The notes under the pieces are model-generated. The model was not told the origin of the DNA. It saw only the letters and a program-made list of their open reading frames with translations, and did not search any database. From the NCBI GenBank assembly GCA_035934015.1, contig DASYYH010000028.1, positions 1 through 64,000 on the forward strand: DNA of 64,000 nt, in the 5' to 3' direction. Source of the DNA: Candidatus Acidiferrales bacterium (GTDB taxonomy: Bacteria > Acidobacteriota > Terriglobia > Acidiferrales > UBA7541). The first letter of the stretch is position 1. Every line of letters starts with the position of its first letter. Shown here one piece after another: positions 1-64,000 of this stretch. The position numbers and the translations under genes are program-made.

Positions 1-2387
1 GCATTGAGTTTGAGTTGCGCAATTTGGCGAACCTGCAACAGGCCGTCATCTGTGGAATTGGGCTGGCGACCTAAAACAAGCGCGTCTCTCTCGGGGAAAT
101 TGGGAGTCGAGATTCCATGAACGGCGAAATGAATGATTTTGAACTGAGCCAACGGCTCCGATGTAAAGTCGGCTTTCGTGGCTCTATCGCCGAGCAACAG
201 AACTGTTTGCTTTGGGTCTTGGAGCGCTTGGCTTGCCGAGATCAGCTCGGCGCGTGTTTCGGGAAGTGGGTACAGATGTGCGCCCGAAATATCGTAAACG
301 CCGCGCGAGACAGTCTGAACGACCCCTCCGGTTGCTCCTGATCCGTGGGTTTGTCCTTCCATGTCATAGGGGACATCTCCGACTCCCAAGAACGCCATTT
401 GCGGCTGGTGAGCCCGCTGGCGGTTCCGTAAGAAGTCGAGAACAGTTGCCGATGGGGCATAGCTGATTGTGTGTGATTGAAGAACGTATCGGCCGTCAGG
501 TCCGACAAGGGCGTCGAAGGCTACGTTATGCAAGGAACCGTCAGGGACGATGATCAATCGCGTCAGCCGCAGAGATTCGGGAATTGGTTTGAGAAGTAAG
601 GCGTAGAGCTCCTCTGCTTCCTGAGTTCCGCTTTTGCCCTGCATCACGTCGGCAACATATTGAGAGGTTAGCGTTTCGATTCGTTTTCGACCGGCTTGGA
701 GGCGGACCAGTGCCGACGCTGTTCGAGTTAGCGCGAGACAATAGGAGGTTGGGTCTGCAAGGACATATTCCAGAATTGCCTCATCATTCGAGAGGCTTGC
801 TTGCGCAGTTTTGAGCGCAACCGGATGGGTCGTAACACTGCGCTGTTCTGAGCTGAGGGCTTCGTCAATGTAGTTGAGCTTGTATTCCTCCTCAGTAAGA
901 CTTTCGAGCAGTGTTGCCCTCGCCGCTGGATCGTTGGAGTCGAGTAATTGGGACTGAATTTTGGAGATTTGTTGCTGGACCGCAGAATTGGCCGGGGAAT
1001 CCACGGTTCGGTTCGCCTTGCTCCTCATATTGTCGAGAATCGATCGTCCTCGCGCGCGCTCGATGGCATCAAACGCGGCGCTTACATCATTTTGTTTGGC
1101 TGAAAGCTCAAAATCGTCGAGGTAGGTGTCGCTCATCGTGCTTAGAAGCGAACTCTCAGAGTATGCTCCCGGAAAGCGAAGGAGCATTCCGTCAATCGCG
1201 TCCTCGGCTTGCGTGTAGAGGCTATGAGCTTGTTGAAGCTGGCCGGTCTTTTCCTTGAGCTGCGCGAGTGCGTCCAAGGCGCGAGGGAGATAGTACGTGT
1301 CCCCCACGGTGCGACTAATCTGAAGACCTTTATTGAGTGCATCCTCAGCTCCCTGCGGATCACCTTGATCCTGGAGCAGATTTGACAAGTCGAAGGATGA
1401 TTGCATCGCGACGCGAGGGAGGCCCATGCGTGACGCGGATTCGAAAGCTTCTCGAAAATACTCTTCGGCTTGCGCTTTGTGGTTTAACCGCCTCGCGAAT
1501 TCGCCGAGGATCAGCATGTCCTGACCCTGATGCTCGATCATTTTTTGTTTCTGCGCTTGAGCGAGAGTATTCTGCATCAAGGATTCTGCTTCACCCATTT
1601 TCCCCAAGGCGGCAAGCGCCTCAGCCTTTCCTTCATAAGCCATAAACGGAGTCCCGACATCGTGGTCGTCGTTTGCGATTGCAATGGCTCGATTGAAGAA
1701 GAACATGGCTTCTGAGGTTCGATTGAGCGCATTGAAACCGTTCCCGATGATTTCTAGATATCGAAGCTCAGTGCCGGAGTCTGCTTGCGCCGAGGCTGTC
1801 ATGAGCGCTTTCCCCATTAGGGTGCTCGCGCGGCTTACGTCGCCCTGCAGGAAACCGACTAGCCCTAGCTCTCCGCTTGCGCGATTAGCCCATTCCTTTT
1901 GTCCGAGCTTTTGGGCGAGGCTCAGAGCCTGTTGCCAGTCTTGCTTCGCGGCGGCGGCGTTGACTTCATCATCGGCGTCGCCCTTTACACCCAGGCACCA
2001 AAGGCGCAGTTCCTCGTCGTTTTGAACGAGAGGAGTCTTCAATTGGGCGGCGATGAAGGCAGAGAGCTGCGGGAAGGACATCCCGTCAGAGGATCGACTT
2101 AGACCAACCTTCGCATACAGCGCGTCACGCTCGTCGTGAGCTTGTATGGCAAGCTCTTCGGCCCGTGCGTAAAGAGGCGTGGCGGCTGGAAGGTTGTGAA
2201 GCCAGTAAAAGTAACTTGCCTTGGCGAGCAAGCCTCGGATGTCGTTTGGCTGGGACCCGACAGCCCTTTGTGAATGTGATCCCCACGGAGTCCGCGGCGA
2301 ACGCCGAACAACGTAAAGAACGATTAGGCCTGCGATGATGCCAGTGCCGATGGAAACCAACAGGATGCTGCGCTTTCGGCGAGACAT
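1..2387 (-). CDS. TPR-CHAT domain protein, partial (C-terminus off left edge)
   Basis: The minus frame is open from 2387 to the window edge, giving about 795 residues without the C-terminus. An N-terminal basic stretch and one membrane segment (about residues 8-26) are followed by a cytoplasmic or periplasmic alpha-helical TPR-like array (about 130-420). A CHAT domain, the caspase/separase-like peptidase fold, starts near residue 600 (LYALLLKPIPE, IIVPDGSLHNVAFDAL). The catalytic-His motif IIHFAVHG lies near residue 750; the catalytic Cys would fall just beyond the edge. CHAT proteins are proteases or protease-like signalling modules, several in anti-phage or cell-death systems. The role here is inferred only from its place beside restriction genes. 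The start is uncertain: in-frame ATGs also occur at 2420 and 2444, but 2387 places the membrane segment right at the N-terminus. No clear ribosome binding site is seen. Confidence 0.82.
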   Translation of the reverse strand, partial: MSRRKRSILLVSIGTGIIAGLIVLYVVRRSPRTPWGSHSQRAVGSQPNDIRGLLAKASYFYWLHNLPAATPLYARAEELAIQAHDERDALYAKVGLSRSSDGMSFPQLSAFIAAQLKTPLVQNDEELRLWCLGVKGDADDEVNAAAAKQDWQQALSLAQKLGQKEWANRASGELGLVGFLQGDVSRASTLMGKALMTASAQADSGTELRYLEIIGNGFNALNRTSEAMFFFNRAIAIANDDHDVGTPFMAYEGKAEALAALGKMGEAESLMQNTLAQAQKQKMIEHQGQDMLILGEFARRLNHKAQAEEYFREAFESASRMGLPRVAMQSSFDLSNLLQDQGDPQGAEDALNKGLQISRTVGDTYYLPRALDALAQLKEKTGQLQQAHSLYTQAEDAIDGMLLRFPGAYSESSLLSTMSDTYLDDFELSAKQNDVSAAFDAIERARGRSILDNMRSKANRTVDSPANSAVQQQISKIQSQLLDSNDPAARATLLESLTEEEYKLNYIDEALSSEQRSVTTHPVALKTAQASLSNDEAILEYVLADPTSYCLALTRTASALVRLQAGRKRIETLTSQYVADVMQGKSGTQEAEELYALLLKPIPESLRLTRLIIVPDGSLHNVAFDALVGPDGRYVLQSHTISYAPSATVLDFLRNRQRAHQPQMAFLGVGDVPYDMEGQTHGSGATGGVVQTVSRGVYDISGAHLYPLPETRAELISASQALQDPKQTVLLLGDRATKADFTSEPLAQFKIIHFAVHGISTPNFPERDALVLGRQPNSTDDGLLQVRQIAQLKLN

Positions 2388-2497
2388 GGGACCGTTCGTG
2401 AATCGATGATAATAAGGCATCGCGATGTATTGGTTCAATAACATCTTTGGGTCTACTGGCACGGCGCGACGCGAGCCGGAGCACGGATTGGCCTAAA

Positions 2498-2521
2498 TGT
2501 AATCGCGGTTAAGCGATTACA
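2498..2521. repeat. Perfect inverted repeat in a 350-bp intergenic stretch
   Basis: Between the CHAT gene start and the next gene (2388-2738) I see no coding region. A perfect 9-bp inverted repeat with a 6-base spacer occurs (arm TGTAATCGC). It lies about 110 bp upstream of the CHAT start and has no T-run, so it fits an operator better than a terminator. The core TAATCGC recurs in the repeats at 39724-39801. Confidence 0.4.
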
Positions 2522-2738
2522 AGGAAGCCGTCTCTCGTCCTCCGCCCTAAGCGTCAAAATTCTGCTTCCACAAATATAGAAGCCCAGAAATGGGCAAAAC
2601 CTTACAGGCGATTAACAGAATTTGTAGAGCGACTCCGAGCGTCGATGGATGCTATTATAGGCGAAGAAAAGGAGAACTATAGAGCAGCCTCAAAATGGAC
2701 AAGAATCTGGCGGCTGGATTCGGGAACGGAGGTGGGCC

Positions 2739-2951
2739 ATGGAAGTGAAGTCCTTCACATACCAGAAAAACTTCTTCGGAACGTACTACAAGCGCGGGTT
2801 GCTCAATCTGCACAAAATGGATGACCACATCGCGAAGATGCTCAACGACGGATGGGAAATCCTCACGCAAACGTCACAGGCAGGAGATTGGAGAACGCTT
2901 TTGCCATTTGCGAAGCGCGATTCAATAACGATCTCGTTCCGCAAGCGGTAA
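2739..2951 (+). CDS. Small hypothetical protein (70 aa)
   Basis: This is a 70-residue protein with no membrane segment or signal peptide. It has the look of the small DUF4177-like family (a short alpha/beta protein with an HIAKMLNDGWEIL segment), but I cannot name a function. A good ribosome binding site (GGAGG, 7 bases before the ATG) supports the start. It is the only plus-strand gene in the first 10 kb and converges tail to tail on the type III res gene, with two bases between the stop codons. That is tight enough that transcription of one could affect the other. Confidence 0.55.
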   Translation: MEVKSFTYQKNFFGTYYKRGLLNLHKMDDHIAKMLNDGWEILTQTSQAGDWRTLLPFAKRDSITISFRKR

Positions 2952-2953
2952 GT

Positions 2954-5803
2954 CTATAGGCCGTTCCGCTGGAGAATTTCGTGAATATCGCTGGGGTAGC
3001 GGGAAACATCGGCTGCCCAAGTGCCGAACGCACCTTGCGCGTTGATGGCCCGCACCCACTCTGACAAGAACTCTCTCTTCGTTTGCTGTTCCTGGTTGTC
3101 CTGTCCTTTGACTTCGAGAATCAGCATTTTCCCGCTCGCAAGCCGCACCAAATAATCTGGCCGGAATTTTCGAATAATGCCCCTGAATGAATAAGTGATT
3201 TCAAATCCGAGGTGGTCGTTTTTCACCCAAGCAGCTACGTGCGAGCTGCGGTCAAGCTCAAACGCTTCGCTCGCTTCCCATCGGCTGTCGAAAACGCACA
3301 TGTTGATATGCGAGTGCTCGACGTGCTCACACGGTTTGCCCGTGTACCAGGGCAGCATGTCGCCAGTCGCACGTATGGGCCTCTCTGTATCGAATATCGG
3401 AAGGAGCGCCTTTGTATTGTCGAAATGAATGGCCTGCTTCAAGTGTTCGGCGATGGTGCTCATGTGCAGTGTGATTATGATCCTGCGGCGCAGAGGGTCT
3501 CGATTGAAAAGAGACGGCTCGATCCGCAACTTGTCGCTTTCAATGTACTTTTCGACGAGCCGGATTACTTGCGCAAGCAGATATTCGCGACTGCCCTTCC
3601 AAGTCGTTTTCATCTGCTCGTAGATGTCGCTTGCGGTGGAGAATATGATCTTCTGCGTGCGGAATCGTTCCCCTAGCTCACGCAAGCTGATTTCCGATAT
3701 TTGTCTCAGGTCCGGCTTGCCGTCAATCGTCGGAGCCATCTGAGCCAATGTGGGAGTCTCGTACGCGTCGAGCACGAGCGGCTTTGCTTTTTCCAGGTCG
3801 AGAGTCAGTGTGGGTCGGTATTCATGGTCAATGCGCACGACGTTCGGCCATGTGATCTCGTATCTTTTGCGCTCGGACAGCGCCTCGATTCTTGTCTTGG
3901 GAGCCGGTGGAGGCGGAGGGGGTTCATCGCCGCCGCCTTCGTGCGGCAGGAATGTGAACGGTACGCCAAAGATGTTTACATATTCAGGCTGGAACAGACC
4001 GGTTTCGCTGTCTATTTCGTATGACGTGCGCCTGAGTCCGCGTCCTACGACTTGTTCGCAGAGCAATTGGGAGGTAAAAGCGCGGAGGCCCATGATGTGG
4101 GTGACAGTCTTGGCATCCCAACCTTCTGAAAGCATTCCGACTGAAATTACGTTCTGAATGTTTTGTCCCGGCTGTCCGACAAGTCCCACGGTATCGACTT
4201 GCCGACGCAATAATTCTGCTTTTTCCTTTTTCGAGAGTTTCTTTTCAGGCCGGCTGCCATTCGAGTTGCCATTGGCTTCTTCTGATTCGTCTTCGACTCC
4301 GCTAAGTCCAAGCTGTACCGGCTCATCCTCTTCTTCGGCTTGTTTCAGCACGTTCGAATCGATGTGGAGAATGTTTTCAGGGTCACAAAGCTCTTCAATG
4401 TTGATGCGTTTATGCGTGAACGCGAATTCCACGCGCGCGGCTGTATGCGTCGTGTTTGCTACCGTAATCATTACGGGCGGCGTAGGCTGTTTGTCCTTCT
4501 TCCACTTCTTGGCGGCTTCGAGCCAATCCTTCCCGAGGAAGTAGTAGCCGTTGCTTACTAAGCCGGGCAGCGGGGCCTGCGGCTCGGCCTTTCGGTTTAC
4601 ATCGGTCTTCACTTCTGGGTCGTTATAAATGTGATAGAAGCGCGACCTGTATTTGGCATCGAGCTTTCCGTCGTCACGTACAACGACACGGGGCGTCTTG
4701 ACCAACCCCGACTCAATCGCATCATTCAATCCAAAATCGCTTACGATCCATCGGAACAACGTTTCCTGCCCGCTCTTCCTGCCGGTAGGAGCAAAAGGTG
4801 TAGCTGTCAAGTCAAAGCAGGTGAGAATGCCGCGCGATCTATGAATCCGTTCCAGGCCGCCGATCCATTTCGTTGCTTCGTTCACTTCTTCTTTTGAAAC
4901 ACCAGCAACGCGCGATTTCGGCGGCACGCGCCACGCATGATGAGCTTCGTCATTGATGACGATAAGATTCTGTGCGGACGCCATCTCGCCCAACACATCG
5001 CGGACGTAAGCCTCATCGCTTTTTGCTCCGCGTTTGTCTACGCTGCGCTTCTTTGCAACCTGCTCTTCGCTTTCCCAGTCGAGCTTGTGCCAATTGCGAA
5101 TCAGCACGCGACAAGTCTGTCCTTGTCGCAGTTTGTCTTCGAGGCCCGGCGGGATGATTTGAAATTCCGTGTAGTAATTTCCTGGCGTGCCCGGAACCAG
5201 CACCTGCAAACGGTTCTTTACGGTCAGGCCCGGAGCAATGAGAAGAATGCTTTTCGAGAAGCGCTTGTCTTGAGGGTACGTGACCTTGTTGAGCACCTGC
5301 CACGCAATCAGCATGGCCATCAAAATCGTCTTGCCTGAGCCTGTTGCCATCTTGCAGCAAAGCCTGGGGAACGGCCCGCCATCGCTCGGAACTTCAATTC
5401 CGACTCGTTCCGATGCGGGGGCTTCGGTCAGCCATATCAGCGTTTCTATGGCCTCAAGCTGGCAAAAGAAAAATCGGCGGTTCGCGTCGCGCTGCTCCAT
5501 ATCGCGCCAGTGCTGTAAGAGCCGTTTGCTGATTCCGCTTGCACCGGCATAGTCAGCCTCGCGCCAAGCCTTCACGCGGGGACGGATTTGATTCACCAAA
5601 GGAAGTTCCGTAAAAACGCCGGGATCATCGAAGGCCCGCGACTTCTCGGATGCGCGGACATATCCGGCTTTCCGTCGCTCCGGCTCACGTGTGAATAGCC
5701 GCGTCTCTCGGTCATAACGCCAGTGCTCGCGCGGTTCTTCATAAGGGGAATTGATGATGAGCTTGTCTATCGTTGCAGAGCCGACTTGGGTTTCCGTACT
5801 CAC
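2954..5803 (-). CDS. res: Type III restriction endonuclease, Res subunit
   Basis: This is the ATP-dependent restriction subunit of a type III restriction-modification system; it cleaves DNA when complexed with Mod. It is a superfamily 2 helicase: Walker A MATGSGKTILM near residue 150, a DEAH-like box (NDEAHHAW) near 283, and motif VI-like QVVGRGLRRTSY near 590. The C-terminal PD-(D/E)xK nuclease is seen as FRPDYLVRLASGKMLILEVKG near 880-897. The length (949 aa) is normal for the family. The start overlaps the end of mod by 4 bases (ATGA), so the two are translationally coupled. All key motifs are present and the gene appears intact. Confidence 0.93.
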   Translation of the reverse strand: MSTETQVGSATIDKLIINSPYEEPREHWRYDRETRLFTREPERRKAGYVRASEKSRAFDDPGVFTELPLVNQIRPRVKAWREADYAGASGISKRLLQHWRDMEQRDANRRFFFCQLEAIETLIWLTEAPASERVGIEVPSDGGPFPRLCCKMATGSGKTILMAMLIAWQVLNKVTYPQDKRFSKSILLIAPGLTVKNRLQVLVPGTPGNYYTEFQIIPPGLEDKLRQGQTCRVLIRNWHKLDWESEEQVAKKRSVDKRGAKSDEAYVRDVLGEMASAQNLIVINDEAHHAWRVPPKSRVAGVSKEEVNEATKWIGGLERIHRSRGILTCFDLTATPFAPTGRKSGQETLFRWIVSDFGLNDAIESGLVKTPRVVVRDDGKLDAKYRSRFYHIYNDPEVKTDVNRKAEPQAPLPGLVSNGYYFLGKDWLEAAKKWKKDKQPTPPVMITVANTTHTAARVEFAFTHKRINIEELCDPENILHIDSNVLKQAEEEDEPVQLGLSGVEDESEEANGNSNGSRPEKKLSKKEKAELLRRQVDTVGLVGQPGQNIQNVISVGMLSEGWDAKTVTHIMGLRAFTSQLLCEQVVGRGLRRTSYEIDSETGLFQPEYVNIFGVPFTFLPHEGGGDEPPPPPPAPKTRIEALSERKRYEITWPNVVRIDHEYRPTLTLDLEKAKPLVLDAYETPTLAQMAPTIDGKPDLRQISEISLRELGERFRTQKIIFSTASDIYEQMKTTWKGSREYLLAQVIRLVEKYIESDKLRIEPSLFNRDPLRRRIIITLHMSTIAEHLKQAIHFDNTKALLPIFDTERPIRATGDMLPWYTGKPCEHVEHSHINMCVFDSRWEASEAFELDRSSHVAAWVKNDHLGFEITYSFRGIIRKFRPDYLVRLASGKMLILEVKGQDNQEQQTKREFLSEWVRAINAQGAFGTWAADVSRYPSDIHEILQRNGL

Positions 5804-8505
5804 TTCACATCCACGACTTTCAGGCTCTCGATTCCTCGGTCGTCTATAACCTTCACAGCGATTCGCTTGTGGGGTCCCGCCTCGAACGGTAGCGAAGTAG
5901 TCCCACGATATTTCTCGATGAGTTCCGCATCAATCTCGGCTTTTAGATTGCGAGCAAGGCGCGCCCAACCTTCATCGTCATCGGCCATCGGAAAGAAAAC
6001 CTGCCGAGGGTAAAGGCTTCGGCCATCGTAATCGGTATCGAGTAGCCACATGGCGATCTTCGATGGATCGCCGGATTCGATAGTGCCGCTGCGCGTGTCG
6101 TAATAGTCGAATCCGCGAACTTCGACTTCACATTTGCCCTTGCTGTCTGCTTTGACGATCTCGCGCAATTCAATATCAGGACGCCCTACGAGCCAAAAGC
6201 CCTGGTTGGAGGCACGCTTCTTCTTCAAGTCTTCGGTCAGCAAGTCCGCGTTCATCTGCGCCGTCAGGAAGGTCATTCCGGTTTTTTCTTTGGTCATGCC
6301 GTCAATGTCTTTGGCGGCTTCGGGATCGAACTCGAAGGCGGCGAATACGAGAATGGCGGGCTTGGGACTAAGTGTGCGCGCTTCTTCCCACGCCAACTCC
6401 ACTTGCCGCTGTTCCAGCAAGCTGTGCTCGGGGCCGAACGAAATGACTACGCGCTCGGGCTTCGCGCCTTTGGTTTCCGCGTCGGCGTGGAGCCAGCGCG
6501 TTCCGGCCAGCGGTTCGACGCGGGAGAAATCAATGTGATGCCCGCCCTTGCCCCGGAGTCCGGTCTTGAGCAATTCATCACGCCATTCCGTATGTCGCAA
6601 TGTGGCACCTTTGCGCGATACAGAGGCATCAAGCAAAGGCGTGGCTGCATCACGGAAATCGGCTATTGATTGCTGCGCTTTTCCAGAAGTCCGAATTGCG
6701 GTCGCGTCATCTTCGATGTCTTCGAGCGAACGCACGGTGGGAGCGGGAACGGCTTCAACCGTGAATGGGCCGGTGACGCGCACACGAGAATTATCCTTGT
6801 ACGGCTGATCGTAAAGTGTTTCCTGGTCGGCATAGCGTGCAATGGCCGAGTCAATCTGCTCGCGCGTCATTCCTTCGCGGATTTCAGGATTGTTCGCGAT
6901 GGACTTAAGGGTGACGTGCGGGACAGTTTTGTAATGGAAGCCGCTACCAATCCCTTCTTCAGGATGTGCCAGTTCGTAATAATCAAATTCAGCGGCCATG
7001 AGACGTTGCTTGGCCAAGGTAGTTGCCACGCGGGAGGTATCACACGTGATCCACCTGCGTCCCCATTGCTCGGCAACGTAAGCAGTCGTCCCTGAGCCGC
7101 ACGTTGGATCGAGAGCCAAATCGCCCGGATCAGTTGTCATGAGGAGACATCGTTCGATTACTGTTGGAGTAGTCTGAACAACAAAGATTCTTTTCCCAAA
7201 TTCAATTGTGTCCTGCCATGAGTTCGTGAGCGAGCCGTATGCGAAGTCATTTAGGTACATCTTGTAGTAGAGCCTTCCGCCCAGAACGAATAAACGGTTC
7301 GCGTATTTCAGTTTTTCAATGCCGTTCGGTGTTGTTCGCCAGCTCTTTCCGCCACTTGTTTCAAAGACGTTCCCGTTGAAATCGATGGGAAAGGTGCACG
7401 AGGGCGTGTAACCCGAAGATGCTAAATCAGAGCGTTTGAATACGCTGAACTTTGCGGCGGTTGCTTTGAAATCGCGGACTTCATCAGCTGTCAGCCTGCG
7501 AAAGCCGTTCCCGTCAGAGTCCGCAAAGACGAATTCCGACCCCTCTCCGACTGATTTGGGAGTGAACAGGTTTCGATATTTGAGTTTCGTTTTGTCCTTC
7601 GCGTACCAACAGAGGTAATCGAAAACACTTTCTATCTGCCCCGATTCCAGAGGCATCATCGATTTGAAGTTCAGAAGTCCAATGAAATTGTCGGGGCCGA
7701 GAATCTCGTCGAGTATTGATCGAACCCTGTGTACGTTCTCATCACCGATTTGAACGAAAATTGAGCCGGTGTCGTTTAGGAGTTCGCGTGCTAGCAGAAC
7801 ACGGTCTCTCAGATACGTCAGGAATGAATGCACGCCCAACTCCCAAGTATCCCGAAAAGCGCGGATAGTCTCAGGCTCCTGAGTTAAATCTTCATCTTTA
7901 CCGTCCTGGACTTTGCGTTTGTTGACGAAGGGCTGAAAATTTGAGCCGTACTTGATTCCGTATGGTGGGTCTATGTAAATCATCTGGACCTGCCCGGCCA
8001 TTCCCTCTTTTTCGAGCAGCGAGTTCATTACGAGAAGCGAATCGCCAGCGATCAGCCGGTTCGACCATCCGTGCGCGTGGCGATAGAACTCGATAGCATC
8101 GCGCAGCGGCATTTTTTCCTCGGGCCGCTCGAAAAGCGATGGCTGAACTGGATGGCCATTGCCGTTCCGTTTGCGGACGGCTTCAATAATCGTGCGCGGA
8201 TCGATTGTTTCGTGGACGTGGAGGGAAACGGTGGGCACCTCGAACGACGCGTGCTCTTTCTTCCCGGCCCAGACAAGCTGCGGGTCAAGATGCGGGTCAT
8301 AGCTCAGTTCTTCGCGCGGCTTTACGTCTGGGACAGGCTGGATGTAATCGTAAACCTTGTGAGTTGGCAGCGGCGGATCGGTCTCCGGCGTTACGAGTCC
8401 TACTGGCGGATTGTTGATGCGTTTCTTGTCCGTGTGCTCGTATCGCTCAATGGGACGCTTCTTCGAGTGACTATTGCCGCCGTTTTTCCCTTTTCCTCGC
8501 GCCAT
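5800..8505 (-). CDS. mod: Type III adenine-specific DNA methyltransferase, Mod subunit
   Basis: Mod methylates adenine N6 with SAM and supplies the sequence specificity of the type III complex. Motif IV DPPYGIKYG lies near residue 177 and motif I-like DPTCGSGTTAYVAEQWG near 463. This is the IV-before-I order of beta-class methylases such as type III Mod and HsdM-independent N6 enzymes. The long segment between them is the likely target-recognition region. At 901 aa it is longer than the common 550-700 aa Mod; the extra C-terminal part (after about residue 600) carries no motif I recognise. It is first in an operon with res. There is no phase-variable simple repeat in the coding sequence. Confidence 0.93.
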   Translation of the reverse strand: MARGKGKNGGNSHSKKRPIERYEHTDKKRINNPPVGLVTPETDPPLPTHKVYDYIQPVPDVKPREELSYDPHLDPQLVWAGKKEHASFEVPTVSLHVHETIDPRTIIEAVRKRNGNGHPVQPSLFERPEEKMPLRDAIEFYRHAHGWSNRLIAGDSLLVMNSLLEKEGMAGQVQMIYIDPPYGIKYGSNFQPFVNKRKVQDGKDEDLTQEPETIRAFRDTWELGVHSFLTYLRDRVLLARELLNDTGSIFVQIGDENVHRVRSILDEILGPDNFIGLLNFKSMMPLESGQIESVFDYLCWYAKDKTKLKYRNLFTPKSVGEGSEFVFADSDGNGFRRLTADEVRDFKATAAKFSVFKRSDLASSGYTPSCTFPIDFNGNVFETSGGKSWRTTPNGIEKLKYANRLFVLGGRLYYKMYLNDFAYGSLTNSWQDTIEFGKRIFVVQTTPTVIERCLLMTTDPGDLALDPTCGSGTTAYVAEQWGRRWITCDTSRVATTLAKQRLMAAEFDYYELAHPEEGIGSGFHYKTVPHVTLKSIANNPEIREGMTREQIDSAIARYADQETLYDQPYKDNSRVRVTGPFTVEAVPAPTVRSLEDIEDDATAIRTSGKAQQSIADFRDAATPLLDASVSRKGATLRHTEWRDELLKTGLRGKGGHHIDFSRVEPLAGTRWLHADAETKGAKPERVVISFGPEHSLLEQRQVELAWEEARTLSPKPAILVFAAFEFDPEAAKDIDGMTKEKTGMTFLTAQMNADLLTEDLKKKRASNQGFWLVGRPDIELREIVKADSKGKCEVEVRGFDYYDTRSGTIESGDPSKIAMWLLDTDYDGRSLYPRQVFFPMADDDEGWARLARNLKAEIDAELIEKYRGTTSLPFEAGPHKRIAVKVIDDRGIESLKVVDVK

Positions 8506-8610
8506 TCCAGGCTTTACCCCTGCGTTACTAGGTTGTTGGAAGCATCCGAATTCTATTCTGAGGACGATTCAATTACCAGCACGCAGAGAAGCTGTTCCAC
8601 CCGATTTCAA

Positions 8611-9360
8611 TTACAGGGAAAGCTTTCTCGGGCGCTCGAAAAAAGCGGGAATCGCTTGGTGGTAAGGCTCGTACCCGAAATCATTATTGCGTGCTGCCAC
8701 GAATTCGGTGAGGTCATCTAGGAACCGCACCCACCTTTCGCGGAAATCCTCGATTGCAGCCTCGCGATATTTCCTATCGTTTGGAGCAAGCTGCGTGAAC
8801 CGAGGACTTTCTTTGAGTCGTTCCATTGGTTTCAAGACATACTCCATGTTATACGAGGCGATCACTGCAATCAGCTCATTCACTGCGATGCGGAAATCCG
8901 GCTCGTCGATATGCTTCAACAGAAGATGCCGACTCGAAAACATCGGATAAAAGGTGCTGATGTAGTCAGGTGGACAGACCTTGAAAAGTTCTTGATCGTT
9001 CCGTCCACCAAGATCATTGATGATCGTTCGCAGATTGCGCGAATCATTGGTGTTAATGAATTCTGCAAAGCGTTTTTCAAAACGCAAGACTTCGGGCCAC
9101 GCTTTTCGCGCCACTCGGTTTCGAAGTGAAGATGATTTGTTCCTGGCGATCCATGCGGACAGCGGCCTATAACATAAAAATGCGACAGGAATCGCGACTA
9201 GAACTAGAAACGCGATTGCATATACGGGATGGGATTGAGCCTGAGTTACCGCCGAGAAAACGGCGGCAAGCGCAGCAATAATCAGCGCAACCGTGTCCCA
9301 TCGGCTGCGCGGCTCCGGGTCTTGATGTTGAATTGAATTCAGAAGAAGATCGTCCGCCAT
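8611..9360 (-). CDS. Hypothetical membrane-anchored protein
   Basis: This 249-residue protein has two adjacent hydrophobic segments (about residues 25-42 and 46-64) forming an N-terminal hairpin anchor. They are followed by about 185 residues of soluble, mostly helical sequence rich in Arg, Glu and Phe. I do not recognise the family. It lies 105 bp upstream of mod on the same strand, so it may be read with the type III operon. The layout (short membrane hairpin plus cytoplasmic helical domain) is seen in some phage-defence effectors, but nothing in the sequence proves that role. Confidence 0.7.
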   Translation of the reverse strand: MADDLLLNSIQHQDPEPRSRWDTVALIIAALAAVFSAVTQAQSHPVYAIAFLVLVAIPVAFLCYRPLSAWIARNKSSSLRNRVARKAWPEVLRFEKRFAEFINTNDSRNLRTIINDLGGRNDQELFKVCPPDYISTFYPMFSSRHLLLKHIDEPDFRIAVNELIAVIASYNMEYVLKPMERLKESPRFTQLAPNDRKYREAAIEDFRERWVRFLDDLTEFVAARNNDFGYEPYHQAIPAFFERPRKLSL

Positions 9361-9416
9361 TCGGCTGGATTATATATCGTCGTTCCAAAAAAGCTTGCTT
9401 ACATCCCAAACGAAAT

Positions 9417-9442
9417 GGGCCTCGGCGGGTCTGCCGAGGCCC
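9417..9442 (-). terminator. Stem-loop after ssb
   Basis: A perfect 10-bp stem (GGGCCTCGGC with its complement) and 6-base loop lie 17 bases past the ssb stop. On the minus strand it is followed by a weak T-rich tract (ATTTCGTTT). It probably ends ssb transcription before the membrane-protein gene. Confidence 0.6.
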
Positions 9443-9458
9443 GAAATGAAAGTAGCTG

Positions 9459-9899
9459 CTAAAACGGAATATCCTGTGATGTCGTTGGTCGGCCTTGCGA
9501 TTCGGATGGGGCGGCTGAACCGGAAGCGAGCGCCTCCGGCTCTTTCTCGCCGCGATTCAGCTTGCGAATCGAGTCGGCGCGAATCTGCCAGACCGTGTGC
9601 TTCACGGTCGTGGCCTTCTTGCCTTTGCCGTATTCGCGCTCGTAGGTGCTGCTAACGAGCGTGCCTTCAACCAACACGTGGTCGCCCTGGTGAAGCGATG
9701 CCGCAACGCGCTCGCCCAGGCTGTTCCAAGCGACCACGCGATGCCATTCGGTTCTTGAGGCCCACTCGTCGTCTGCGTTCTTCCACGACCGCTGCGTGGC
9801 GACCGAAACCACCGTGAACGCCGCATCGTTCGCACGCGCCTGCCGTCTCTCCGGGTCTTTGCCGATGAAACCGATGATCTGAACTGAATTGAGGTACAT
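9459..9899 (-). CDS. ssb: Single-stranded DNA-binding protein
   Basis: This OB-fold protein coats ssDNA in replication and repair. It is 146 residues from the chosen ATG, beginning MYLNSVQIIGFIGKDPERR. The OB core runs to about residue 105, and a disordered tail ends in the SSB protein-interaction tip DIPF. The frame is open for another 66 codons upstream, but that stretch is low-complexity Arg/Pro-rich sequence. The start at 9899 has an AGGAG site 8 bases before it, so I reject the longer form. With ArdC 4.5 kb away on the same strand, this is probably the extra SSB of a mobile element rather than the chromosomal copy. Its leader is unusual (see the 9911-10118 entry). Confidence 0.93.
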   Translation of the reverse strand: MYLNSVQIIGFIGKDPERRQARANDAAFTVVSVATQRSWKNADDEWASRTEWHRVVAWNSLGERVAASLHQGDHVLVEGTLVSSTYEREYGKGKKATTVKHTVWQIRADSIRKLNRGEKEPEALASGSAAPSESQGRPTTSQDIPF

Positions 9900-9910
9900 T
9901 TTCGAATCTC

Positions 9911-10118
9911 CTTTTTCTGCCCCTTTTGCTTGGGGCGCCCGAAAGCGAGTGGAGACCACTCCCAAAGCGAGCGGCTGCTTTATGGGAGGGACCCGCGCGG
10001 TTCGGGAGGAACCGGGAAAGCAGAAGCCGCGAAGTGCGTTCTTCGCATCCCGGCTACGGGACTGCGGGCGTGGGAATTCTCCCGAAGCAGCGCCCAAGCA
10101 AAGCCCGGCAGAAAAGAG
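9911..10118 (-). promoter_or_regulatory. Long inverted-repeat leader of ssb
   Basis: The 400-bp gap between ssb and the divergent helicase gene has no convincing gene. It holds a nested pair of inverted repeats. The outer arms (9911-9938 and 10090-10118) match over about 28 bases with a few mismatches. The inner arms (9971-9981 and 10017-10030) match over 11 bases with a 3-base bulge. The outer arm ends next to the ssb ribosome binding site. A single strand of this region would fold into a large hairpin. It could control translation or, by analogy with plasmid leading-region elements such as Frpo and ssi, act as a promoter in single-stranded DNA. The function is inferred. Confidence 0.5.
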
Positions 10119-10307
10119 AAAAATGTACCGCGTCAGTTCATTCGGTTGAGGCGAAGGTCAAGCGATGTTACAGGGGGAGAAGGCGCTGCTAACGGGCGTG
10201 ACAGAGTGGCACAACGGGAGACGCAGTTCCAAAGGCAGCGTTGCTGGCGTGATATATTCGCTGCTAAGCATTACTGATTGGCGTGGCCAGCGGCGTTGGC
10301 AAAAGGC

Positions 10308-13300
10308 ATGGGTTTGGAAATCAGCGAGCAGAGACGGCAATCTGTCGAAAAGGCTCGTCAGGCCTGGATCAAGAAGCTAATCGATCTATCCCGCCGCAAC
10401 AATCTCCTCTATTACCGGTCCCTCAAATGGGGAACGTTAAGTCTATCGCTTGAAAGCAGCGAGCGTTGGGCAGCTCTACTGCGCGGCGAGACGGTTCCAC
10501 TAAAGAGTTTGGTTGGAAATATCTCTGACGACGATTTGATCCTAAAAGCTTTGGGAATCTGGCGGAGGGCCCTCGCGAACCAGGAAGAAAAAGGGCTCGC
10601 AACGATGTTCGTAGCTCTCGGGATGGCGACCTGGAAGGCAGCTGACGGAGGGCGAAATACAGAGTCCCCGATTCTTCTCTTGCCAGTTGCGCTCGAAATG
10701 AAAGGACATGCTGGGACTTCGCTCTCCATACATCGCGGCGGTCCGGTGCAAACAAACCTTGTTCTCTTGCATGTGCTGGAGACCGAGTTCGGAGTAGTTA
10801 TCTCGCCAGATGAGGTGCTCTCTCTATTGCAGGGGCATGAAGAAGAAGAGGTTTTTGACCCGTCGCCTGTATACGAGCGTTTCAAGGAAGCATGCACATC
10901 GGTCCCGGAATTCACGATACGGGATGTTGCCGTTCTCGGTAATTTTGCTTTTCAGAAGATGGCAATGGTGCGAGATCTTCAGGGAGGTTCGGAACAACTC
11001 GTATCCAGTGATCTTATTGCTGCGCTTTCAGGTGATACGGAAGCAAAAGAGTCGATTGGTGCGAAGGCACAGAGCCCAGATCCCCGTGAATTCGACAAAG
11101 TCCCTCCTCAGTCTGAGTTCCTAATTTTGGACGCGGATTCGAGCCAACAGTCGGCTATAGCGGCTGTCTTGGCTGGGCAAAGCGCTGTCATTCACGGGCC
11201 GCCCGGTACTGGAAAGAGCCAGACCATCGCGAACTTGGTGGCTAGCCTGGCAGCTGCGGGAAAGCGTGTGCTGTTTGTCGCCGAGAAGCGAGCTGCGCTA
11301 CAGGTGGTGCTGAAAAGGCTCCAACAAGTCGGGTTGGAGAAGATTGCCATCGATCTGCACGGGGCAGATGTGTCGCCTAAGCGCGTAATGGAGCAGGTTG
11401 CCGCAGCCTTGAATACTGTTCGGCAGGCTCTGCCTGTTGACTGCGACGGAATGCACCAGCGGTATGTGGAGCGCCGGGATCGGCTGAACCGCCACGTCGA
11501 AAGTCTCCATCGAAGGCGTAAGCCAAGCGATATGTCGGTCTATGAACTCCAAGGGATGCTACTTCGACTCCAGACGGAAGCGGGGGCCGAGACAAGGTGG
11601 CGAGGACCTGAACTAATTAAAATCGAAAAAGCTGGGCCAGGGAAGGTCCGTGATCTCTTGAGAGAGGCGGGAGGGCTTTCTTCTCTCTTCCTCCGGTGCG
11701 ACCCTTCGCCTTGGAATGGCGTGAAGCTCGACGATGGGACTGCGGCTCAGTATGCTCTGGATTTAGTAGCGCGACTGAGTTCGGAGACCTGGCCAGCCTT
11801 CATGGAATCTATGGCAGAGGTGACGAAAGCAGTGGGCTTTCGAATTCCGACGACAGTGAAAGAGGCGCAAGAAACGTATTCCTTGCTTGACGCTGTTCGA
11901 ACGACGCTTGACTCATATACGTCCGAGATTTTCAAACAGGATATCCAGGCAATGGTGCGCGCTCTCGCGGCTGGCGGGGGCGGAGGACTCAAAGCGGTAT
12001 GGAGTTGGTGCACGAGCGGTGACTACCGGCGAGCGCGCAGCCAGGCTCTCACATATCGCACCGCGGGGAAGGCCAAGAGCGCTCAATTGTCGGCCGAATT
12101 GAGCGCTGCTGACGACCAGCGAATCAGATGGGCTTTACTAAGCGGCTATTCGTCTTCGCCTCAGCGGGTAGCGGGTCATTCGGAGGCACACAAAAAGCTA
12201 AAGCTTGCGCTTGCCGATCTCGCAGCGCTGGCTTCTATCATCGGACAGAGGCAGTTTGATGCGGTACCACTCGTCGAGCTTACAACCTCCCTTGATGGTC
12301 TTGCCAAAGACCGGCTGACGCCAATGAGGCTGCCTAAACTGTGCGAAGTGGAGCGTGGCCTTGAGAGTTCAGGAGTTGGGAAATTAGTCGAAGAGCTTCG
12401 CAAGAAAAAACTAGACCGAGAGCGGTTTATCGCCTCGTTTGATTTCTGCTGGTATTCCTCCTGTTTGGAAGCTGCCCAGTTTGAGGACCCGGAGATCGCT
12501 GGGTTCAACGGGAGAACCCAAGATGGCTTTGTGGAAGAATTTAAAGCGCTGGACAAAGAACGGATTCGAATCGCTGCATCGCGGGTGCGAAGAGCATACG
12601 CCGAGCGAGCAATAGCAGCTATGAATGAACACAAATCCGAAGAGTACGTCATCCGATCTGAGGCTGAGAAGAAGCGCAGGCATCGACCTCTTCGCGCGTT
12701 ATTTTCTGACGCGCGGCACGTCCTGACGGCAGTCTGCCCTTGCTGGATGGCTAGCCCTCTTTCTGTCAGTCAACTGCTAGACGCGGACCGGCATTTCGAT
12801 TTCGTGATCTTTGACGAAGCAAGCCAAGTTTTACCGGAAGATGCGATCCCAGCAATCATGCGGGGAACGCACCTGGTCGTCGCCGGCGACCGATGGCAAT
12901 TACCCCCCACGACTTTTTTCGCGGCAGCAGAGGAAGATGAATTGGCAGACGACGAATCGAACGCGGCCATCGAAGGATATGAAAGTCTTCTCGACACTAC
13001 AAATGCGTTCATGCCGTCGTGGTATCTCGATTGGCACTATCGAAGTCGAGACGAAACTCTAATCAGTTTTTCTAACTACCACATCTATCAGAATCGATTG
13101 GTTACATTTCCAGGACCCGGAGGGTCGCCTGTTATCCAGCATTTTCTGGTCGAACAGCCACTCGGCCTAGATGGACAGGAAGAGAGTTGCTCGGCAGAGG
13201 TCCAAAAAGTGGTCGATCTCGTTCTGGAACACGCGGAAAACAGGCCCAGCGAGTCCTTGGGGATTATTGCAATGGGAATCCGGCACGCAGACCGCGTGCA

Positions 13301-14321
13301 GCGAGCTCTAGATCAGGCGCTCGCGCAAAGGCCTCAACTGGCCCCCTTTTTCGACCCGAACGCTGAAGACCGATTCTTTGTCAAAAACTTAGAGCGGGTT
13401 CAGGGAGATGAGCGCGACGCCATCATTCTAACCGTGGGTTATGGGAAGGACCGAGGGGGAAATCTTCCGTTTAGATTTGGCCCGCTGTTATCTATTGGGG
13501 GGCAAAGACGACTCAATGTTGCGGTAACAAGGGCCCGTCAGCGAATGACACTGGTTTCCTCCTTCAGCCATCTGGACATGGACATGGCAAAAGTTAAGCC
13601 GGGTACAGGAGTGGAATTACTTCGCCACTATCTCGAATATGCTGCTAGTGGCGGCAAGAGATTAGGGGACATTGCTTCCACCGCATTTCCAATGAACTCG
13701 TTCGAGGCAGAGGTTTTTGATGTGCTCCAGTCAAAGGGTGTGCCTCTCTTATCTCAAGTTGGTGCTTCCAACTACCGTATAGATCTCGTCGCGCAGCACC
13801 CAGAGCAACCCGGAAGATGCGTTCTCGCGATTGAGTGCGACGGTGCCTCATATCATTCCAGTCCGACCGCACGGGATCGCGACCGTTTGCGACAACAGCA
13901 GCTAGAGAACCTAGGATGGAAATTCCATCGGATTTGGTCGACAGACTGGTTCATGCGCAAGGACGACGAAGTGACCCGCGCGTTGGCTGCTTATGAAAAT
14001 GCGGTCGCCGCCGCCAATTCCAGGAACTCTGCCAAGGCGTCAGCGCCGGTACCAACTTGGGCGATTTCGCCGCGTGTCAAGGACCGGAGCCGAGGTCCAC
14101 GCCCCAATATCTCAAAGCGCGAAACGATCACAGGCTATTCTGAATGGGAACTCAGGGCGATGATCAGTTGGATTGAATCCGACGGTCGTCTTCGGACTGA
14201 TGAAGAAATCATCGACGAACTGCTGCCTGAACTAGGGTTTCAGCGCCGGGGTGCAAGGATTGACGGCGTGCTCAAATCTACGTTGGAAAAGTATCGGACT
14301 CAAGGGCAGAACAATAAGTAG
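10308..14321 (+). CDS. DUF4011 superfamily 1 helicase with C-terminal Vsr/MTES_1575-like nuclease
   Basis: This is a 1,337-residue defence-type helicase-nuclease. The N-terminus (ARQAWIKKLIDLSRRNNLLYY) is a DUF4011 domain. Walker A GPPGTGKSQT lies near residue 297, Walker B FVIFDEASQ near 833, WHYRSRDETLISF near 908, QGDERDAIILTVGYG near 1030, and the UvrD/Dna2-like motif LNVAVTRARQRM near 1066. A PD-(D/E)xK/Vsr-like nuclease follows at about 1140-1230 (RIDLVAQ, AIECDGASYHSS, RIWSTDWF). A short C-terminal winged-helix-like segment ends the protein. About 530 residues lie between Walker A and B, an insertion usual for this family. Related DUF4011-helicase-Vsr proteins are reported as single-gene anti-phage systems. 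The ATG at 10308 is preferred; an in-frame TTG lies at 10278. Neither has a strong ribosome binding site. Confidence 0.88.
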   Translation: MGLEISEQRRQSVEKARQAWIKKLIDLSRRNNLLYYRSLKWGTLSLSLESSERWAALLRGETVPLKSLVGNISDDDLILKALGIWRRALANQEEKGLATMFVALGMATWKAADGGRNTESPILLLPVALEMKGHAGTSLSIHRGGPVQTNLVLLHVLETEFGVVISPDEVLSLLQGHEEEEVFDPSPVYERFKEACTSVPEFTIRDVAVLGNFAFQKMAMVRDLQGGSEQLVSSDLIAALSGDTEAKESIGAKAQSPDPREFDKVPPQSEFLILDADSSQQSAIAAVLAGQSAVIHGPPGTGKSQTIANLVASLAAAGKRVLFVAEKRAALQVVLKRLQQVGLEKIAIDLHGADVSPKRVMEQVAAALNTVRQALPVDCDGMHQRYVERRDRLNRHVESLHRRRKPSDMSVYELQGMLLRLQTEAGAETRWRGPELIKIEKAGPGKVRDLLREAGGLSSLFLRCDPSPWNGVKLDDGTAAQYALDLVARLSSETWPAFMESMAEVTKAVGFRIPTTVKEAQETYSLLDAVRTTLDSYTSEIFKQDIQAMVRALAAGGGGGLKAVWSWCTSGDYRRARSQALTYRTAGKAKSAQLSAELSAADDQRIRWALLSGYSSSPQRVAGHSEAHKKLKLALADLAALASIIGQRQFDAVPLVELTTSLDGLAKDRLTPMRLPKLCEVERGLESSGVGKLVEELRKKKLDRERFIASFDFCWYSSCLEAAQFEDPEIAGFNGRTQDGFVEEFKALDKERIRIAASRVRRAYAERAIAAMNEHKSEEYVIRSEAEKKRRHRPLRALFSDARHVLTAVCPCWMASPLSVSQLLDADRHFDFVIFDEASQVLPEDAIPAIMRGTHLVVAGDRWQLPPTTFFAAAEEDELADDESNAAIEGYESLLDTTNAFMPSWYLDWHYRSRDETLISFSNYHIYQNRLVTFPGPGGSPVIQHFLVEQPLGLDGQEESCSAEVQKVVDLVLEHAENRPSESLGIIAMGIRHADRVQRALDQALAQRPQLAPFFDPNAEDRFFVKNLERVQGDERDAIILTVGYGKDRGGNLPFRFGPLLSIGGQRRLNVAVTRARQRMTLVSSFSHLDMDMAKVKPGTGVELLRHYLEYAASGGKRLGDIASTAFPMNSFEAEVFDVLQSKGVPLLSQVGASNYRIDLVAQHPEQPGRCVLAIECDGASYHSSPTARDRDRLRQQQLENLGWKFHRIWSTDWFMRKDDEVTRALAAYENAVAAANSRNSAKASAPVPTWAISPRVKDRSRGPRPNISKRETITGYSEWELRAMISWIESDGRLRTDEEIIDELLPELGFQRRGARIDGVLKSTLEKYRTQGQNNK

Positions 14322-14359
14322 CTGTGTACCCATTGAGGAATTATGCTTGTGCAAGGGTG

Positions 14360-14379
14360 CGCCCGCCGCTAGGCGGGCG
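14360..14379. terminator. Stem-loop at convergent gene junction
   Basis: A perfect 8-bp GC-only stem (CGCCCGCC) with a 4-base loop covers the ardC stop, 39 bases past the helicase stop. A second perfect 11-bp palindrome follows inside the ardC end (about 14379-14401). No T-run follows on either strand, so termination is plausible but unproven. Confidence 0.35.
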
Positions 14380-15190
14380 GCGCGGATGAATCATCCGCGC
14401 CGATGGCATTCAGGATTTGCGTTGCGGTTCGCTGCACGTATTCGAGGCTTTCGCCAAGGAGCTTGGCATCGCCGCCGTACAAGCCGATGTAGTCCTGCGC
14501 GGCGCTTCCGGTCTGGAGGGCGATTGCGCTGCAAACTACAAAAGCGACGGCCTCGGCCTCGGTCTCGCGGATTCGCTTGGTTGTGCTGCTGCGGCGTTCG
14601 TCGCGATGCATGAGCTCATGCGCCGTCTCATGCGCGAGAGTCGCGAATTCTTCAGCCGGTGACTGGCCGGTCAGCAACGTGATCTTGCCGCCTGACGAGG
14701 TGCCGCGTGCAGGCGCGATTTCGCCGGAATATTCGAGCGCGATGGCTTGCTCGGCGACGAATTTCGCAAGCCGCTCACGATATTCACGTGGGTCGCCGTT
14801 CACGCTGCCGATTTCCGGCAACGGCTGGCCGTCCGTTTGGCTGATATCGAACACGTAGGCCGCGCGGAATCCAACTGCGACTGAGGATTCGTCCGGCTCG
14901 GTTTCGCGGTTGTTCTCGGCCTTTTTCCGAATGACTGGAGCGAGAATCAGGATGCCTTTCTCGCCCTTCTTCACGAAGCGGCCCATCTTGTGCCAAGCGT
15001 GAAAGCCTGCCAAGTGCGTGGCGTTCGGCTTCTGCGATGCGATAAGCATTATGTTGCCCCACGAATAGCGCCGGAAGCGCGCCATCGCCGCGAGATAGTC
15101 CTTGAGGCGCTCACTGTGGCCCGCTTCTAGGGCTTGCCGGAGTTGCTCGATTGCGTTGCTTGCGATCTGTTTTGCTTGTTCGACTTTCAT
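14369..15190 (-). CDS. ardC: ArdC-like antirestriction protein with ImmA/IrrE-type peptidase domain
   Basis: The N-terminal half (residues 1-120: LKDYLAAMARFRRYSWGN, HKMGRFVKKGEKG) is the ArdC ssDNA-binding domain (DUF1738). The C-terminal half carries a zinc-metallopeptidase motif HETAHE near residues 186-191, with a downstream ETEAEA third-ligand segment, as in ArdC of plasmid pSa. ArdC-type proteins coat incoming single-stranded plasmid DNA and protect it from the recipient's restriction enzymes; they are hallmarks of conjugative elements. The length (273 aa) is somewhat shorter than the usual 290-320. The start has an AGGAGG site that lies inside a long hairpin (next entry). Finding it among restriction genes suggests an element that carries both attack and protection functions. 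Confidence 0.88.
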   Translation of the reverse strand: MKVEQAKQIASNAIEQLRQALEAGHSERLKDYLAAMARFRRYSWGNIMLIASQKPNATHLAGFHAWHKMGRFVKKGEKGILILAPVIRKKAENNRETEPDESSVAVGFRAAYVFDISQTDGQPLPEIGSVNGDPREYRERLAKFVAEQAIALEYSGEIAPARGTSSGGKITLLTGQSPAEEFATLAHETAHELMHRDERRSSTTKRIRETEAEAVAFVVCSAIALQTGSAAQDYIGLYGGDAKLLGESLEYVQRTATQILNAIGADDSSAPPA

Positions 15191-15194
15191 TTTT

Positions 15195-15270
15195 CCTGTC
15201 CTCCTGTTTCAGGGAGTCCTTGCTCCCTTCACCCACAGCCGGGGGAGCGAGGACGCAAAACAGGGGACAG
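15195..15270 (-). promoter_or_regulatory. Long inverted-repeat leader of ardC
   Basis: Arms at about 15195-15227 and 15243-15270 pair in three blocks of 6, 7 and 11-12 bases around a 15-base loop. The ardC AGGAGG ribosome binding site sits inside the proximal arm, so the folded RNA would hide it. The architecture matches the ssb leader (hairpin closing on the ribosome binding site), although the sequences differ. Confidence 0.5.
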
Positions 15271-15474
15271 AAGCGAAGAGATTGGCGCGTCCAGGTCGGA
15301 ACGGGCCGCACGCCTGAGTGACACTGCTTTTTGGTGGCGCGAAGCGTGCTAGTGAAGACCGTAGGCGGACGAATTACACGCCGGAACGCGACAATCTCGG
15401 AGCGGAGGAGAACAGCAAAGGTTCAGGCAGCGACGGAGACGGGTCAGCGCTTGGGACAGAGCTAAACCGTATGA

Positions 15475-16176
15475 TTACTCCGGCACGAAATCCCGTACAA
15501 CCATTGCACCAGGTACCTTCGAAACCACATAGGAAATCTGACCAGCGACGTACTTTGTCAGGTTCGCGAACCATTCTGAAAAGTCTGTTCCCTGGAAGAG
15601 CTGTTTGTGACTGAAAGGTTGGCCTTTTCCCCACAGCGACGCCATAGAAAAGTGAATTCTGCCGCAGTCAACGAGTCCAGAGAAGATGTCACTTTGTCCT
15701 TCGGGGACGAATTCTGCTGGTCGAGCGATTACAGTCCGAACAATTGCCTCGATGTGCTCGGGGCGCTGCACAAAATGCCAGTGCGGCTGTGCATGTTCGG
15801 ATGTTGGGTCCGATGCTGCGGCTTGGTCCCATTCGGCCCGGAACAAAGGGGTAATCTCACCAGCAAAGAGGTCCTGGAGTACCAGAAGCGTAGCATGCTG
15901 CAACGTGTGGCGATTGGCTCCGATTTCGAACCTGGCGAGGAATGTAAAGTAGAAGGTGCTTTCTTGGCCATCGGATAAGCGGATATGCATGAGAGGTTGT
16001 TGTGCCCCCTCGTCAGTTTCGACGATCCTCTCGTCAGCGTTCAAAGATACGCTGAAGCTAGCTCCTGCTCTGCTGGGGCGTCTTGTAAGGCCTAGGAAAG
16101 GTTGATTGAACGAAGATCTTAGACTTTTTTCGAGAGACTGAAGGAGTCTTTCGTTGTAGGGAACACCATCCGGCAT
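15475..16176 (-). CDS. Unrecognised protein partnered with a DNA methylase
   Basis: This is a 233-residue soluble protein with no signal peptide or membrane segment. I do not recognise the family. A beta-rich N-terminal half (LMHIRLSDGQESTFYFTFLARFE) is followed by a mixed region ending in VPGAMVVRDFVPE. No PD-(D/E)xK, HNH or GIY-YIG motif is evident. It starts 3 bases after the stop of the upstream N6-methylase gene, so the two form an operon and probably work together. Candidate roles are a restriction or effector partner or a structural accessory protein. The close coupling is the only functional evidence. Confidence 0.75.
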   Translation of the reverse strand: MPDGVPYNERLLQSLEKSLRSSFNQPFLGLTRRPSRAGASFSVSLNADERIVETDEGAQQPLMHIRLSDGQESTFYFTFLARFEIGANRHTLQHATLLVLQDLFAGEITPLFRAEWDQAAASDPTSEHAQPHWHFVQRPEHIEAIVRTVIARPAEFVPEGQSDIFSGLVDCGRIHFSMASLWGKGQPFSHKQLFQGTDFSEWFANLTKYVAGQISYVVSKVPGAMVVRDFVPE

Positions 16177-16179
16177 ATG

Positions 16180-18561
16180 TCACCCGTTTAGTACAGAGAG
16201 AACCGAATCGTTTACGTTGGCCCAACGGTCAATCTTGCCCTGTGAGATTCTTAGACCTATTTGGACTAGCTTATTAAGGTCAGCTTGGCCGAGCTTCGAG
16301 ACATGCGGCAACGGCAGGCTTGCCACGTATTTCCTCGACAGGTCCCATTGGCCTCCCGAAACTTGAATCGATACGTATTGGAGAAGTTGGTACGCAATTT
16401 CACTGTTCAAGTAGGCGAGAATGGCCAAGAAAACTTCTTCGTCGGTAACCGGCATTGCCACTGCGCCTTTTTCCAAGAGCCATGCGTTGCCAACTACGAC
16501 GACGAAGTCGCCAGTTTGATCGAACGCAAAGGACCGAATCCCCCCAAAATACTTTGAAACGATCTTGGGAACCCTTTGTTCTTGCCAAGAGCGGTGCCAG
16601 AGCAAGTCCCACCAGTTGAGATCGGCTTTTCGGAGGCTCTTCCGTTTGGAAAGTCTTCCTTTTGCGGGCGACAGGTACTCAGTGAAGTAAGTTGGCACGT
16701 AATCGTGGAGCTCGTTTTCGCTGTTGATATTTGGCAAGCCGGTACTGTAAGGGTAGAAGACATAATAGTTGTCATTGAGTTTTCCGTCTGAAATGGACAC
16801 GTTCATGACTGCCGGACGAAAGAATCTCCTCTCAGTTTTCGGGAGCTTCTGAGCATACTCTTTCGCCACAATGAAAACATCGTTGCCCAGTCGGACGCCC
16901 TGTTTGATATCGAATAACTTCCTCGCTGCTATAGTTCGCTTGGTGCGGTGCAGACTTTTGAAAGTTGTCCAAGCCGCGTATCCCCGCGCCACCCATGGAG
17001 CACCAGTTCGTCCAATATCTTCCCGGTCGTAGACTGAAAATCCTTCCTCCAGAAGCGGTTCAGGTTCCGCACCGCGCCATCTGCGTAGGCCGCGCAGAGC
17101 CCTGTTGAGCGAACCGGGGCGGGAGTCTGACCACAAAATGGCAGTCGGCAGGGCGCTAGCAGGGTGGCGTCTTCCCACATACATTCCAGCATCGACAAGC
17201 GCCCGCGCAAAAACACTCTGGTCTCCAAGCCGGGCGATTAATTGAGGAACTAACGTGCCGGCGATCGCTTCCCGAACACCACCACCAGACGACCCTTCCA
17301 GCAGAGAATTTGGAGCAATCATGGCGAGGGTCCCGCCGTCACGTATGATGTCGATGGCGCGGCGCGCAAATGCCATTGCCAGGTTTGGCTTGTTTGAGGC
17401 GCCAAGAAAATGTGTAACGGCTTCTCGCTCCTGGTTATCCATCAGATACCAAGACTTGAACGGTGGATTCATCACGACGATGTCGACTGAATCAGGCCAG
17501 CGAGCGGCCAACAAGGAATCCTGCTGGGTGATCTCGATTTGGACTTGATCTGGCGGCCAGACTCTCTTTTCCCAAGCCAAAACAAACCTCGCCATATCGA
17601 CAGATGCGGGGGATCTATCACAGCCGAGCAACCGGATAGGCCCCGGATATTTTCGTAGCCTCAAGAGACGGAGACACTCTTTGAGTAGTTCGCCGGAGCC
17701 ACACGCCGGATCGAATAAAAAGAGGGGTCGTCCTCCTAGGTCACTGATATCCCTTGTCGCTTCCTCTGCTAGCGTTCGCGCGAGTGCGGGGGGCGTGAAG
17801 TAAATTCCCGTTTCGGCCGGAACGGCTTTGGGGTTAACGATTCCCGGATGTTCGAAGCCAGGAAACCAGTAAGTGGGCGAGATCTCGACTTCAATGTGCG
17901 CCTCTTGGAAGATAGCACCGGAGGCATGGCGAAGAACTAAATCGAAGTCAGGGCGGATGATCTGATAACGACCAATCCCCGATAGATCATTGTACAAAGG
18001 AAGCCATGTGGCATCTGCGAGTTGCCGGGAGGAATCGAGAATCTCATCAGTCAGCCCCCATACCTGAAGGTCTCCTTCAACTAGGCGGTATTGTCCTGTT
18101 GCCGCAGAGGCCAGCAGATGTAGTAGTACGCGGAGCGAACGGAGGCCCGCAGTCTTTTCTTGAAGAGCAGATCTAATTTGGCGAAAAATGCGAAGTACGT
18201 GCGCGACGATGCTTTGGGACCGATCTGGTGCTGTCTTCTCAAGATGACGATGAAACTCGTGGAGCTGTTGGACCACACTACGGCGTGAGTAGCTTTCCTC
18301 TGTGGTTTGCCTATCCCATCGATTGACGATTACCGCGTCGCCAAAGCATGTGATGTAATGCCCGACGTCGCATGACCACGCGGCGGAACAGCGTGAGGGC
18401 CGGTCTACACCACCGACGAAGTCTAAGCAGAAGTTCCCCGTGGTTCCGTTCATGAGCACGTATCTCTCGCCATTGTCGGGACTCTCGCGGAGATGTACCG
18501 GTAGCAAGCCCAGCGCCCTGTGCCAGTCCGTAACCCCTGCGAGTTGTGAGACCTGCTCCAT
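16180..18561 (-). CDS. N6-adenine DNA methylase (Eco57I/TaqI-like)
   Basis: A 793-residue class I SAM-dependent DNA methyltransferase. Motif I FDPACGSGELLKECL lies near residue 280 and the catalytic motif IV VVMNPPFKSWY near 362, the gamma-class order. The C-terminal 300 residues (about 540-793) contain the two-part target-recognition layout of TaqI/Eco57I-type enzymes, with VASLPLPHVSKL near the end. The N-terminal 240 residues carry no nuclease motif I can see, so it is not clearly a fused type IIG enzyme. It is first in a two-gene operon with the 233-residue protein. A pair of direct repeats lies just upstream and may be an operator. It could be the modification half of an undescribed system or an orphan methylase with an accessory gene. 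Confidence 0.87.
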   Translation of the reverse strand: MEQVSQLAGVTDWHRALGLLPVHLRESPDNGERYVLMNGTTGNFCLDFVGGVDRPSRCSAAWSCDVGHYITCFGDAVIVNRWDRQTTEESYSRRSVVQQLHEFHRHLEKTAPDRSQSIVAHVLRIFRQIRSALQEKTAGLRSLRVLLHLLASAATGQYRLVEGDLQVWGLTDEILDSSRQLADATWLPLYNDLSGIGRYQIIRPDFDLVLRHASGAIFQEAHIEVEISPTYWFPGFEHPGIVNPKAVPAETGIYFTPPALARTLAEEATRDISDLGGRPLFLFDPACGSGELLKECLRLLRLRKYPGPIRLLGCDRSPASVDMARFVLAWEKRVWPPDQVQIEITQQDSLLAARWPDSVDIVVMNPPFKSWYLMDNQEREAVTHFLGASNKPNLAMAFARRAIDIIRDGGTLAMIAPNSLLEGSSGGGVREAIAGTLVPQLIARLGDQSVFARALVDAGMYVGRRHPASALPTAILWSDSRPGSLNRALRGLRRWRGAEPEPLLEEGFSVYDREDIGRTGAPWVARGYAAWTTFKSLHRTKRTIAARKLFDIKQGVRLGNDVFIVAKEYAQKLPKTERRFFRPAVMNVSISDGKLNDNYYVFYPYSTGLPNINSENELHDYVPTYFTEYLSPAKGRLSKRKSLRKADLNWWDLLWHRSWQEQRVPKIVSKYFGGIRSFAFDQTGDFVVVVGNAWLLEKGAVAMPVTDEEVFLAILAYLNSEIAYQLLQYVSIQVSGGQWDLSRKYVASLPLPHVSKLGQADLNKLVQIGLRISQGKIDRWANVNDSVLSVLNG

Positions 18562-18573
18562 GGCCTTTTCCAG

Positions 18574-18593
18574 TATTCGCCTTTTATTCGCCT
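18574..18593 (-). promoter_or_regulatory. Direct repeats upstream of methylase gene
   Basis: Two copies of TATTCGCCT (18574-18582, 18585-18593) lie 11 bases apart, about one helical turn, 13 bases upstream of the methylase start. The spacing suits a regulator binding one face of DNA, such as a C-protein-like or auto-repressing factor. A TAATAT-like -10 overlaps their distal end. Low certainty. Confidence 0.3.
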
Positions 18594-18624
18594 ATATTAC
18601 CGGAACGGATGCGTTCGTGACAAC

Positions 18625-18867
18625 TCAGACCGGCCTCCCTTCGTAGCGTGTTTCAAAGCCACGATCCTTCAACAACGCTACGGCCTGATGCGAGTTTGTG
18701 CCGTCGTTAGGTGGAACGTCGGCGGCATCAAGGACGAGCGGCCTTGCAGGAAATTCCTTCCCGTCGATGACGACGGTCCACTTGGGCATACGTCTGTTCC
18801 ACTTGAAGTTTCGAGCCGCCTTGATGATATCTTGGCGGGTTAAGGCTGCGACTTTCGGACTCGCCAT
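18625..18867 (-). CDS. Small hypothetical protein (80 aa)
   Basis: From the ATG at 18867 (AGGAG site 6 bases upstream) this encodes 80 residues. The frame extends 12 codons farther, but without a ribosome binding site. The pattern is a short wHTH-like or SAP-like N-terminus (LTRQDIIKAARNF), then a beta-hairpin (KWTVVIDGKEFPARPLVLDAA), then SHQAVALLKDRGFETRY. I have an impression of similar modules in proteins that accompany restriction genes, but no firm family name. It lies between the methylase and ImmA/repressor genes on the same strand, with gaps of 63 and 79 bp, so it could belong to either unit. Confidence 0.6.
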   Translation of the reverse strand: MASPKVAALTRQDIIKAARNFKWNRRMPKWTVVIDGKEFPARPLVLDAADVPPNDGTNSHQAVALLKDRGFETRYEGRPV

Positions 18868-18946
18868 AGAGAACTCCTCTCCGGCCCGGCCGTCATCATA
18901 CACGAATTACTATTATTATTCACGAAGCAGCGCACAGCACACCGCA

Positions 18947-19843
18947 CTATTCGTCCCTGCGTGGCTGCCGCCAACGATCGGAAGGAAGCATGTTTTCGAA
19001 GTTGTCCTCTTCGCTGTCTTCTTCGTACTCCGGGTCCGGCTGTGGGTCGGCGACCAAAATGGTGAGAGTCAGACCATATGAGGATCCGAGCCCGACTACC
19101 TCCTCGCTGACATAGGCGGTGCCGCCACAGTCGAACCATACATCCATCAGCGCACGTGAAATCGTTCGCCTGGACCGAGTGACGTTTTTCGGATCTCGGT
19201 TGAAACTATGCGTCGCCGTGCCCTCGGGCACACCGGAGTTCTTCTTGGGCCAAATCAGATTGCGCCTCTGTTTGAGCGGAGCAGACAAGAAAGCGAACTG
19301 CACGCGGTTGTCTGAGGAACCGATTATGGCGATGGGATCATCGCTCAAATCAGCGTAGCGAATCGCGGTGGCCGTTAGCGAGCTCACGCATTTCTCTGAG
19401 AGCGTCTCTATGGTTTTGAACCCCGGCCCTACGCGAGCGCACGCCGTCTTGAACGGTTCCGGCGGCATTAGCAGCGCCGCCGCGAATGCATCGGCTTCGC
19501 GTTCGATTGGATCGTCGGAAGAATAGCCACTGTCAGACACGTGCCGAGAGTTACCGTCGGAGAAAATGTACTTGTAATGGCCTTCCAGAAAATAATGACC
19601 GAGTTCATGTGCGACAGTGAATCTGCGGAAGCCTTCGCTGTTGATGGAATCATTGTAAAAGATAGTGAAAGTGTTTCCAGCACCACATAGGCACCCGGAT
19701 ACGCCGGAACTTTTCAACGTCTCGCAAACGATTCCTTCTCCTGCGGCGATCCCAAACGGATCAACAGGGAGAGCCGCAATTTTCCTCTTCGCTAAGACTT
19801 CCGCCGCTTGGGCCTCAGCCCGCCAGAAGTCACGTTTTTCCAA
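18947..19843 (-). CDS. ImmA/IrrE family zinc metallopeptidase
   Basis: This is a 298-residue cytoplasmic peptidase. The zinc-binding motif HELGHYF lies near residues 78-84 and the third-ligand helix EREADAFAAALLMP near 113-126. Proteins of this family (ImmA of ICEBs1, IrrE of Deinococcus) cleave a repressor, often one encoded next door, to induce an element or a stress response. The gene starts 2 bases after the stop of the XRE repressor upstream, the classic ImmR-ImmA layout. The C-terminal half (about 150-298) is unrecognised and ends in an acidic tail (YEEDSEEDNFENML). This may sense a signal or bind a partner. Confidence 0.88.
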   Translation of the reverse strand: MEKRDFWRAEAQAAEVLAKRKIAALPVDPFGIAAGEGIVCETLKSSGVSGCLCGAGNTFTIFYNDSINSEGFRRFTVAHELGHYFLEGHYKYIFSDGNSRHVSDSGYSSDDPIEREADAFAAALLMPPEPFKTACARVGPGFKTIETLSEKCVSSLTATAIRYADLSDDPIAIIGSSDNRVQFAFLSAPLKQRRNLIWPKKNSGVPEGTATHSFNRDPKNVTRSRRTISRALMDVWFDCGGTAYVSEEVVGLGSSYGLTLTILVADPQPDPEYEEDSEEDNFENMLPSDRWRQPRRDE

Positions 19844-19845
19844 GG

Positions 19846-20178
19846 CTATTCCTTTCTACCCTGCTTTTTCGCCATGACGTCGGCCATCCGAGTAAGCGTA
19901 TCCAAGTCCTCAGCCGACAACCTGCCAGCGCTTCGTAGCAGCTTCATCGCAACTGACTTGGAGACTTCTGGCTCGTTAGTTCTACCGATCAGGTAATCCG
20001 TCGTCACGTTCAGGGCGTCGGACAGTGCCTTCAAGTTTGCGAATGATGGTGAGCGGCGGCCAGTTTCGAAGTGCGAGACAGCGGACGGTAGAAGGCCACT
20101 CTTCTCGGCCAATTCGGATTGACTCATCTTACGCAGTTCACGAGCAGCACGAAGTCTGTCGGCAAAAATTTCAGCCAA
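19846..20178 (-). CDS. XRE-family helix-turn-helix repressor
   Basis: The 110-residue protein has an N-terminal Cro/C1-type HTH (residues 5-65: LRAARELRKMSQSELAEKSG, FETGRRSPSFANLKALSDAL). A short helical C-terminus (LSAEDLDTLTRMADVMAKKQ) probably mediates dimerisation or ImmA recognition. Within an ImmR/ImmA-type module it is the likely substrate of the downstream peptidase. Divergent from it lie the DUF3892 and DUF2188 genes, with a 137-bp shared control region in between, so it probably represses them and itself. Confidence 0.9.
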   Translation of the reverse strand: MAEIFADRLRAARELRKMSQSELAEKSGLLPSAVSHFETGRRSPSFANLKALSDALNVTTDYLIGRTNEPEVSKSVAMKLLRSAGRLSAEDLDTLTRMADVMAKKQGRKE

Positions 20179-20187
20179 TTAGCCCCC

Positions 20188-20217
20188 TTGACACTGCTAT
20201 AGACGCTTACGTATAGT
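20188..20217 (+). promoter_or_regulatory. Putative sigma-70 promoter
   Basis: TTGACA (20188-20193) and TATAGT (20212-20217), with an 18-base spacer, would drive the plus-strand DUF3892 gene that starts at 20316. It overlaps the region just upstream of the XRE repressor gene, where an autoregulating repressor would bind. Confidence 0.5.
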
Positions 20218-20315
20218 TATTGGTGACGCCAGCGTAATCAACGGGCAGTATACGCTCTCGTCAGTTTTAAGTTTACACCAAAACTTAGGAGCGTAAGCTC
20301 TGAAAGGATACTCAG

Positions 20316-20612
20316 ATGGCAGATGTGCGAGTTACGTGCATCACCAAGCCCCACCCACTCAGTCCCCACGAACATATCACGCACCTGGGGAACCCGCAGG
20401 CTGGTTGGGAGTGGACGCGGGAGCAGGTGATCGCTAGCATCGAAGCCGGAAGCAACACGTTTTTTGTGCTGGATAAGAAAACTGGCAAGCGTTCGGATGT
20501 GGGAGTTATTCGTCCAGCGGGGCGAGCGCCGTATTTGCGCACGCACGCCGACGGGTATTGGAACGACAACCTCTTGGCACTTGATCAATGCCCCCTCGTT
20601 GGACGGCGGTAG
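20316..20612 (+). CDS. DUF3892 domain protein
   Basis: A 98-residue small soluble protein of the DUF3892 type: RVTCITKPHPLSPHEHITHLG, then GWEWTREQVIASIEAGSNTFFV, then GVIRPAGRAPYLRTHADGYWNDNLL. The family is frequent in mobile elements and has no established biochemical role. The ATG has an AAGGA site 8 bases upstream. It is divergent from the XRE repressor and precedes another small DUF gene, suggesting a small accessory operon. Confidence 0.8.
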   Translation: MADVRVTCITKPHPLSPHEHITHLGNPQAGWEWTREQVIASIEAGSNTFFVLDKKTGKRSDVGVIRPAGRAPYLRTHADGYWNDNLLALDQCPLVGRR

Positions 20613-20708
20613 CCGTAAGGTCCACGTTTCGTGCGAAAAGGTGAAGGCGGCTCGTGGCACAGCCTTTGCTTGAGGTTTGCTGTCATCATTTTTTCAGGAG
20701 CTTAGAAA

Positions 20709-20915
20709 ATGTCAAAGAAAGAACTTTACGTTGAACGGCGGGAAGAGGGCGACTACGCAATACGTCGGCCGGATTCGGAGAGGGCCAGCGACGTTCGCAA
20801 CACGCAGGCAGAAGCTATTGAGAGAGCACGGGAGATTGACCCCAACGCCGCGATCCACGTTGAACGCGTCCGCGATACGAATCGCGGTTCGCGTGACAAG
20901 TGGCGAAAGCCTTAG
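20709..20915 (+). CDS. DUF2188-like small protein
   Basis: A 68-residue protein with the DUF2188 pattern: a basic beta-hairpin (ELYVERREEGDYAIRRPDSERA) then a helix with regular repeats (DVRNTQAEAIERAREI) and AAIHVERVRDT. The family is small, highly charged and of unknown function, common in mobile and accessory regions. An AGGAG site lies 8 bases before the ATG. It follows the DUF3892 gene by 96 bp. Confidence 0.75.
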   Translation: MSKKELYVERREEGDYAIRRPDSERASDVRNTQAEAIERAREIDPNAAIHVERVRDTNRGSRDKWRKP

Positions 20916-21037
20916 TTCGCGTAAATTGCTGAGGCTTAGATATTCTGTTCGGCACACCCCACGCCGGAAGCGGGTGCTTTATCGCGCATAGAGAACCGCT
21001 CCTGCGGGGATTGCTGCCGGAAGGATTGGGACGAACC

Positions 21038-21853
21038 GTGAATCCTTTCTCAGATACGACAAAAGTCGTCACTGAACTCCGGGAAACTCTGGCAGCCCTA
21101 GATGCGGTTCAGACTCCAGACCTACCCAAGCCTGCGGGGTCTCAAGGGCAACCAGCAAGCAAGGAATTGGCCTATTGGGCGGTGAGGGTTTATGGCTACA
21201 GCATTTTGTGCCAATTTCGGGAAATGTTACGGTCGGCGCTAACGCTTTTCGATGCGAGCCAATTTCCTGCCGTGTTCCTCTGCGTCCGGGGGATGTTTGA
21301 AATGGGTGCCCACGCGTACTACGTGAAAAAGCACGTGTTTCAGCATTTAGCCAACGAGGACTTTGAAGGGACTTGGCAGTTCCTTGCGAGCGTCAGCGGG
21401 AGTAGCCGCCATGCGAATGAGCAACGAAGGGCGGCAGGCGTGGCAAACCCTACCAAAATCAGAGAGGGGCCTCATATCGCAAAAGTCATCGCGTGTGTTA
21501 ACGAGCTGTTCCAGCGAGCACGAAAGAATCAAAGCGGGCGGCCTGCGACAGACCAGTACAGCCTTCTGAGCGAGTACTGTCACCCGAATGGCTTCGCCTT
21601 TGTTAACCACATTCAGTACCAAAAGCAGGATCCCGGTATGGTCGTGAAGTTCGTCAAGCCGTCAAGCAACGTCTGCGGGCAGGTTCTACCTGATGCGCTC
21701 TTTTCCTGTATGACGCTGCTGTCTTCAACAACCCGCTTGATGAAAAGAGCGGGTGATAGCAATCTCGGCAGGGCATATCTTGAATTCATTCACATTACAG
21801 ATCCGGAGGGTTTCGAAGGAATGTTCCGACGTTCCGTTGAGGAGAGAAGGTGA
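21038..21853 (+). CDS. Hypothetical protein, DUF5677-like
   Basis: A helical soluble protein of about 271 residues: YWAVRVYGYSILCQFREMLR, FPAVFLCVRGMFEMGAHAYY, LLSEYCHPNGFAFVNHIQY. The conserved-looking RGMFE and SEYCHPN segments resemble the DUF5677/AbiV-like group of HEPN-type helical proteins, but I am not certain. If it is HEPN-related, the R...H arrangement could form an RNase site; this is inference. The start is uncertain: GTG at 21038, with in-frame TTG at 21011 and 21026. It is the last gene of the island, about 160 bp from the tRNA-Arg fragment. Confidence 0.65.
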   Translation: MNPFSDTTKVVTELRETLAALDAVQTPDLPKPAGSQGQPASKELAYWAVRVYGYSILCQFREMLRSALTLFDASQFPAVFLCVRGMFEMGAHAYYVKKHVFQHLANEDFEGTWQFLASVSGSSRHANEQRRAAGVANPTKIREGPHIAKVIACVNELFQRARKNQSGRPATDQYSLLSEYCHPNGFAFVNHIQYQKQDPGMVVKFVKPSSNVCGQVLPDALFSCMTLLSSTTRLMKRAGDSNLGRAYLEFIHITDPEGFEGMFRRSVEERR

Positions 21854-22009
21854 AAAATAACCAAACCTCGGAGAGCGGCAGTCAACGTGCGAGCAAACAG
21901 TTCTCGGTGGGAACTCTCGGTATAAGTTCGGTACAACTGAGGGCGGGAGTTCGGGAGAGAGAACCTGTAAGCGACGCTCAGCAAAGCTTTTAGAATTTTC
22001 GTCTGCTTT

Positions 22010-22049
22010 CTTAGAAGGCAGACGCTCTATCCAACTGAGCTACGGGCGC
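22010..22049 (-). pseudogene. tRNA-Arg(UCU) 5' half, truncated in the anticodon arm
   Basis: Reading the minus strand from 22049, the sequence is a canonical tRNA 5' half. It has acceptor GCGCCCG, TA, D-arm GCTCAGTTGGATAGAGC, and anticodon stem TCTGC with loop CTTCTAA (anticodon UCU). A TACAAT -10 box stands 11-12 bases upstream of the 5' end, as in stable-RNA promoters. After the anticodon loop the match ends: no variable loop, T-arm or acceptor 3' strand occurs within the next 150 bases. The break lies in a near-palindrome (GTCTGC...TTCT-A-AGAA...GCAGAC) centred on the loop, like the core site of tyrosine recombinases that use the anticodon loop. Confidence 0.75.
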
Positions 22050-22166
22050 ATCTTTACGGGATTGTAGCAGGTGCGCTGATTTCCCGCCGAAAGATTAGCC
22101 CAAGAACCGTTGAAAAGCGAAGCAAGTGTGAATCGCTCCGGCTGCGCTCGTCCACGCCAACGAGCA

Positions 22167-22325
22167 TCACGTCCAGTAAACCAGGTCAAATCGAACCTCT
22201 TGCGTGATCCTGATAGCGAAGATTCCATCGTAAACCAATAAAAGGCAGTAGATCTCCTCTTCCAGCCCCGACGGCAGGACTTCGGCCATGCGTTTTTCGT
22301 TTCGGTCACCAGGATCCGCATACAT
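22167..22325 (-). CDS. Possible 52-aa small protein
   Basis: An ATG at 22325 with a close GGAG (2 bases away, too near for a strong site) opens a 52-codon frame with protein-like composition: MAEVLPSGLEEEIYCLLLVY then FAIRITQEVRFDLVYWT. It precedes the truncated tRNA-Arg on the same strand. No family is recognised, and it may be chance. The remaining interval 22326-22566 shows nothing else coding. Confidence 0.3.
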   Translation of the reverse strand: MYADPGDRNEKRMAEVLPSGLEEEIYCLLLVYDGIFAIRITQEVRFDLVYWT

Positions 22326-22566
22326 GTCTCCACGGACGGAATGCAAGGCTCAACCTCATCGGCAAGGCTCTTGCATAGTTAATAGAGGGGCGCAGTTTAC
22401 AGGGGACGGAATTATAAGCGGATCAATAGCTTGCGGGGCCTTGACGCGGCCAGATGGGCGATTTCGATCCATAAAACTGCAATACATTGCAGTTGGCAAA
22501 CGGGGGCAACTCGAGCGACGCAGATAGCGCACAGCGGTAGTGGACTGGGAAGTAAGCGGGGGAAAA

Positions 22567-23340
22567 ATGCAAAAATCCGTTACGGCGATTTGGAATGAGT
22601 TGAAGTCTTGGCGAGGCAGCATAGCGGCGATTTGCTTTGCAACAACCGGCCTCCTATTGATTCCTTCCGCCTGCGTCAATGCACAGAACCACACACGCGC
22701 AGCATCAAATCAAGTAAACGCGCAGTTGCGCTTCGAAAAAAATCATGGGCAGACGGACGCGCAGGTCAAGTTTCTCGCGCGCGCAGCAAATTACAGCATT
22801 TTCCTGACGAGCGAAGAAGCCGATGTGGTGCTTCATCAGGAAGCGCAGACATCTGGTCCTTCGGCGCGTGGCAAAATCATTGTTGTGCGCGCCAATGCCA
22901 GCGTGCTGCGAATGCGTTTTGCGAATTCCAATCCTCCGACAAGAATGATTCCATTTGATCCTTCCCGTCCAAATCTTTCTTCCTCACGCGCAAGTGCCAG
23001 CTCCAGCGCCGTGGCCTATCGCGGCCTTTATCCCGGCGTCGACGTGATATTCCGCGGCGATCAAAAGAAGATCGGATTTCAGTTGAATCTGTCACCCGGC
23101 GCCGAAACCGATGACATCGCCCTGGAGTTCGATGGCACGCAGGGAATCACGCTCGATGCCGCGGGGGACGCCGTCGTGCATATTGGCAAAAGTTCGCTCG
23201 TCATCGAGAGGCCGGTTATTTTCGAGAACAGAAATGGCCAGCGCGAGCAGCTGGCAGGTGCATACCGCGTGGGACCGCACAACCGGCTGCAATTCGTCAT
23301 CGTCCCTCCGTCTGTTGACGACCAGCTCTCCTCGGACTGA
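22567..23340 (+). CDS. Secreted DUF7948-type N-terminal domain protein lacking SBBP repeats
   Basis: From the ATG at 22567 this encodes 257 residues with a signal peptide (hydrophobic IAAICFATTGLLLIPSA, cleavage near VNAQ). The FEKNHGQTDAQVKFLARAANYSIFL segment is the hallmark start of the large acidobacterial and planctomycete cell-surface proteins (DUF7948 domain) that normally continue into SBBP beta-propeller repeats. Here the frame stops after the first domain (ending PSVDDQLSSD), so it is either a natural stand-alone form or the 5' remnant of a longer gene. No repeat-encoding sequence follows in any frame before yggX. An in-frame ATG at 22540 exists, but the signal peptide fits the later start. 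Confidence 0.65.
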   Translation: MQKSVTAIWNELKSWRGSIAAICFATTGLLLIPSACVNAQNHTRAASNQVNAQLRFEKNHGQTDAQVKFLARAANYSIFLTSEEADVVLHQEAQTSGPSARGKIIVVRANASVLRMRFANSNPPTRMIPFDPSRPNLSSSRASASSSAVAYRGLYPGVDVIFRGDQKKIGFQLNLSPGAETDDIALEFDGTQGITLDAAGDAVVHIGKSSLVIERPVIFENRNGQREQLAGAYRVGPHNRLQFVIVPPSVDDQLSSD

Positions 23341-23472
23341 GCTTTTATTTATTTCTGGGATCGCCGCAACTCGCGATCGTTCCTGTTTTCTCTGCCTCTA
23401 GGATTTCGCGTGGATTTGCAGTATCTTCGAGAAGTATCGTCAATGTGCAGACACAAGAGTTCGGAGGAGTGA

Positions 23473-23802
23473 ATGGCTGACGAGTGTCAAAGTCCCCAAC
23501 CACAACAAACGCCGGCGCCTGCCGGAACGCGCATGGTGAAATGCGTGAAATTCGGCCGCGAAATGCCCGGCCTCGATCGCGTGCCGTGGAAGGGCGAACT
23601 GGGGAAACGCATCTACGAAAATGTCTCCAAAGAAGGCTGGAAGATGTGGATCGAATATTCGAAGATGCTGATGAACGAATACCGCTTGAATCCTCTTGAT
23701 TCCGGTTCGCAGAAAATCATGGAAGAGCAAATGGAAAAGTTTTTTTTCGGCGAAGGCGCACAATTGCCGCCCGGTTACGTCCCGCAAAAATCCAAGGGCT
23801 AA
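23473..23802 (+). CDS. yggX: Fe(2+)-trafficking / oxidative damage protection protein YggX
   Basis: The 109-residue protein carries the complete YggX family core from MVKCVKFGREMPGLDRVPW through KRIYENVSKEGWKMWIEYSK to GEGAQLPPGYVPQ. YggX-type proteins protect iron-sulfur clusters and handle labile iron. The N-terminal extension of about 20 residues (Pro/Gln-rich) is unusual for the family. It is supported by a GGAGG site right before the first ATG, with a second candidate start at the internal MVKC. The gene stands alone between the secreted protein and the convergent ATP-grasp operon. Confidence 0.92.
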   Translation: MADECQSPQPQQTPAPAGTRMVKCVKFGREMPGLDRVPWKGELGKRIYENVSKEGWKMWIEYSKMLMNEYRLNPLDSGSQKIMEEQMEKFFFGEGAQLPPGYVPQKSKG

Positions 23803-23875
23803 AAAACCGTTCTGGCCGAATTCTTCCGCCTCAATCCGAATCGATTTGCACGCATTCTTGGGAATTTTCCGCCGG

Positions 23876-25168
23876 CTACGCGGAGAATTTTCTGCTCACA
23901 GGATGTTCAACGGGCAGTCGCGGAGAAAACACGAAATTCAGCCTGGCATGCGCTTCGCGCAGGGCCGCTTCTACATCCGCAGGCGACGAGGCGCGCGCGA
24001 AAATGAATCCAAGATAGCTCGCGCCTTCGGGCCACGCCGCCACGTAATCTCTCTTCCGTGCCGTGATGCGAATTTCTGTTACGTGCGATACGTCTTCGGC
24101 TGCATCCAGCCCCTCGACGCCTTCGAAAATGCCGCTTCGTGGCACGGGAATCATCATCACGCCCGAAGCTTCCGTCTCGCGCTCCGCATCCGTTCCTCCG
24201 AGTGCCAGCGCGTGGCGCAAAAGAAGTTCTTCGAGCGAAATCCGTCGCGGGCCAAAGCGAACCGCACGGGAACAAAGCCCGCCGATAGGGCGCGGCGCGA
24301 TTTCCAGCACCCACGGGCCATCTTCATTGATCCTGAACTCCGCGTGCGCGGGGCCATGCGTGAGGTTGAGAGCTCGCACGGAGCGCGCCGCGCAATCGCG
24401 CAAAGCGAATTGGTCCGCGTCCCGAAGTCGCGACGGCGTCAGGTAAATCGTTTCCTCGAAATACGGGCCTTCGAGCGCGTCCGGTTTGTCGAAAATGGCG
24501 AGAATCCGCAAATCGCCGCAATCCAGCAGACCCTCGACGGCGACTTCCGCGCCAGGGACATATCGCTCCACGAGCAAACGATCGAGACCAGATTCCCGCG
24601 TCACGCGAATCTCCGGAGATTCAAGCAGTGCTCGAATACGTGAAACCGCATTTCGAAATTGTTCCCCATCGTCTGCGCGAATCACGCCCTGGCTCGCCGC
24701 AAGCGAAAGCGGTTTGACGACGCACGGAAATTTGACGCGCGGGAGAACATTTTCGGGTGCCTCGTTGATTGCGAAAGAGAAAAAATCGGGGACAGGCAAC
24801 CCCGCGGCTCGCAACGTCTCGCGTTGCGCGAGTTTATTTCGGCAGCGTTCGACGGACACGGGATCGTTGCCGGTCAAACCTAGTGCGCGAACTGCGTATG
24901 CAGCCGCCGGCGTCGGGCGGTCGCCTAGCGCGAGAATCGCATCCGGCGGATTTTGCGCGAACTGCCGCGCAATTTCATTCGCTGCCTCTGGGGGATTCTC
25001 GAAATGCAGCGGCAGCGCGCCGTCGCTCCACGGGTCGTCAAGTTTGTGGCAGCGATCGGTCGCGAATTGAACTTCGACGCCGAGCGCATCGGCGGCTTCG
25101 GCAAAGCCGCGCGTCTGATAACCGAGCTTGCTGGCGAGAATGAGCAATTTCTTCCGCGCTGCCCTCAT
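23876..25168 (-). CDS. ATP-grasp enzyme
   Basis: A 430-residue ATP-grasp ligase. It has an N-terminal Rossmann-like pre-ATP-grasp domain (KLLILASKLGYQTRGFAEAA, DAILALGDRPTPAAAY), ATP-binding segments KLAQRETLRAAGLPVPDFF and FPCVVKPLSLAASQGV near residues 130-175, and the metal-binding EFRINEDGPWVLEIAPRPIGG near 285-305. ATP-grasp enzymes join a carboxylate to an amine or thiol through an acylphosphate. The substrate is unknown. It starts 40 bases after the extended stop of the radical SAM selenoprotein gene on the same strand, so the two are almost certainly one operon and may make one small molecule or modified peptide. Confidence 0.87.
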   Translation of the reverse strand: MRAARKKLLILASKLGYQTRGFAEAADALGVEVQFATDRCHKLDDPWSDGALPLHFENPPEAANEIARQFAQNPPDAILALGDRPTPAAAYAVRALGLTGNDPVSVERCRNKLAQRETLRAAGLPVPDFFSFAINEAPENVLPRVKFPCVVKPLSLAASQGVIRADDGEQFRNAVSRIRALLESPEIRVTRESGLDRLLVERYVPGAEVAVEGLLDCGDLRILAIFDKPDALEGPYFEETIYLTPSRLRDADQFALRDCAARSVRALNLTHGPAHAEFRINEDGPWVLEIAPRPIGGLCSRAVRFGPRRISLEELLLRHALALGGTDAERETEASGVMMIPVPRSGIFEGVEGLDAAEDVSHVTEIRITARKRDYVAAWPEGASYLGFIFARASSPADVEAALREAHARLNFVFSPRLPVEHPVSRKFSA

Positions 25169-25208
25169 GTTGGATTCGCTTCCAAGAAATGGCTCTCGCG
25201 TCGAAATT

Positions 25209-26648
25209 TCACACGAATGCGTCCGACTGCCGAAGCGCTTTCTTTATCTTCGCGATGGGGGCCAACTGGTCCCCGGTCGGCTCGGCTCAACAATACCAGG
25301 GCTCCGTGAGGTATGGAATCGTCGCGCGAGACGCCAGAACAGGCTGCTGCTTCGCAATTTCGCTCGCGCCCGTAGCGCGCCGTGCCGCTTCCTCGACGCG
25401 CTCGAAGATCCGCCAGCGTGGCCGGCCGATTTTTTCTCCTGCGTGAACGATCTGCTGCAGTTCTTCGCAAAGCGCATCCACGCGCGGGTCGGGATGTTTC
25501 CAGGGGTAGATCATGGCACGCTCGTCGAATGGCGCGACGATCTCTCGCACTTCATTCAGTTCGAGCAAGAGCGAGCCTCCGGGAATCAGCAGCCGGATGG
25601 CCAACTGAATGGGCGCGACATTTTCTATCAGTTCGTTCGCGCGCAGAACTTCAAGCAGATCCAGATAACTTTCCAGCGTCGTCCACGGCGTAAAAGGCAT
25701 AAAGGTTGGCTGCAAAGTCAGGCCGATCTCGCGAAATCGTGCCGCGACGCTCAGAAAATCAGCGCGCGTGTGATGTTTTTCGAGCTTTTCGAGAACGCCG
25801 TCATCCACGGACTCGACTGCGCTGGTGACGAACAGGCAGCCAGTGTTGCGGAGAAGGGGCAAGTGTTCCGCGTGTTTCAGCAAGTGTTCGATTTTGATTG
25901 TGGCGTCGTAGGTTACTGCGGGAAATTCATTGTGCAGCGCTTTCACGAGCGGGATCGCATGCCCAATACCATTGAAAAAATCGGGATCGCCAAACGTAAT
26001 GTGCCTGGCCCCTGCCGCAATCTGCTGGCGGACGTCCGCCAGCACCACGTCGCGATCCACAATCCGGAAAACGCCTTTGTATACTGGCACAATCGGGCAG
26101 TGGCGGCAGAGATGCTTGCATCCGCGGCTCGCTTCCGTGTAGCCAACGGTCCGGCTCTCTCCGCTGGGAAGCGTCAGCCTGGCGTATCTGTCCAGCGGTA
26201 CGAGATCGCGGCGCTCAGGCACAACGAACTTTTGCCGCGCGAGGGAAACGACTGGTTCTTTTTGCGCGCCGTGCGCGTCTCCCGCTTCAACTCGCGCCGC
26301 CAGGTCGCAGAATCCCTGTTCAAACTCGCCGCCGAGAATCGTCTGTACGCCGAGCTTGCGCAACCAGGCTTCGTTCACCGGTGCATAGAGTCCAAAAAAG
26401 CAAATGTGCGCTTCGGGATTGACGCGGCGCACAATGGTCAGCGCTTCCGTCGCCAGGCGCGTCGCGGTGTGCATCGGGACATAAAATGCAATCAAGTTCG
26501 CATTGCGGACTGAGACTTCGTTGAATTCCTCGCGGGAGAGGTCCAGGCAAACGACTTCGTCGCCGCGTTTGCGCAGCCACGCGGCAGGAGACGCCAGGCC
26601 AAATGGCTGGCGTCCAAGCTCGTAGGTCGAAATCAGAAGAACTTTCAT
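25209..26648 (-). CDS. CUAEP-tail radical SAM selenoprotein with B12-binding-like N-terminus
   Basis: Radical SAM enzyme of 479 residues when the in-frame TGA at 25287-25289 is read as selenocysteine (Sec454). Residues 1-130 are a cobalamin-binding-like Rossmann domain (KVLLISTYELGRQPFGLASP). The 4Fe-4S/SAM motif C177-xxx-C181-xx-C184 (GCKHLCRHCP) and an (alpha/beta) barrel follow. A standard stop would give ...EPWYC at 25290; the next codons give U-A-E-P and stay open for 25 residues to a TGA at 25209-25211. The tail C-U-A-E-P is the signature of the CUAEP/CCAEP-tail radical SAM family, in which some members use Sec and others Cys. A SECIS-like hairpin follows the TGA. The start at 26648 is chosen because MKVLLIS begins the domain; an ATG 16 codons upstream is less likely. 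Confidence 0.9.
25253..25279 (-). promoter_or_regulatory. Bacterial SECIS-like hairpin after the UGA codon
   Basis: On the minus strand, 7 bases after the TGA, a hairpin forms. Lower stem CGA/TCG, a small internal loop, upper stem GGGG/CCCC, then ACCAGTTGG with a possible CCA/TGG inner pairing leaving GU at the tip. The tip lies about 20 bases past the TGA, the usual place for the SelB-binding loop, and the element is within coding sequence as expected in bacteria. Confidence 0.6.
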
Positions 26649-26783
26649 TCCATCCGCGCCATCAAAATTATGGCATGCACCAAGCTCGTGGCACAAATGC
26701 GCAGCGCGGCCCCCAAATTCCGAAAGCGCGGACGGATGATTGCGTTATCATAGAATGTTTCGGAGAGGAGCAGACGTTCCGTC

Positions 26784-29459
26784 ATGGCTGCCGCGCCCAA
26801 GAATTCTTTCAATGCACGCTCTACGCTCAAAGTTGCAAATGAATCCTTCGAAATTTTTCGACTGGAAACGCTGGAACGAACGGGCAAGGGAAAAATTTCA
26901 CGCCTTCCGTTTTCATTGAAAATTTTGCTCGAAAATCTGCTGCGCCAGGAAGACGGTCAATTCGTTCATGCCGAAGATATTTCCGCGCTGGCGAATTGGG
27001 AGCCGCGTGCCGAGCCTTCCCAGGAAATTTCGTTTCTCCCCGCGCGCGTGCTGCTCCAGGACTTCACCGGTGTGCCCGCCATCGTGGATCTTGCGGCGAT
27101 GCGCCAGGCTATGAGCAAACTCGGCGGCGACGCGAAAAAAATCAATCCGCTCTTTCCCGCCGAGCTGGTGATTGACCACTCCGTGCAGGTCGACCAATTC
27201 GGCACGCCGCAATCCTTCGCATTCAATTCGGAATTGGAATTCATGCGCAATGTGGAGCGCTACGCATTCCTGCGCTGGGGACAGAACAGCTTCCGAAATT
27301 TCAAGGTTGTGCCGCCGGACACGGGAATTTGCCATCAGGTGAACCTTGAGTATTTGTCGCGCGTCGTGTTCCGCCGTGAGGAGAACGGGAAGCAATGGGC
27401 TTATCCCGATTCTCTGGTAGGCACGGATTCGCATACGACCATGGTCAATGGTCTTGGCGTTTTCGGCTGGGGCGTTGGCGGCATCGAAGCCGAAGCGGCG
27501 ATGCTCGGCCAGCCGCTTTCCATGCTGATTCCACAAGTTGTGGGATTCAAGCTGCACGGGCGCTTGCATGAAGGCGCGACGGCGACGGATTTGGTTCTCA
27601 CCGTCACGCAGATGCTGCGCAAAAAAGGCGTCGTCGGAAAATTCGTCGAGTTTTACGGCACAGGCCTTTCGAGCCTGACGCTTCCCGACCGCGCCACCAT
27701 CGGCAACATGGCGCCGGAATATGGCGCGACAATGGGATTTTTCCCGGTCGACGCCGAAACGCTCGCCTATCTGCGTTTCACCGGCCGCGATGAGGGGCAA
27801 GTGCGCTTGGTGGAAGCGTACACGAAGGAACAGGGCCTGTTTCGCACGGATCAAACGCCCGACCCGGAATTCACCGATACGCTCGAACTCGATCTGGGCG
27901 ATGTCGTCCCCACAATCGCCGGACCGAAGCGCCCACAGGATAAAGTGCCGCTGACACAGGCCAAAGAAGTATTCGAAAAGTCGCTGACCGCCGCTCCGAA
28001 ACACACAAGCGTGCAAAATAATGGCGACCGCTTCGAACTCGGCGACGGCTCCGTGGTGATCGCAGCGATCACGAGCTGCACAAACACATCGAATCCGTCG
28101 CTGATGCTCGGCGCGGGAATTTTGGCGAAAAAGGCTGTCGAGCATGGGCTGAAATCGAAGCCTTGGGTGAAGACCAGCCTCGCGCCCGGCTCGATGGTCG
28201 TGAGCGACTATCTGAAAAAAGCCGGCCTGATGACTTATCTCGAAGAGTTGCGCTTTCATCTCGTCGGCTATGGCTGCACGACCTGCATCGGCAATAGCGG
28301 CCCGCTTTCCGATTCGATCAGCAAAGCCATCAAGGAAAACGATCTCGTTGCCGTTTCCGTCCTGAGCGGCAACAGAAATTTCGAGGGCCGCATCAATCCG
28401 CTCTGCCGCGCCAATTATTTGGCTTCGCCGCCTTTGGTTGTGGCGTATGCGCTCGCCGGGCGCATGGATTTCGACATGGAAAAGGATGTGCTCGGCACCG
28501 ATCCGTCCGGCAAGCCCGTCTATCTCCGCGACATTTGGCCTTCGCCCCAGGAAGTCGAGACGCTGATGCGCTCTTCCTTGACCAGCGAAATGTTTCGCAA
28601 AGAATATCGCGACGTCTTTACCGGAGACAATCGCTGGCGCGCCCTGCCCGTCCCCGAAGGCGATCTCTATCAATGGAACGCCAAATCTACGTACATCAAA
28701 TTGCCGCCATTTTTTGAGGACATGCCGCCGAAGCCCGCGCGCATCGAGGATTTGCGCGGCTTGCGTGTGCTCGCCGTGCTCGGCGACAGCGTGACGACCG
28801 ATCACATCTCGCCGGCCGGCTCGATTCCCGCGGATAGTCCAGCGGGCAAATATCTGATCGCTCATGGTGTGCAGCCGAAGGATTTCAATTCCTATGGCGC
28901 GCGCCGCGGCAACCATGAAGTCATGATGCGCGGAACCTTCGCCAACATACGTCTGCGAAATCTGCTCGCGCCGGGAACCGAAGGCGGCTGGACGCTGCAT
29001 CAGCCGAGTGGCGAAAAAATGACCATCTTCGACGCCGCGGAAAAATATCGCGCCGAAAAAACTCCGCTCCTCGTGATCGCCGGCAAAGAGTACGGCGCGG
29101 GTTCATCGCGCGACTGGGCCGCCAAAGGAACCTTGCTCCTCGGCGTTCGCGCCGTGCTGGCGGAAAGCTTCGAGCGCATTCATCGCAGCAATCTGATCGG
29201 CATGGGCGTCGTGCCGCTGGAATTTCAGAATGGCGAGACAGCCAAATCGCTCGGCCTCACGGGCCACGAAATTTTCGAAGTGGAAGGCCTCGCAGACCAG
29301 TTCAAGCCGCGAAAAATTGTCCGCGTGCGCACCCGTGACGCTGCCGGGAAGGAAAAAACATTTTCCGCTGTCGCGCGAATCGATACGCCCGTCGAAGCCG
29401 CGTATTACCAGCACGGCGGGATTCTTCAGTACGTTCTGCGCCAGATGTCGGCATCCTGA
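26784..29459 (+). CDS. acnA: Aconitate hydratase A
   Basis: TCA-cycle enzyme converting citrate to isocitrate through a 4Fe-4S cluster. At 891 aa it has the length of bacterial AcnA/IRP1-type enzymes. Cluster cysteines are seen in [11 protein letters not shown] (near residue 435) and [12 protein letters not shown] (near 498-501). Substrate-binding segments include [20 protein letters not shown] (near 212-231) and the C-terminal swivelling domain [19 protein letters not shown] (near 770). It is monocistronic, divergent from the radical SAM operon with 135 bp between them, and converges with the surface-protein gene. Confidence 0.97.
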
Positions 29460-29468
29460 TTCTGGGCA

Positions 29469-29499
29469 CAAAAAGGGGCGAGCATTCCTGCCCGCCCCT
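29469..29499 (-). terminator. Rho-independent terminator of the Asp-box protein gene
   Basis: A 7-bp stem (AGGGGCG/CGCCCCT) with a 12-base loop is followed on the minus strand by TTTTTG, 17 bases past the stop of the large surface-protein gene. It may also slow plus-strand transcription leaving acnA, but lacks a T-run on that side. Confidence 0.75.
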
Positions 29500-29515
29500 G
29501 TGTGACGCCAATCTA

Positions 29516-32500
29516 CTACTGATCAGTAAGGTTTACATTGTTGTTGGAGAGTCCTCCGCCCGGTGCCGGATTGTAAGCGTTCGTCAAAATCGTCACGCTG
29601 GTTGGCGGCGGCCCGCCATTGTTCGGAGGCGCCGAGCTGCTGCATCCGCCGATCAGAGCCAGCAGAAATACAGTTGTCAGCGTTGCGCCGAGCACGAGCC
29701 GCCGCTTCGCCGGCAAATTGATGAGCAGCAGCAGGCCGAGGATAGCCGCGCAAAACGCGGCAAGCAGCCAATAGCCTCCCGGCCCGTATGGTCCGCGATT
29801 GACCGGCGTCACAGGAACAGTTTTGGTCAGAGATATGGACGAGAGACCCGCCGGCACCGTCACCGTAAACTGGCAGTTTCCACCGCTGCAGCTCAGTGAG
29901 TTCGAGTTCTGCGCCAGCGCTGTCGTGATGCCGTTCTGCGTGAGGCCTTGCGTAATAGGAGTCCACAGCAACTCCGTATTCGCGGTGAAATTGCTGCCCG
30001 TCACCAATAAATTGGTTGCCGTACCAGCGGTAATCGTCTGCGAGTTCCCTGGACTCGTAACCACATTGCCCAGAACCGGCAGCGGCCCCTCGACGCTGAA
30101 ATTCAATGAATTTTGCACTCCTCCCGAAACGCTGACGGGCACGACGCCAGAGCTGGCGAGTGCCGTCGTTGGGACCGTGACCGTAATTTGCGTCGCGCTC
30201 GCGGCGGTTGGTGTCAGAGGGGTCGTCCCAAAATTCACCGTCGGAGTCGCAGGAAAGCCCTGGCCATTCAACGTCAGTGTGACGCTTGTCCCGACGGTCG
30301 TACTTGTCGGGAAAATTTGCGTCAGTGCGCTTGCTGGCAGTCCGCCGAGTTGCAAATCCCATACGCCGCGGCCATGCGTGCCGACTTGCAGTACGCGCGC
30401 CGTCTCGTTCAGCTTGAGCGATGTGCATTCCACTTGCGGAAGTCCCGGAGCAAGCTCTGCCCAGTTTATTCCACCATCTGTAGTGATAAACACGCCCACA
30501 TCCGTCGCGATGTAGAGCGTGCTATTGGTCAGGTCGTTCGGGTCGACGACGATGTCGTTCACCGGCGTGTCTGGCAAATTATTGCCAGAAATATTCGTCC
30601 AGGATTGTCCCCCATTCGTCGTCACGTAAAGATGTCCGAGGCCGTCGCAACCGAAACAACTCGAAAAACCCGAGTAGCCGACGAACGCCGTCGTGGAAGA
30701 CATCGGGCTTGCTGTAATGGCTGTGACGTAGCGCTGCGGCATGCTGGTTGTGCTGATTTCACTGAACGTCGGCGATGGCGCTGTTGCGTTGGTCGACACG
30801 AAGATCGCGCCCGTGTCCGTGCCGCCGTAAATCGTGCTGGACGAATTCGGCGCTACATCCATTGCCGTCAGTACGCATCCGCTGGCGCAGCCTGTGCCGC
30901 TTGCCGTGTTGAAAATCGACGCCCAGGAAATTCCTCCGTTCGTGGATTGCCACACCTGGCTCGTTCCAAAGTAAACGTTCTGTGGCGCGGAAGGATCGAC
31001 AACCATGGGCGGAACGAAATTGGCGTTGTCCGCGTCCATGGCCGGCGTCTCCAGCCCAATCCAGTTCGAAAATTGCCCGGTGCCAACGAAACCGTCGGAT
31101 TGATTCTTGTTCATCTCGCCAAACTGCCCGATCGCTTCACAAGCCGCATAAACCGTGCTTGGCGTCGAAGGATCGATCGCCGTCCATCCGCCGTCGCCGC
31201 ACACCGCTCCATCAATCCACTCTTGCGGGTTCGATGGATTCCCGTTTGCCGCCGGATTGAATTGCTGCGTGCCATTGTCCTGCGCCCCGGCGAAAGCGAT
31301 TTCCGGGTTGGACGGAGAGATCGAGCTACCCGGATAAAATTGCGTGAGATTCAGCGTCCCGTTCAGGTCGTTCCAGGTCTGGCCTCCATTCCCGGCCAGC
31401 ACGCTGCCTCCTCCGCTCGGCGAGCCCCAGACGCCGCCATCATTGCCCACGTAGACTGCGCCATTCGGATCGAAGGCAAATGCGTGCGTGTCCACGTGAA
31501 TGAATGCTCCTGAGGAATTGTCACAGCTGGCATCGTTCCATGTCGTTCCGCCATCCGTCGAGATGAGGACATCGGAAACGCCGGAATTCGCCGGGACTTG
31601 GCCGCACTGGACGCTGTTGTTGCCCCCGTTTGAATTTTTGCCCAGCGCCGCCGGGCCTCCGCCCAGCAGAATTATGTTTGCATTACTGGGATCAATGCTG
31701 ACGGTCATGTCGTAAAAGCACTGCGCGTTGCAAAATATGGGAGCAGTGCCCGTGTTGACTACCGCGAACGTATTTCCGCCATCTACGCTCTTAAACAGTC
31801 CGAGAAGGTTCTTCGACGAAGTCGTGATGTCTGCGATGGCCACGACAACTTCAGTGTTCGATGGGCTGCTTGCCGGGCTCGACGGTCCCACGGCGATAGT
31901 GATGCGTCCGTAGTTTGATTTGCTTAGTCCCGCATTGGCGGCGGCGGTATCGAGGCCCGCCAGTCGCGTCCAGGTCATGCCATTATCCGTGGATTTATAA
32001 ACGCCGTTATTGCCTTCCGGGTTTGCTGAGCTGCATGTGCCGCCGCTCCCCGTGCAGAAGGGAACCCCAAGAGCTGCGAACGCAGTATTTCCCGTGCTGT
32101 CGTTGGGATCGAATGCCACGCTGGTCGCGTTGTCATACTGGCCGTTATCGCCGGAGTAGGAGCTCGGCGGATCCAGCGTCCAACTCGCGCCCCCATTTGT
32201 CGAGCGCCAGATGCCCGAGTGCGATTGCGCGCTGATTCCTTCGACCGCGGCAAGAAGAACTTGTGTGGCTCCGCTCGTCGCCGGATCCACGGAAATCGTT
32301 CCGATGAATGGGCCTGCAAATTGGCTGCTTTGCGGCGTAATCGATGGTGGAATTCCCCCCGCTTCGATTACGAATGTATTGTCCTTCACCCACGTGGTCC
32401 CGCCGTCATGCGAAATCAATACGCCCGCGCCGTAGAAGCTGTCATAGGCAAAATTCTCTTCGCCAGTCCCGTAATAGATCGCGCCCGTGTGGCCGCCCGC

Positions 32501-33175
32501 ACTGGGCGCGCCGCCTGTGCAATCTGCGGCCACAGGGTCGACGGCAAGCGAGCCTGTCGAAATGGAAATCTGATTGTCCGTCATCGGCGCCCACGTACTG
32601 CCTCCATCCGTAGTCTTCCAGACGCCGCCTTCCGCTCCTCCGGCATAGACTGTATTGCCCGTCGCATCGCACGGGTCGACGGCGAGGGCATTCACGCGTC
32701 CCGACGTGAAACCGAAAAAATCGCTGGAAGTTGGCTGGGGCCCCAATGGAGTCCACGTCGTGGAACTGATCGCGACCGGCGAATTGCTGAAAGTCTTTGT
32801 GGAACCTTCTGCTGCCAGCGACGGTGAAGCTGCAAAGCGGCCCATGAACGTCCCATTTGCTTGACGCATCTGCGCCTTTTGGCGCAAGGCTTTGACGCGG
32901 GCATCCGCCGGAATGTAACCGAGAGGATAGGCGCGCTGTTGGAAGAACCACTGGGCGCGCTTGCGGATTTGCAGCGCGGAGTCGCGCTCATTCTCGCCCT
33001 TGCGGGCCTCGCGAACAGCCGGCTTCTGTTGCTGTCCAAGGAGCGGCAGAATCGCGCCGGCAAGCAACAGAGCGGAAAGCGTGAAACTGGCCGCCACCCG
33101 GTGATTCATCACGAAGCGTCCCGCTTTGGCGAAGATCGAACTCACTCGCGGTAAATTCCATTCATCGAAACTCAC
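29516..33175 (-). CDS. Secreted Asp-box/BNR beta-propeller protein with IPT/TIG-like domains
   Basis: A 1,219-residue extracellular protein. The start is GTG at 33175 with a strong GAGGAGGAG site. A signal anchor (HRVAASFTLSALLLAGAILP) is near residues 25-44. From about 140 to 930 there are at least eight Asp-box repeats of the sialidase/VPS10 propeller type (HDGGTTWVKD, STNGGASWTLD, STDNGMTWTRL, SVDGGNTFAVV, STDGGTTWND, STNGGISWASI, TTNGGQSWTNIS, TTDGGINWAEL). Two IPT/TIG-like beta-sandwich domains follow (about 950-1130). Two hydrophobic segments (YWLLAAFCAAILGLLLLI and VLGATLTTVFLLALIGGC) lie near the end. This C-terminal layout is frequent in acidobacterial surface proteins. No sialidase active-site residues are apparent, so a binding or structural role is more likely. 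Confidence 0.87.
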   Translation of the reverse strand: MSFDEWNLPRVSSIFAKAGRFVMNHRVAASFTLSALLLAGAILPLLGQQQKPAVREARKGENERDSALQIRKRAQWFFQQRAYPLGYIPADARVKALRQKAQMRQANGTFMGRFAASPSLAAEGSTKTFSNSPVAISSTTWTPLGPQPTSSDFFGFTSGRVNALAVDPCDATGNTVYAGGAEGGVWKTTDGGSTWAPMTDNQISISTGSLAVDPVAADCTGGAPSAGGHTGAIYYGTGEENFAYDSFYGAGVLISHDGGTTWVKDNTFVIEAGGIPPSITPQSSQFAGPFIGTISVDPATSGATQVLLAAVEGISAQSHSGIWRSTNGGASWTLDPPSSYSGDNGQYDNATSVAFDPNDSTGNTAFAALGVPFCTGSGGTCSSANPEGNNGVYKSTDNGMTWTRLAGLDTAAANAGLSKSNYGRITIAVGPSSPASSPSNTEVVVAIADITTSSKNLLGLFKSVDGGNTFAVVNTGTAPIFCNAQCFYDMTVSIDPSNANIILLGGGPAALGKNSNGGNNSVQCGQVPANSGVSDVLISTDGGTTWNDASCDNSSGAFIHVDTHAFAFDPNGAVYVGNDGGVWGSPSGGGSVLAGNGGQTWNDLNGTLNLTQFYPGSSISPSNPEIAFAGAQDNGTQQFNPAANGNPSNPQEWIDGAVCGDGGWTAIDPSTPSTVYAACEAIGQFGEMNKNQSDGFVGTGQFSNWIGLETPAMDADNANFVPPMVVDPSAPQNVYFGTSQVWQSTNGGISWASIFNTASGTGCASGCVLTAMDVAPNSSSTIYGGTDTGAIFVSTNATAPSPTFSEISTTSMPQRYVTAITASPMSSTTAFVGYSGFSSCFGCDGLGHLYVTTNGGQSWTNISGNNLPDTPVNDIVVDPNDLTNSTLYIATDVGVFITTDGGINWAELAPGLPQVECTSLKLNETARVLQVGTHGRGVWDLQLGGLPASALTQIFPTSTTVGTSVTLTLNGQGFPATPTVNFGTTPLTPTAASATQITVTVPTTALASSGVVPVSVSGGVQNSLNFSVEGPLPVLGNVVTSPGNSQTITAGTATNLLVTGSNFTANTELLWTPITQGLTQNGITTALAQNSNSLSCSGGNCQFTVTVPAGLSSISLTKTVPVTPVNRGPYGPGGYWLLAAFCAAILGLLLLINLPAKRRLVLGATLTTVFLLALIGGCSSSAPPNNGGPPPTSVTILTNAYNPAPGGGLSNNNVNLTDQ

Positions 33176-33501
33176 TCTGCTCCTCCTCGGACTGCAGGTT
33201 GATTATTTAAGACGCGCGACTCATATCAAAGTTTTTTACTGCGCTTCCAGTTTCGGTCCATCCATGTTTCATATCCGTGACAAATTTTCCGCCGAAAAGC
33301 GGCGGCGCCGCAGGAACGCCCCAATCGCTTGGCTTAGATGCAAGATACAGCCGTATAGATATCAAGGTTTAGCCCAAAACGGAACTGTGCTCGAATCATA
33401 CCCCCTCGGATGCAATTAACACACTGCTCGAGCTAAAGTTCCAGATTCTTCAGTTACGCCGGGGCTGGAGGCGATCAGAAAGTCTCTGATTGTGTGTTCG
33501 C

Positions 33502-33525
33502 TTGTGGGACGAGCGAGTCCCACAA
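33502..33525. repeat. Inverted repeat in a 470-bp intergenic stretch
   Basis: The region 33176-33646 separates divergent genes and has no credible coding frame. It contains a perfect 9-bp inverted repeat (TTGTGGGAC, 6-base loop GAGCGA, no T-run) about 120 bp upstream of the efflux cluster. A TATAAT-like box follows at about 33555-33560. It is a candidate operator or promoter region for the efflux cluster. Confidence 0.35.
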
Positions 33526-33646
33526 TCGGGCGTGCAGTATTCCAGAGCAAGGCGTATAATTATTGTAATTTCAAGAGATTGAAAGAGTTAATTGGCGGAC
33601 ATGGCGGCATGCCAATTGCGACTAGCCACGCCAGGAGAACGCGACC

Positions 33647-34900
33647 TTGGACATTGTTCGGCCAGAAGTTAAGCGAAAAAAGCGGATGCGCCGGATTATG
33701 TATATTTCGGCGGTGGTTGTTTTGGTGCCTCTGGTTACATGGGGCCTATCCAGGCTCAAGCCCGCCCCGCCCACTGTGGATGGCTCCGTCATTTATACGG
33801 ACACGGTTAAGCGCGGAGATATGCTCCTGCAAGTTCGCGGTCTGGGCACTCTCGTCCCGGAAACGATTACCCAGATTACTCTCAACACCGATGGCCGCGT
33901 TTTGAAGCGCCTGATTCTTCCCGGCGCGCCGGTCAAACCCGATTCCGTGATCATGGTTCTGACCAATCCTACGCTGGAGCAGCAACTTCTCAGCGCGCGC
34001 TATCAATTGAAATCCGCGCAAGCGCAGTTGAGCAGCCTGCAAGCGTCTGTGAGTAACAATTTGATGTCGTTGCGCTCCACGGCCGCAGGAGTACGCTCGC
34101 AATACCGCCAGGCCGAAGTGCAGGCGGAGGCCGACCAAGCCGGATACAAGGTTGGTGTCGTCGCGAAGGTCATTGCCGAGAAATCCCAGGTCGCGGCCGT
34201 CGAATTGAAATCGGAAGACGAATTGGCGCAGAAGCAGGTGGACGACTTCGAGAAATCCGTCCAGTCGCAACTGGCTGTTCAGGAAGCGGTCGTTTCTCAG
34301 GATCAGGCGCAAGTGGACTTGTACCAAAGTGAAGTGAATGCCCTGACCGTGCGCGCTGGCATTGATGGCGTGCTGCAAGATGAACCCGCTCAGGTTGGCC
34401 AGGACATGCAGCCCGGCTCGGAATTGGCCACCGTTGCTCAGCAATCGAAATTGAAGGCCGCTCTGCAGATTGCCGAAACGCAAGTCGGCGACGTTCGCCT
34501 CGGCCAGAGCGCCTCGGTCGACACCCATAACGGCCTGATTCCCGGCCATGTCATTCGAATCGATCCTGCCGTTGCTAACGGAACCCGTACTGTCGACGTC
34601 CATCTGGATGGGCCGCTGCCCGCCGGCGCGGTTCCCAATTCGAGCGTCGAGGGCACGATCTTGATCGACAAACTGACAGACGTCCTCCACGTCGGCCGCC
34701 CCGTCCACGGCGATCAAAATAGCCAGGTCGGGCTCTTTAAGGAAACGCCCGACGGCAAGGAAGCAGAACTTGTGAATGTCGAGATTGGCAAAGCCTCGGT
34801 CAGTGATGTTCAGATTCTGCGAGGTCTGAAAGTCGGCGACGTCGTCATTCTTTCCGACATGTCGGCTTACGACAATTTTCCGCGAATTCGCATCCACTAG
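33647..34900 (+). CDS. HlyD/MacA-type periplasmic adaptor (membrane fusion protein)
   Basis: A 417-residue adaptor that links an inner-membrane ABC pump to the outer membrane. It begins with a TTG codon at 33647, with AGGAG 8 bases upstream. One membrane anchor (IMYISAVVVLVPLVTWGLSRL, about 17-37) is followed by a barrel-sandwich half (GTLVPETITQITLNTDGRVL). A long alpha-helical hairpin lies at about 100-230 with heptad Gln/Leu/Val spacing, and the second lipoyl half LTVRAGIDGVLQDEPAQVGQ near 240. It heads the plus-strand efflux cluster; the ABC ATPase starts 30 bp later. Confidence 0.92.
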   Translation: MDIVRPEVKRKKRMRRIMYISAVVVLVPLVTWGLSRLKPAPPTVDGSVIYTDTVKRGDMLLQVRGLGTLVPETITQITLNTDGRVLKRLILPGAPVKPDSVIMVLTNPTLEQQLLSARYQLKSAQAQLSSLQASVSNNLMSLRSTAAGVRSQYRQAEVQAEADQAGYKVGVVAKVIAEKSQVAAVELKSEDELAQKQVDDFEKSVQSQLAVQEAVVSQDQAQVDLYQSEVNALTVRAGIDGVLQDEPAQVGQDMQPGSELATVAQQSKLKAALQIAETQVGDVRLGQSASVDTHNGLIPGHVIRIDPAVANGTRTVDVHLDGPLPAGAVPNSSVEGTILIDKLTDVLHVGRPVHGDQNSQVGLFKETPDGKEAELVNVEIGKASVSDVQILRGLKVGDVVILSDMSAYDNFPRIRIH

Positions 34901-34930
34901 TATTACTATTTGAAGGTAAAGGAGAAAGGT

Positions 34931-35644
<714 letters not shown>

Positions 35645-35726
35645 TAGAGAGCGTTAACAGACCTTTTTCCCCGGTCAATGGTTCTAAGGCCGGGGGTGTG
35701 TCTGTGCGTAGAGGGGAGGCGGCGCG

Positions 35727-38204
35727 ATGAACAACTTCTGGCAGGACTTCCGTTTCGGCATCCGCACGCTTTCCAAAAATCCTGGATTCTCTGTCATGGC
35801 CATTCTCACGCTGGCTCTGGGCATCGGCGCGGCAACTTCCATTTTCAGCGTCGTAGACGCCATCTTGCTCCGTCCGCTCCCGTATCCGAATCCCCAGCAG
35901 CTCGTGACCGTGTGGGAACTCGAAGCCCACGGCCATCGCGCGCATCCAGCGGATCCGAACTTCCTCGATTTTCGCGCCCAGAATCGCACATTGAGCGCGC
36001 TGGCCATGTTCGCCGCGATTCCCGAATCCGTTTCCGGCGGAAGCGAACCCACGCGCATGAACGTTGGCTTGATCTCTCAGGATTTTTTCAAGGTGCTCGG
36101 CGTTGAGCCTTTTCGCGGGCGTACATTTGCGCCGAATGAGCTTGTCGAGCACGGTGCGCCGGCGATCATCGTGAGTTATGGCTACTGGCAGCGATTTCTC
36201 GGCGGCGCCGCGGATCTGTCCCAGGTTCGCCTGACCGTAAACGGAACGGTCTATCCCGTCATCGGTGTGATGCCGCAGGGATTCGATTTTCCTTCCGGCG
36301 TGGAAGCTTGGGCCGCCTGGGAACGCTACGGCTGGGGAACCAGCCGCACATCCCACGATGGCGAAGGCATCGCGCGTCTCCGTGATGGTGTGACCCTCGC
36401 GCAAGCGCGCGCGGATCTCGACACCATTGCACGCCGCATCAACGCGAAATACGGGAAAACAGAAAACTCCGACTATTTTCTGCAAGACGCTGAGGTCATT
36501 CCCTTCGCCGATGAGATGGTCGGGAACGTACGCACCTCTCTCCTGACGCTTTTCGGCGCTGTGATTCTGTTGTTTCTGGTCGCCTGTGCAAACGTCGCCG
36601 GATTACTGCTCGCGCGCATGTCGGCACGCCGCAAGGAATTGGCTGTGCGCGCCGCGCTGGGCGCTGGCCGCGGACGTCTCGTCCAGCAATTGCTCGCCGA
36701 ATCGCTGGCTCTGGCATCGGCTGGCGGCGCGCTGGGAATTTTGCTTGCGGCGTGGACCGTGCGTTTGCTCCCCGCGATCCTTCCGGAAAGTCTGCCGCGG
36801 CAGCAGGGCATCGCGCTCAATGGAATCGTCGTGTTGTTCACTGTGGGTGCGACGGTGATCGTCGCCTTGGGCCTCGGTCTTTTCGCCGCTTGGCGTGCCA
36901 GCCGCGTGGATTTGAACGACTCCCTCAGCGCCGGTTCGCGCAGCTACAGCGGCGGAAGCCACCGGGCGCGCAGCGCTTTGGTGATTGGCGAAATTGCCGC
37001 CACGCTCATGCTGCTGGTCGGCGCGGGTCTTTTGGGCCGGAGCTTCTTGCGGTTGGTTTCCGTCAGTCCGGGTTTCGACGGCCAAAACTTGCTGGTCATG
37101 AAGTTTTCGCTTCCCGTCCCCGAGGATGGTCCCATGACCCAGGCGGATATCGTGCGCCAGACGCAGTTCCTCGATAATGCATTGGCGCGAGTCCGTGCCA
37201 TTCCCGGCGTCGAATCCGCGGGAGTAACCGGCGCGCTTCCCATTGCTGATCCCGATGGCTTTCCCGACGGCCTGTTCTTGATTCTCAATGGCCAGCCAGG
37301 GCCCAAGAATTTTGATGAATGGGGACGTATGGCGCTGAACCCAAAACAAACTGGCGAAGGGGATCGCGCTGTGACGAGCGGGGGTTTTTTCCGCGCTGCC
37401 GGGGTTCCATTGATCCGCGGCCGCCTTTTCAATGAGCAGGATGGTGCTGACGCACCGAACGTCGCGCTAATCAGTCAGTCGCTCGCGAAGGAAAAGTGGC
37501 CAAACCAGAACCCTGTCGGCCAGACGATCGACTTCAGCAACATGGACGGCATCTTGAAGCCTCTCACGATTGTCGGAGTTGTCGGCGACATTCGCGCGGA
37601 AGGACTGAACAAGCCTGCGCCTGCGCTTGTTTATGTGGATTATCGCCAGCGCGGTCTCGGCGGCAATAGCGCGCCCGCCATTGTGTTGCGCAGCAAGCTG
37701 CCGGCGGGCGCCATTGTCCCTGCGGCGCGTGCAATTTTTCACGAGCTCGATCCTAATATTCCCGTGGAATTCACCACCTACGCCGAAGCCTTGGGCGGCT
37801 GGATGGCGGAGAAACGCTTCCTCCTGCTTCTTGCCGGGGCGTTCGCTGGCGCGGCATTGGCCCTCGCAGCCGTCGGCATTTACGGCATCATCGCTTTCTC
37901 AGTGACGCGCCGCACGCAGGAAATTGGCATTCGCGTCGCCCTCGGCGCGCAACGCAGCGATGTCCTGCGTCTCGTCGTCGGCGAAGGAGCGTGGCTGGCC
38001 GCCATCGGCGTGGTTGTCGGCATCGCTTTGTCATTCGCGGTCACGCGACTGATGTCCAGTTTGCTTTTCGGCATCACGGCAACCGACCCGCTCACTTTCT
38101 TGATCGTCGCTGTGCTTCTCGCGCTCGTCGCGTTTCTTGCTTCCTATATTCCGGCGCGCCGCGCCATGCGCGTGGATCCGATTGTGGCTTTGCGCTATGA
38201 ATGA
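35727..38204 (+). CDS. ADOP-family MacB/FtsX-like ABC permease (1)
   Basis: An 825-residue permease with duplicated FtsX halves. The N-terminal signature NNFWQDFRFGIRTLSKNPGF and first membrane helix (about 20-45) precede a periplasmic MacB_PCD domain (about 50-245). The first three-helix FtsX unit is at about 275-400. A second PCD (about 430-660) and a second FtsX unit (about 690-820) follow, ending YIPARRAMRVDPIVALRYE. Unlike true MacB it has no fused ATPase, and unlike LolCE both halves are in one chain. That makes it an ADOP that must borrow the separate ATPase directly upstream. Substrate unknown. Confidence 0.93.
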   Translation: MNNFWQDFRFGIRTLSKNPGFSVMAILTLALGIGAATSIFSVVDAILLRPLPYPNPQQLVTVWELEAHGHRAHPADPNFLDFRAQNRTLSALAMFAAIPESVSGGSEPTRMNVGLISQDFFKVLGVEPFRGRTFAPNELVEHGAPAIIVSYGYWQRFLGGAADLSQVRLTVNGTVYPVIGVMPQGFDFPSGVEAWAAWERYGWGTSRTSHDGEGIARLRDGVTLAQARADLDTIARRINAKYGKTENSDYFLQDAEVIPFADEMVGNVRTSLLTLFGAVILLFLVACANVAGLLLARMSARRKELAVRAALGAGRGRLVQQLLAESLALASAGGALGILLAAWTVRLLPAILPESLPRQQGIALNGIVVLFTVGATVIVALGLGLFAAWRASRVDLNDSLSAGSRSYSGGSHRARSALVIGEIAATLMLLVGAGLLGRSFLRLVSVSPGFDGQNLLVMKFSLPVPEDGPMTQADIVRQTQFLDNALARVRAIPGVESAGVTGALPIADPDGFPDGLFLILNGQPGPKNFDEWGRMALNPKQTGEGDRAVTSGGFFRAAGVPLIRGRLFNEQDGADAPNVALISQSLAKEKWPNQNPVGQTIDFSNMDGILKPLTIVGVVGDIRAEGLNKPAPALVYVDYRQRGLGGNSAPAIVLRSKLPAGAIVPAARAIFHELDPNIPVEFTTYAEALGGWMAEKRFLLLLAGAFAGAALALAAVGIYGIIAFSVTRRTQEIGIRVALGAQRSDVLRLVVGEGAWLAAIGVVVGIALSFAVTRLMSSLLFGITATDPLTFLIVAVLLALVAFLASYIPARRAMRVDPIVALRYE

Positions 38205-38224
38205 CGCTTTTTCGCGCATCGACG

Positions 38225-38283
38225 TTGGGTTAGTTTGAATTTCTGGATCGTGACACAAGGAGTCAAAATTCAAACTGACCTAA
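38225..38283. repeat. Long imperfect inverted repeat between permease and cytochrome genes
   Basis: About 15 bases (38228-38242, GGTTAGTTTGAATTT) pair with 38266-38280 with one G-T wobble, extended to about 18 bp by the flanks, around a 23-base spacer. No T-run follows, so it is not a simple terminator. It may be an RNA-stability element, a processing site or a small repeat family member. Confidence 0.45.
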
Positions 38284-38412
38284 TCACCGTCGCGTCGGAG
38301 GGCTACGCGAAATCCTCTCGGAAAGGTAGAATGCCGGGAACCTGGACCATCGGTTATGCGTCTTGGTTATGGATGGCCCAGTGTTCGTGAACGCTACTTC
38401 CGGGAGGGCATA

Positions 38413-39555
38413 ATGCGGGAGATGTTCGCAAGATTGGAAATGAGAGAATTTGTAGCAAAAATGCGAGTTCTGATTCATCCCACGGTTTTGGCCGCTGCCG
38501 CGACTCTGGCCCTGGCGATGGGCCTTGGCGTTCAAGCGCAGCAATCGCAGATGGCCCAGCCGGCTCCTGCGGAAAAGACTGCGGGAGAGCAATTCAAGAA
38601 TATCCAGGTCCTCAAGGATATTCCCGCTTCGCAGCTCCTGCCCGGCATGCGCTATATCACTTCCGCTTTGGGTGTCGAGTGTAACTATTGCCATGTCGAG
38701 GGCAATTTCCCGAGCGATGATAAGCGCGCAAAGCAAACCGCGCGCCAGATGATGACCATGCTTTTCGCGATCAATAAAGACAATTTCGAAGGTCGGCCCG
38801 AAGTGAGCTGCTTCACATGCCATCAGGGACATCATGAGCCCATGGGTGTTCCCGCTCTGCCTCCGGAAGCGGTTGAGCCGGATTTCTCTCGCCTCGCGCC
38901 GGGTGCTCCCACGCTGGACGCTGTACTGGCCAAATTCGCGCAGGCTAAGGGCGGAGCCGACGCACTGAATAAGATCACAACGCGCGTGCTCCAGATGGAT
39001 GAGACGCACAATGGGCAAACATTCTCTGGAGAAATGTATCAAAGAGCTCCAGACGAAATGTATTCCGTCATGGGCAGTTCGCAGGGAACTACGACCGCGG
39101 GATTCGACGGCACGCATTCTTGGGTCACGACGAACCGGGGAACTTTTGAGCCGAGTGGATTTTACGCCATTGTCCTGAGCCGCGAGGCACAGATAAATCC
39201 AATCGCTGCGTTGAACGGTTACACGTCCAAGCGGCTTCGCGGACAGGCGAAAATCGGAGACGCAATGACTTGGGCCGTACAAGCGACCGCGCCCGACGGC
39301 ATTCTGGAGTTTCTCTTCTTCGATCAGCAGTCCGGTTTGCTCGTGCGTCGCATGATTCGTGATCGCACGATATTCGGCGCTCTGCCCATCGAGGTGGACT
39401 ATTCCGATTACCGCCAGAATGACGGCGTGAATATTCCGTACAAGATTACGTGGTACACGAACGGGCAAACATCCACCTATGTGATCAAAGATGTGAAGGA
39501 CAACGTGCCCGTGGACGACTCGAAATTTATCCGCCCCACGCCGCAATCGCACTAG
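38413..39555 (+). CDS. Diheme c-type cytochrome, reaction-centre-cytochrome-like
   Basis: About 380 residues from the ATG at 38413 (GGGAGG site). A signal peptide (RVLIHPTVLAAAATLALAMG, cleavage near VQAQ) exports it to the periplasm. Two CxxCH heme sites, CNYCH and CFTCH, lie about 45 residues apart near residues 80 and 125, after the LKDIPASQLLPGMRYITSAL segment typical of acidobacterial photosynthetic-reaction-centre cytochrome c-like proteins. The C-terminal 230 residues (from about 150) form a lipoprotein-like beta domain (VLQMDETHNGQTFSGEMYQR, YKITWYTNGQTSTYVIKD). The start could also be the internal ATG at 38461. The role in electron transfer is inferred. It sits within the efflux cluster but has its own upstream space. 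Confidence 0.88.
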   Translation: MREMFARLEMREFVAKMRVLIHPTVLAAAATLALAMGLGVQAQQSQMAQPAPAEKTAGEQFKNIQVLKDIPASQLLPGMRYITSALGVECNYCHVEGNFPSDDKRAKQTARQMMTMLFAINKDNFEGRPEVSCFTCHQGHHEPMGVPALPPEAVEPDFSRLAPGAPTLDAVLAKFAQAKGGADALNKITTRVLQMDETHNGQTFSGEMYQRAPDEMYSVMGSSQGTTTAGFDGTHSWVTTNRGTFEPSGFYAIVLSREAQINPIAALNGYTSKRLRGQAKIGDAMTWAVQATAPDGILEFLFFDQQSGLLVRRMIRDRTIFGALPIEVDYSDYRQNDGVNIPYKITWYTNGQTSTYVIKDVKDNVPVDDSKFIRPTPQSH

Positions 39556-39723
39556 GGCGGCGTAGCGCGGGAAAAGTGCAAACGAAGCGGTTCGCCGGTT
39601 CGCAAGCTGGGCAGCTTCCAAATCGGCATTCGGCGAACGAGGGGCTGGCAGCCCGCAGTTTTGAGTTTCAGGCGTCTCTGCCGGCCTGTGCGGTAAAGTG
39701 AGTCATGGCGAACAAAAAGCAAA

Positions 39724-39805
39724 ATTTCTAATCGCCACACGGCTGCGATTAGAAATGGGTGTAAGTCATTGAAAACACAGCATCGCCTCATTTCTAATCG
39801 CCACA
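39724..39805 (+). repeat. Three-copy ATTTCTAATCGC element
   Basis: Two direct copies of a 16-base sequence (39724-39739, 39790-39805) flank an inverted copy of its first 12 bases (39745-39756). The middle copy can pair with either neighbour, giving two mutually exclusive hairpins 60-140 bp upstream of the next ABC ATPase gene. The 39556-39864 gap shows no other feature. Confidence 0.5.
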
Positions 39806-39864
39806 TTTCGCACTCTGCTTAGGTTCGCTATAATTAGGTCCGTTGAATTTGCGGGAGATGAAAC

Positions 39865-40551
39865 GTGATTCGAATGATCGATATCGAGAAGTTTTACGAA
39901 TCTGGCGCCGGTAAGACCTGGGTGCTGCGTCGCATCAACCTGGACATGCGCGAGGGCGAATTCATCACCATCATGGGCCCCTCCGGTGCCGGCAAGTCCA
40001 CGCTCATGGGCATCATCGGTATGCTCGACGGCGCATGGAAAGGCCAATTTTATTTCGCCAATCACGAAGTCCACAAGCTCGACAATCGCAAGCGCGTCGA
40101 GCTGCACAAGAAATACATCGGCTTTGTTTTCCAGCAGTACCATCTGCTCGACAATCTGACAGTCGCAGAAAATCTGGATCTCCCCCTCTCCTATCGCGAT
40201 ATCAAAAAGTCCGAACGCGACGGCATGGTCGCCGACATTCTTGACCGCTTTCAAATTGTCGGCAAAAAAAATCTCTATCCCAATCAACTTTCCGGCGGAC
40301 AGCAGCAGTTGGTCGCCGTTGCGCGCGCGGTCATCGGCAATCCGAAATTGATCCTCGCTGACGAACCCACCGGCAGCCTGCATTCCAGTCAGGGCAAGAT
40401 GATCATGGATCTGCTGAAACGATTGAACGATGAAGGCACCACAATCATTCAGGTGACGCACAACGAAGCCTGGGCCGCCTACGGAAATCGCATCATTCAA
40501 CTGGCCGACGGCTGGATTGTGGATGGCGCATCCCAAGCCACGCGAGCCTGA
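39865..40551 (+). CDS. MacB/LolD-type ABC ATPase with altered D-loop
   Basis: A 228-residue ATPase starting at GTG 39865, with a GGGAGA site 5 bases upstream. Walker [11 protein letters not shown]-loop [11 protein letters not shown], signature LSGGQQQ, Walker [12 protein letters not shown] and switch His (QVTHNEAW) are present. Two departures from the paralogue at 34931 stand out. The residue after SGGQQQ is Leu rather than Arg, and the D-loop Asp (LDS) is His (LHSS). The D-loop couples the two ATP sites across the dimer, so this may hydrolyse differently or pair with another ATPase. No permease gene follows directly; it may serve the ADOPs 2-5 kb downstream. Confidence 0.9.
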
Positions 40552-40768
40552 AACTTGGCGCACTCTCTGCGTCCGACTTTTTGGAGTTTTCTGTGTTCTA
40601 TGATTTTCAGCTTGTCAAAATTAGGATAGTGTCCGGAATCGGGACAATGCAGTCCCGCTACCGGTCGGAATGCAGCGAAAATCCCGCGTCTTGAGTTTGT
40701 AATCGTTTTAGTTTCATGTAATTAATTCTCGCAGGCGTTGGCTCTGAAGCTGCCTTGGTGTCATTGCC

Positions 40769-41974
40769 GTGGAATCTGAAATCAAATCCGCAGCGGATTC
40801 GTCCTCGAACACGAGTACGCAACCGCTGCGCCTTCTTGTCGCCGACGATCAGGCCGACATTCTCGAGGCCTTGCGTTTGCTGCTCAAAAGCGAGGGCTAC
40901 CAGCTCGAGCTTGTCAACTCGCCGGCAGCGGTTGTCGCTGCTGTTTCGCAACGTCCCTTTGATCTGCTTCTCATGGATCTGAACTACGCCCGCGACACCA
41001 CGTCCGGACGAGAAGGCCTGGACTTGCTCTCGCAAGTTCACATGATTGACGACACGCTGCCGATTGTGGCCATGACAGCCTGGGGGAGCGTGGAGCTGGC
41101 CGTCGCCATCATGCGCGAAGGCGTGCGCGATTTTGTCCTGAAGCCGTGGGACAACGCGCGCCTTCTCGAGACAGTGCGAATCGAAATCGAGAAGGGCCAG
41201 CGTGTGCGCAAGGCCAAACTGGACGATCAGGAACACGCCAAAAAGCTCAAACGCGCAGCCGGCGACATGGAAGAAGCCAAGCGCACACAACTGGGTTTTC
41301 TTCCCAAAGAGATTCCGCAAATTCCCGGGTGCGAGTTTTCCGGTTCCTGGCTTCCCGTGCATGGCATCGGCGGCGACTATTTCGATGTGATCGAAGTAAA
41401 TGCGAACCGCTTCGCGCTGACTATTGCCGACGTGGCGGGCAAGGGCATCGCCGCGGCGCTCCTGATGTCCAATCTTCAGGCCACGGTCCGCAGTCTGGCC
41501 GTACAGGACCTCCCGCCGGCGAACCTGGCCGAGCGGCTCAATCGCATCATCGCGAAAAATACGGCTTCGGACCGCTTCATCACTTTCTTTTACGCGATTT
41601 TTGATGCGCAGTCCCGCCGCTTGCTCTATTCCAATGGAGGACATAACGCGCCCATTGTGTTGCGGCGCGACGGCTCCATTGACCGCTTGAGCTCTGGCGG
41701 CCAGGCGCTCGGTATTTTTGAGGAGGAGCGCTACGAACAAGAGGAAGTTGCGCTGGCGGAGGGCGATCGCCTGGCGCTTTTCACCGATGGAATAACCGAA
41801 GTTTCCGACGGCACCGAGGAAGAATTCGGCGAAGCGCGTTTGCTCGAAATTCTCCAGCAGAGCCGCTTGCTCAGCGCCGCGGAAATTCAGAAAAAAGTCC
41901 TAAGCCGCGTTGCTGAGTTCAGCGGCGAAAAATTTCAAGACGACGCCACGCTGATTCTCCTGGCTATCAACTGA
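40769..41974 (+). CDS. Response regulator with PP2C/SpoIIE phosphatase output
   Basis: A 401-residue cytoplasmic protein starting at GTG 40769. A receiver domain (residues 20-140) with acceptor Asp70 (LLLMDLNYARD) and switch/Lys segments MTAWGS and VLKPWDN is joined by a short coiled coil (about 145-175) to an RsbU/SpoIIE-type PP2C phosphatase. Metal-binding Asp residues are seen in GGDYFDVIE, ADVAGKGIAAALLM, FTDGITE and FQDDATLIL. PP2C enzymes of this type dephosphorylate STAS anti-anti-sigma factors. A STAS gene lies 9 kb away (50683-51030), a possible target. The receiver closely resembles that of the NtrC-type regulator at 47391. Confidence 0.92.
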   Translation: MESEIKSAADSSSNTSTQPLRLLVADDQADILEALRLLLKSEGYQLELVNSPAAVVAAVSQRPFDLLLMDLNYARDTTSGREGLDLLSQVHMIDDTLPIVAMTAWGSVELAVAIMREGVRDFVLKPWDNARLLETVRIEIEKGQRVRKAKLDDQEHAKKLKRAAGDMEEAKRTQLGFLPKEIPQIPGCEFSGSWLPVHGIGGDYFDVIEVNANRFALTIADVAGKGIAAALLMSNLQATVRSLAVQDLPPANLAERLNRIIAKNTASDRFITFFYAIFDAQSRRLLYSNGGHNAPIVLRRDGSIDRLSSGGQALGIFEEERYEQEEVALAEGDRLALFTDGITEVSDGTEEEFGEARLLEILQQSRLLSAAEIQKKVLSRVAEFSGEKFQDDATLILLAIN

Positions 41975-42201
41975 AGCACGAAGGCACAGACCTTGCTGTT
42001 TTTCTCATTTCCTTGCGGCTGGCGGAGTTGCGCTCTGGCATTCGCCCGCGGAACTGCGGCCATATTGGACCCGCCCATCGGCTCCCGCAGCCATTAAAAT
42101 GAATAGGCAAATTGTGTTGCTAAATGGTATATAGATGCACCTGTATCGGTCAGAGGCAGACCGGTTGGCGCTCACTTTCTCCGGGAATCGAATAAAGCTG
42201 A

Positions 42202-44688
42202 ATGGGAAATTTCTGGCGCGATTTGGAATACGGCTGGCGTCTGCTCCGCAAGAACCCCGGATTTGCGGCGATCGCGGTTTTGACGCTGGCGCTGGGCATC
42301 GGCGCCAACGCAGCCATTTTCAGCATCGTCAATGCCGTTGTTCTTCGCGCCTTGCCATTTCCTGAGTCGCAGCAATTAGTTGACGTCTGGACGACCGATT
42401 TCAACCGCAAACTGACACGCGGCTCGACGCCGCCCGCGGATTTTCTCGATTGGCGCGCGCAATGCCATGTCTTCCAGCATCTGGTTGCGTACCAAACCTG
42501 GTTTTTCAATCTCACAGGCGCCGGCGAGCCAGTGCAGCTCTGGGGCGTTCACGTCTCCTGGGATTTTCTGGACATGCTCGAAGTGAAGCTCGCACTGGGC
42601 CGCACGTTTCGGCCCGATGAGGAGCAGCCCGGGCATGATCAAGAGGTCATCATCAGTTACGGGCTCTGGGAGCAGCGCTTCGGAGGCGATCCTCGCATCG
42701 TCGGCCGCAACATCACGATTGATTACAAGCCTTATACCGTCGTGGGCGTTCTGCCAAAGGGATTCGACATCTTCGGTACCACCGGAACGGCGCGCCAGCT
42801 GGATCTCTGGATGCCTCTTTCCTTTCAGCCGAGTGAAATCCGGCGCGACAATCCTTCTCTGATCGTTCTGGGGCGCCTCAAGCCGGGCGTCTCTGTCGCG
42901 CGCGCAAATGCGGACTTGCAGCCGATCTCCAGCCGTCTTTCCATGGAATATCCGGCGACGAATCAGGGAACCGGCGTGCTGGTTATTTCCATGCGCCAGG
43001 ATCTCAGCCAGCACGGCGGAAACTCGATGTTCATTTTGCTGGCCACCGTCGGTTTGGTTTTGCTGATTGCCTGTGCGAACGTGGCGAATCTGCTTCTTTC
43101 GCGCGCTTCGGCACGGCAACGGGAAATGTCCATTCGCTCTGCGCTTGGCGCACGCCGCTCGCGTGTGATTCGCCAGCTTCTCACGGAAAGTGTTCTCCTC
43201 GCTTTTCTCGGCGGCGCAGCAGGGCTCTTGCTTGCCCATTTTGCGCTCGAGTTCTTGCCGGCTCTCCTTTCCCGCATTGGCGCAGTCAATCAGGTGCCGC
43301 GTATGGGTTTAATCGGCATCAATCTGCCGGTCTTGCTCTTCACGCTCGGCGCTACGATTGCCACGGGAATCATTTTCGGCCTCGCTCCGGCCTTTCAAGT
43401 TTCAAAAGCCGATCTGAACGAATCGCTCAAGGAAGGCGGGCGCGGTTCCGCCGGTGCGGTACGCAGCCGCTTCACGCGGAACATCCTGGCGATTTCCGAA
43501 GTGGGGCTCTCGCTTGTCCTGCTGATCGGCGCAGTGATGTTGATTCGCAGCTTTCACGACATGCTTTCCGTGGACCCGGGTTTCAATTTGAAAAATGTCC
43601 TGTCCATGCAGGTCTGGCTCCCGGAATCCCATTATCCGAATGAAAGCCAGATCCGAACATTTTTTCAGCAGCTTACGCCGCGCGTGCGCGCCTTGCCCGG
43701 AGTCAGCTCCGCCAGCGCGATTAACTTTCTGCCGCTGACGGCCTGGACGGACTTCGCGAATTTCGATATCAGCGACCGGCCGGCTCTCGCTCCACGGCTG
43801 GAATATGTTGCTCAGTATCGGATCATTGCTCCCGGTTATTTTCGCACCATGGAGATTCCTCTCCTGCGCGGGCGTTATTTTGCAGACACGGACGATAGCC
43901 AGTCTGCGGGCGCGGCCATCATCAATGAAGCCCTCGCCAGACAATATTGGCCGAACGAGGATCCGCTCCAAAGCCGCATCCGCCTGCACTTGCAGGAATC
44001 CACATCGTCTCCGTGGCGCCCGGCGGTGAGCGATTCCTGGCTGAACATCGTCGGCATCGTGAACGACGTTAACGATCCTGCGCTGGGCCGCTTCGGAGGG
44101 GACGCGAAGCCCGGGCTACTCTATCTGCCTTACGTGCAGGCCCCTTCGCGCATCATGCGCATCGTGCTTCGCACCATCGGTCCGCCGATGGCGCTCACCA
44201 GCGCAGCCAAGAGCGCGGTCCAGTCGGTCGACAAAGATCAGCCTGTGACAGACGTGCATTCGATGGAAGAACTCCTTTCCGAATCGGTTTCGTCGCAAGC
44301 CTTGAATACCACGCTGGTCAGTTTTTTCGCTGCACTGGCGCTGACCCTTGCTGCCATCGGCATTTACGGCGTGATCTCCTATGGCGTCGAGCAGCAAATG
44401 CATGAAATCGGTATTCGCATGGCTCTGGGAGCGCAGCCGGCAGACGTTTTGCGCCTTGTGATTCGCCAGGGTATGAAACTCGCCCTTATTGGGATTCTGT
44501 TTGGACTTGTTGGGGGTTACGCCATGACGCGCCTTCTGGCCAATCTCACCTTCGGAATCAAATCCCTCGACCCAATTGCCGCTTTGATTGCCATCGCCAT
44601 TTTGCTTACCGTCGCGCTGCTGGCGTGCTATATCCCCGCCCGACGCGCGACGCGAATTGACCCGATGCAAGCCTTACGGTATGAATAG
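42202..44688 (+). CDS. ADOP-family MacB/FtsX-like ABC permease (2)
   Basis: An 828-residue duplicated permease: GNFWRDLEYGWRLLRKNPGF start, first helix with TLALGIGANAAIFSIVNAVV, PCD domain to about 270, FtsX unit about 275-405, second PCD about 430-675, and second FtsX unit about 690-820 ending YIPARRATRIDPMQALRYE. All eight expected membrane helices are visible. It lies 227 bp after the PP2C response regulator with no recognisable feature in the gap. It is paralogous to ADOP 1 and 3 but clearly diverged from both in the periplasmic domains, which suggests a different substrate. Confidence 0.93.
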   Translation: MGNFWRDLEYGWRLLRKNPGFAAIAVLTLALGIGANAAIFSIVNAVVLRALPFPESQQLVDVWTTDFNRKLTRGSTPPADFLDWRAQCHVFQHLVAYQTWFFNLTGAGEPVQLWGVHVSWDFLDMLEVKLALGRTFRPDEEQPGHDQEVIISYGLWEQRFGGDPRIVGRNITIDYKPYTVVGVLPKGFDIFGTTGTARQLDLWMPLSFQPSEIRRDNPSLIVLGRLKPGVSVARANADLQPISSRLSMEYPATNQGTGVLVISMRQDLSQHGGNSMFILLATVGLVLLIACANVANLLLSRASARQREMSIRSALGARRSRVIRQLLTESVLLAFLGGAAGLLLAHFALEFLPALLSRIGAVNQVPRMGLIGINLPVLLFTLGATIATGIIFGLAPAFQVSKADLNESLKEGGRGSAGAVRSRFTRNILAISEVGLSLVLLIGAVMLIRSFHDMLSVDPGFNLKNVLSMQVWLPESHYPNESQIRTFFQQLTPRVRALPGVSSASAINFLPLTAWTDFANFDISDRPALAPRLEYVAQYRIIAPGYFRTMEIPLLRGRYFADTDDSQSAGAAIINEALARQYWPNEDPLQSRIRLHLQESTSSPWRPAVSDSWLNIVGIVNDVNDPALGRFGGDAKPGLLYLPYVQAPSRIMRIVLRTIGPPMALTSAAKSAVQSVDKDQPVTDVHSMEELLSESVSSQALNTTLVSFFAALALTLAAIGIYGVISYGVEQQMHEIGIRMALGAQPADVLRLVIRQGMKLALIGILFGLVGGYAMTRLLANLTFGIKSLDPIAALIAIAILLTVALLACYIPARRATRIDPMQALRYE

Positions 44689-44870
44689 TCGCCGATCGCC
44701 ACGCTGCCGCAATTTGCGTTGTTCATTCTAGCCAACGAACTGTCCGAAAACGAACAGTGCCGGATCCCTAGAGTCTCTGCATTCTGTGGTAAACTGCTGA
44801 CATCCCAGTACTTGCCGTATGGCCGTTTCCGGCAGAGGACGTGCCTCGGCATTTCTGGAGGATCATTGAC

Positions 44871-47357
44871 GTGAATAGTCTCTGGCAAGACCTGCGCTTT
44901 GGGTTTCGATCGCTGAAGGCAAATCCCGGTTTTTCCGCTGTGATTATTCTGACGCTCGCGCTCGGCATCGGCGCAAACACGGCTATTTTCAGCGTCGTCT
45001 ATGGCGTTCTCTTGCGGCCCCTCCCGTATCCGCAGCCGGATCGCATTACGCAGCTTTCTGTCAGCTACAATGGCAAGCTCGATTATTCCGGCTTTACTGC
45101 GCGCGAATTCGCGTTCTGGAAATCGCACAGCGAGCCTTTCCAATACGTGGCTGCGACGACTCAGGCGGGTTTCAATCTCTCCAGTGGAGAGCAGCCGCTG
45201 CGCGTTCGCGCACTGCGGGTTTCGTCGGATTATTTTCGTGTCCTCGGCGCCGAGCCTGCTCTTGGCCGCACATTTTCGCCGGACGAGGACAGTCCCAGTG
45301 GCCCGAACACCGCCATCCTGAGTTACGGTTTGTGGAAATCGCAATTCGGCAGTGAGAACGGCATCATCGGCAAATCAATTTCGCTCGACGGCAATCCCTT
45401 CACTGTGATCGGCGTCATGCCAGGTGGCTTTCACAGCCTTCAAGGCGCGTGGGGGCCGGGTGGGAGCCCATCCGCAGATCTGTGGACAACTATAGCGCAG
45501 GTCGACCGTACCATGGGTGCCGGAACCAACTACGTCGTTCTTGCCCGTCTCAAGCCAGGCATTTCGTTCGCGCAAGCCGATAGCTATCTCGGGACTGCGT
45601 TTGGCCCGTTCGTCAAGGAATCCCAGTCCCGCCGCTTTTCGCCAAAGAATCATGCAGCTTTGAGCGTCCAGCCATTGCGGTCGATGATTTCCTTCGGCTA
45701 TCACACGCCCCTGCTCGTGCTCTTCGGCGCGATCGGATTTGTACTTTTGATCGCCTGTGTCAATGTCGCGAATTTGCTGATGTCTCGCGCCGCAGGTCGC
45801 AGCAAGGAAATTGCTGTTCGAACGGCGCTGGGTGCGACCCGCGCGCGTCTTTTCCGGCAATTGATTACCGAGAGTCTCTTGATTTCCATCATTGGAGGCG
45901 CGCTGGGATTGTTGCTTGCGGATTGGGGATTGAATTTGCTCCTGGCGCTGGCGCCGCCGGATTTGCCGCGCGTGCATGATATTTTCCTCGATCGCTGGGC
46001 GCTTGGTTTCACGATTCTTGCTTCGCTTCTCACGGGAATTCTGTTCGGCCTCGCGCCCGCATTTCAGTCGTCCAAAGCGGATCTCAATAATTCGCTGAAG
46101 GAAAGCGTTGGACGCGCCACCTCCGGGACGGCCAGGCGCCGATTGCGCAATTCTCTCGCCGTGGCGGAAATCGCGCTGTCGTTCGTTTTGCTGGCAGGCG
46201 CCGGGCTTCTGATCGAAACTTTTGCGAACCTGATGAACACGAATCCTGGTTTCGATCCAAGCCCGATTCTCGTGCTCAATACCTGGACCACGGGTCAACA
46301 CTTCGCTCAGCTGCCTGCCAATGCCACTCCTGCGCAGGAAAATGCGCGCGCTGCGGAAATCAACCGCTTCTATCAGGGAATTTTGGGCAAAGTGCAGTCC
46401 ATCCCCGGCGTGCAAAGCGCCGCTGTAGTGGGCGAAGGCTTGCCCTTCGATTTTGGTGGCAATGACTTTATCTGGCTTCCCTCGGAAGGCCAGTCTGCGG
46501 GCATCTCCTCTGATATTCGCACCGTAAGCCCGGATTATTTCCGCACGCTGGGAATTTCGCCGTTGCGCGGCCGGTTTTTTTCTCCAGCGGATTCGTCCGG
46601 CGCGGCCAAAGTGGTCGTCGTCAATCAGGAATTTGTGCGCGAGAAATTTGCCCATAGCGATCCCATCGGACAAAATCTCGAGATAGAAGGCGGCCAGCCC
46701 TGGCAAGTTGTGGGCGTGGTGGGCGATGTGAAATCGCAATTGGACCAGCCGGCCCCGCCAACCGTTTTTGTTCCTCTTGCGCAGGATTCAGGAGCAATTC
46801 AGGGTTATCAGTCGTGGTTCCCGGTGTCGATTCTCGTGCGCACGGCGCAGCCGCCTTTGAGCTTGAGCCACGCTTTGGAAACGGCAGTTCACGATGCCGC
46901 GCCGGATTTGCCGACCGGGCACATCGAATCCATGGATCAGATTCGCTCGACGGCGCTTTCTTTCCAGCGATTTCTGATGTTTCTGATGAGCGTCTTCGCT
47001 GCTCTTGCGCTCATCCTCGCCGCTGTGGGAACTTACGGCGTCATGGCCTATTCTATCGCGCAGCGAACACACGAGATTGGCATTCGCATGGCGCTGGGGG
47101 CGCGCCCTTCGGATGTGTTGCGCATGGTGATCGGTCAGGGCATGCTGCTCGCGGCCATTGGGCTCTTATTGGGAATTGGTGGCGCGTTGGAAACCACACA
47201 GCTCCTGGCTTCGCAACTCTACGGCGTGAAGCCTACGGACCCGGTTGTTCTCGCCGCTGGGATCGGCCTGCTCGGGCTCGTCTCATTGCTGGCATGCTAT
47301 ATTCCGGCGCATCGTGCCGCGCGCGTCGATCCTTTGGTGGCTCTGCGTTATGAGTAG
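44871..47357 (+). CDS. ADOP-family MacB/FtsX-like ABC permease (3)
   Basis: An 828-residue permease from GTG 44871 (GGAGG site 9 bases before). The frame is open to 44841 but without a ribosome binding site, and the family signature begins at NSLWQDLRFGFRSLKANPGF. Domain order is as in the other two ADOPs, ending YIPAHRAARVDPLVALRYE. Compared with copy 2, its first PCD has a different loop region (VAATTQAGFNLSSGEQPLRV). It is followed 33 bp later by the NtrC-type regulator, so permease and regulator are likely co-transcribed. Confidence 0.93.
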   Translation: MNSLWQDLRFGFRSLKANPGFSAVIILTLALGIGANTAIFSVVYGVLLRPLPYPQPDRITQLSVSYNGKLDYSGFTAREFAFWKSHSEPFQYVAATTQAGFNLSSGEQPLRVRALRVSSDYFRVLGAEPALGRTFSPDEDSPSGPNTAILSYGLWKSQFGSENGIIGKSISLDGNPFTVIGVMPGGFHSLQGAWGPGGSPSADLWTTIAQVDRTMGAGTNYVVLARLKPGISFAQADSYLGTAFGPFVKESQSRRFSPKNHAALSVQPLRSMISFGYHTPLLVLFGAIGFVLLIACVNVANLLMSRAAGRSKEIAVRTALGATRARLFRQLITESLLISIIGGALGLLLADWGLNLLLALAPPDLPRVHDIFLDRWALGFTILASLLTGILFGLAPAFQSSKADLNNSLKESVGRATSGTARRRLRNSLAVAEIALSFVLLAGAGLLIETFANLMNTNPGFDPSPILVLNTWTTGQHFAQLPANATPAQENARAAEINRFYQGILGKVQSIPGVQSAAVVGEGLPFDFGGNDFIWLPSEGQSAGISSDIRTVSPDYFRTLGISPLRGRFFSPADSSGAAKVVVVNQEFVREKFAHSDPIGQNLEIEGGQPWQVVGVVGDVKSQLDQPAPPTVFVPLAQDSGAIQGYQSWFPVSILVRTAQPPLSLSHALETAVHDAAPDLPTGHIESMDQIRSTALSFQRFLMFLMSVFAALALILAAVGTYGVMAYSIAQRTHEIGIRMALGARPSDVLRMVIGQGMLLAAIGLLLGIGGALETTQLLASQLYGVKPTDPVVLAAGIGLLGLVSLLACYIPAHRAARVDPLVALRYE

Positions 47358-47390
47358 TTGCTATTCCGTTTTCTTGGGAAGGCTGGACCA

Positions 47391-48761
47391 ATGACTTCAC
47401 TCGATACACAGCGCTGGCGCGTTCTCGTCGCGGACGATCAGCCGGACGTCCGCGAAGCGCTGCGGCTGCTCCTCAAGGGCGAAGGATTTGACACGGATGC
47501 CGTTCCTTCTCCCGCAACATTGCTGACTTCACTTGACACCCGCGAATACGACGCCGTTCTCATGGACTTGAACTATGCGCGCGATACGACTTCCGGCCAG
47601 GAAGGGCTCGACCTGCTGACGGAAATTCGCACGCGCGATGGCAGCCTTCCGGTCATCGTGATGACCGCCTGGGGCAGCCTCAATCTCGCCGTCGAAGCCA
47701 TGCGCCGCGGCGCCAAGGATTTCATCCAGAAGCCCTGGGAGAATGCGCGCCTGCTGGCCATTTTGCGCACGCAAATCGAGCTGGCCCACGCTATTCGCCA
47801 CAGCGTGCGTCTCGAGGCGGAAAATCGCCTGTTGCGCGCCGATGGCCGCCCCATGCTCATCGCCGAATCCGCCGTCATGCGTCCAGTGATGGAATTGATT
47901 GCGCGCGTCGGCCCTTCGGACGCGAACATTCTCATCACCGGCGAGCATGGCACGGGAAAAGAGGTGATTGCGCGAACGCTTCAGGCGCTTTCTACGCGCG
48001 CGGGAAAGCCTTTTGTCACGGTCAATGCCGGCGGCCTGCCCGAAGGCGTCTTCGAAAGCGAGCTTTTCGGCCACGTCAAAGGAGCGTTCACCGACGCCAA
48101 AGCTGACCGCGTTGGCCGCTTCGAGCTGGCCGATGGCGGAACGCTCTTCCTCGACGAAATCGCCAACGTGCCTTTGAATTTGCAGGCCAAGCTGCTGCGC
48201 ACTTTGGAAATTGGCGAACTCGAACGCGTCGGCTCCTCGACCACGCGCCGTGTGGATGTGCGCATCCTCTCGGCCACGAACGCCGACGTGCAAAAAGAAG
48301 TCGAATCCGGCCGCTTCCGCGAAGACTTGCTTTTCCGTTTGAACACCATCGAGATTCATCTGCCACCTTTGCGCGAACGCAAAGAGGATATCCCGCTCCT
48401 CGCCATGCATTTCCTGCGGCAATCCGCGCAGCGATATCGCAAAAGCATCAAGGCGTTTGAGCCCACAGCGATGAAGGTTTTGATGGATCATCCCTGGCCC
48501 GGAAACGTTCGCGAGCTCGACCACTCCGTCGAGCGCGCCGTGCTGCTCGCCGAAGGCCCGGAAGTCCGCGCCAGCGATCTTGGCCTTCGTCCCGTGCGCG
48601 AGGGAAATATACGCATCGAAGATATGGGCCTGGAGGACGTCGAGCGCGCTTTGATTCAAAAAGCCATGAGCCGCTATGGCGGAAACGTGAGCCACGCGAG
48701 CAAGGCGCTCGGGCTCAGCCGCAGCGCGCTCTACCGGCGCCTGCAGAAACATAGTTTGTGA
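47391..48761 (+). CDS. NtrC-family sigma-54-dependent response regulator
   Basis: A 456-residue activator from the ATG at 47391. The receiver domain has acceptor Asp59 (VLMDLNYARD). The AAA+ domain carries Walker A GEHGTGKE (about 184), the sigma-54 loop GAFTDA (about 230; the consensus is GAFTGA), Walker B GGTLFLDEIA and an arginine-finger segment (RFREDLLFRLN). A Fis-type HTH ends the protein (NVSHASKALGLSRSALYRRL). It should activate sigma-54 promoters on phosphorylation by the kinase encoded downstream, with which it overlaps by 4 bases. The targets are probably the ADOP efflux genes; I found no clear -24/-12 promoter. Confidence 0.94.
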   Translation: MTSLDTQRWRVLVADDQPDVREALRLLLKGEGFDTDAVPSPATLLTSLDTREYDAVLMDLNYARDTTSGQEGLDLLTEIRTRDGSLPVIVMTAWGSLNLAVEAMRRGAKDFIQKPWENARLLAILRTQIELAHAIRHSVRLEAENRLLRADGRPMLIAESAVMRPVMELIARVGPSDANILITGEHGTGKEVIARTLQALSTRAGKPFVTVNAGGLPEGVFESELFGHVKGAFTDAKADRVGRFELADGGTLFLDEIANVPLNLQAKLLRTLEIGELERVGSSTTRRVDVRILSATNADVQKEVESGRFREDLLFRLNTIEIHLPPLRERKEDIPLLAMHFLRQSAQRYRKSIKAFEPTAMKVLMDHPWPGNVRELDHSVERAVLLAEGPEVRASDLGLRPVREGNIRIEDMGLEDVERALIQKAMSRYGGNVSHASKALGLSRSALYRRLQKHSL

Positions 48762-50080
48762 AGCCTCTCGCCTACGAACGCCGCATTCTCATCCGTGCCC
48801 TCCTCGCGGGGCTTTCCGGATCGACGGTAGGGCTTGTCCTTCTTTGGACCGGCCAGCACGATCCGAAGATCGTATGGACGCTCACGATTGTGATTGTCGT
48901 CTCATGGCTCGCGTTTGCGTTCAGCGCGCAGAGCCGCGTCACGTTCCCTTTGCGCACTGTGTCCAACATGCTTGCCGCTCTTCACGAAGGTGACTTTTCC
49001 ATTCGCGCCCGCGGCGCGGAAACTCCCGACGCCCTTGGCGAAGTGATGCGCGAGGTCAACGCGCTCGGTGAGACGCTCTATCAGCAGCGCCTCGGCGCCG
49101 TGGAAGCGACGGCTCTGCTGCGCAAGGTGATGGAGGAGATCGATATCGCTGTCTTCGCGTTCGATTCTTCGAATCGCCTTCGTCTGCTCAATCGCGCCGG
49201 CGAGCACATCCTGAATCGGCCCGCGGAGCGCGCTCTGGGCCGCACAGCCAAGGAACTCGGCGTGGAAATCTGCCTGACCGTTGAAACGCCTCACGTCGCG
49301 CAGATCGCTTTTCCCGGCAAAATGGGCCGCTGGGAAATTCATCGCGGCAACTTTCGCGAAGGTGGCAAGCCGCATCAGTTGGTTGTTATCTCCGATCTCA
49401 GCCAGGCTCTTCGCGAGGAGGAGCGCCTTGCCTGGCAGCGGTTGATTCGCGTCATCGGCCACGAATTGAATAATTCCCTCGCGCCGATCAAATCCATCGC
49501 GGAAAGCCTTTCCGGCCTTATGGCGAGGTCAAAGCGTCCTTCGGATTGGGAAGATGATTTGAGCCGCGGACTTACCGTCATCGCCAGCCGTACCGACGGT
49601 TTGTCTCGCTTCATGAATGCATATTCGCGCCTCGCGCGCCTTCCCGCGCCGCAATTTCGTCCCATGGAAGTTGGCCCGTGGGTTCTCCGCTCCGCGGCGC
49701 TGGATCCGCGCATGCAGATCCCCGTTCAGGCGGGACCAGAGCTTACGATTCAAGCGGATCCGGACCAGCTCGATCAGGTCCTCATCAATTTAGTAAAAAA
49801 TGCCGTCGAAGCCGCGAGCGAAACTGGCGGCGGCGTGAATGTCGGATGGGAAGCGCGGGATGGTACGCTGGAAGTTTGGGTCCGCGACGAAGGCCCGGGA
49901 ATTCCGAGTGCCGCGAACCTTTTCGTGCCGTTTTTTACCACCAAGCCCAGCGGCTCCGGCATCGGCCTGGTTCTCAGCCGGCAAATCGCTGAAGCTCATG
50001 GCGGAAGCCTGAGCCTGGAAAACGTCGCAGTCGGCCACGGTTGCGAAGCGCGGCTGCGCCTGCCCGTGAACAAGAACTAG
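48758..50080 (+). CDS. Membrane sensor histidine kinase
   Basis: A 440-residue kinase starting at GTG 48758, overlapping the regulator stop (GTGA). Two N-terminal membrane helices (about 10-27 and 35-52) have almost no periplasmic loop. A HAMP-like region (FSIRARGAETPDALGEVMRE), a PAS-like domain (about 120-220: DIAVFAFDSSNRLRLLNRAG) and the H-box with His near 235 (RVIGHELNNSLAPIKS) follow. The N-box (LINLVKNAVEAAS) and G-boxes (VRDEGPGIP, GSGIGLVLSRQIAEAHGG) complete it. It resembles NtrY-type kinases. It is the only kinase in the cluster and may serve both response regulators. Confidence 0.94.
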   Translation: MKPLAYERRILIRALLAGLSGSTVGLVLLWTGQHDPKIVWTLTIVIVVSWLAFAFSAQSRVTFPLRTVSNMLAALHEGDFSIRARGAETPDALGEVMREVNALGETLYQQRLGAVEATALLRKVMEEIDIAVFAFDSSNRLRLLNRAGEHILNRPAERALGRTAKELGVEICLTVETPHVAQIAFPGKMGRWEIHRGNFREGGKPHQLVVISDLSQALREEERLAWQRLIRVIGHELNNSLAPIKSIAESLSGLMARSKRPSDWEDDLSRGLTVIASRTDGLSRFMNAYSRLARLPAPQFRPMEVGPWVLRSAALDPRMQIPVQAGPELTIQADPDQLDQVLINLVKNAVEAASETGGGVNVGWEARDGTLEVWVRDEGPGIPSAANLFVPFFTTKPSGSGIGLVLSRQIAEAHGGSLSLENVAVGHGCEARLRLPVNKN

Positions 50081-50116
50081 CCATTCAGCAGGTTTGTCCC
50101 AGCCGCACAGAAAGGC

Positions 50117-50518
50117 TCATGTTCTCGTCTTCCAGAATTCCAGGGACGGTTTTTCAAAGGCCACCCCTACGCGCAAATCCGAGTGCCGTGGTCTTTTTTC
50201 GAGTCCGACGACGTAGCACTCCTGCTCCTTATTTGTGACTCGGTTCGTCAGCAACAGCTTTTGGCCGCAGCGCACGGGAGCATCCAGCCGCAGAAGGCCC
50301 CCGCCGGCATTCACCTGTAAAGTATTCGTCTCTTGATGAAAGGGCCGGTCGTCGGCGGTATAGCCGTAGACAAAAAGAGGAATGTAAATGCTTTGGCGTG
50401 AGCTACTTCGGCGGTCTTGGCCCCGCCCATCCCCCGAAAATGCCCCCTGCGAACCCGTATGCGCACTTCGCTCCCTGAACGGCCCGGAGCTGTTCACTAA
50501 ATCCCAGATTAAGCTCAT
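50117..50518 (-). CDS. PilZ-domain protein
   Basis: A 133-residue protein whose residues 35-130 fit a PilZ c-di-GMP receptor: an RRSSSR motif (RxxxR) near 38, a NAGGGL segment near 70 in place of the usual (D/N)xSxxG, and a closing VGVAFEKPSLEFW. The N-terminal 35 residues are low-complexity. The substitution of Ser by Gly in the second motif may weaken nucleotide binding. It is convergent with the sensor kinase gene with 36 bp between stops. Confidence 0.72.
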   Translation of the reverse strand: MSLIWDLVNSSGPFRERSAHTGSQGAFSGDGRGQDRRSSSRQSIYIPLFVYGYTADDRPFHQETNTLQVNAGGGLLRLDAPVRCGQKLLLTNRVTNKEQECYVVGLEKRPRHSDLRVGVAFEKPSLEFWKTRT

Positions 50519-50630
50519 ACGCCACCTAGTGGCGGGGACGGTTGGACGCTAGGTAAATTATACGTCAGGACCGGCGATTTGGGAACAACCGTGGCAGGCC
50601 GGAAAGCCAGGGAGAACCATGCGAAGAAAT

Positions 50631-50658
50631 GCGGCCCCGAGCTTTTTGCCGGGGCCGC
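50631..50658 (-). terminator. Terminator of the STAS gene
   Basis: A perfect 9-bp GC-rich stem (GCGGCCCCG) with a 10-base loop lies 24 bases past the STAS gene stop on the minus strand. It is followed by ATTTCTTC, a modest T-rich tract. Confidence 0.65.
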
Positions 50659-50682
50659 TTGGTGTCTAAAGATACGAGTTAT

Positions 50683-51030
50683 TTACTTGCCGAAGCTCTG
50701 CACCGCGGCTGCTTCGCTGTCGTAGACGTCGAAGACCGTCATCAACTTCGTCACTTGCAGGACTTCCTTGAATTTCGTCCCAAGATTCGAAAGCTTGAGC
50801 GTCCCGCCCTGCGAGCGCGCGCTGTGGAACGTCGCAACGAGCGTGCCCAGGCCGGCGCTGTCGATGTACGTGACGTTCGACATGTTCAGCACGATTTTCT
50901 TGTGATTGCTCGCCAGCAGGCTCTTCACCCGCTCCCGGAACGAATTGCTCTCTTCGCCCAGCACAATTCGTCCGTCCAAGTCCACGACAGTGACCCCGCT
51001 CACTTCTCGATCAGTCATTCTCAGTGCCAC
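50683..51030 (-). CDS. STAS-domain anti-sigma factor antagonist
   Basis: A 115-residue SpoIIAA/RsbV-like protein starting at GTG 51030 with AGGAGG 8 bases upstream. The phosphorylatable Ser is in NVTYIDSAGLGTLVA near residue 58. In partner-switching systems the dephosphorylated form binds an anti-sigma kinase and frees a sigma factor. No cognate kinase is adjacent. The PP2C-type response regulator at 40769 is the nearest candidate phosphatase. Confidence 0.92.
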   Translation of the reverse strand: MALRMTDREVSGVTVVDLDGRIVLGEESNSFRERVKSLLASNHKKIVLNMSNVTYIDSAGLGTLVATFHSARSQGGTLKLSNLGTKFKEVLQVTKLMTVFDVYDSEAAAVQSFGK

Positions 51031-51116
51031 GTTTTTCGCCTCCTGGCCAGTTCAAGTTTCATTGCCGGCGTCTCCGCGACGCTCCACCCCAGTCAAGCAT
51101 TCTCGAATCATCCGGC

Positions 51117-51317
51117 TCAGTAATAATCCGAACAGGACATATAGTATCCGCAAGCATCGCAAACCAGCTTGCAGCGGTGCTGCTCCAGTCGCCGATAACA
51201 AACAGGGCAGTAAACCGAAGCATGCACCGGATCCACCCCTGCTTTCGCCGGCTCCGCCCGCTTCGATTCGCTGGACAATCTCTCGACGCGCGTCCGTCGC
51301 GGTTGTTCCATCCCCAT
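51117..51317 (-). CDS. Zinc-ribbon mini-protein
   Basis: A 66-residue protein whose C-terminal half is a compact zinc ribbon: CPVC near residue 37, then CDACGYYMSCSDYY near the end, a CxxC...CxxC...C arrangement. The N-terminal half is basic and disordered. The start could be 51317 or the ATG two codons later (51311). Similar short ribbons appear to be conserved in this phylum, but I know no function. Cys spacing and a coding-like composition support it over antisense frames. Confidence 0.6.
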   Translation of the reverse strand: MGMEQPRRTRVERLSSESKRAEPAKAGVDPVHASVYCPVCYRRLEQHRCKLVCDACGYYMSCSDYY

Positions 51318-51465
51318 CGGCCCACCGTTTATAGCACATCCCGCGCAACCGGCAAAGCTCTGCCGTCCTCCGGCCGGAAGCGCGATTTGGCAGCGCGGTC
51401 AGTCGCGCCGCGCGTTTCTGCAGCCTGCTGAGCGGGGCTTTTCTGGGCGTCTGGAGGGCCGGTTT

Positions 51466-52404
51466 CTAGGAATGGCGCATCGGCTCGGGCATGAAGTAGC
51501 CCGCGTCAGAGGGAAGTCCTGCGCGTTCGAATTGAATCGTCGTGTGCGTGATGTGAAATTCGCCGGCTAGCCTTTGCTGGATGGCCATCAGAATTTTTTC
51601 GCTCTCTTCCATGTGCATGTCGGGGATCCGCACATGGCAGGAAAGGGCTTGCAAATTCGTTCCAATCGTCCAGATGTGGATGTCGTGCACTTCCTGAACA
51701 TTATCCACTTTAAGAATGGCTTGCGCCACGTCCTCGAGGCGCAAATCGCGCGGGAGGCCTTCGAGTAAAATGTGGCTGCTCTCCTGCAAGATTCCCACGG
51801 CGCTCCAGAGCACCATCACGCCGATGGCCATGCCGATCGCGGGGTCCACCCAGCGCGCGCCCGTCCAGCGAATCGCCAGCGCTCCGGCAAAAATCGCGAC
51901 GTTGGAAAGCGCATCGCCGAAATTGTGAATCAGAATGCTGCGAAGGTTCAGGTCCTCGCGCCCGCGCACAAGCGCCAGCGTGATTCCGCCATTGACGCCC
52001 AGAGCAAACACGGCAACCCAGAGCATCAGTCCGGTTTGCACTTCCAATGGCCGGCGCATGCGCGTGTAAGATTCGATCAGGATATACAGCGCCACTAGAA
52101 TCAGCACGATCGCATTGACGAACGCCGCGAGAATTCCTGAGCGGTGGTACCCATAGGTTTTTTTCGGCGTGGGCGGCCGCACGGACAATCGCACGGCGAT
52201 CCAGGAAATCAGAATCGTTGGTATGTCGGTCAGATTGTGTACGCCGTCGCTGATCAGCGCGATGGAATGGCCGAGCGTGCCAGCCGCAAATTCAGCTACG
52301 ACGAGCGCAAGTGTCGCCACCATCGCGCCGGCGAGGACCGCGCTTGATCCTGCGGCGTGCCCGTGCGCATCTCCTCCGTGAGCGTGATGCCCGTGCGCAT
52401 GCAT
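51466..52404 (-). CDS. Cation diffusion facilitator (CDF) metal transporter
   Basis: A 312-residue inner-membrane antiporter exporting Zn2+, Cd2+ or Co2+ for protons. The N-terminus is His-rich (11 His or more in the first 20 residues). Six membrane helices follow (about 28-210) with the metal-site pairs SDGVHNLTD in helix II and HNFGDALSN in helix V. The C-terminal cytoplasmic ferredoxin-like domain (about 215-300) has VQEVHDIHIWTIGTN and CHVRI. The His...Asp pattern HxxxD in helix II suggests zinc selectivity. Confidence 0.94.
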   Translation of the reverse strand: MHAHGHHAHGGDAHGHAAGSSAVLAGAMVATLALVVAEFAAGTLGHSIALISDGVHNLTDIPTILISWIAVRLSVRPPTPKKTYGYHRSGILAAFVNAIVLILVALYILIESYTRMRRPLEVQTGLMLWVAVFALGVNGGITLALVRGREDLNLRSILIHNFGDALSNVAIFAGALAIRWTGARWVDPAIGMAIGVMVLWSAVGILQESSHILLEGLPRDLRLEDVAQAILKVDNVQEVHDIHIWTIGTNLQALSCHVRIPDMHMEESEKILMAIQQRLAGEFHITHTTIQFERAGLPSDAGYFMPEPMRHS

Positions 52405-52547
52405 GTTGCGATTCTACCTTCAGAGACGCGCCGCGCGCAGCCTTCGCAAAAAAATTCCGCGCAGATGACAACCCTTCTGTACGCAAGCTCACCACCACGA
52501 CACGCGCAGCCAACTTGCATTTGACTTCACCTTCCGCCGCCCCTACG

Positions 52548-53813
52548 ATGAAATTGATTTCAGAATTTTTTCTCTCGCGTTTCGGGGGTGGGGGTCTTCT
52601 CGCTCGCGCGAAAGCCCCTGCAATGCATCGCAACGTCGCCAAGCTGACTTTTTGGGGAGTGCGTGGTTCCATTCCGACGCTCGACCGCGGAATGTGGCGC
52701 TACGGCGGAAATACGCCCTGCATCGATATCGCCGCGCCAAACGGGACTCGCTTCATTCTCGACTGTGGCACAGGCCTGCGCATGCTCGGAAATCATTGGT
52801 CGAATTCCGAAGGCGAACATGCCGAGCAAGCTCACGTTCTCGTCACGCACTATCACTGGGACCATATTCAAGGTGTCCCTTTTTTCCGCCCCTTTTATTT
52901 GCCGCAAAATGATTTTCATTTTTACAGCTTCCAATCCAAATATCTCGGCCGCGACAGCCTGCGGCAGGTGCTCGAAGCGCAACTGGCGCGCCCGTATTTT
53001 CCCGTGGACCTGACGCTTATGCACGCCCGCCGCGAATTTTCGGAAATTTCCGGCGGAACTGAATTTGAAGTCAAAGGGACGAAGGTGAAGACGCAGTGGC
53101 TGAATCATCCGCAGGGCTGCCTCGGCTACCGGCTGGAAACCCCCGCGGGAACCATTGTCTACGCGACCGACAACGAGCCCGGTATCCCGGAAATGGACGC
53201 AAATTTGCGCCGCCTTGCCGAAGGCGCCGACGTTTTCATCAACGATGCGCAATGCTCGCCCGAGCAGCTCGCTTCCACGCGAAAAGGCTGGGGCCATTCG
53301 AGCTGGCTGGAGAGCGTGAAACTGGCGCGTGAATGCGGCGTGAAAAATCTGGTGCTGTTTCATCATGACCCGGATTCCTCTGATCGCGTCGTGGACGGCT
53401 ATCTGCATGCCGCTCGCCAGGAATTCTCGAATACCTGGGCTGCCACAGACGGCATGGCCGTGCATCTGTGCGACAAGACCGCGGAATTCAAGCTGCGCGA
53501 GTCACGCGTCGGCCAGCGCCGGCCGGTGCATTTTTCCGCCACGGTCAGCGGACACGCCAAGGATGGGACTCGCTTCCAGGAATACGCCGTGATGAAGGAA
53601 TTGAATTTGCGCGGCGGCTATATGTGGCTTTCGCACGCTCCGCAACTGCAATCGCAAATCCACATTCGCGTCGAATGCGGCACGGCCGAACAACCCAACG
53701 CCGTCGCGCTCCGCGGATCAGTGGTTCATTGCGACGCCGCTCGAAAAGACGATCGCGTCGGAGTCGGCGTAATTTTCATCGACGACAGCGAGACGGCTCT
53801 CCCCTTCGACTGA
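52548..53813 (+). CDS. Metallo-beta-lactamase fold hydrolase fused to a PilZ-like domain
   Basis: A protein of 421 residues from the ATG at 52548 (alternative ATG at 52623; the frame is open to 52311 but would overlap the CDF start). The MBL domain (about 28-300) begins WGVRGSIPTLD, has THYHWDH near residue 100, and later DNEPGIPEMD and FHHDPDSSD metal ligands. It belongs to the class of MBL proteins related to RNase Z/PhnP-like hydrolases. After about residue 315 comes a PilZ-like domain (RVGQRRPVHFSATVSG, NLRGGYMWLS, RVGVGVIFIDD). The fusion suggests a hydrolase controlled by c-di-GMP; substrate unknown. Confidence 0.82.
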   Translation: MKLISEFFLSRFGGGGLLARAKAPAMHRNVAKLTFWGVRGSIPTLDRGMWRYGGNTPCIDIAAPNGTRFILDCGTGLRMLGNHWSNSEGEHAEQAHVLVTHYHWDHIQGVPFFRPFYLPQNDFHFYSFQSKYLGRDSLRQVLEAQLARPYFPVDLTLMHARREFSEISGGTEFEVKGTKVKTQWLNHPQGCLGYRLETPAGTIVYATDNEPGIPEMDANLRRLAEGADVFINDAQCSPEQLASTRKGWGHSSWLESVKLARECGVKNLVLFHHDPDSSDRVVDGYLHAARQEFSNTWAATDGMAVHLCDKTAEFKLRESRVGQRRPVHFSATVSGHAKDGTRFQEYAVMKELNLRGGYMWLSHAPQLQSQIHIRVECGTAEQPNAVALRGSVVHCDAARKDDRVGVGVIFIDDSETALPFD

Positions 53814-53833
53814 GCCGGTCTTTCCACTTCTAC

Positions 53834-54184
53834 TCATGGCTTCAGCGCCGGAATTTCGCGCATGCGCGCAAAGGCGCGGCGCACGTGCGGAATGGTGATC
53901 GAGCCGCCGACAATCAGAGCGACATGGAGCGCGTCGATGACTTCATCGCGCTTCCATCCAACCTCAGCGCTGCGCAGCAGGTGATACGTGACGCAATCGT
54001 CGCAGCGAAGCACGGCGGAAGCGACGAGTCCGAGCAATTCTTTTGTCTTTTCCGGCAGCGCGCCAGATTCATAGGCCTGATGGTCGAGCGCGAAAAAGCG
54101 CTTCATGCCCAGATGGCCACAGTCGAGAATTTCTTCGTTCATCTCCGCCCGGAGTTTTTCGAAGTCTGAAAGTTTGTCCGCCAT
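53834..54184 (-). CDS. AhpD/carboxymuconolactone decarboxylase-like protein
   Basis: A 116-residue protein from the ATG at 54184 (GGGAGGA site 4 bases before). The redox-type motif CDDCVTYH (CxxCxxxH) near residue 69 and an all-helical pattern identify the AhpD/CMD family. Members act as peroxidase reductases or as decarboxylases; with the CxxC pair a redox role is more likely. The longer frame to 54676 joins an unrelated gene in another frame and is rejected. It is downstream of the DUF2784 gene on the same strand. Confidence 0.88.
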   Translation of the reverse strand: MADKLSDFEKLRAEMNEEILDCGHLGMKRFFALDHQAYESGALPEKTKELLGLVASAVLRCDDCVTYHLLRSAEVGWKRDEVIDALHVALIVGGSITIPHVRRAFARMREIPALKP

Positions 54185-54246
54185 TCGTTCCTCCCGCGCA
54201 TCGCGCGAATCGCCATTATGCGCGGAAAAGCGCGCCGCGCGCCAGT

Positions 54247-54621
54247 TCAACCGAGCGAGCCTCGCCGCCAGAAACGCCATGCGTAGAGGCCCAAATTGAA
54301 TGCGCAGACGAAAACCGCGACAGTAATAAGCAGCGCAAGCGGCACGTTCGGATAAACCGTGGCGTCCAAATAATGCAACAGGAACGGGCCATGATAAGGC
54401 GAAACGCCCGCGCGAGCTTCGCACCAATTTTCGGCCAGCGTCAGGGGACAAACAAGAGGAGTGGTCTCCGCAAAAATGCCGTAAACGATCGTCAGGATAT
54501 GGACGATCGCGAACCGCGGCCGGCTGCCCGTAAAGAATGCGCCGAAAATCACCCAGCTGATGAAAAGCAAATGCGCGATCAGGATCGTGTCCGCTGCGAA
54601 AATGTAGATCTTGCCGGCCAT
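54247..54621 (-). CDS. DUF2784 family membrane protein
   Basis: A 124-residue inner-membrane protein with three to four hydrophobic segments: TILIAHLLFISWVIFGAFFT, FAIVHILTIVYGIFAETTPL and LALLITVAVFVCAFNLGLY. The segment ETTPLVCPLTLAENWCEARAG with its spaced Cys residues is the DUF2784 hallmark. Function unknown. The start at 54621 (MAGKIYIFAAD) is chosen by family pattern; no clear ribosome binding site is seen. The AhpD-like gene starts 62 bp after its stop. Confidence 0.83.
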   Translation of the reverse strand: MAGKIYIFAADTILIAHLLFISWVIFGAFFTGSRPRFAIVHILTIVYGIFAETTPLVCPLTLAENWCEARAGVSPYHGPFLLHYLDATVYPNVPLALLITVAVFVCAFNLGLYAWRFWRRGSLG

Positions 54622-54850
54622 CGCATCTGGCGAATTGCACTTCGCCGCGCCCTTTGTGGTGCGCAGCAATGGCCAATTATAGCCCGTCGCATCGCCTCCG
54701 CGGCCTCTTGCGTCCTGGAGTTCCCTGCCTCTCAAATTTTTTGCGCGCTGTGATATAAACGTGCGAATCGTCGGCGATGCGTTTGACTATCTCCGTTTTT
54801 CATTACGATGTTGCGGCGGATAACTGTGCAGGCATGCGAGGAGAGCGCGA

Positions 54851-55351
54851 ATGGGCTACATCGATAAGAATTTGGTCCCGGACGAAACGGTGATTTACGA
54901 AACCCGGCTGCACTGGATCGTGATGCTCGGCCACATGATTGTGGGAATCTTGCTCCTGGCGCTCCCGGGACTGATCCTCATCGTTTATGCGCTGACGCAG
55001 AAAGGAATTGCCGTTGGGAACGCGCACCTGATGGAAGCCGGCGGCGCCGCATTGCTCCTTTGCGGCGTGGCGACGATTTTCGCGGGAATGCTGCGGCGGA
55101 ACGCCACGGAAATGGCCGTGACGAACCGCCGCGTGGTCATCAAAAAGGGTCTGGCCAGCCGCACCACCATCGAAATGCTGCTGAATAAAGTGGAAAGCAT
55201 CGAAGTCAGCGAGACACTCTTCGGCAGAATGCTCGGTTATGGAACGATCGTCGTGATCGGCACCGGCGGAACGCCTGAGCCGTTTCAGAAAGTCGCGCAT
55301 CCTCTGGAGTTTCGCAGTCAGGTGCAGCAGCAGATCGAAAAGCTGCATTGA
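54851..55351 (+). CDS. PH-domain (bPH2, YdbS-like) membrane protein
   Basis: A 166-residue protein with a GGAG site ahead of the ATG. Two membrane helices (about 25-50 and 60-80) precede a bacterial PH domain (about 85-160: TEMAVTNRRVVIKKGLASRT, KVESIEVSETLFGRMLGYGT). Proteins of this type (YdbS, DUF304) occur alone or as tandem repeats; a role in membrane stress or lipid binding is suspected. It is transcribed toward the oxidoreductase gene, 127 bp away. Confidence 0.85.
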   Translation: MGYIDKNLVPDETVIYETRLHWIVMLGHMIVGILLLALPGLILIVYALTQKGIAVGNAHLMEAGGAALLLCGVATIFAGMLRRNATEMAVTNRRVVIKKGLASRTTIEMLLNKVESIEVSETLFGRMLGYGTIVVIGTGGTPEPFQKVAHPLEFRSQVQQQIEKLH

Positions 55352-55478
55352 AAAGTGGATTGAAAAGCCGCGAATGCCGCGGCTTGACCGAGAAGCGGAA
55401 TCACGGTAAGACAAATATGGCGAGGCAGAGGCAGCGAAGTCCGAGCAGAAGTATTTCCGCCGCACGGAGACCAGAATT

Positions 55479-57755
55479 ATGGCGAACGAAACGACGAGCA
55501 ACGGCGGCGGGAAACACAAAGAGTTGGTGAGTCTCGTTCCTTACGGCCTGAACGAACGGCATCCTCGCGCCTACAAGGAAATTCTCAGCACAATCTGGGA
55601 AAACCGCGACCAACTGGGCTACGCATGGCGCATCTTGAACGACGGCTGCTGCGACGGCTGCTCGCTCGGCACCACGGGGATGCATGATTGGACGATGGAT
55701 GGCGTGCATCTTTGCGCGCTGCGGCTCAAATTGCTGCGGCTGAACACCATGCCGGCAATGGATTCGCGCCTGCTGGAAGACGCCGATGCGCTCGCGAAAA
55801 TGCGAACGCGGCACCTGTCGCGGCTCGGCCGGCTTTCCGTCCCGATGATTCGCCGGCGCGGTGACAAGGGATTTCGCCGCATTGCGTGGGAAGAGGCGCT
55901 GAAAATTGCAGCGCGGGGCCTCTGCGAGACGGATCCGAGGCGCTTGGCGTGGTTCCTGACCTCGCGCGGAGTGACCAACGAGGCGTATTACGCACACCAG
56001 AAGGTCGCGCGATTTTTTGGCACAAATCATGTGGATACCAGCGCGCGCATCTGCCACGCGCCGAGCACGGCCGGGCTGATGGCTACGGTCGGATGCGCGG
56101 CGACGACGTGCTCCTATTCGGATTGGATCGGCGCGGACCTGCTAATCCTGATTGGGACGAACCTGCCCAACAATCAGCCTGTGAGCACGAAATATCTTTA
56201 TTACGCGAAGCAGAAAGGCACGAAAGTTTTTGTCGTGAACCCGTATTTCGAACCGGGCCTCGAGCGCTACTGGGTTCCTTCCGTGGCGAAGAGCGCGCTC
56301 TTCGGAACGCGTTTCGCCGACGATTTTTTTCAGGTCCACATCGGCGGGGACATTCCGTTCTTTTATGGCGTGCTGAAGCATTTGATCGAAAACAATTGGG
56401 TGGACCGCGCATTTGTCGCCGAGCGCACGGCGGGATGGAGCGACGTCGAGGCAAGAGTGAAGAGCCTCCCGTGGGAGGCCCTTGAGCGCGGCTCGGGCCT
56501 GGCGCGCGCCGACATGCTGCGATTCGCCCAGGCCTTCGCGAAGGCGCGGCACGCCATCGCCGTCTGGAGCATGGGAATCACGCAGCATCGCTATGGCAGC
56601 GACAACGTGCGCGCGATCGTGAATTTGCAGCTTGCCAAGGGCAATATCGGCCGACCGCACACGGGCTTGATGCCGATTCGCGGTCACAGCGGCGTGCAGG
56701 GAGGCGCGGAGATGGGCGGCCAGCCGTCCGCCTACGCGATGGGCTTGCCCGTGAACGACGAAAATGCGCAGCGTCTGGCGCAGCCGGATCTTTGGGGTTT
56801 TGTGCCGCCGACATGGAAAGGACTAACGGCGGCGCACATGATCTTGGCAGCGGAGCGTGGAGAAATCGATGCCCTCTGGCAGAGCGGCGGAAATTTTGTG
56901 GATACGCTCCCGGAACCGGAGCGCGTCAAAAAAGCCGTCGGAAATATCAAGCTTCGAATCCATCAGGACATCGCCGTCAGCTCCAACATGCTCGTCGAGC
57001 CGGCGGACACCGTGCTTCTGCTGCCCACGCGGACGCGTTATGAGCAGCGCGGCGGCGGCACGGAGACGAGCACGGAGAGGCGCGTCATCTACAGCCCGGA
57101 AATTCCCGGGCCGCGCCTTCCGGAAACCAAAGACGAGTGGGGAATTCCAGTGCTTGTGGCGCGCCAGGCCGATCCCACGCGCGCTGCGAAAATTTTCTCG
57201 TGGAAAGACACGCAGGAGATTCGCGACGAAATCAACCGCGTCTGCCCGGCATACAATGGCATTGGGAACCTGCGCAAGAAGGGCGACAATTTTCAGTATG
57301 GCGGGCCGCGGCTGCTCGCCGATCGTTGCTCGACGCCGGATGGCAAGGCCCATTTCAGCGTCGTCGAATTGCCCGAAGAACGCGTCCCTCCGGGGCATTT
57401 CCTGCTGGCGACGCGGCGTGGCAAGCAATTCAACAGCATCATTCACGCCGCAACGGATCCGCTCACGGGTGCGGCGCGCGAGGATATTTTCATTTCGCCG
57501 CAAGACGCGGAGCGCTTGGGCTTGACGAACGGCGATGCCATCCTCGTGCGCAACGAGCGCGGCGAATTTCGCGGACGCGCACGAATCGACCGCGTGAAGC
57601 CGGGCAGCGTGCAGGGCCACTGGCCCGAAATGAATGTTCTTATTGCTGCTGGATGCCTCGATCCAAGCGGTGTGCCGGACTACAACGCCGTCGTGGAAAT
57701 CATCCCGGCATCGCGAGCGGCTGAAACGGTGCCCGAGGCTATGACGACCGCGTAG
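55479..57755 (+). CDS. FdhF/YdeP-family molybdopterin oxidoreductase
   Basis: A 758-residue formate-dehydrogenase-alpha-like enzyme. The N-terminal cluster segment DGCCDGCSLGTTGM and HLCALRLKLL (near 52-85) replaces the usual CxxCxxxC. The Mo-ligand position is Cys192 in ARICHAPSTAGL, where E. coli FdhF has selenocysteine. The codon is TGC, so this is a Cys enzyme although the window encodes a selenoprotein elsewhere. Later motifs include GTNLPNNQPVSTKYL, GMPIRGHSGVQGG-like RGHSGVQGGAEMGGQPSAYA, and a C-terminal molybdopterin dinucleotide domain (NSIIHAATDPLTGAAREDIF). The FdhD gene follows 30 bp later. Formate oxidation is possible, but YdeP-type members may act on other substrates. Confidence 0.92.
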   Translation: MANETTSNGGGKHKELVSLVPYGLNERHPRAYKEILSTIWENRDQLGYAWRILNDGCCDGCSLGTTGMHDWTMDGVHLCALRLKLLRLNTMPAMDSRLLEDADALAKMRTRHLSRLGRLSVPMIRRRGDKGFRRIAWEEALKIAARGLCETDPRRLAWFLTSRGVTNEAYYAHQKVARFFGTNHVDTSARICHAPSTAGLMATVGCAATTCSYSDWIGADLLILIGTNLPNNQPVSTKYLYYAKQKGTKVFVVNPYFEPGLERYWVPSVAKSALFGTRFADDFFQVHIGGDIPFFYGVLKHLIENNWVDRAFVAERTAGWSDVEARVKSLPWEALERGSGLARADMLRFAQAFAKARHAIAVWSMGITQHRYGSDNVRAIVNLQLAKGNIGRPHTGLMPIRGHSGVQGGAEMGGQPSAYAMGLPVNDENAQRLAQPDLWGFVPPTWKGLTAAHMILAAERGEIDALWQSGGNFVDTLPEPERVKKAVGNIKLRIHQDIAVSSNMLVEPADTVLLLPTRTRYEQRGGGTETSTERRVIYSPEIPGPRLPETKDEWGIPVLVARQADPTRAAKIFSWKDTQEIRDEINRVCPAYNGIGNLRKKGDNFQYGGPRLLADRCSTPDGKAHFSVVELPEERVPPGHFLLATRRGKQFNSIIHAATDPLTGAAREDIFISPQDAERLGLTNGDAILVRNERGEFRGRARIDRVKPGSVQGHWPEMNVLIAAGCLDPSGVPDYNAVVEIIPASRAAETVPEAMTTA

Positions 57756-57785
57756 AGGCACGAAAGGAATAGCTGGAGAAAGCCA

Positions 57786-58643
57786 ATGGCAGCAGGCCCG
57801 CGCGATATTGATGTCACGCTGATTCACGAGTGGGCCGCTGGCCGTGTTCGCGCTGCGCAGGATTATCTGGCGGGCGAAGAGCCGCTGGAAATTCGCGCCA
57901 ATGGGCGCGCGCTGAGCGTCACAATGCGCACGCCGGGCCACGATTTGGAATTGGCCGCGGGTTTTCTTTTCACCGAAGGGATCATTCAAACACGCGATCA
58001 GATTTTGTCCATCGCACATGCGCAGGAATGCAAGGCGGCAGAGCGCGGAAATATCGTCTTGGTCGAGTTATCCGCCAACACAGACCTCGAATTGGAGAAG
58101 ACGCGAAGAAATTTTTTCGCCGCTTCGAGTTGCGGCATCTGCGGCAAGGCTTCCATCGACGCGGTGCGCGCCCGCGGAGTGAAAACGATTCAATCGCAAT
58201 TGCGCATCGAGCCGGAAATTTTGTGCCGCATTCCGGAGGCGCTGCGCGCGGGACAGCAAATCTTCGGCCGCACGGGAGGGTTGCACGCGGCGGGATTGTT
58301 CGACGCGAACGGCAAGCTCATCCTCGAACGAGAAGACATTGGCCGCCACAACGCCGTGGATAAAATCATTGGCTGGGCGCTGATGCAAGGCAAGCAGCCG
58401 CTTTCCGATTGTCTGTTGATGGTCAGCGGGCGCGGCGGATTCGAAATTGTGCAGAAGGCCGCGATGGCGGGTGTGCCCGTTGTCGCGTCCGTTTCCGCAT
58501 GTTCGAGCCTCGCAGTGCAATTCGCGCGCGAAATGGGTATGACGCTGATCGGTTTTCTGCGTGACCAGCGCTTCGTCATTTACTCAGGCGGCGAGCGCTT
58601 AGGGTTGGCTGCAGAGCAAGCTTTGCGGCCAGTGGATTCCTAG
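57786..58643 (+). CDS. fdhD: Formate dehydrogenase accessory sulfurtransferase FdhD
   Basis: A 285-residue cytoplasmic sulfurtransferase that moves sulfur from IscS-type desulfurase to the Mo-bis-MGD cofactor, as needed for formate dehydrogenases. The catalytic loop ASSCGICGKASID (Cys116, Cys119) and the cofactor-binding REDIGRHNAVDKIIGW near residue 185 are clear, as is CSSLAVQFAREMGMTLIGFL near the end. A GGAG site 8 bases before the ATG supports the start. Its position behind the oxidoreductase gene supports a Mo-bis-MGD enzyme there. Confidence 0.96.
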   Translation: MAAGPRDIDVTLIHEWAAGRVRAAQDYLAGEEPLEIRANGRALSVTMRTPGHDLELAAGFLFTEGIIQTRDQILSIAHAQECKAAERGNIVLVELSANTDLELEKTRRNFFAASSCGICGKASIDAVRARGVKTIQSQLRIEPEILCRIPEALRAGQQIFGRTGGLHAAGLFDANGKLILEREDIGRHNAVDKIIGWALMQGKQPLSDCLLMVSGRGGFEIVQKAAMAGVPVVASVSACSSLAVQFAREMGMTLIGFLRDQRFVIYSGGERLGLAAEQALRPVDS

Positions 58644-58722
58644 TAGAGAGAGCACAGGCCTCGCGCAAAGAGATAAGCACACGAGGTTTCCCTGCACAAA
58701 ATTCCTGCGGTGCAACCTTAAA

Positions 58723-59754
58723 TTACTGAACCGCGTACACGTAAACCTCGCCCGGAGCCGTGCCCTGTGGAGGAACGGTAATGAACAAGCGTCCCAGCGA
58801 AGGCGCGAGAACTTCATTCTTGCCGCCGGGCGCTGAACTAACTTTGTCCAGTAACGAGTAATGATCTGCGTCATCCTCGTGATAGACGAAAAGCGCGCCG
58901 GGCGCAGTGCCGCACGAGGCGTAAATCCTCTTCGATTGCGCATCGAAAATCAGGTCGTCAACTCCCGTGGAAATAGGCAAGGTTTGAAGCTCTTTTCCCG
59001 TTTCGCTATCGAAAACAACGATGACACCGCTGCGGCATGCAACGAATAACCGATGCGATGCTTCATCGAAAGCCATGGCCACATTACGCTTGCCCATCGT
59101 GACGGGCCACCGCGCGAGAAGTCTCCGAGTTTCGCGGTTGATCACGTCCACTTCGCTCTTTGAAGGATTGTTCTGGTAGATCTTCGCGCTGCCTTTTGCG
59201 ATAGCCATGGCTTCGAGCGTGTCGCCATCAATCTGGATGTCCGCGACTTTCCTTCCCGTATTCGTATTGATCACGCTGAGCATGGAGAAAGTTTCGTGCG
59301 CATCGCCGCCGCCGTTGACGACGTACAGAAAATGCGTCGCGGGATCATAGCCGATGGAATCGGAATCGACCCTGAGCTTTGCCGCGCCGAGCAAGCGATA
59401 AGTCCGGCCATTGTACATCTTCACCTCGCCGGCGCCGCCGTCGGTGATAAAAATGCGGTTGAGGTCCTCGCGCACAAAGATGGCATGCGGAATCCCAATG
59501 CCGGTGATGGCGCGGATAAATTTGCCGGTGTGCAAGTTGAAGACGAGAACTTCATGAGCGGTTTCCGCTGCAAGAAACAGGCGATTGCCGCGCACATCGA
59601 CACTGAGATGGTCGAAGCGGCCTTTCACATCCGCCGGCATCGGATATTTCGCTACGAGCTCGATAGGCTCGGCTGCGCGCACGGGCATTCCAAGCGTCAG
59701 GACGAATAGTGCTGCCAGAAATGCGAAATAGTTTTTTCCCGTAATTGTTTTCAT
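58723..59754 (-). CDS. Exported YncE-like beta-propeller protein
   Basis: A 343-residue protein from the ATG at 59754 (GGAGG site 7 bases before). A signal peptide (YFAFLAALFVLTLGMPVRAA) precedes a seven-bladed 40-residue YVTN-type propeller (about 45-340): RFDHLSVDVRGNRLFLAAETA, VLVFNLHTGKFIRAITGIGI, HRLFVACRSGVIVVFDSETGK. YncE-type proteins are periplasmic and bind DNA or ligands; the role is unknown. The longer frame to 59796 has no ribosome binding site. It is divergent from the gene at 59911. Confidence 0.88.
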   Translation of the reverse strand: MKTITGKNYFAFLAALFVLTLGMPVRAAEPIELVAKYPMPADVKGRFDHLSVDVRGNRLFLAAETAHEVLVFNLHTGKFIRAITGIGIPHAIFVREDLNRIFITDGGAGEVKMYNGRTYRLLGAAKLRVDSDSIGYDPATHFLYVVNGGGDAHETFSMLSVINTNTGRKVADIQIDGDTLEAMAIAKGSAKIYQNNPSKSEVDVINRETRRLLARWPVTMGKRNVAMAFDEASHRLFVACRSGVIVVFDSETGKELQTLPISTGVDDLIFDAQSKRIYASCGTAPGALFVYHEDDADHYSLLDKVSSAPGGKNEVLAPSLGRLFITVPPQGTAPGEVYVYAVQ

Positions 59755-59910
59755 GATATTCCTCCGGCGAAGCGAGACGGAACAAACCCATACCACGAAC
59801 CGTGAATCCGGAAAAGCAGGAACAGAGAAGCTAAACGTAAATTAATTTTGATTTAAGGCTGGATCGGGACGGCCGGGGTAGTCTCTTCGTGAAAACCAGG
59901 AGGGGTACGC

Positions 59911-60834
59911 ATGGGGAATAATTCTTCCGCGCGCGGCAGAACCATCGGCGCGGCCGTCATTGTCATCCTAATTCTTGCCGCGTGGTTTGGGTTTGGAGGC
60001 ACGCGCCGTTTGACGCAAAACTTCTTCGATTCCCTGAGAATGCGGAAAGCGCAGGCAGTCAACGTGGACCTGTCGAATTTTGTAGGGCCGAATGCCAATG
60101 CGGCGCTGCAACAGATGGTGACGCAAATGATTTCAGACAAGGTCGCCGTGACCGTCAACGAAAAAGCGCAGCCCGCATCGGACGCCGCAGCAGCGAGCAA
60201 GCTGGCAGGCTTTTCCGTGCAGCTTTTCGCGGGCCGTAAAGATGCTCCCGAAATCACCGTCGCCGGCGAGCACGCCTTCAATCTGACTGTAGATCGCACG
60301 CGGCTTCAGGCAATCCTGAAGGAGGCTGGGCGCCCGGACTTGGTTCTGCCGCAATCGCTCGACGGCGCCACAGTTGCCGTGACAGTTCCCAAGACTGTCC
60401 ACGCGCGCTACGGCACGTGTCCCGGTCGGCCCAGCGCGACCGCCAATGTTGCGACTCCCCCGCCTTCCACCATGCAATACGACAATTGCGTGATGCTCAG
60501 CGAAGGCCCAAGTCCCGTGGTAAATGCGCCGCTTGGTTTGGACTTGCAGCAGCTCGCGGAGATCGGTCTGGAACTCGCGGGAATGACTCCGCCGCAAGCG
60601 AGGCAGTTCCTGCAAACAGTGAACTGGCAAGCAACGCTCGGAGTCTCGATTCCGCGCTTCATGCGTTCTTATGAAGTGGTGAAAGTCAACGGCGCTCAAG
60701 GCACGCTGCTGAACATGGCCGGCAGACGCGGCCCGACCTACGCGCTTCTATGGTCCAAGAATGGAATCGTTTATTCGCTTACGGGATTTGGAGATCCGAG
60801 CGACGCCGTCTCTCTGGCGAATTCGCTGCAATAA
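59911..60834 (+). CDS. Membrane-anchored hypothetical protein
   Basis: A 307-residue protein with an AGGAGG site before the ATG. One N-terminal anchor (RTIGAAVIVILILAAWFGFG, residues 10-29) is followed by an extracytoplasmic domain with Ala/Gln-rich helices (NANAALQQMVTQMISDKVAV), a LDGATVAVTVPKTVHARYG segment near 145, and a C-terminal RSYEVVKVNGAQGTLLNMAG region. It lies 22 bp upstream of an ABC exporter ATPase, so it probably acts with that transporter or as its anti-sigma-like sensor. Family not recognised. Confidence 0.8.
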   Translation: MGNNSSARGRTIGAAVIVILILAAWFGFGGTRRLTQNFFDSLRMRKAQAVNVDLSNFVGPNANAALQQMVTQMISDKVAVTVNEKAQPASDAAAASKLAGFSVQLFAGRKDAPEITVAGEHAFNLTVDRTRLQAILKEAGRPDLVLPQSLDGATVAVTVPKTVHARYGTCPGRPSATANVATPPPSTMQYDNCVMLSEGPSPVVNAPLGLDLQQLAEIGLELAGMTPPQARQFLQTVNWQATLGVSIPRFMRSYEVVKVNGAQGTLLNMAGRRGPTYALLWSKNGIVYSLTGFGDPSDAVSLANSLQ

Positions 60835-60855
60835 TGATGACTCCGGGAGACGCAA

Positions 60856-61782
60856 CTGCCAGCCGCAAATAACTTCGCTATTCATACGCAGGATCTGCGC
60901 AAGGAATACGGCCGCAAGGTCGCAGTGCGCAAGCTTTCGCTCACCGTGCCGCGCGGCTCCATCTTCGGATTTCTAGGGCCGAATGGCGCGGGGAAGAGCA
61001 CGTCGATCAAAATGCTCCTGGGGCTGGTGAAGCCGACAAGCGGTCAAGGTTATGTGCTCGGCGCGCCCGCCGGAAACGTGGAAGTCCGCCGCAAAATCGG
61101 ATTCCTGCCGGAACATTTCCGTTTTTATGACTGGCTGACGCCCGCCGAACTGCTGCGTTTTCACGGACGCCTTTGCGGAATGTCCGCCGCGCGGCTGCGC
61201 GAGCGCATTCCGGAAATGCTCGATCTCGTGGGACTCACGCCCCACCGCGACAAACACGTTCACGATTTCTCGAAGGGCATGATGCAGCGCATCGGTCTGG
61301 CGCAGGCGCTGATTCATGAACCGGAGATTATTTTTCTCGATGAGCCGACTTCGGGGCTCGATCCCATGGGGCGCCGGCTGGTGCGCGACGTGATTCGCGC
61401 GCAGCGCGAACGCGGCGCGACGGTGTTCTTGAATTCGCATTTGCTCAGCGAAGTGGAGATCACGTGCGACAACGTGGCCTTCCTCAAAGACGGCGAAGTA
61501 GTCGCTGCAAAAAATCTGAGCGCGCTTGGCCAGGAAGAGGTGCGCGCCGTCGCGCGTGTGCGAAAGCTTTCGCAGCAGGCAATCGCCGGGCTGGCCGCGT
61601 GGACCACTTCGGTGAATCTCGAAGGCGAGCAACTCATCGTCACGATGCGCTCGGCAGAGATTGTTCCGGATGTGCTCCGCCATCTCGCCGCTTCCGGCGC
61701 GGATGTTTATTCCTTCACGCCGGAACGCGCTTCGCTCGAGGATCTCTTCATGCGCATCATGGGGGAGGATCGCGGACTGTGA
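60856..61782 (+). CDS. ABC-2 type exporter ATPase (probable CTG start)
   Basis: A 308-residue ATPase if it starts at CTG 60856. Walker A GPNGAGKST (near 45), Q-loop FLPEHFRFYDWLTP, signature FSKGMMQRIGLAQAL, Walker B IIFLDEPTSGLDP and switch His (NSHLLSEVE) are intact, and the C-terminal 80 residues form the usual regulatory tail. No ATG, GTG or TTG exists between the upstream stop and GTG 60925, yet the first beta-strand (FAIHTQDLRKEYGRK) lies before that GTG. CTG at 60856 has GGGAGA 5 bases before and restores the full domain. It overlaps the permease gene by 4 bases (GTGA). Confidence 0.88.
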   Translation: MPAANNFAIHTQDLRKEYGRKVAVRKLSLTVPRGSIFGFLGPNGAGKSTSIKMLLGLVKPTSGQGYVLGAPAGNVEVRRKIGFLPEHFRFYDWLTPAELLRFHGRLCGMSAARLRERIPEMLDLVGLTPHRDKHVHDFSKGMMQRIGLAQALIHEPEIIFLDEPTSGLDPMGRRLVRDVIRAQRERGATVFLNSHLLSEVEITCDNVAFLKDGEVVAAKNLSALGQEEVRAVARVRKLSQQAIAGLAAWTTSVNLEGEQLIVTMRSAEIVPDVLRHLAASGADVYSFTPERASLEDLFMRIMGEDRGL

Positions 61783-62612
61783 GAGGCTGCTGGGTCATGG
61801 CGGGAATCACGTTTCGCGAAGCCGCGCGCAAAAAAATTCTGTGGACGGCGCTGCTCGCCGGCCTCGGTTTCCTCCTACTGTTTGGGCTTGCGCTGCATTT
61901 TCAAATGAAGGATTTCGACGCGCGTTCGACTGCGCCGTTCATTCGATACGAAGTGCTCAGCTCCATGTTGATGATCGGGCTTTACGTCGTGGACCTGCTC
62001 GCCGTCGTGATGACGATCCTGACTTCCGTCGACACGATTTCGGGCGAAATCAATTCCGGCACGATTCATGCGATCGCCACGAAGCCCGTCCCGCGCTGGC
62101 AGATTCTTCTCGGCAAATGGGTTGGATTTGTGGGCATGATCGCCGCGTTCGTCGCGCTCACTTTCGGCGGGACAATCGCCGTCGCCTATGGTTTGAGCGG
62201 CGTGGCGCCCGAAAATCCTGTTCATGGCGCGCTGCTGGTTTTTCTGGAATGCCTGCTGGTCTTGAGCGCCACGCTGATGTTCGGCACCTGGTTTTCCACG
62301 CTGACAAATGGCGTCATCGTGCTCGGCCTTCACGGTCTCGCGTTCATGGGAGGATGGCTCGAGCAAATGAGCGGATTCACGGAAAGTCCCCGCCTGGTCG
62401 CGGTCGGCATCTTCACAAGCCTCGTGATGCCGAGCGAATCGATTTGGCGTCGCGCCGCGTTCGAAATGCAAACGCCGCTGGCGGGCTCGCTGCCTTTCTC
62501 GCCATTCGCCAATGTCTCGATTCCGAGCGGAGCCATGATCGGCTACGCGGGATTTTATCTATTCGTTGCGTTCGTCATCGCAATCTATCACTTTGGCCGT
62601 CGCGATTTGTGA
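61779..62612 (+). CDS. ABC-2 type transporter permease
   Basis: A 277-residue inner-membrane protein with about six membrane helices (ILWTALLAGLGFLLLFGLAL, VLSSMLMIGLYVVDLLAVVM, WVGFVGMIAAFVALTFGGTI, LLVFLECLLVLSATLMFGTW, GVIVLGLHGLAFMGGWL, GAMIGYAGFYLFVAFVIAI). It has the cytoplasmic SGEINSGTIHAIATKPVPRW loop typical of ABC-2 permeases that couple to the ATPase. The start at GTG 61779 is translationally coupled to the ATPase stop; ATG 61797 is an alternative. Substrate unknown. Confidence 0.9.
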   Translation: MRGCWVMAGITFREAARKKILWTALLAGLGFLLLFGLALHFQMKDFDARSTAPFIRYEVLSSMLMIGLYVVDLLAVVMTILTSVDTISGEINSGTIHAIATKPVPRWQILLGKWVGFVGMIAAFVALTFGGTIAVAYGLSGVAPENPVHGALLVFLECLLVLSATLMFGTWFSTLTNGVIVLGLHGLAFMGGWLEQMSGFTESPRLVAVGIFTSLVMPSESIWRRAAFEMQTPLAGSLPFSPFANVSIPSGAMIGYAGFYLFVAFVIAIYHFGRRDL

Positions 62613-62750
62613 TGTTGCGTCTCTTCGATCAGCGCAATTTCCACGGTTTTTTCGGGCGCATCTTTCGCGGGAATCGAAGCTCGCAAAGCGCTCGGCGACA
62701 ATCCTTCCGCAGCCTCGCCACTCGTTTCAGTATAAAATGGCCATACGCGC

Positions 62751-62826
<76 letters not shown>

Positions 62827-62854
62827 TCCTTCGCTCGCCGCTGCGATACGCAGC

Positions 62855-63256
62855 CTACCCCTGCGCCGCCGCTGCGAACTGCGCGAATGTGATGATGTGC
62901 CCGCCCGGATCTTTCACACCGATTTCTTTCGCGCCATAGAACGTCGTCCGCACCGGCATCACCACCTCCGCATTTTTCAACGCCGCGATCGTATCCTCCA
63001 GATTTTCCACCTCGACATAAAGAAAAGTCGGGCCTTTCGCGAACGATTTCAGCGCATCCGGATCCTTTTCCACGCTCGCATAGGTCTGATACATCACTTC
63101 AGCGTTGTCCTTGCTCAGCGCGGCAAAGGCGAGGCTGTCTCCGTCAGGCACTTCCACGGTTTTCTTGAAACCCAGCCGTTCCCAGAATGTGACGCACGGC
63201 TCCACTCGCTCCACGATTAATACCGCAGTGATTTTTTTCACGTTTATGCCCCTCAT
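62855..63256 (-). CDS. VOC (glyoxalase/bleomycin-resistance fold) protein
   Basis: A 133-residue protein with the paired beta-alpha-beta-beta-beta VOC pattern: KITAVLIVERVEPCVTFWE, GLFKK-like RLGFKKTVEVPDG, then AFAALSKDNAEVMYQTYASV, and GAKEIGVKDPGGHIITFAQF. The metal site residues expected in VOC enzymes are partly present (Glu in AKEIGVKDPGG). The start may instead be GTG five codons in, which has a GAGGGG site. It follows the M28 peptidase gene with 4 bases between them. Substrate unknown. Confidence 0.88.
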   Translation of the reverse strand: MRGINVKKITAVLIVERVEPCVTFWERLGFKKTVEVPDGDSLAFAALSKDNAEVMYQTYASVEKDPDALKSFAKGPTFLYVEVENLEDTIAALKNAEVVMPVRTTFYGAKEIGVKDPGGHIITFAQFAAAAQG

Positions 63257-63260
63257 TTTC

Positions 63261-64000
63261 TCAGAACGGGCTCGTCGAAGGTGGCGGCAGCGGTTTCCGC
63301 GGAATCATCTCGTCGCGATTGGCCGTCAGATACACGAACGACGCCACGATCACCGCAATCTGCTTCATGTCCGGCTCGGAGATGCGCTCATAAACGTCCA
63401 TGTTCGAATGATGCGTCCGCGTTTCGTATTCCAAGGGATCCTGAATGAACTGAAAACCCGGAATCCCGACGGCGTTGAACGAAAGGTGATCGGTCCCGCC
63501 GGTATTGCGAATCGTCAGCGTGGTCATGCCGAGATTGTTGAACGGTTTCATCCACTCGGCGAAAAGCGGCGCGACGGCTTCGTTGCCCTGCAAATAAACG
63601 CCGCGGATTTTCCCCGAACCGTTGTCAATGTTGTAGTAGGCATCGAGTGTTTGCTGCTCAGGCTTGAGTCGCATCGTCGTGGGATCGCCGAAATGATCCT
63701 TCACATACGCGCGCGAGCCGAGCAGGCCTTCTTCTTCTCCAGTCCACAGGCCGATTCGCACCGTGCGGCGCATTTTCAAGCCGCTTTCTTTGAGAATCCG
63801 CATCGCTTCAAGCATCACCGCCGAGCCCGCGCCGTTGTCCGTCGCGCCCGTGCCCGAATGCCACGAATCGAAGTGTCCGCCGATCATCACCACTTCACTG
63901 GCTTTGTCCGTGCCGGGAATCTCGCCGACGATGTTGAAGGAATTCAGATCGTCGTCGTAAAACTTGTTGGCGATGTTGATTTGCAGCGTCACGGGGATTT
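63261..64000 (-). CDS. M28 family zinc peptidase, partial (N-terminus off right edge)
   Basis: The frame is open from the stop at 63261 to the edge, giving about 246 C-terminal residues. M28 zinc-ligand segments are present: [44 protein letters not shown] and [12 protein letters not shown]. In the family this catalytic domain follows an N-terminal signal peptide and PA-like insert, which lie outside the window. It is likely an exported aminopeptidase or carboxypeptidase Q-like enzyme. A GTG at 63992 is within the domain and is not the true start. Confidence 0.92.

What the first reader, a model, noticed from the sequence alone, without database searches (positions are those of the whole stretch)
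25209..26648. Radical SAM gene is a selenoprotein: the TGA in a CUAEP tail is readable
Seen: the frame reaches ...EPWYC then TGA. The codons that follow read A, E, P and stay open for 25 codons to another TGA at 25209-25211. C-U-A-E-P is the defining tail of the CUAEP/CCAEP radical SAM family (recalled from family knowledge). A hairpin with GGGG/CCCC stem and GU at its tip sits about 20 bases past the TGA, as for a bacterial SECIS. A standard gene caller would cut the protein 26 residues short.
Basis: partly seen in the sequence, partly recalled or inferred. Interest (0 to 1): 0.85.

Follow-up and report, generated by a model that had tools for sequence, protein, structure and literature searches.

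The report
Radical SAM selenoprotein with CUAEP tail
This gene's in-frame TGA is very probably read as selenocysteine, giving a radical enzyme with a paired cysteine-selenocysteine tail; the family already has a name in NCBI's library, but no reaction was found for it, and its close partnership with a dipeptide-making enzyme makes that testable.

Summary
Confirmed. The frame at 26648-25209 (-) runs through TGA 25289-25287 as ...EPWYC-U-AEP plus 22 residues (Sec454). It belongs to NCBIfam NF040546, "CUAEP/CCAEP-tail radical SAM (seleno)protein" (640 bits, cut-off 500): a new member of a named family. The host genome has tRNA-Sec, SelA, SelB and SelD. Tails of 130 loci (window, 49 relatives, 80 named loci): CU 87, CC 33, UU 3, UC 1, none readable 6. 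The tail evolves as protein; the hairpin covaries in Sec genes and is weaker or absent in most Cys genes.

(2) A near-obligate partner, a BL00235-like L-amino acid ligase (window 23876-25168), found in 48 of 48 CUAEP genomes among 297 of the phylum (54 hold it) and 24 of 26 among 249 of another class (32 hold it). (3) Neighbours for iron and Fe-S handling. (4) ArsL, which makes the C-As bond of arsinothricin, is the nearest scored relative and also ends in a vicinal Cys pair.

Inferred mechanism (about 0.4): the Cys-Sec arm presents a soft acceptor to a SAM-derived radical, and the ligase caps the resulting amino acid.

The parts
25209..26648 (-). CUAEP radical SAM selenoprotein gene, 479 residues with Sec454 (ATG at 26648, terminal TGA 25211-25209)
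   Evidence: Translation; NF040546 640.3 bits with the tail, 623.8 without, cut-off 500; Radical_SAM PF04055 39.9 bits; radical SAM motif C177-x3-C181-x2-C184 invariant in 43 sequences.
25287..25289 (-). UGA codon read as selenocysteine 454
   Evidence: Same column is TGA or TGC/TGT in relatives; the tail after it evolves as protein.
25212..25286 (-). Coding tail AEP + 22 residues after the Sec codon
   Evidence: Codon-position signature; close relatives end in AFV/SFV and then a stop of varying type.
25258..25274 (-). Bacterial SECIS-like hairpin GGGG-A-CC-AGUU-GG-CCCC, +13 to +29 after the UGA, bulged A, G-U in the loop
   Evidence: Fold; helix with covarying pairs in CU genes, weaker or absent in most CC genes.
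23876..25168 (-). ATP-grasp L-amino acid ligase homologue, the partner gene directly downstream
   Evidence: ATP-grasp_4 112.8 bits and LAL_C2 53.2 bits; PDB 3vot BL00235 E 8.9e-48 over residues 23-417; co-occurrence 48 of 48 and 24 of 26.
23473..23802 (+). YggX-type bacterial Fe(2+) trafficking / oxidative damage protection protein, convergent with the ligase
   Evidence: PF04362 122.6 bits; NF003817 125.2 bits, cut-off 74; its cluster lies near CUAEP in 46 of 130 loci.
26784..29459 (+). Aconitase AcnA (an Fe-S enzyme), divergent neighbour; context only
   Evidence: TIGR01341 1383.8 bits, cut-off 945.

Best explanation
The gene encodes a selenoprotein of the NF040546 family. SelB and tRNA-Sec decode the UGA at codon 454 with the help of the hairpin just after it, giving a flexible C-terminal arm with a vicinal Cys453-Sec454 pair. 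(Supported by sequence: family, reading frame, covarying hairpin, host machinery. Not shown: the protein itself.) The body is a Rossmann plus radical SAM barrel like that of AprD4 and B12-type enzymes. Most likely (inference, about 0.4) it works like its nearest scored relative ArsL: the Cys-Sec arm holds a soft acceptor (a metalloid, a persulfide or another chalcogen) beside the [4Fe-4S]-SAM site, SAM gives a radical, by analogy the 3-amino-3-carboxypropyl radical, and a methionine-like amino acid results. The partner L-amino acid ligase then joins that amino acid to a second one. Iron and Fe-S neighbours would supply or repair the cluster. The confidence below is for the selenoprotein identity; the chemistry stands at about 0.4.
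For: Family membership far above cut-off, with a 16-bit gain from the tail; over the cut-off in 0 of 14 control genomes. Host machinery complete. Tails of 130 loci: 87 CU, 33 CC, 3 UU, 1 UC, 6 without a readable tail. At least 20 Sec/Cys changes at the second position on a quick tree (39 of its 148 inner branches are weak); the window's own trio holds CU and CC. Hairpin with at least 6 of 7 pairs in a fixed register in 72 of 110 CU genes and 2 of 33 CC genes, in any nearby register 105 of 110 and 14 of 33; pair 15-29 is GC 46, AT 26, CG 18 among the CU genes. SelB in 34 of 37 Sec-form genomes searched by handle. ArsL relation: NF040542 272.4-272.7 bits over residues 3-399, and the last residues KRCCLKC of three ArsL-type proteins have their CC aligned, across a long gap, with Cys453-Sec454. 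Ligase partner. BL00235 makes Met-Gly and Met-Met (PMC6920838, passages read), and methionine is itself an ACP-thioether. ArsL-type clusters of Alicyclobacillus and Priestia also carry an ATP-grasp gene.
Against: No protein or peptide evidence. The window's hairpin alone is no better than shuffles. One relative inside its contig, L092, has no CUAEP tail in frame. Five of eight Cys-form genomes still have SelB, and 3 of 37 Sec-form genomes show none (two of these 75% complete, one 95%). 14 of 33 CC genes still reach 6 of 7 pairs in some register, and the outermost pair 13-31 often fails in CU genes. No arsenic gene was recognised among the recurrent neighbours (families were scanned for a few representatives only), unlike ArsL clusters. 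The ligases of two ArsL-type clusters are only distantly related (24-25% identity), and the Pseudomonas arsL region shown has none. The fold is closest to AprD4, a 1,2-diol dehydratase by its PDB title, so ACP chemistry is not implied by the fold. 4 of 20 named CUAEP genomes lack a ligase match and a fifth has only a weak one; eight ligase genomes of the second sample have no CUAEP.
Confidence: 0.9

Rival explanations
1. The TGA is an ordinary stop; the 453-residue protein is complete and the AEP tail is chance or a relic.
For: The protein to residue 453 already scores 623.8 bits against the family; the hairpin of this one sequence is not stronger than shuffles; one relative, L092, has no CUAEP tail in frame.
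Against: Tail conserved with codon-position signature 0.258/0.120/0.477 against flat 0.72/0.73/0.71 after the terminal stop; Cys codons at the same column in 33 of 130 loci; full Sec machinery.
Confidence: 0.02
2. The Cys-Sec arm serves Fe-S or sulfur chemistry rather than ACP transfer: it ligates or rebuilds a sacrificial cluster, or carries a persulfide, and NfuA/SUF proteins re-supply it, as NfuA/NFU1 serves lipoyl synthase (recalled; search listing).
For: A cluster of NifU/NfuA-type genes in 26 of 130 loci, 22 of 27 copies upstream on the same strand (four copies scanned, each with a NifU domain); CUAEP follows SufC, a class-V aminotransferase, NifU_N and Rrf2 genes in L127, with the same cluster order in L147 and L171; YggX cluster in 46 of 130 loci; MiaB and RimO among close folds, Z 21.8-23.2.
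Against: Besides the motif cysteines and the tail pair no cysteine is invariant (C271 is nearly so), so there is little room for an ordinary three-Cys auxiliary cluster; MiaB/RimO model TIGR00089 only 26.7-27 bits, cut-off 251; it does not by itself explain the amino acid ligase.
Confidence: 0.3
3. Ordinary 5'-deoxyadenosyl radical enzyme (AprD4-like), with the Cys-Sec pair as a thiol-selenol reductant or radical relay that closes the catalytic cycle on an unknown substrate.
For: AprD4 is the best structural match, Z 26.4 over 405 residues; adjacent C-U, C-C, U-U and U-C all occur, as expected of a redox pair; pLDDT falls to about 59-79 over residues 431-479, as for a mobile arm.
Against: ArsL is the closer relative by sequence: NF040542 272 bits against 22.8-22.9 for the AprD4 model NF033070, and shares the vicinal C-terminal pair.
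Confidence: 0.25

Closest known systems
NCBIfam NF040546, CUAEP/CCAEP-tail radical SAM (seleno)protein
   Same: Residues 3-463 of 479 match 1-467 of 468 at 640.3 bits, cut-off 500; Cys-Sec-AEP tail.
   Different: Nothing essential for the window gene; in a few relatives the tail is UUAEP or UCAEP, which the family name does not cover.
ArsL, arsinothricin biosynthesis radical SAM protein (NF040542)
   Same: Homologous over residues 3-399; same radical SAM motif; vicinal Cys pair at the C-terminus aligned with Cys453-Sec454. ArsL is reported to move the 3-amino-3-carboxypropyl group of SAM to As(III) (PMC8552651, passages read).
   Different: 272 bits, below its cut-off of 450; ArsL-type proteins end in CCLKC without the linker and AEP tail; no arsenic gene recognised next to CUAEP genes.
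AprD4, radical SAM 1,2-diol dehydratase (PDB 6fd2)
   Same: Best fold match, Z 26.4, rmsd 3.6, 405 aligned.
   Different: 18% identity; AprD4 model NF033070 only 22.8-22.9 bits, cut-off 500.
BL00235, L-amino acid ligase (PDB 3vot), for the partner gene
   Same: E 8.9e-48 over residues 23-417; LAL_C2 domain.
   Different: Substrates of the window's ligase are unknown; whether BL00235 itself has any CUAEP link was not looked for.
Thioredoxin reductase Cys-Sec tail (recalled) and other selenoproteins with CU motifs (listed in PMC13188914)
   Same: Adjacent Cys-Sec.
   Different: Here on a radical SAM enzyme; a resemblance of the motif only.

Membership tests
NF040546 CUAEP/CCAEP-tail radical SAM (seleno)protein | Whole-protein score over the curated cut-off of 500 bits | tested here: met
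   640.3 bits with the tail.
NF040546 CUAEP/CCAEP-tail radical SAM (seleno)protein | C-terminal C-[UC]-A-E-P | tested here: met
   C453-U454-A-E-P.
Bacterial selenoprotein | In-frame UGA aligned with Cys in homologues | tested here: met
   87 CU and 33 CC among 130 loci.
Bacterial selenoprotein | SECIS hairpin shortly after the UGA | tested here: met
   Loop at +20; covarying helix in CU genes, weaker or absent in most CC genes. Alone not significant.
Bacterial selenoprotein | selA, selB, selC, selD in the host | tested here: met
Bacterial selenoprotein | Selenium in the purified protein | not testable with these tools
   Needs mass spectrometry.
Radical SAM superfamily | CxxxCxxC motif and barrel | tested here: met
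   C177, C181, C184 invariant in 43 sequences; PF04055; fold.
B12-dependent radical SAM | B12-binding domain (Pfam PF02310) | tested here: not met
   PF02310 21.2 bits, gathering 32.1; an N-terminal Rossmann-type part is in the model; cobalamin binding untested.
ArsL (NF040542) | Score over cut-off 450 bits | tested here: not met
   272.4-272.7 bits.
ArsL (NF040542) | RCCLKC tail | tested here: not met
   Tail is WYCUAEP with a longer linker; only the vicinal pair is shared.
ArsL (NF040542) | ACP transfer from SAM to As(III) | not testable with these tools
   Needs an enzyme assay.
MiaB/RimO methylthiotransferases (TIGR00089) | Score over cut-off 251 bits | tested here: not met
   26.7-27 bits.
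L-amino acid ligase (partner gene) | ATP-grasp core plus LAL C-terminal domain | tested here: met
   PF13535 112.8 and PF18603 53.2 bits; 3vot E 8.9e-48.

The most novel reading that the evidence does not exclude
CUAEP and its ligase are the two core enzymes of an unrecognised, widespread pathway. A Cys-Sec (or Sec-Sec) arm holds a metalloid or chalcogen, a SAM-derived 3-amino-3-carboxypropyl radical is joined to that atom to give a methionine-like amino acid, and the ligase locks it into a dipeptide that serves iron or Fe-S homeostasis or acts as an antimetabolite. The UUAEP forms would be natural adjacent di-selenocysteine radical SAM enzymes.
Probability: 0.3. Interest if true: 0.85.

Novelty: new member of a known kind. 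Interest (0 to 1): 0.52.

Why it matters
NCBI has a model and a name for the family, but the wide 2026 inventory that I could read (PMC13188914, 119 families) does not list it, and no paper in the held library uses the word CUAEP; I found no reaction for it. The near-obligate ligase partner, the vicinal tail shared with ArsL and the iron/Fe-S neighbours turn an orphan into a testable two-enzyme pathway. The UU and UC tails show that both members of the pair tolerate selenium. The truncated record of Thermomicrobium roseum shows that the Sec form can still be missed in public annotation.

Tried and rejected
An ordinary stop was rejected on tail conservation and codon-position bias. Single-sequence folding as proof of a SECIS was dropped (no better than shuffles) and replaced by comparison with relatives. 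Rfam on 601 bases around the site gave only four hits far below their gathering scores. Membership in ArsL or MiaB/RimO was rejected by score. A PDB sequence search with the radical SAM protein gave no significant relative (best E 0.067). The place of the tail relative to the [4Fe-4S] site could not be measured: no model file was among the files seen in the script box, so I rely only on pLDDT and fold ranges. The first neighbour clustering let antisense shadow ORFs displace real genes and was replaced. A search of plasmids for the ligase (E at most 1e-20, 9 records) did not hit the Thermomicrobium roseum plasmid; that organism's chromosome was not searched.

Rows dropped: 4 loci without a readable tail in the first set (L061, L071, L092, L094), 6 in all of 130 (those and L132, L138). 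The copy L198 (same genome as L133) was left out, one tail with under 36 bases after the codon (149 tails, 148 counted), and two rows with cores under 330 residues. Of 49 relatives fetched plus the window, 43 rows went into alignment A1.

Literature: two Haft papers cited by the review are not held, so I cannot say what they contain beyond the review's table. Of PMC13188914 I read parts 1 and 2 (of 3) of section 7, which hold Table 1, plus found passages; of PMC8552651, PMC9312934, PMC12013277 and PMC6920838 only found passages. The NfuA/NFU1 and lipoyl synthase link rests on a search listing with the start of an abstract (PMC9585516) and on recall. Searches without a hit. Search listings only. 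The Fisher p values and the Mann-Whitney p ignore relatedness of the genomes, and the fixed helix register was read off the same genes that were then counted.

Full report
What is there. The minus-strand frame from ATG 26648 runs 453 codons to ...TEPWYC, meets TGA (25289-25287), continues AEPTGDQLAPIAKIKKALRQSDAFV and stops at TGA 25211-25209. With the TGA read as Sec, the protein matches NCBIfam NF040546, "CUAEP/CCAEP-tail radical SAM (seleno)protein", at 640.3 bits over profile positions 1-467 of 468; cut at the TGA it gives 623.8 bits over 1-458 (cut-off 500). The nearest rows on a quick tree are Candidatus Acidiferrales and other Acidobacteriota.

Is the TGA read? The window's own genome (3.37 Mb, 28 contigs, 98.6% complete) has a tRNA-Sec with a UCA anticodon, SelB, SelA and a SelD that itself carries an in-frame TGA. 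All four pass their cut-offs; over the 14 control genomes the cut-offs are passed in 5 (tRNA-Sec), 2 (SelB), 1 (SelA) and 2 (SelD). Rfam's tRNA-Sec cut-off is permissive (a tRNA-Ser of this genome scores 48.1), but ARAGORN names the best hit tRNA-SeC. In 297 genomes of the phylum, 48 have a CUAEP protein over the cut-off. Together with the window, 130 loci give 87 CU, 33 CC, 3 UU, 1 UC and 6 without a readable tail. Of those six, L092 lies inside its contig and shows no CUAEP tail in frame. Of 45 of these genomes searched for SelB, 34 of 37 Sec-form and 5 of 8 Cys-form genomes have it (forms). In ten Sec genes with a tail of the same length (the window and nine relatives), differences per site at codon positions 1, 2, 3 are 0.258, 0.120, 0.477, against 0.720, 0.725, 0.709 beyond the terminal stop: the tail is translated.

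The hairpin. In the window it is GGGG-A-CC-AGUU-GG-CCCC with a bulged A and its loop at +20, an arrangement like that recalled for the E. coli fdhF SECIS. Alone it is not significant. Across genes it is: in the first set, 38 Sec genes average 6.03 of 7 pairs at +13..19/+25..31 and 8 Cys genes 3.25; the mean folding z against synonymous recodings is -1.14 against -0.13, below -1 in 24 of 38 and 0 of 8. In the enlarged set, 72 of 110 CU genes and 2 of 33 CC genes have at least 6 of 7 pairs in the fixed register; allowing a shifted register the figures are 105 of 110 and 14 of 33. Pairs swap between GC, AT and CG (15-29: 46, 26, 18; 14-30: AT 39, GC 23, CG 21; 18-26: GC 56, TA 16, CG 13), though mismatches occur too and the outermost pair 13-31 often fails. 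The Mann-Whitney p is 2e-11, not corrected for relatedness. One caution: the fixed register was read off these same sequences.

Both positions of the pair take selenium. Three Chloroflexota loci (L133, L139, L157) read TGG-TAC-TGA-TGA-GCG-GAG-CCA, that is WY-U-U-AEP, and L163 reads TGA-TGC, WY-U-C-AEP. Of the 3 UU and 2 UC genes, 3 and 1 reach 6 of 7 hairpin pairs in some register. The four genomes of L133, L139, L157 and L163 have SelB. A sample of 249 genomes of the class of L133 gave 26 CUAEP genomes: 24 CU, L133's own UU, and one further UC (L205). On a FastTree of 151 rows (148 with a tail type), the second position changed at least 20 times between Sec and Cys and the first at least once; many inner branches are weakly supported. 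The forms C-U, C-C, U-U and U-C are what a vicinal thiol/selenol pair would allow.

The partner. Directly downstream in the window lies an ATP-grasp protein (23876-25168) with an L-amino acid ligase C-terminal domain, whose best solved relative is the ligase BL00235 (3vot, E 8.9e-48). In the 297 genomes it occurs (E at most 1e-25) in 54, including 48 of the 48 CUAEP genomes; of the six others, two (G080, G213) hold CUAEP fragments. The two genes lie within 5 kb in 33 of the 48. In the 249 genomes of the second class it occurs in 32, including 24 of 26 CUAEP genomes; G388 and G417 have CUAEP alone and eight have the ligase alone. Read off, the two genes are neighbours there in one of the 24 (G513), far apart on one contig in three and on different contigs in twenty, so the link does not rest on neighbourhood alone. 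In 20 hand-picked named CUAEP genomes (of the 80 loci), 16 have it, one of these only weakly at 4e-26; the four misses are the genomes of L174, L156, L173 and L180.

Neighbours. Within about 8.5 kb in the 130 loci, the ligase cluster is found in 76, a YggX-type cluster in 46 (in four arrangements), and a NifU/NfuA-type cluster in 26 (22 of 27 copies upstream on the same strand) (names from one, one and four members scanned). In L127 the CUAEP gene follows SufC, a class-V aminotransferase (SufS-like by inference), NifU_N, Rrf2 and an NfuA-like gene, with the same cluster order in L171 and, without the NfuA-like gene, in L147. An oligopeptide symporter lies upstream in 10 loci, 6 on the same strand (one scanned). 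In the window itself the divergent neighbour is aconitase.

Relatives and fold. The next family is ArsL (NF040542), 272 bits over residues 3-399. Three ArsL-type proteins from plasmids of Alicyclobacillus, Priestia and Pseudomonas end in KRCCLKC, whose CC is aligned, across a long gap, with Cys453-Sec454; the cysteine columns invariant in that eight-row alignment are the three motif cysteines and the pair. ArsL is reported to move the 3-amino-3-carboxypropyl group from SAM to As(III) (PMC8552651, passages). ArsL-type clusters in Alicyclobacillus and Priestia contain an ATP-grasp gene as well, distantly related to the window's (24-25% identity); the Pseudomonas region shown does not. The predicted structure (mean pLDDT 92.6, with a low stretch at 431-440 and in the tail) is closest to AprD4, MgmA, OxsB, TsrM, CysS and MiaB; the B12-binding Pfam model stays below its cut-off.

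How it most likely works. Supported by sequence: UGA recoding, a Cys-Sec pair on a poorly ordered C-terminal arm, a near-obligate ligase partner. Inferred: the arm presents a soft acceptor atom to the [4Fe-4S]-SAM site, as the CC tail of ArsL may present As(III); the product is a 4-substituted 2-aminobutyrate, methionine-like, and the ligase, whose relative BL00235 makes Met-Gly and Met-Met (PMC6920838, passages), condenses it with another amino acid. I put about 0.4 on this chemistry, 0.3 on an Fe-S or sulfur role of the arm, and 0.25 on AprD4-like deoxyadenosyl chemistry with the pair as reductant. The identity of the acceptor is open.

Known or new. The gene is a new member of a family that NCBI has named. 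No paper in the held library uses "CUAEP", and the 2026 inventory of 119 prokaryotic selenoprotein families does not list NF040546. Two papers by the likely authors of the model (my inference) were not held, so I make no claim that it is unpublished. The UU/UC forms, the ligase partnership and the iron/Fe-S neighbourhood were found here; for prior mention I searched only the name CUAEP, radical SAM selenoproteins and, without a useful hit among the 20 of 416 papers listed, adjacent selenocysteines.

Noticed in passing
L133, L139, L157 (UU) and L163, L205 (UC), CUAEP gene ends: Relatives in Chloroflexota carry two adjacent TGA codons (UUAEP) or TGA-TGC (UCAEP) before a conserved AEP tail.
   Followed up: partly
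L207:7935-9440 (Thermomicrobium roseum DSM 5159 plasmid NC_011961): The public CDS named CUAEP/CCAEP-tail radical SAM protein ends at the TGA although AEP and a further open tail follow, so the Sec form is truncated in the record.
   Followed up: partly
L099 (own genome C8:23885-24829): The host's SelD match has one in-frame TGA, so SelD is probably a selenoprotein itself.
   Followed up: no
L208:1436-2668 and L209:1483-2706: ArsL-type (RCCLKC) clusters of Alicyclobacillus and Priestia contain an ATP-grasp gene and a carboxymuconolactone decarboxylase-like gene, which suggests that arsinothricin-type amino acids may be made into dipeptides there.
   Followed up: partly
L113:4543-5259 and six other loci: A DUF169-type cluster (one member scanned) lies in seven neighbourhoods, in six of them downstream of CUAEP on the same strand; its role is unknown.
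   Followed up: no
L092 (G001:C9): A CUAEP-family gene over the cut-off, inside its contig, has no CUAEP tail in frame; a frameshift or a tail loss.
   Followed up: no
L135 and L137: Nearly identical CUAEP genes with the same neighbours come from bins labelled Verrucomicrobia and Acidobacteria, so one bin is probably contaminated or misnamed.
   Followed up: no
L060 (G295:C65): The CUAEP frame holds an internal TAG as well as the Sec TGA; a sequencing error or a decaying gene.
   Followed up: no
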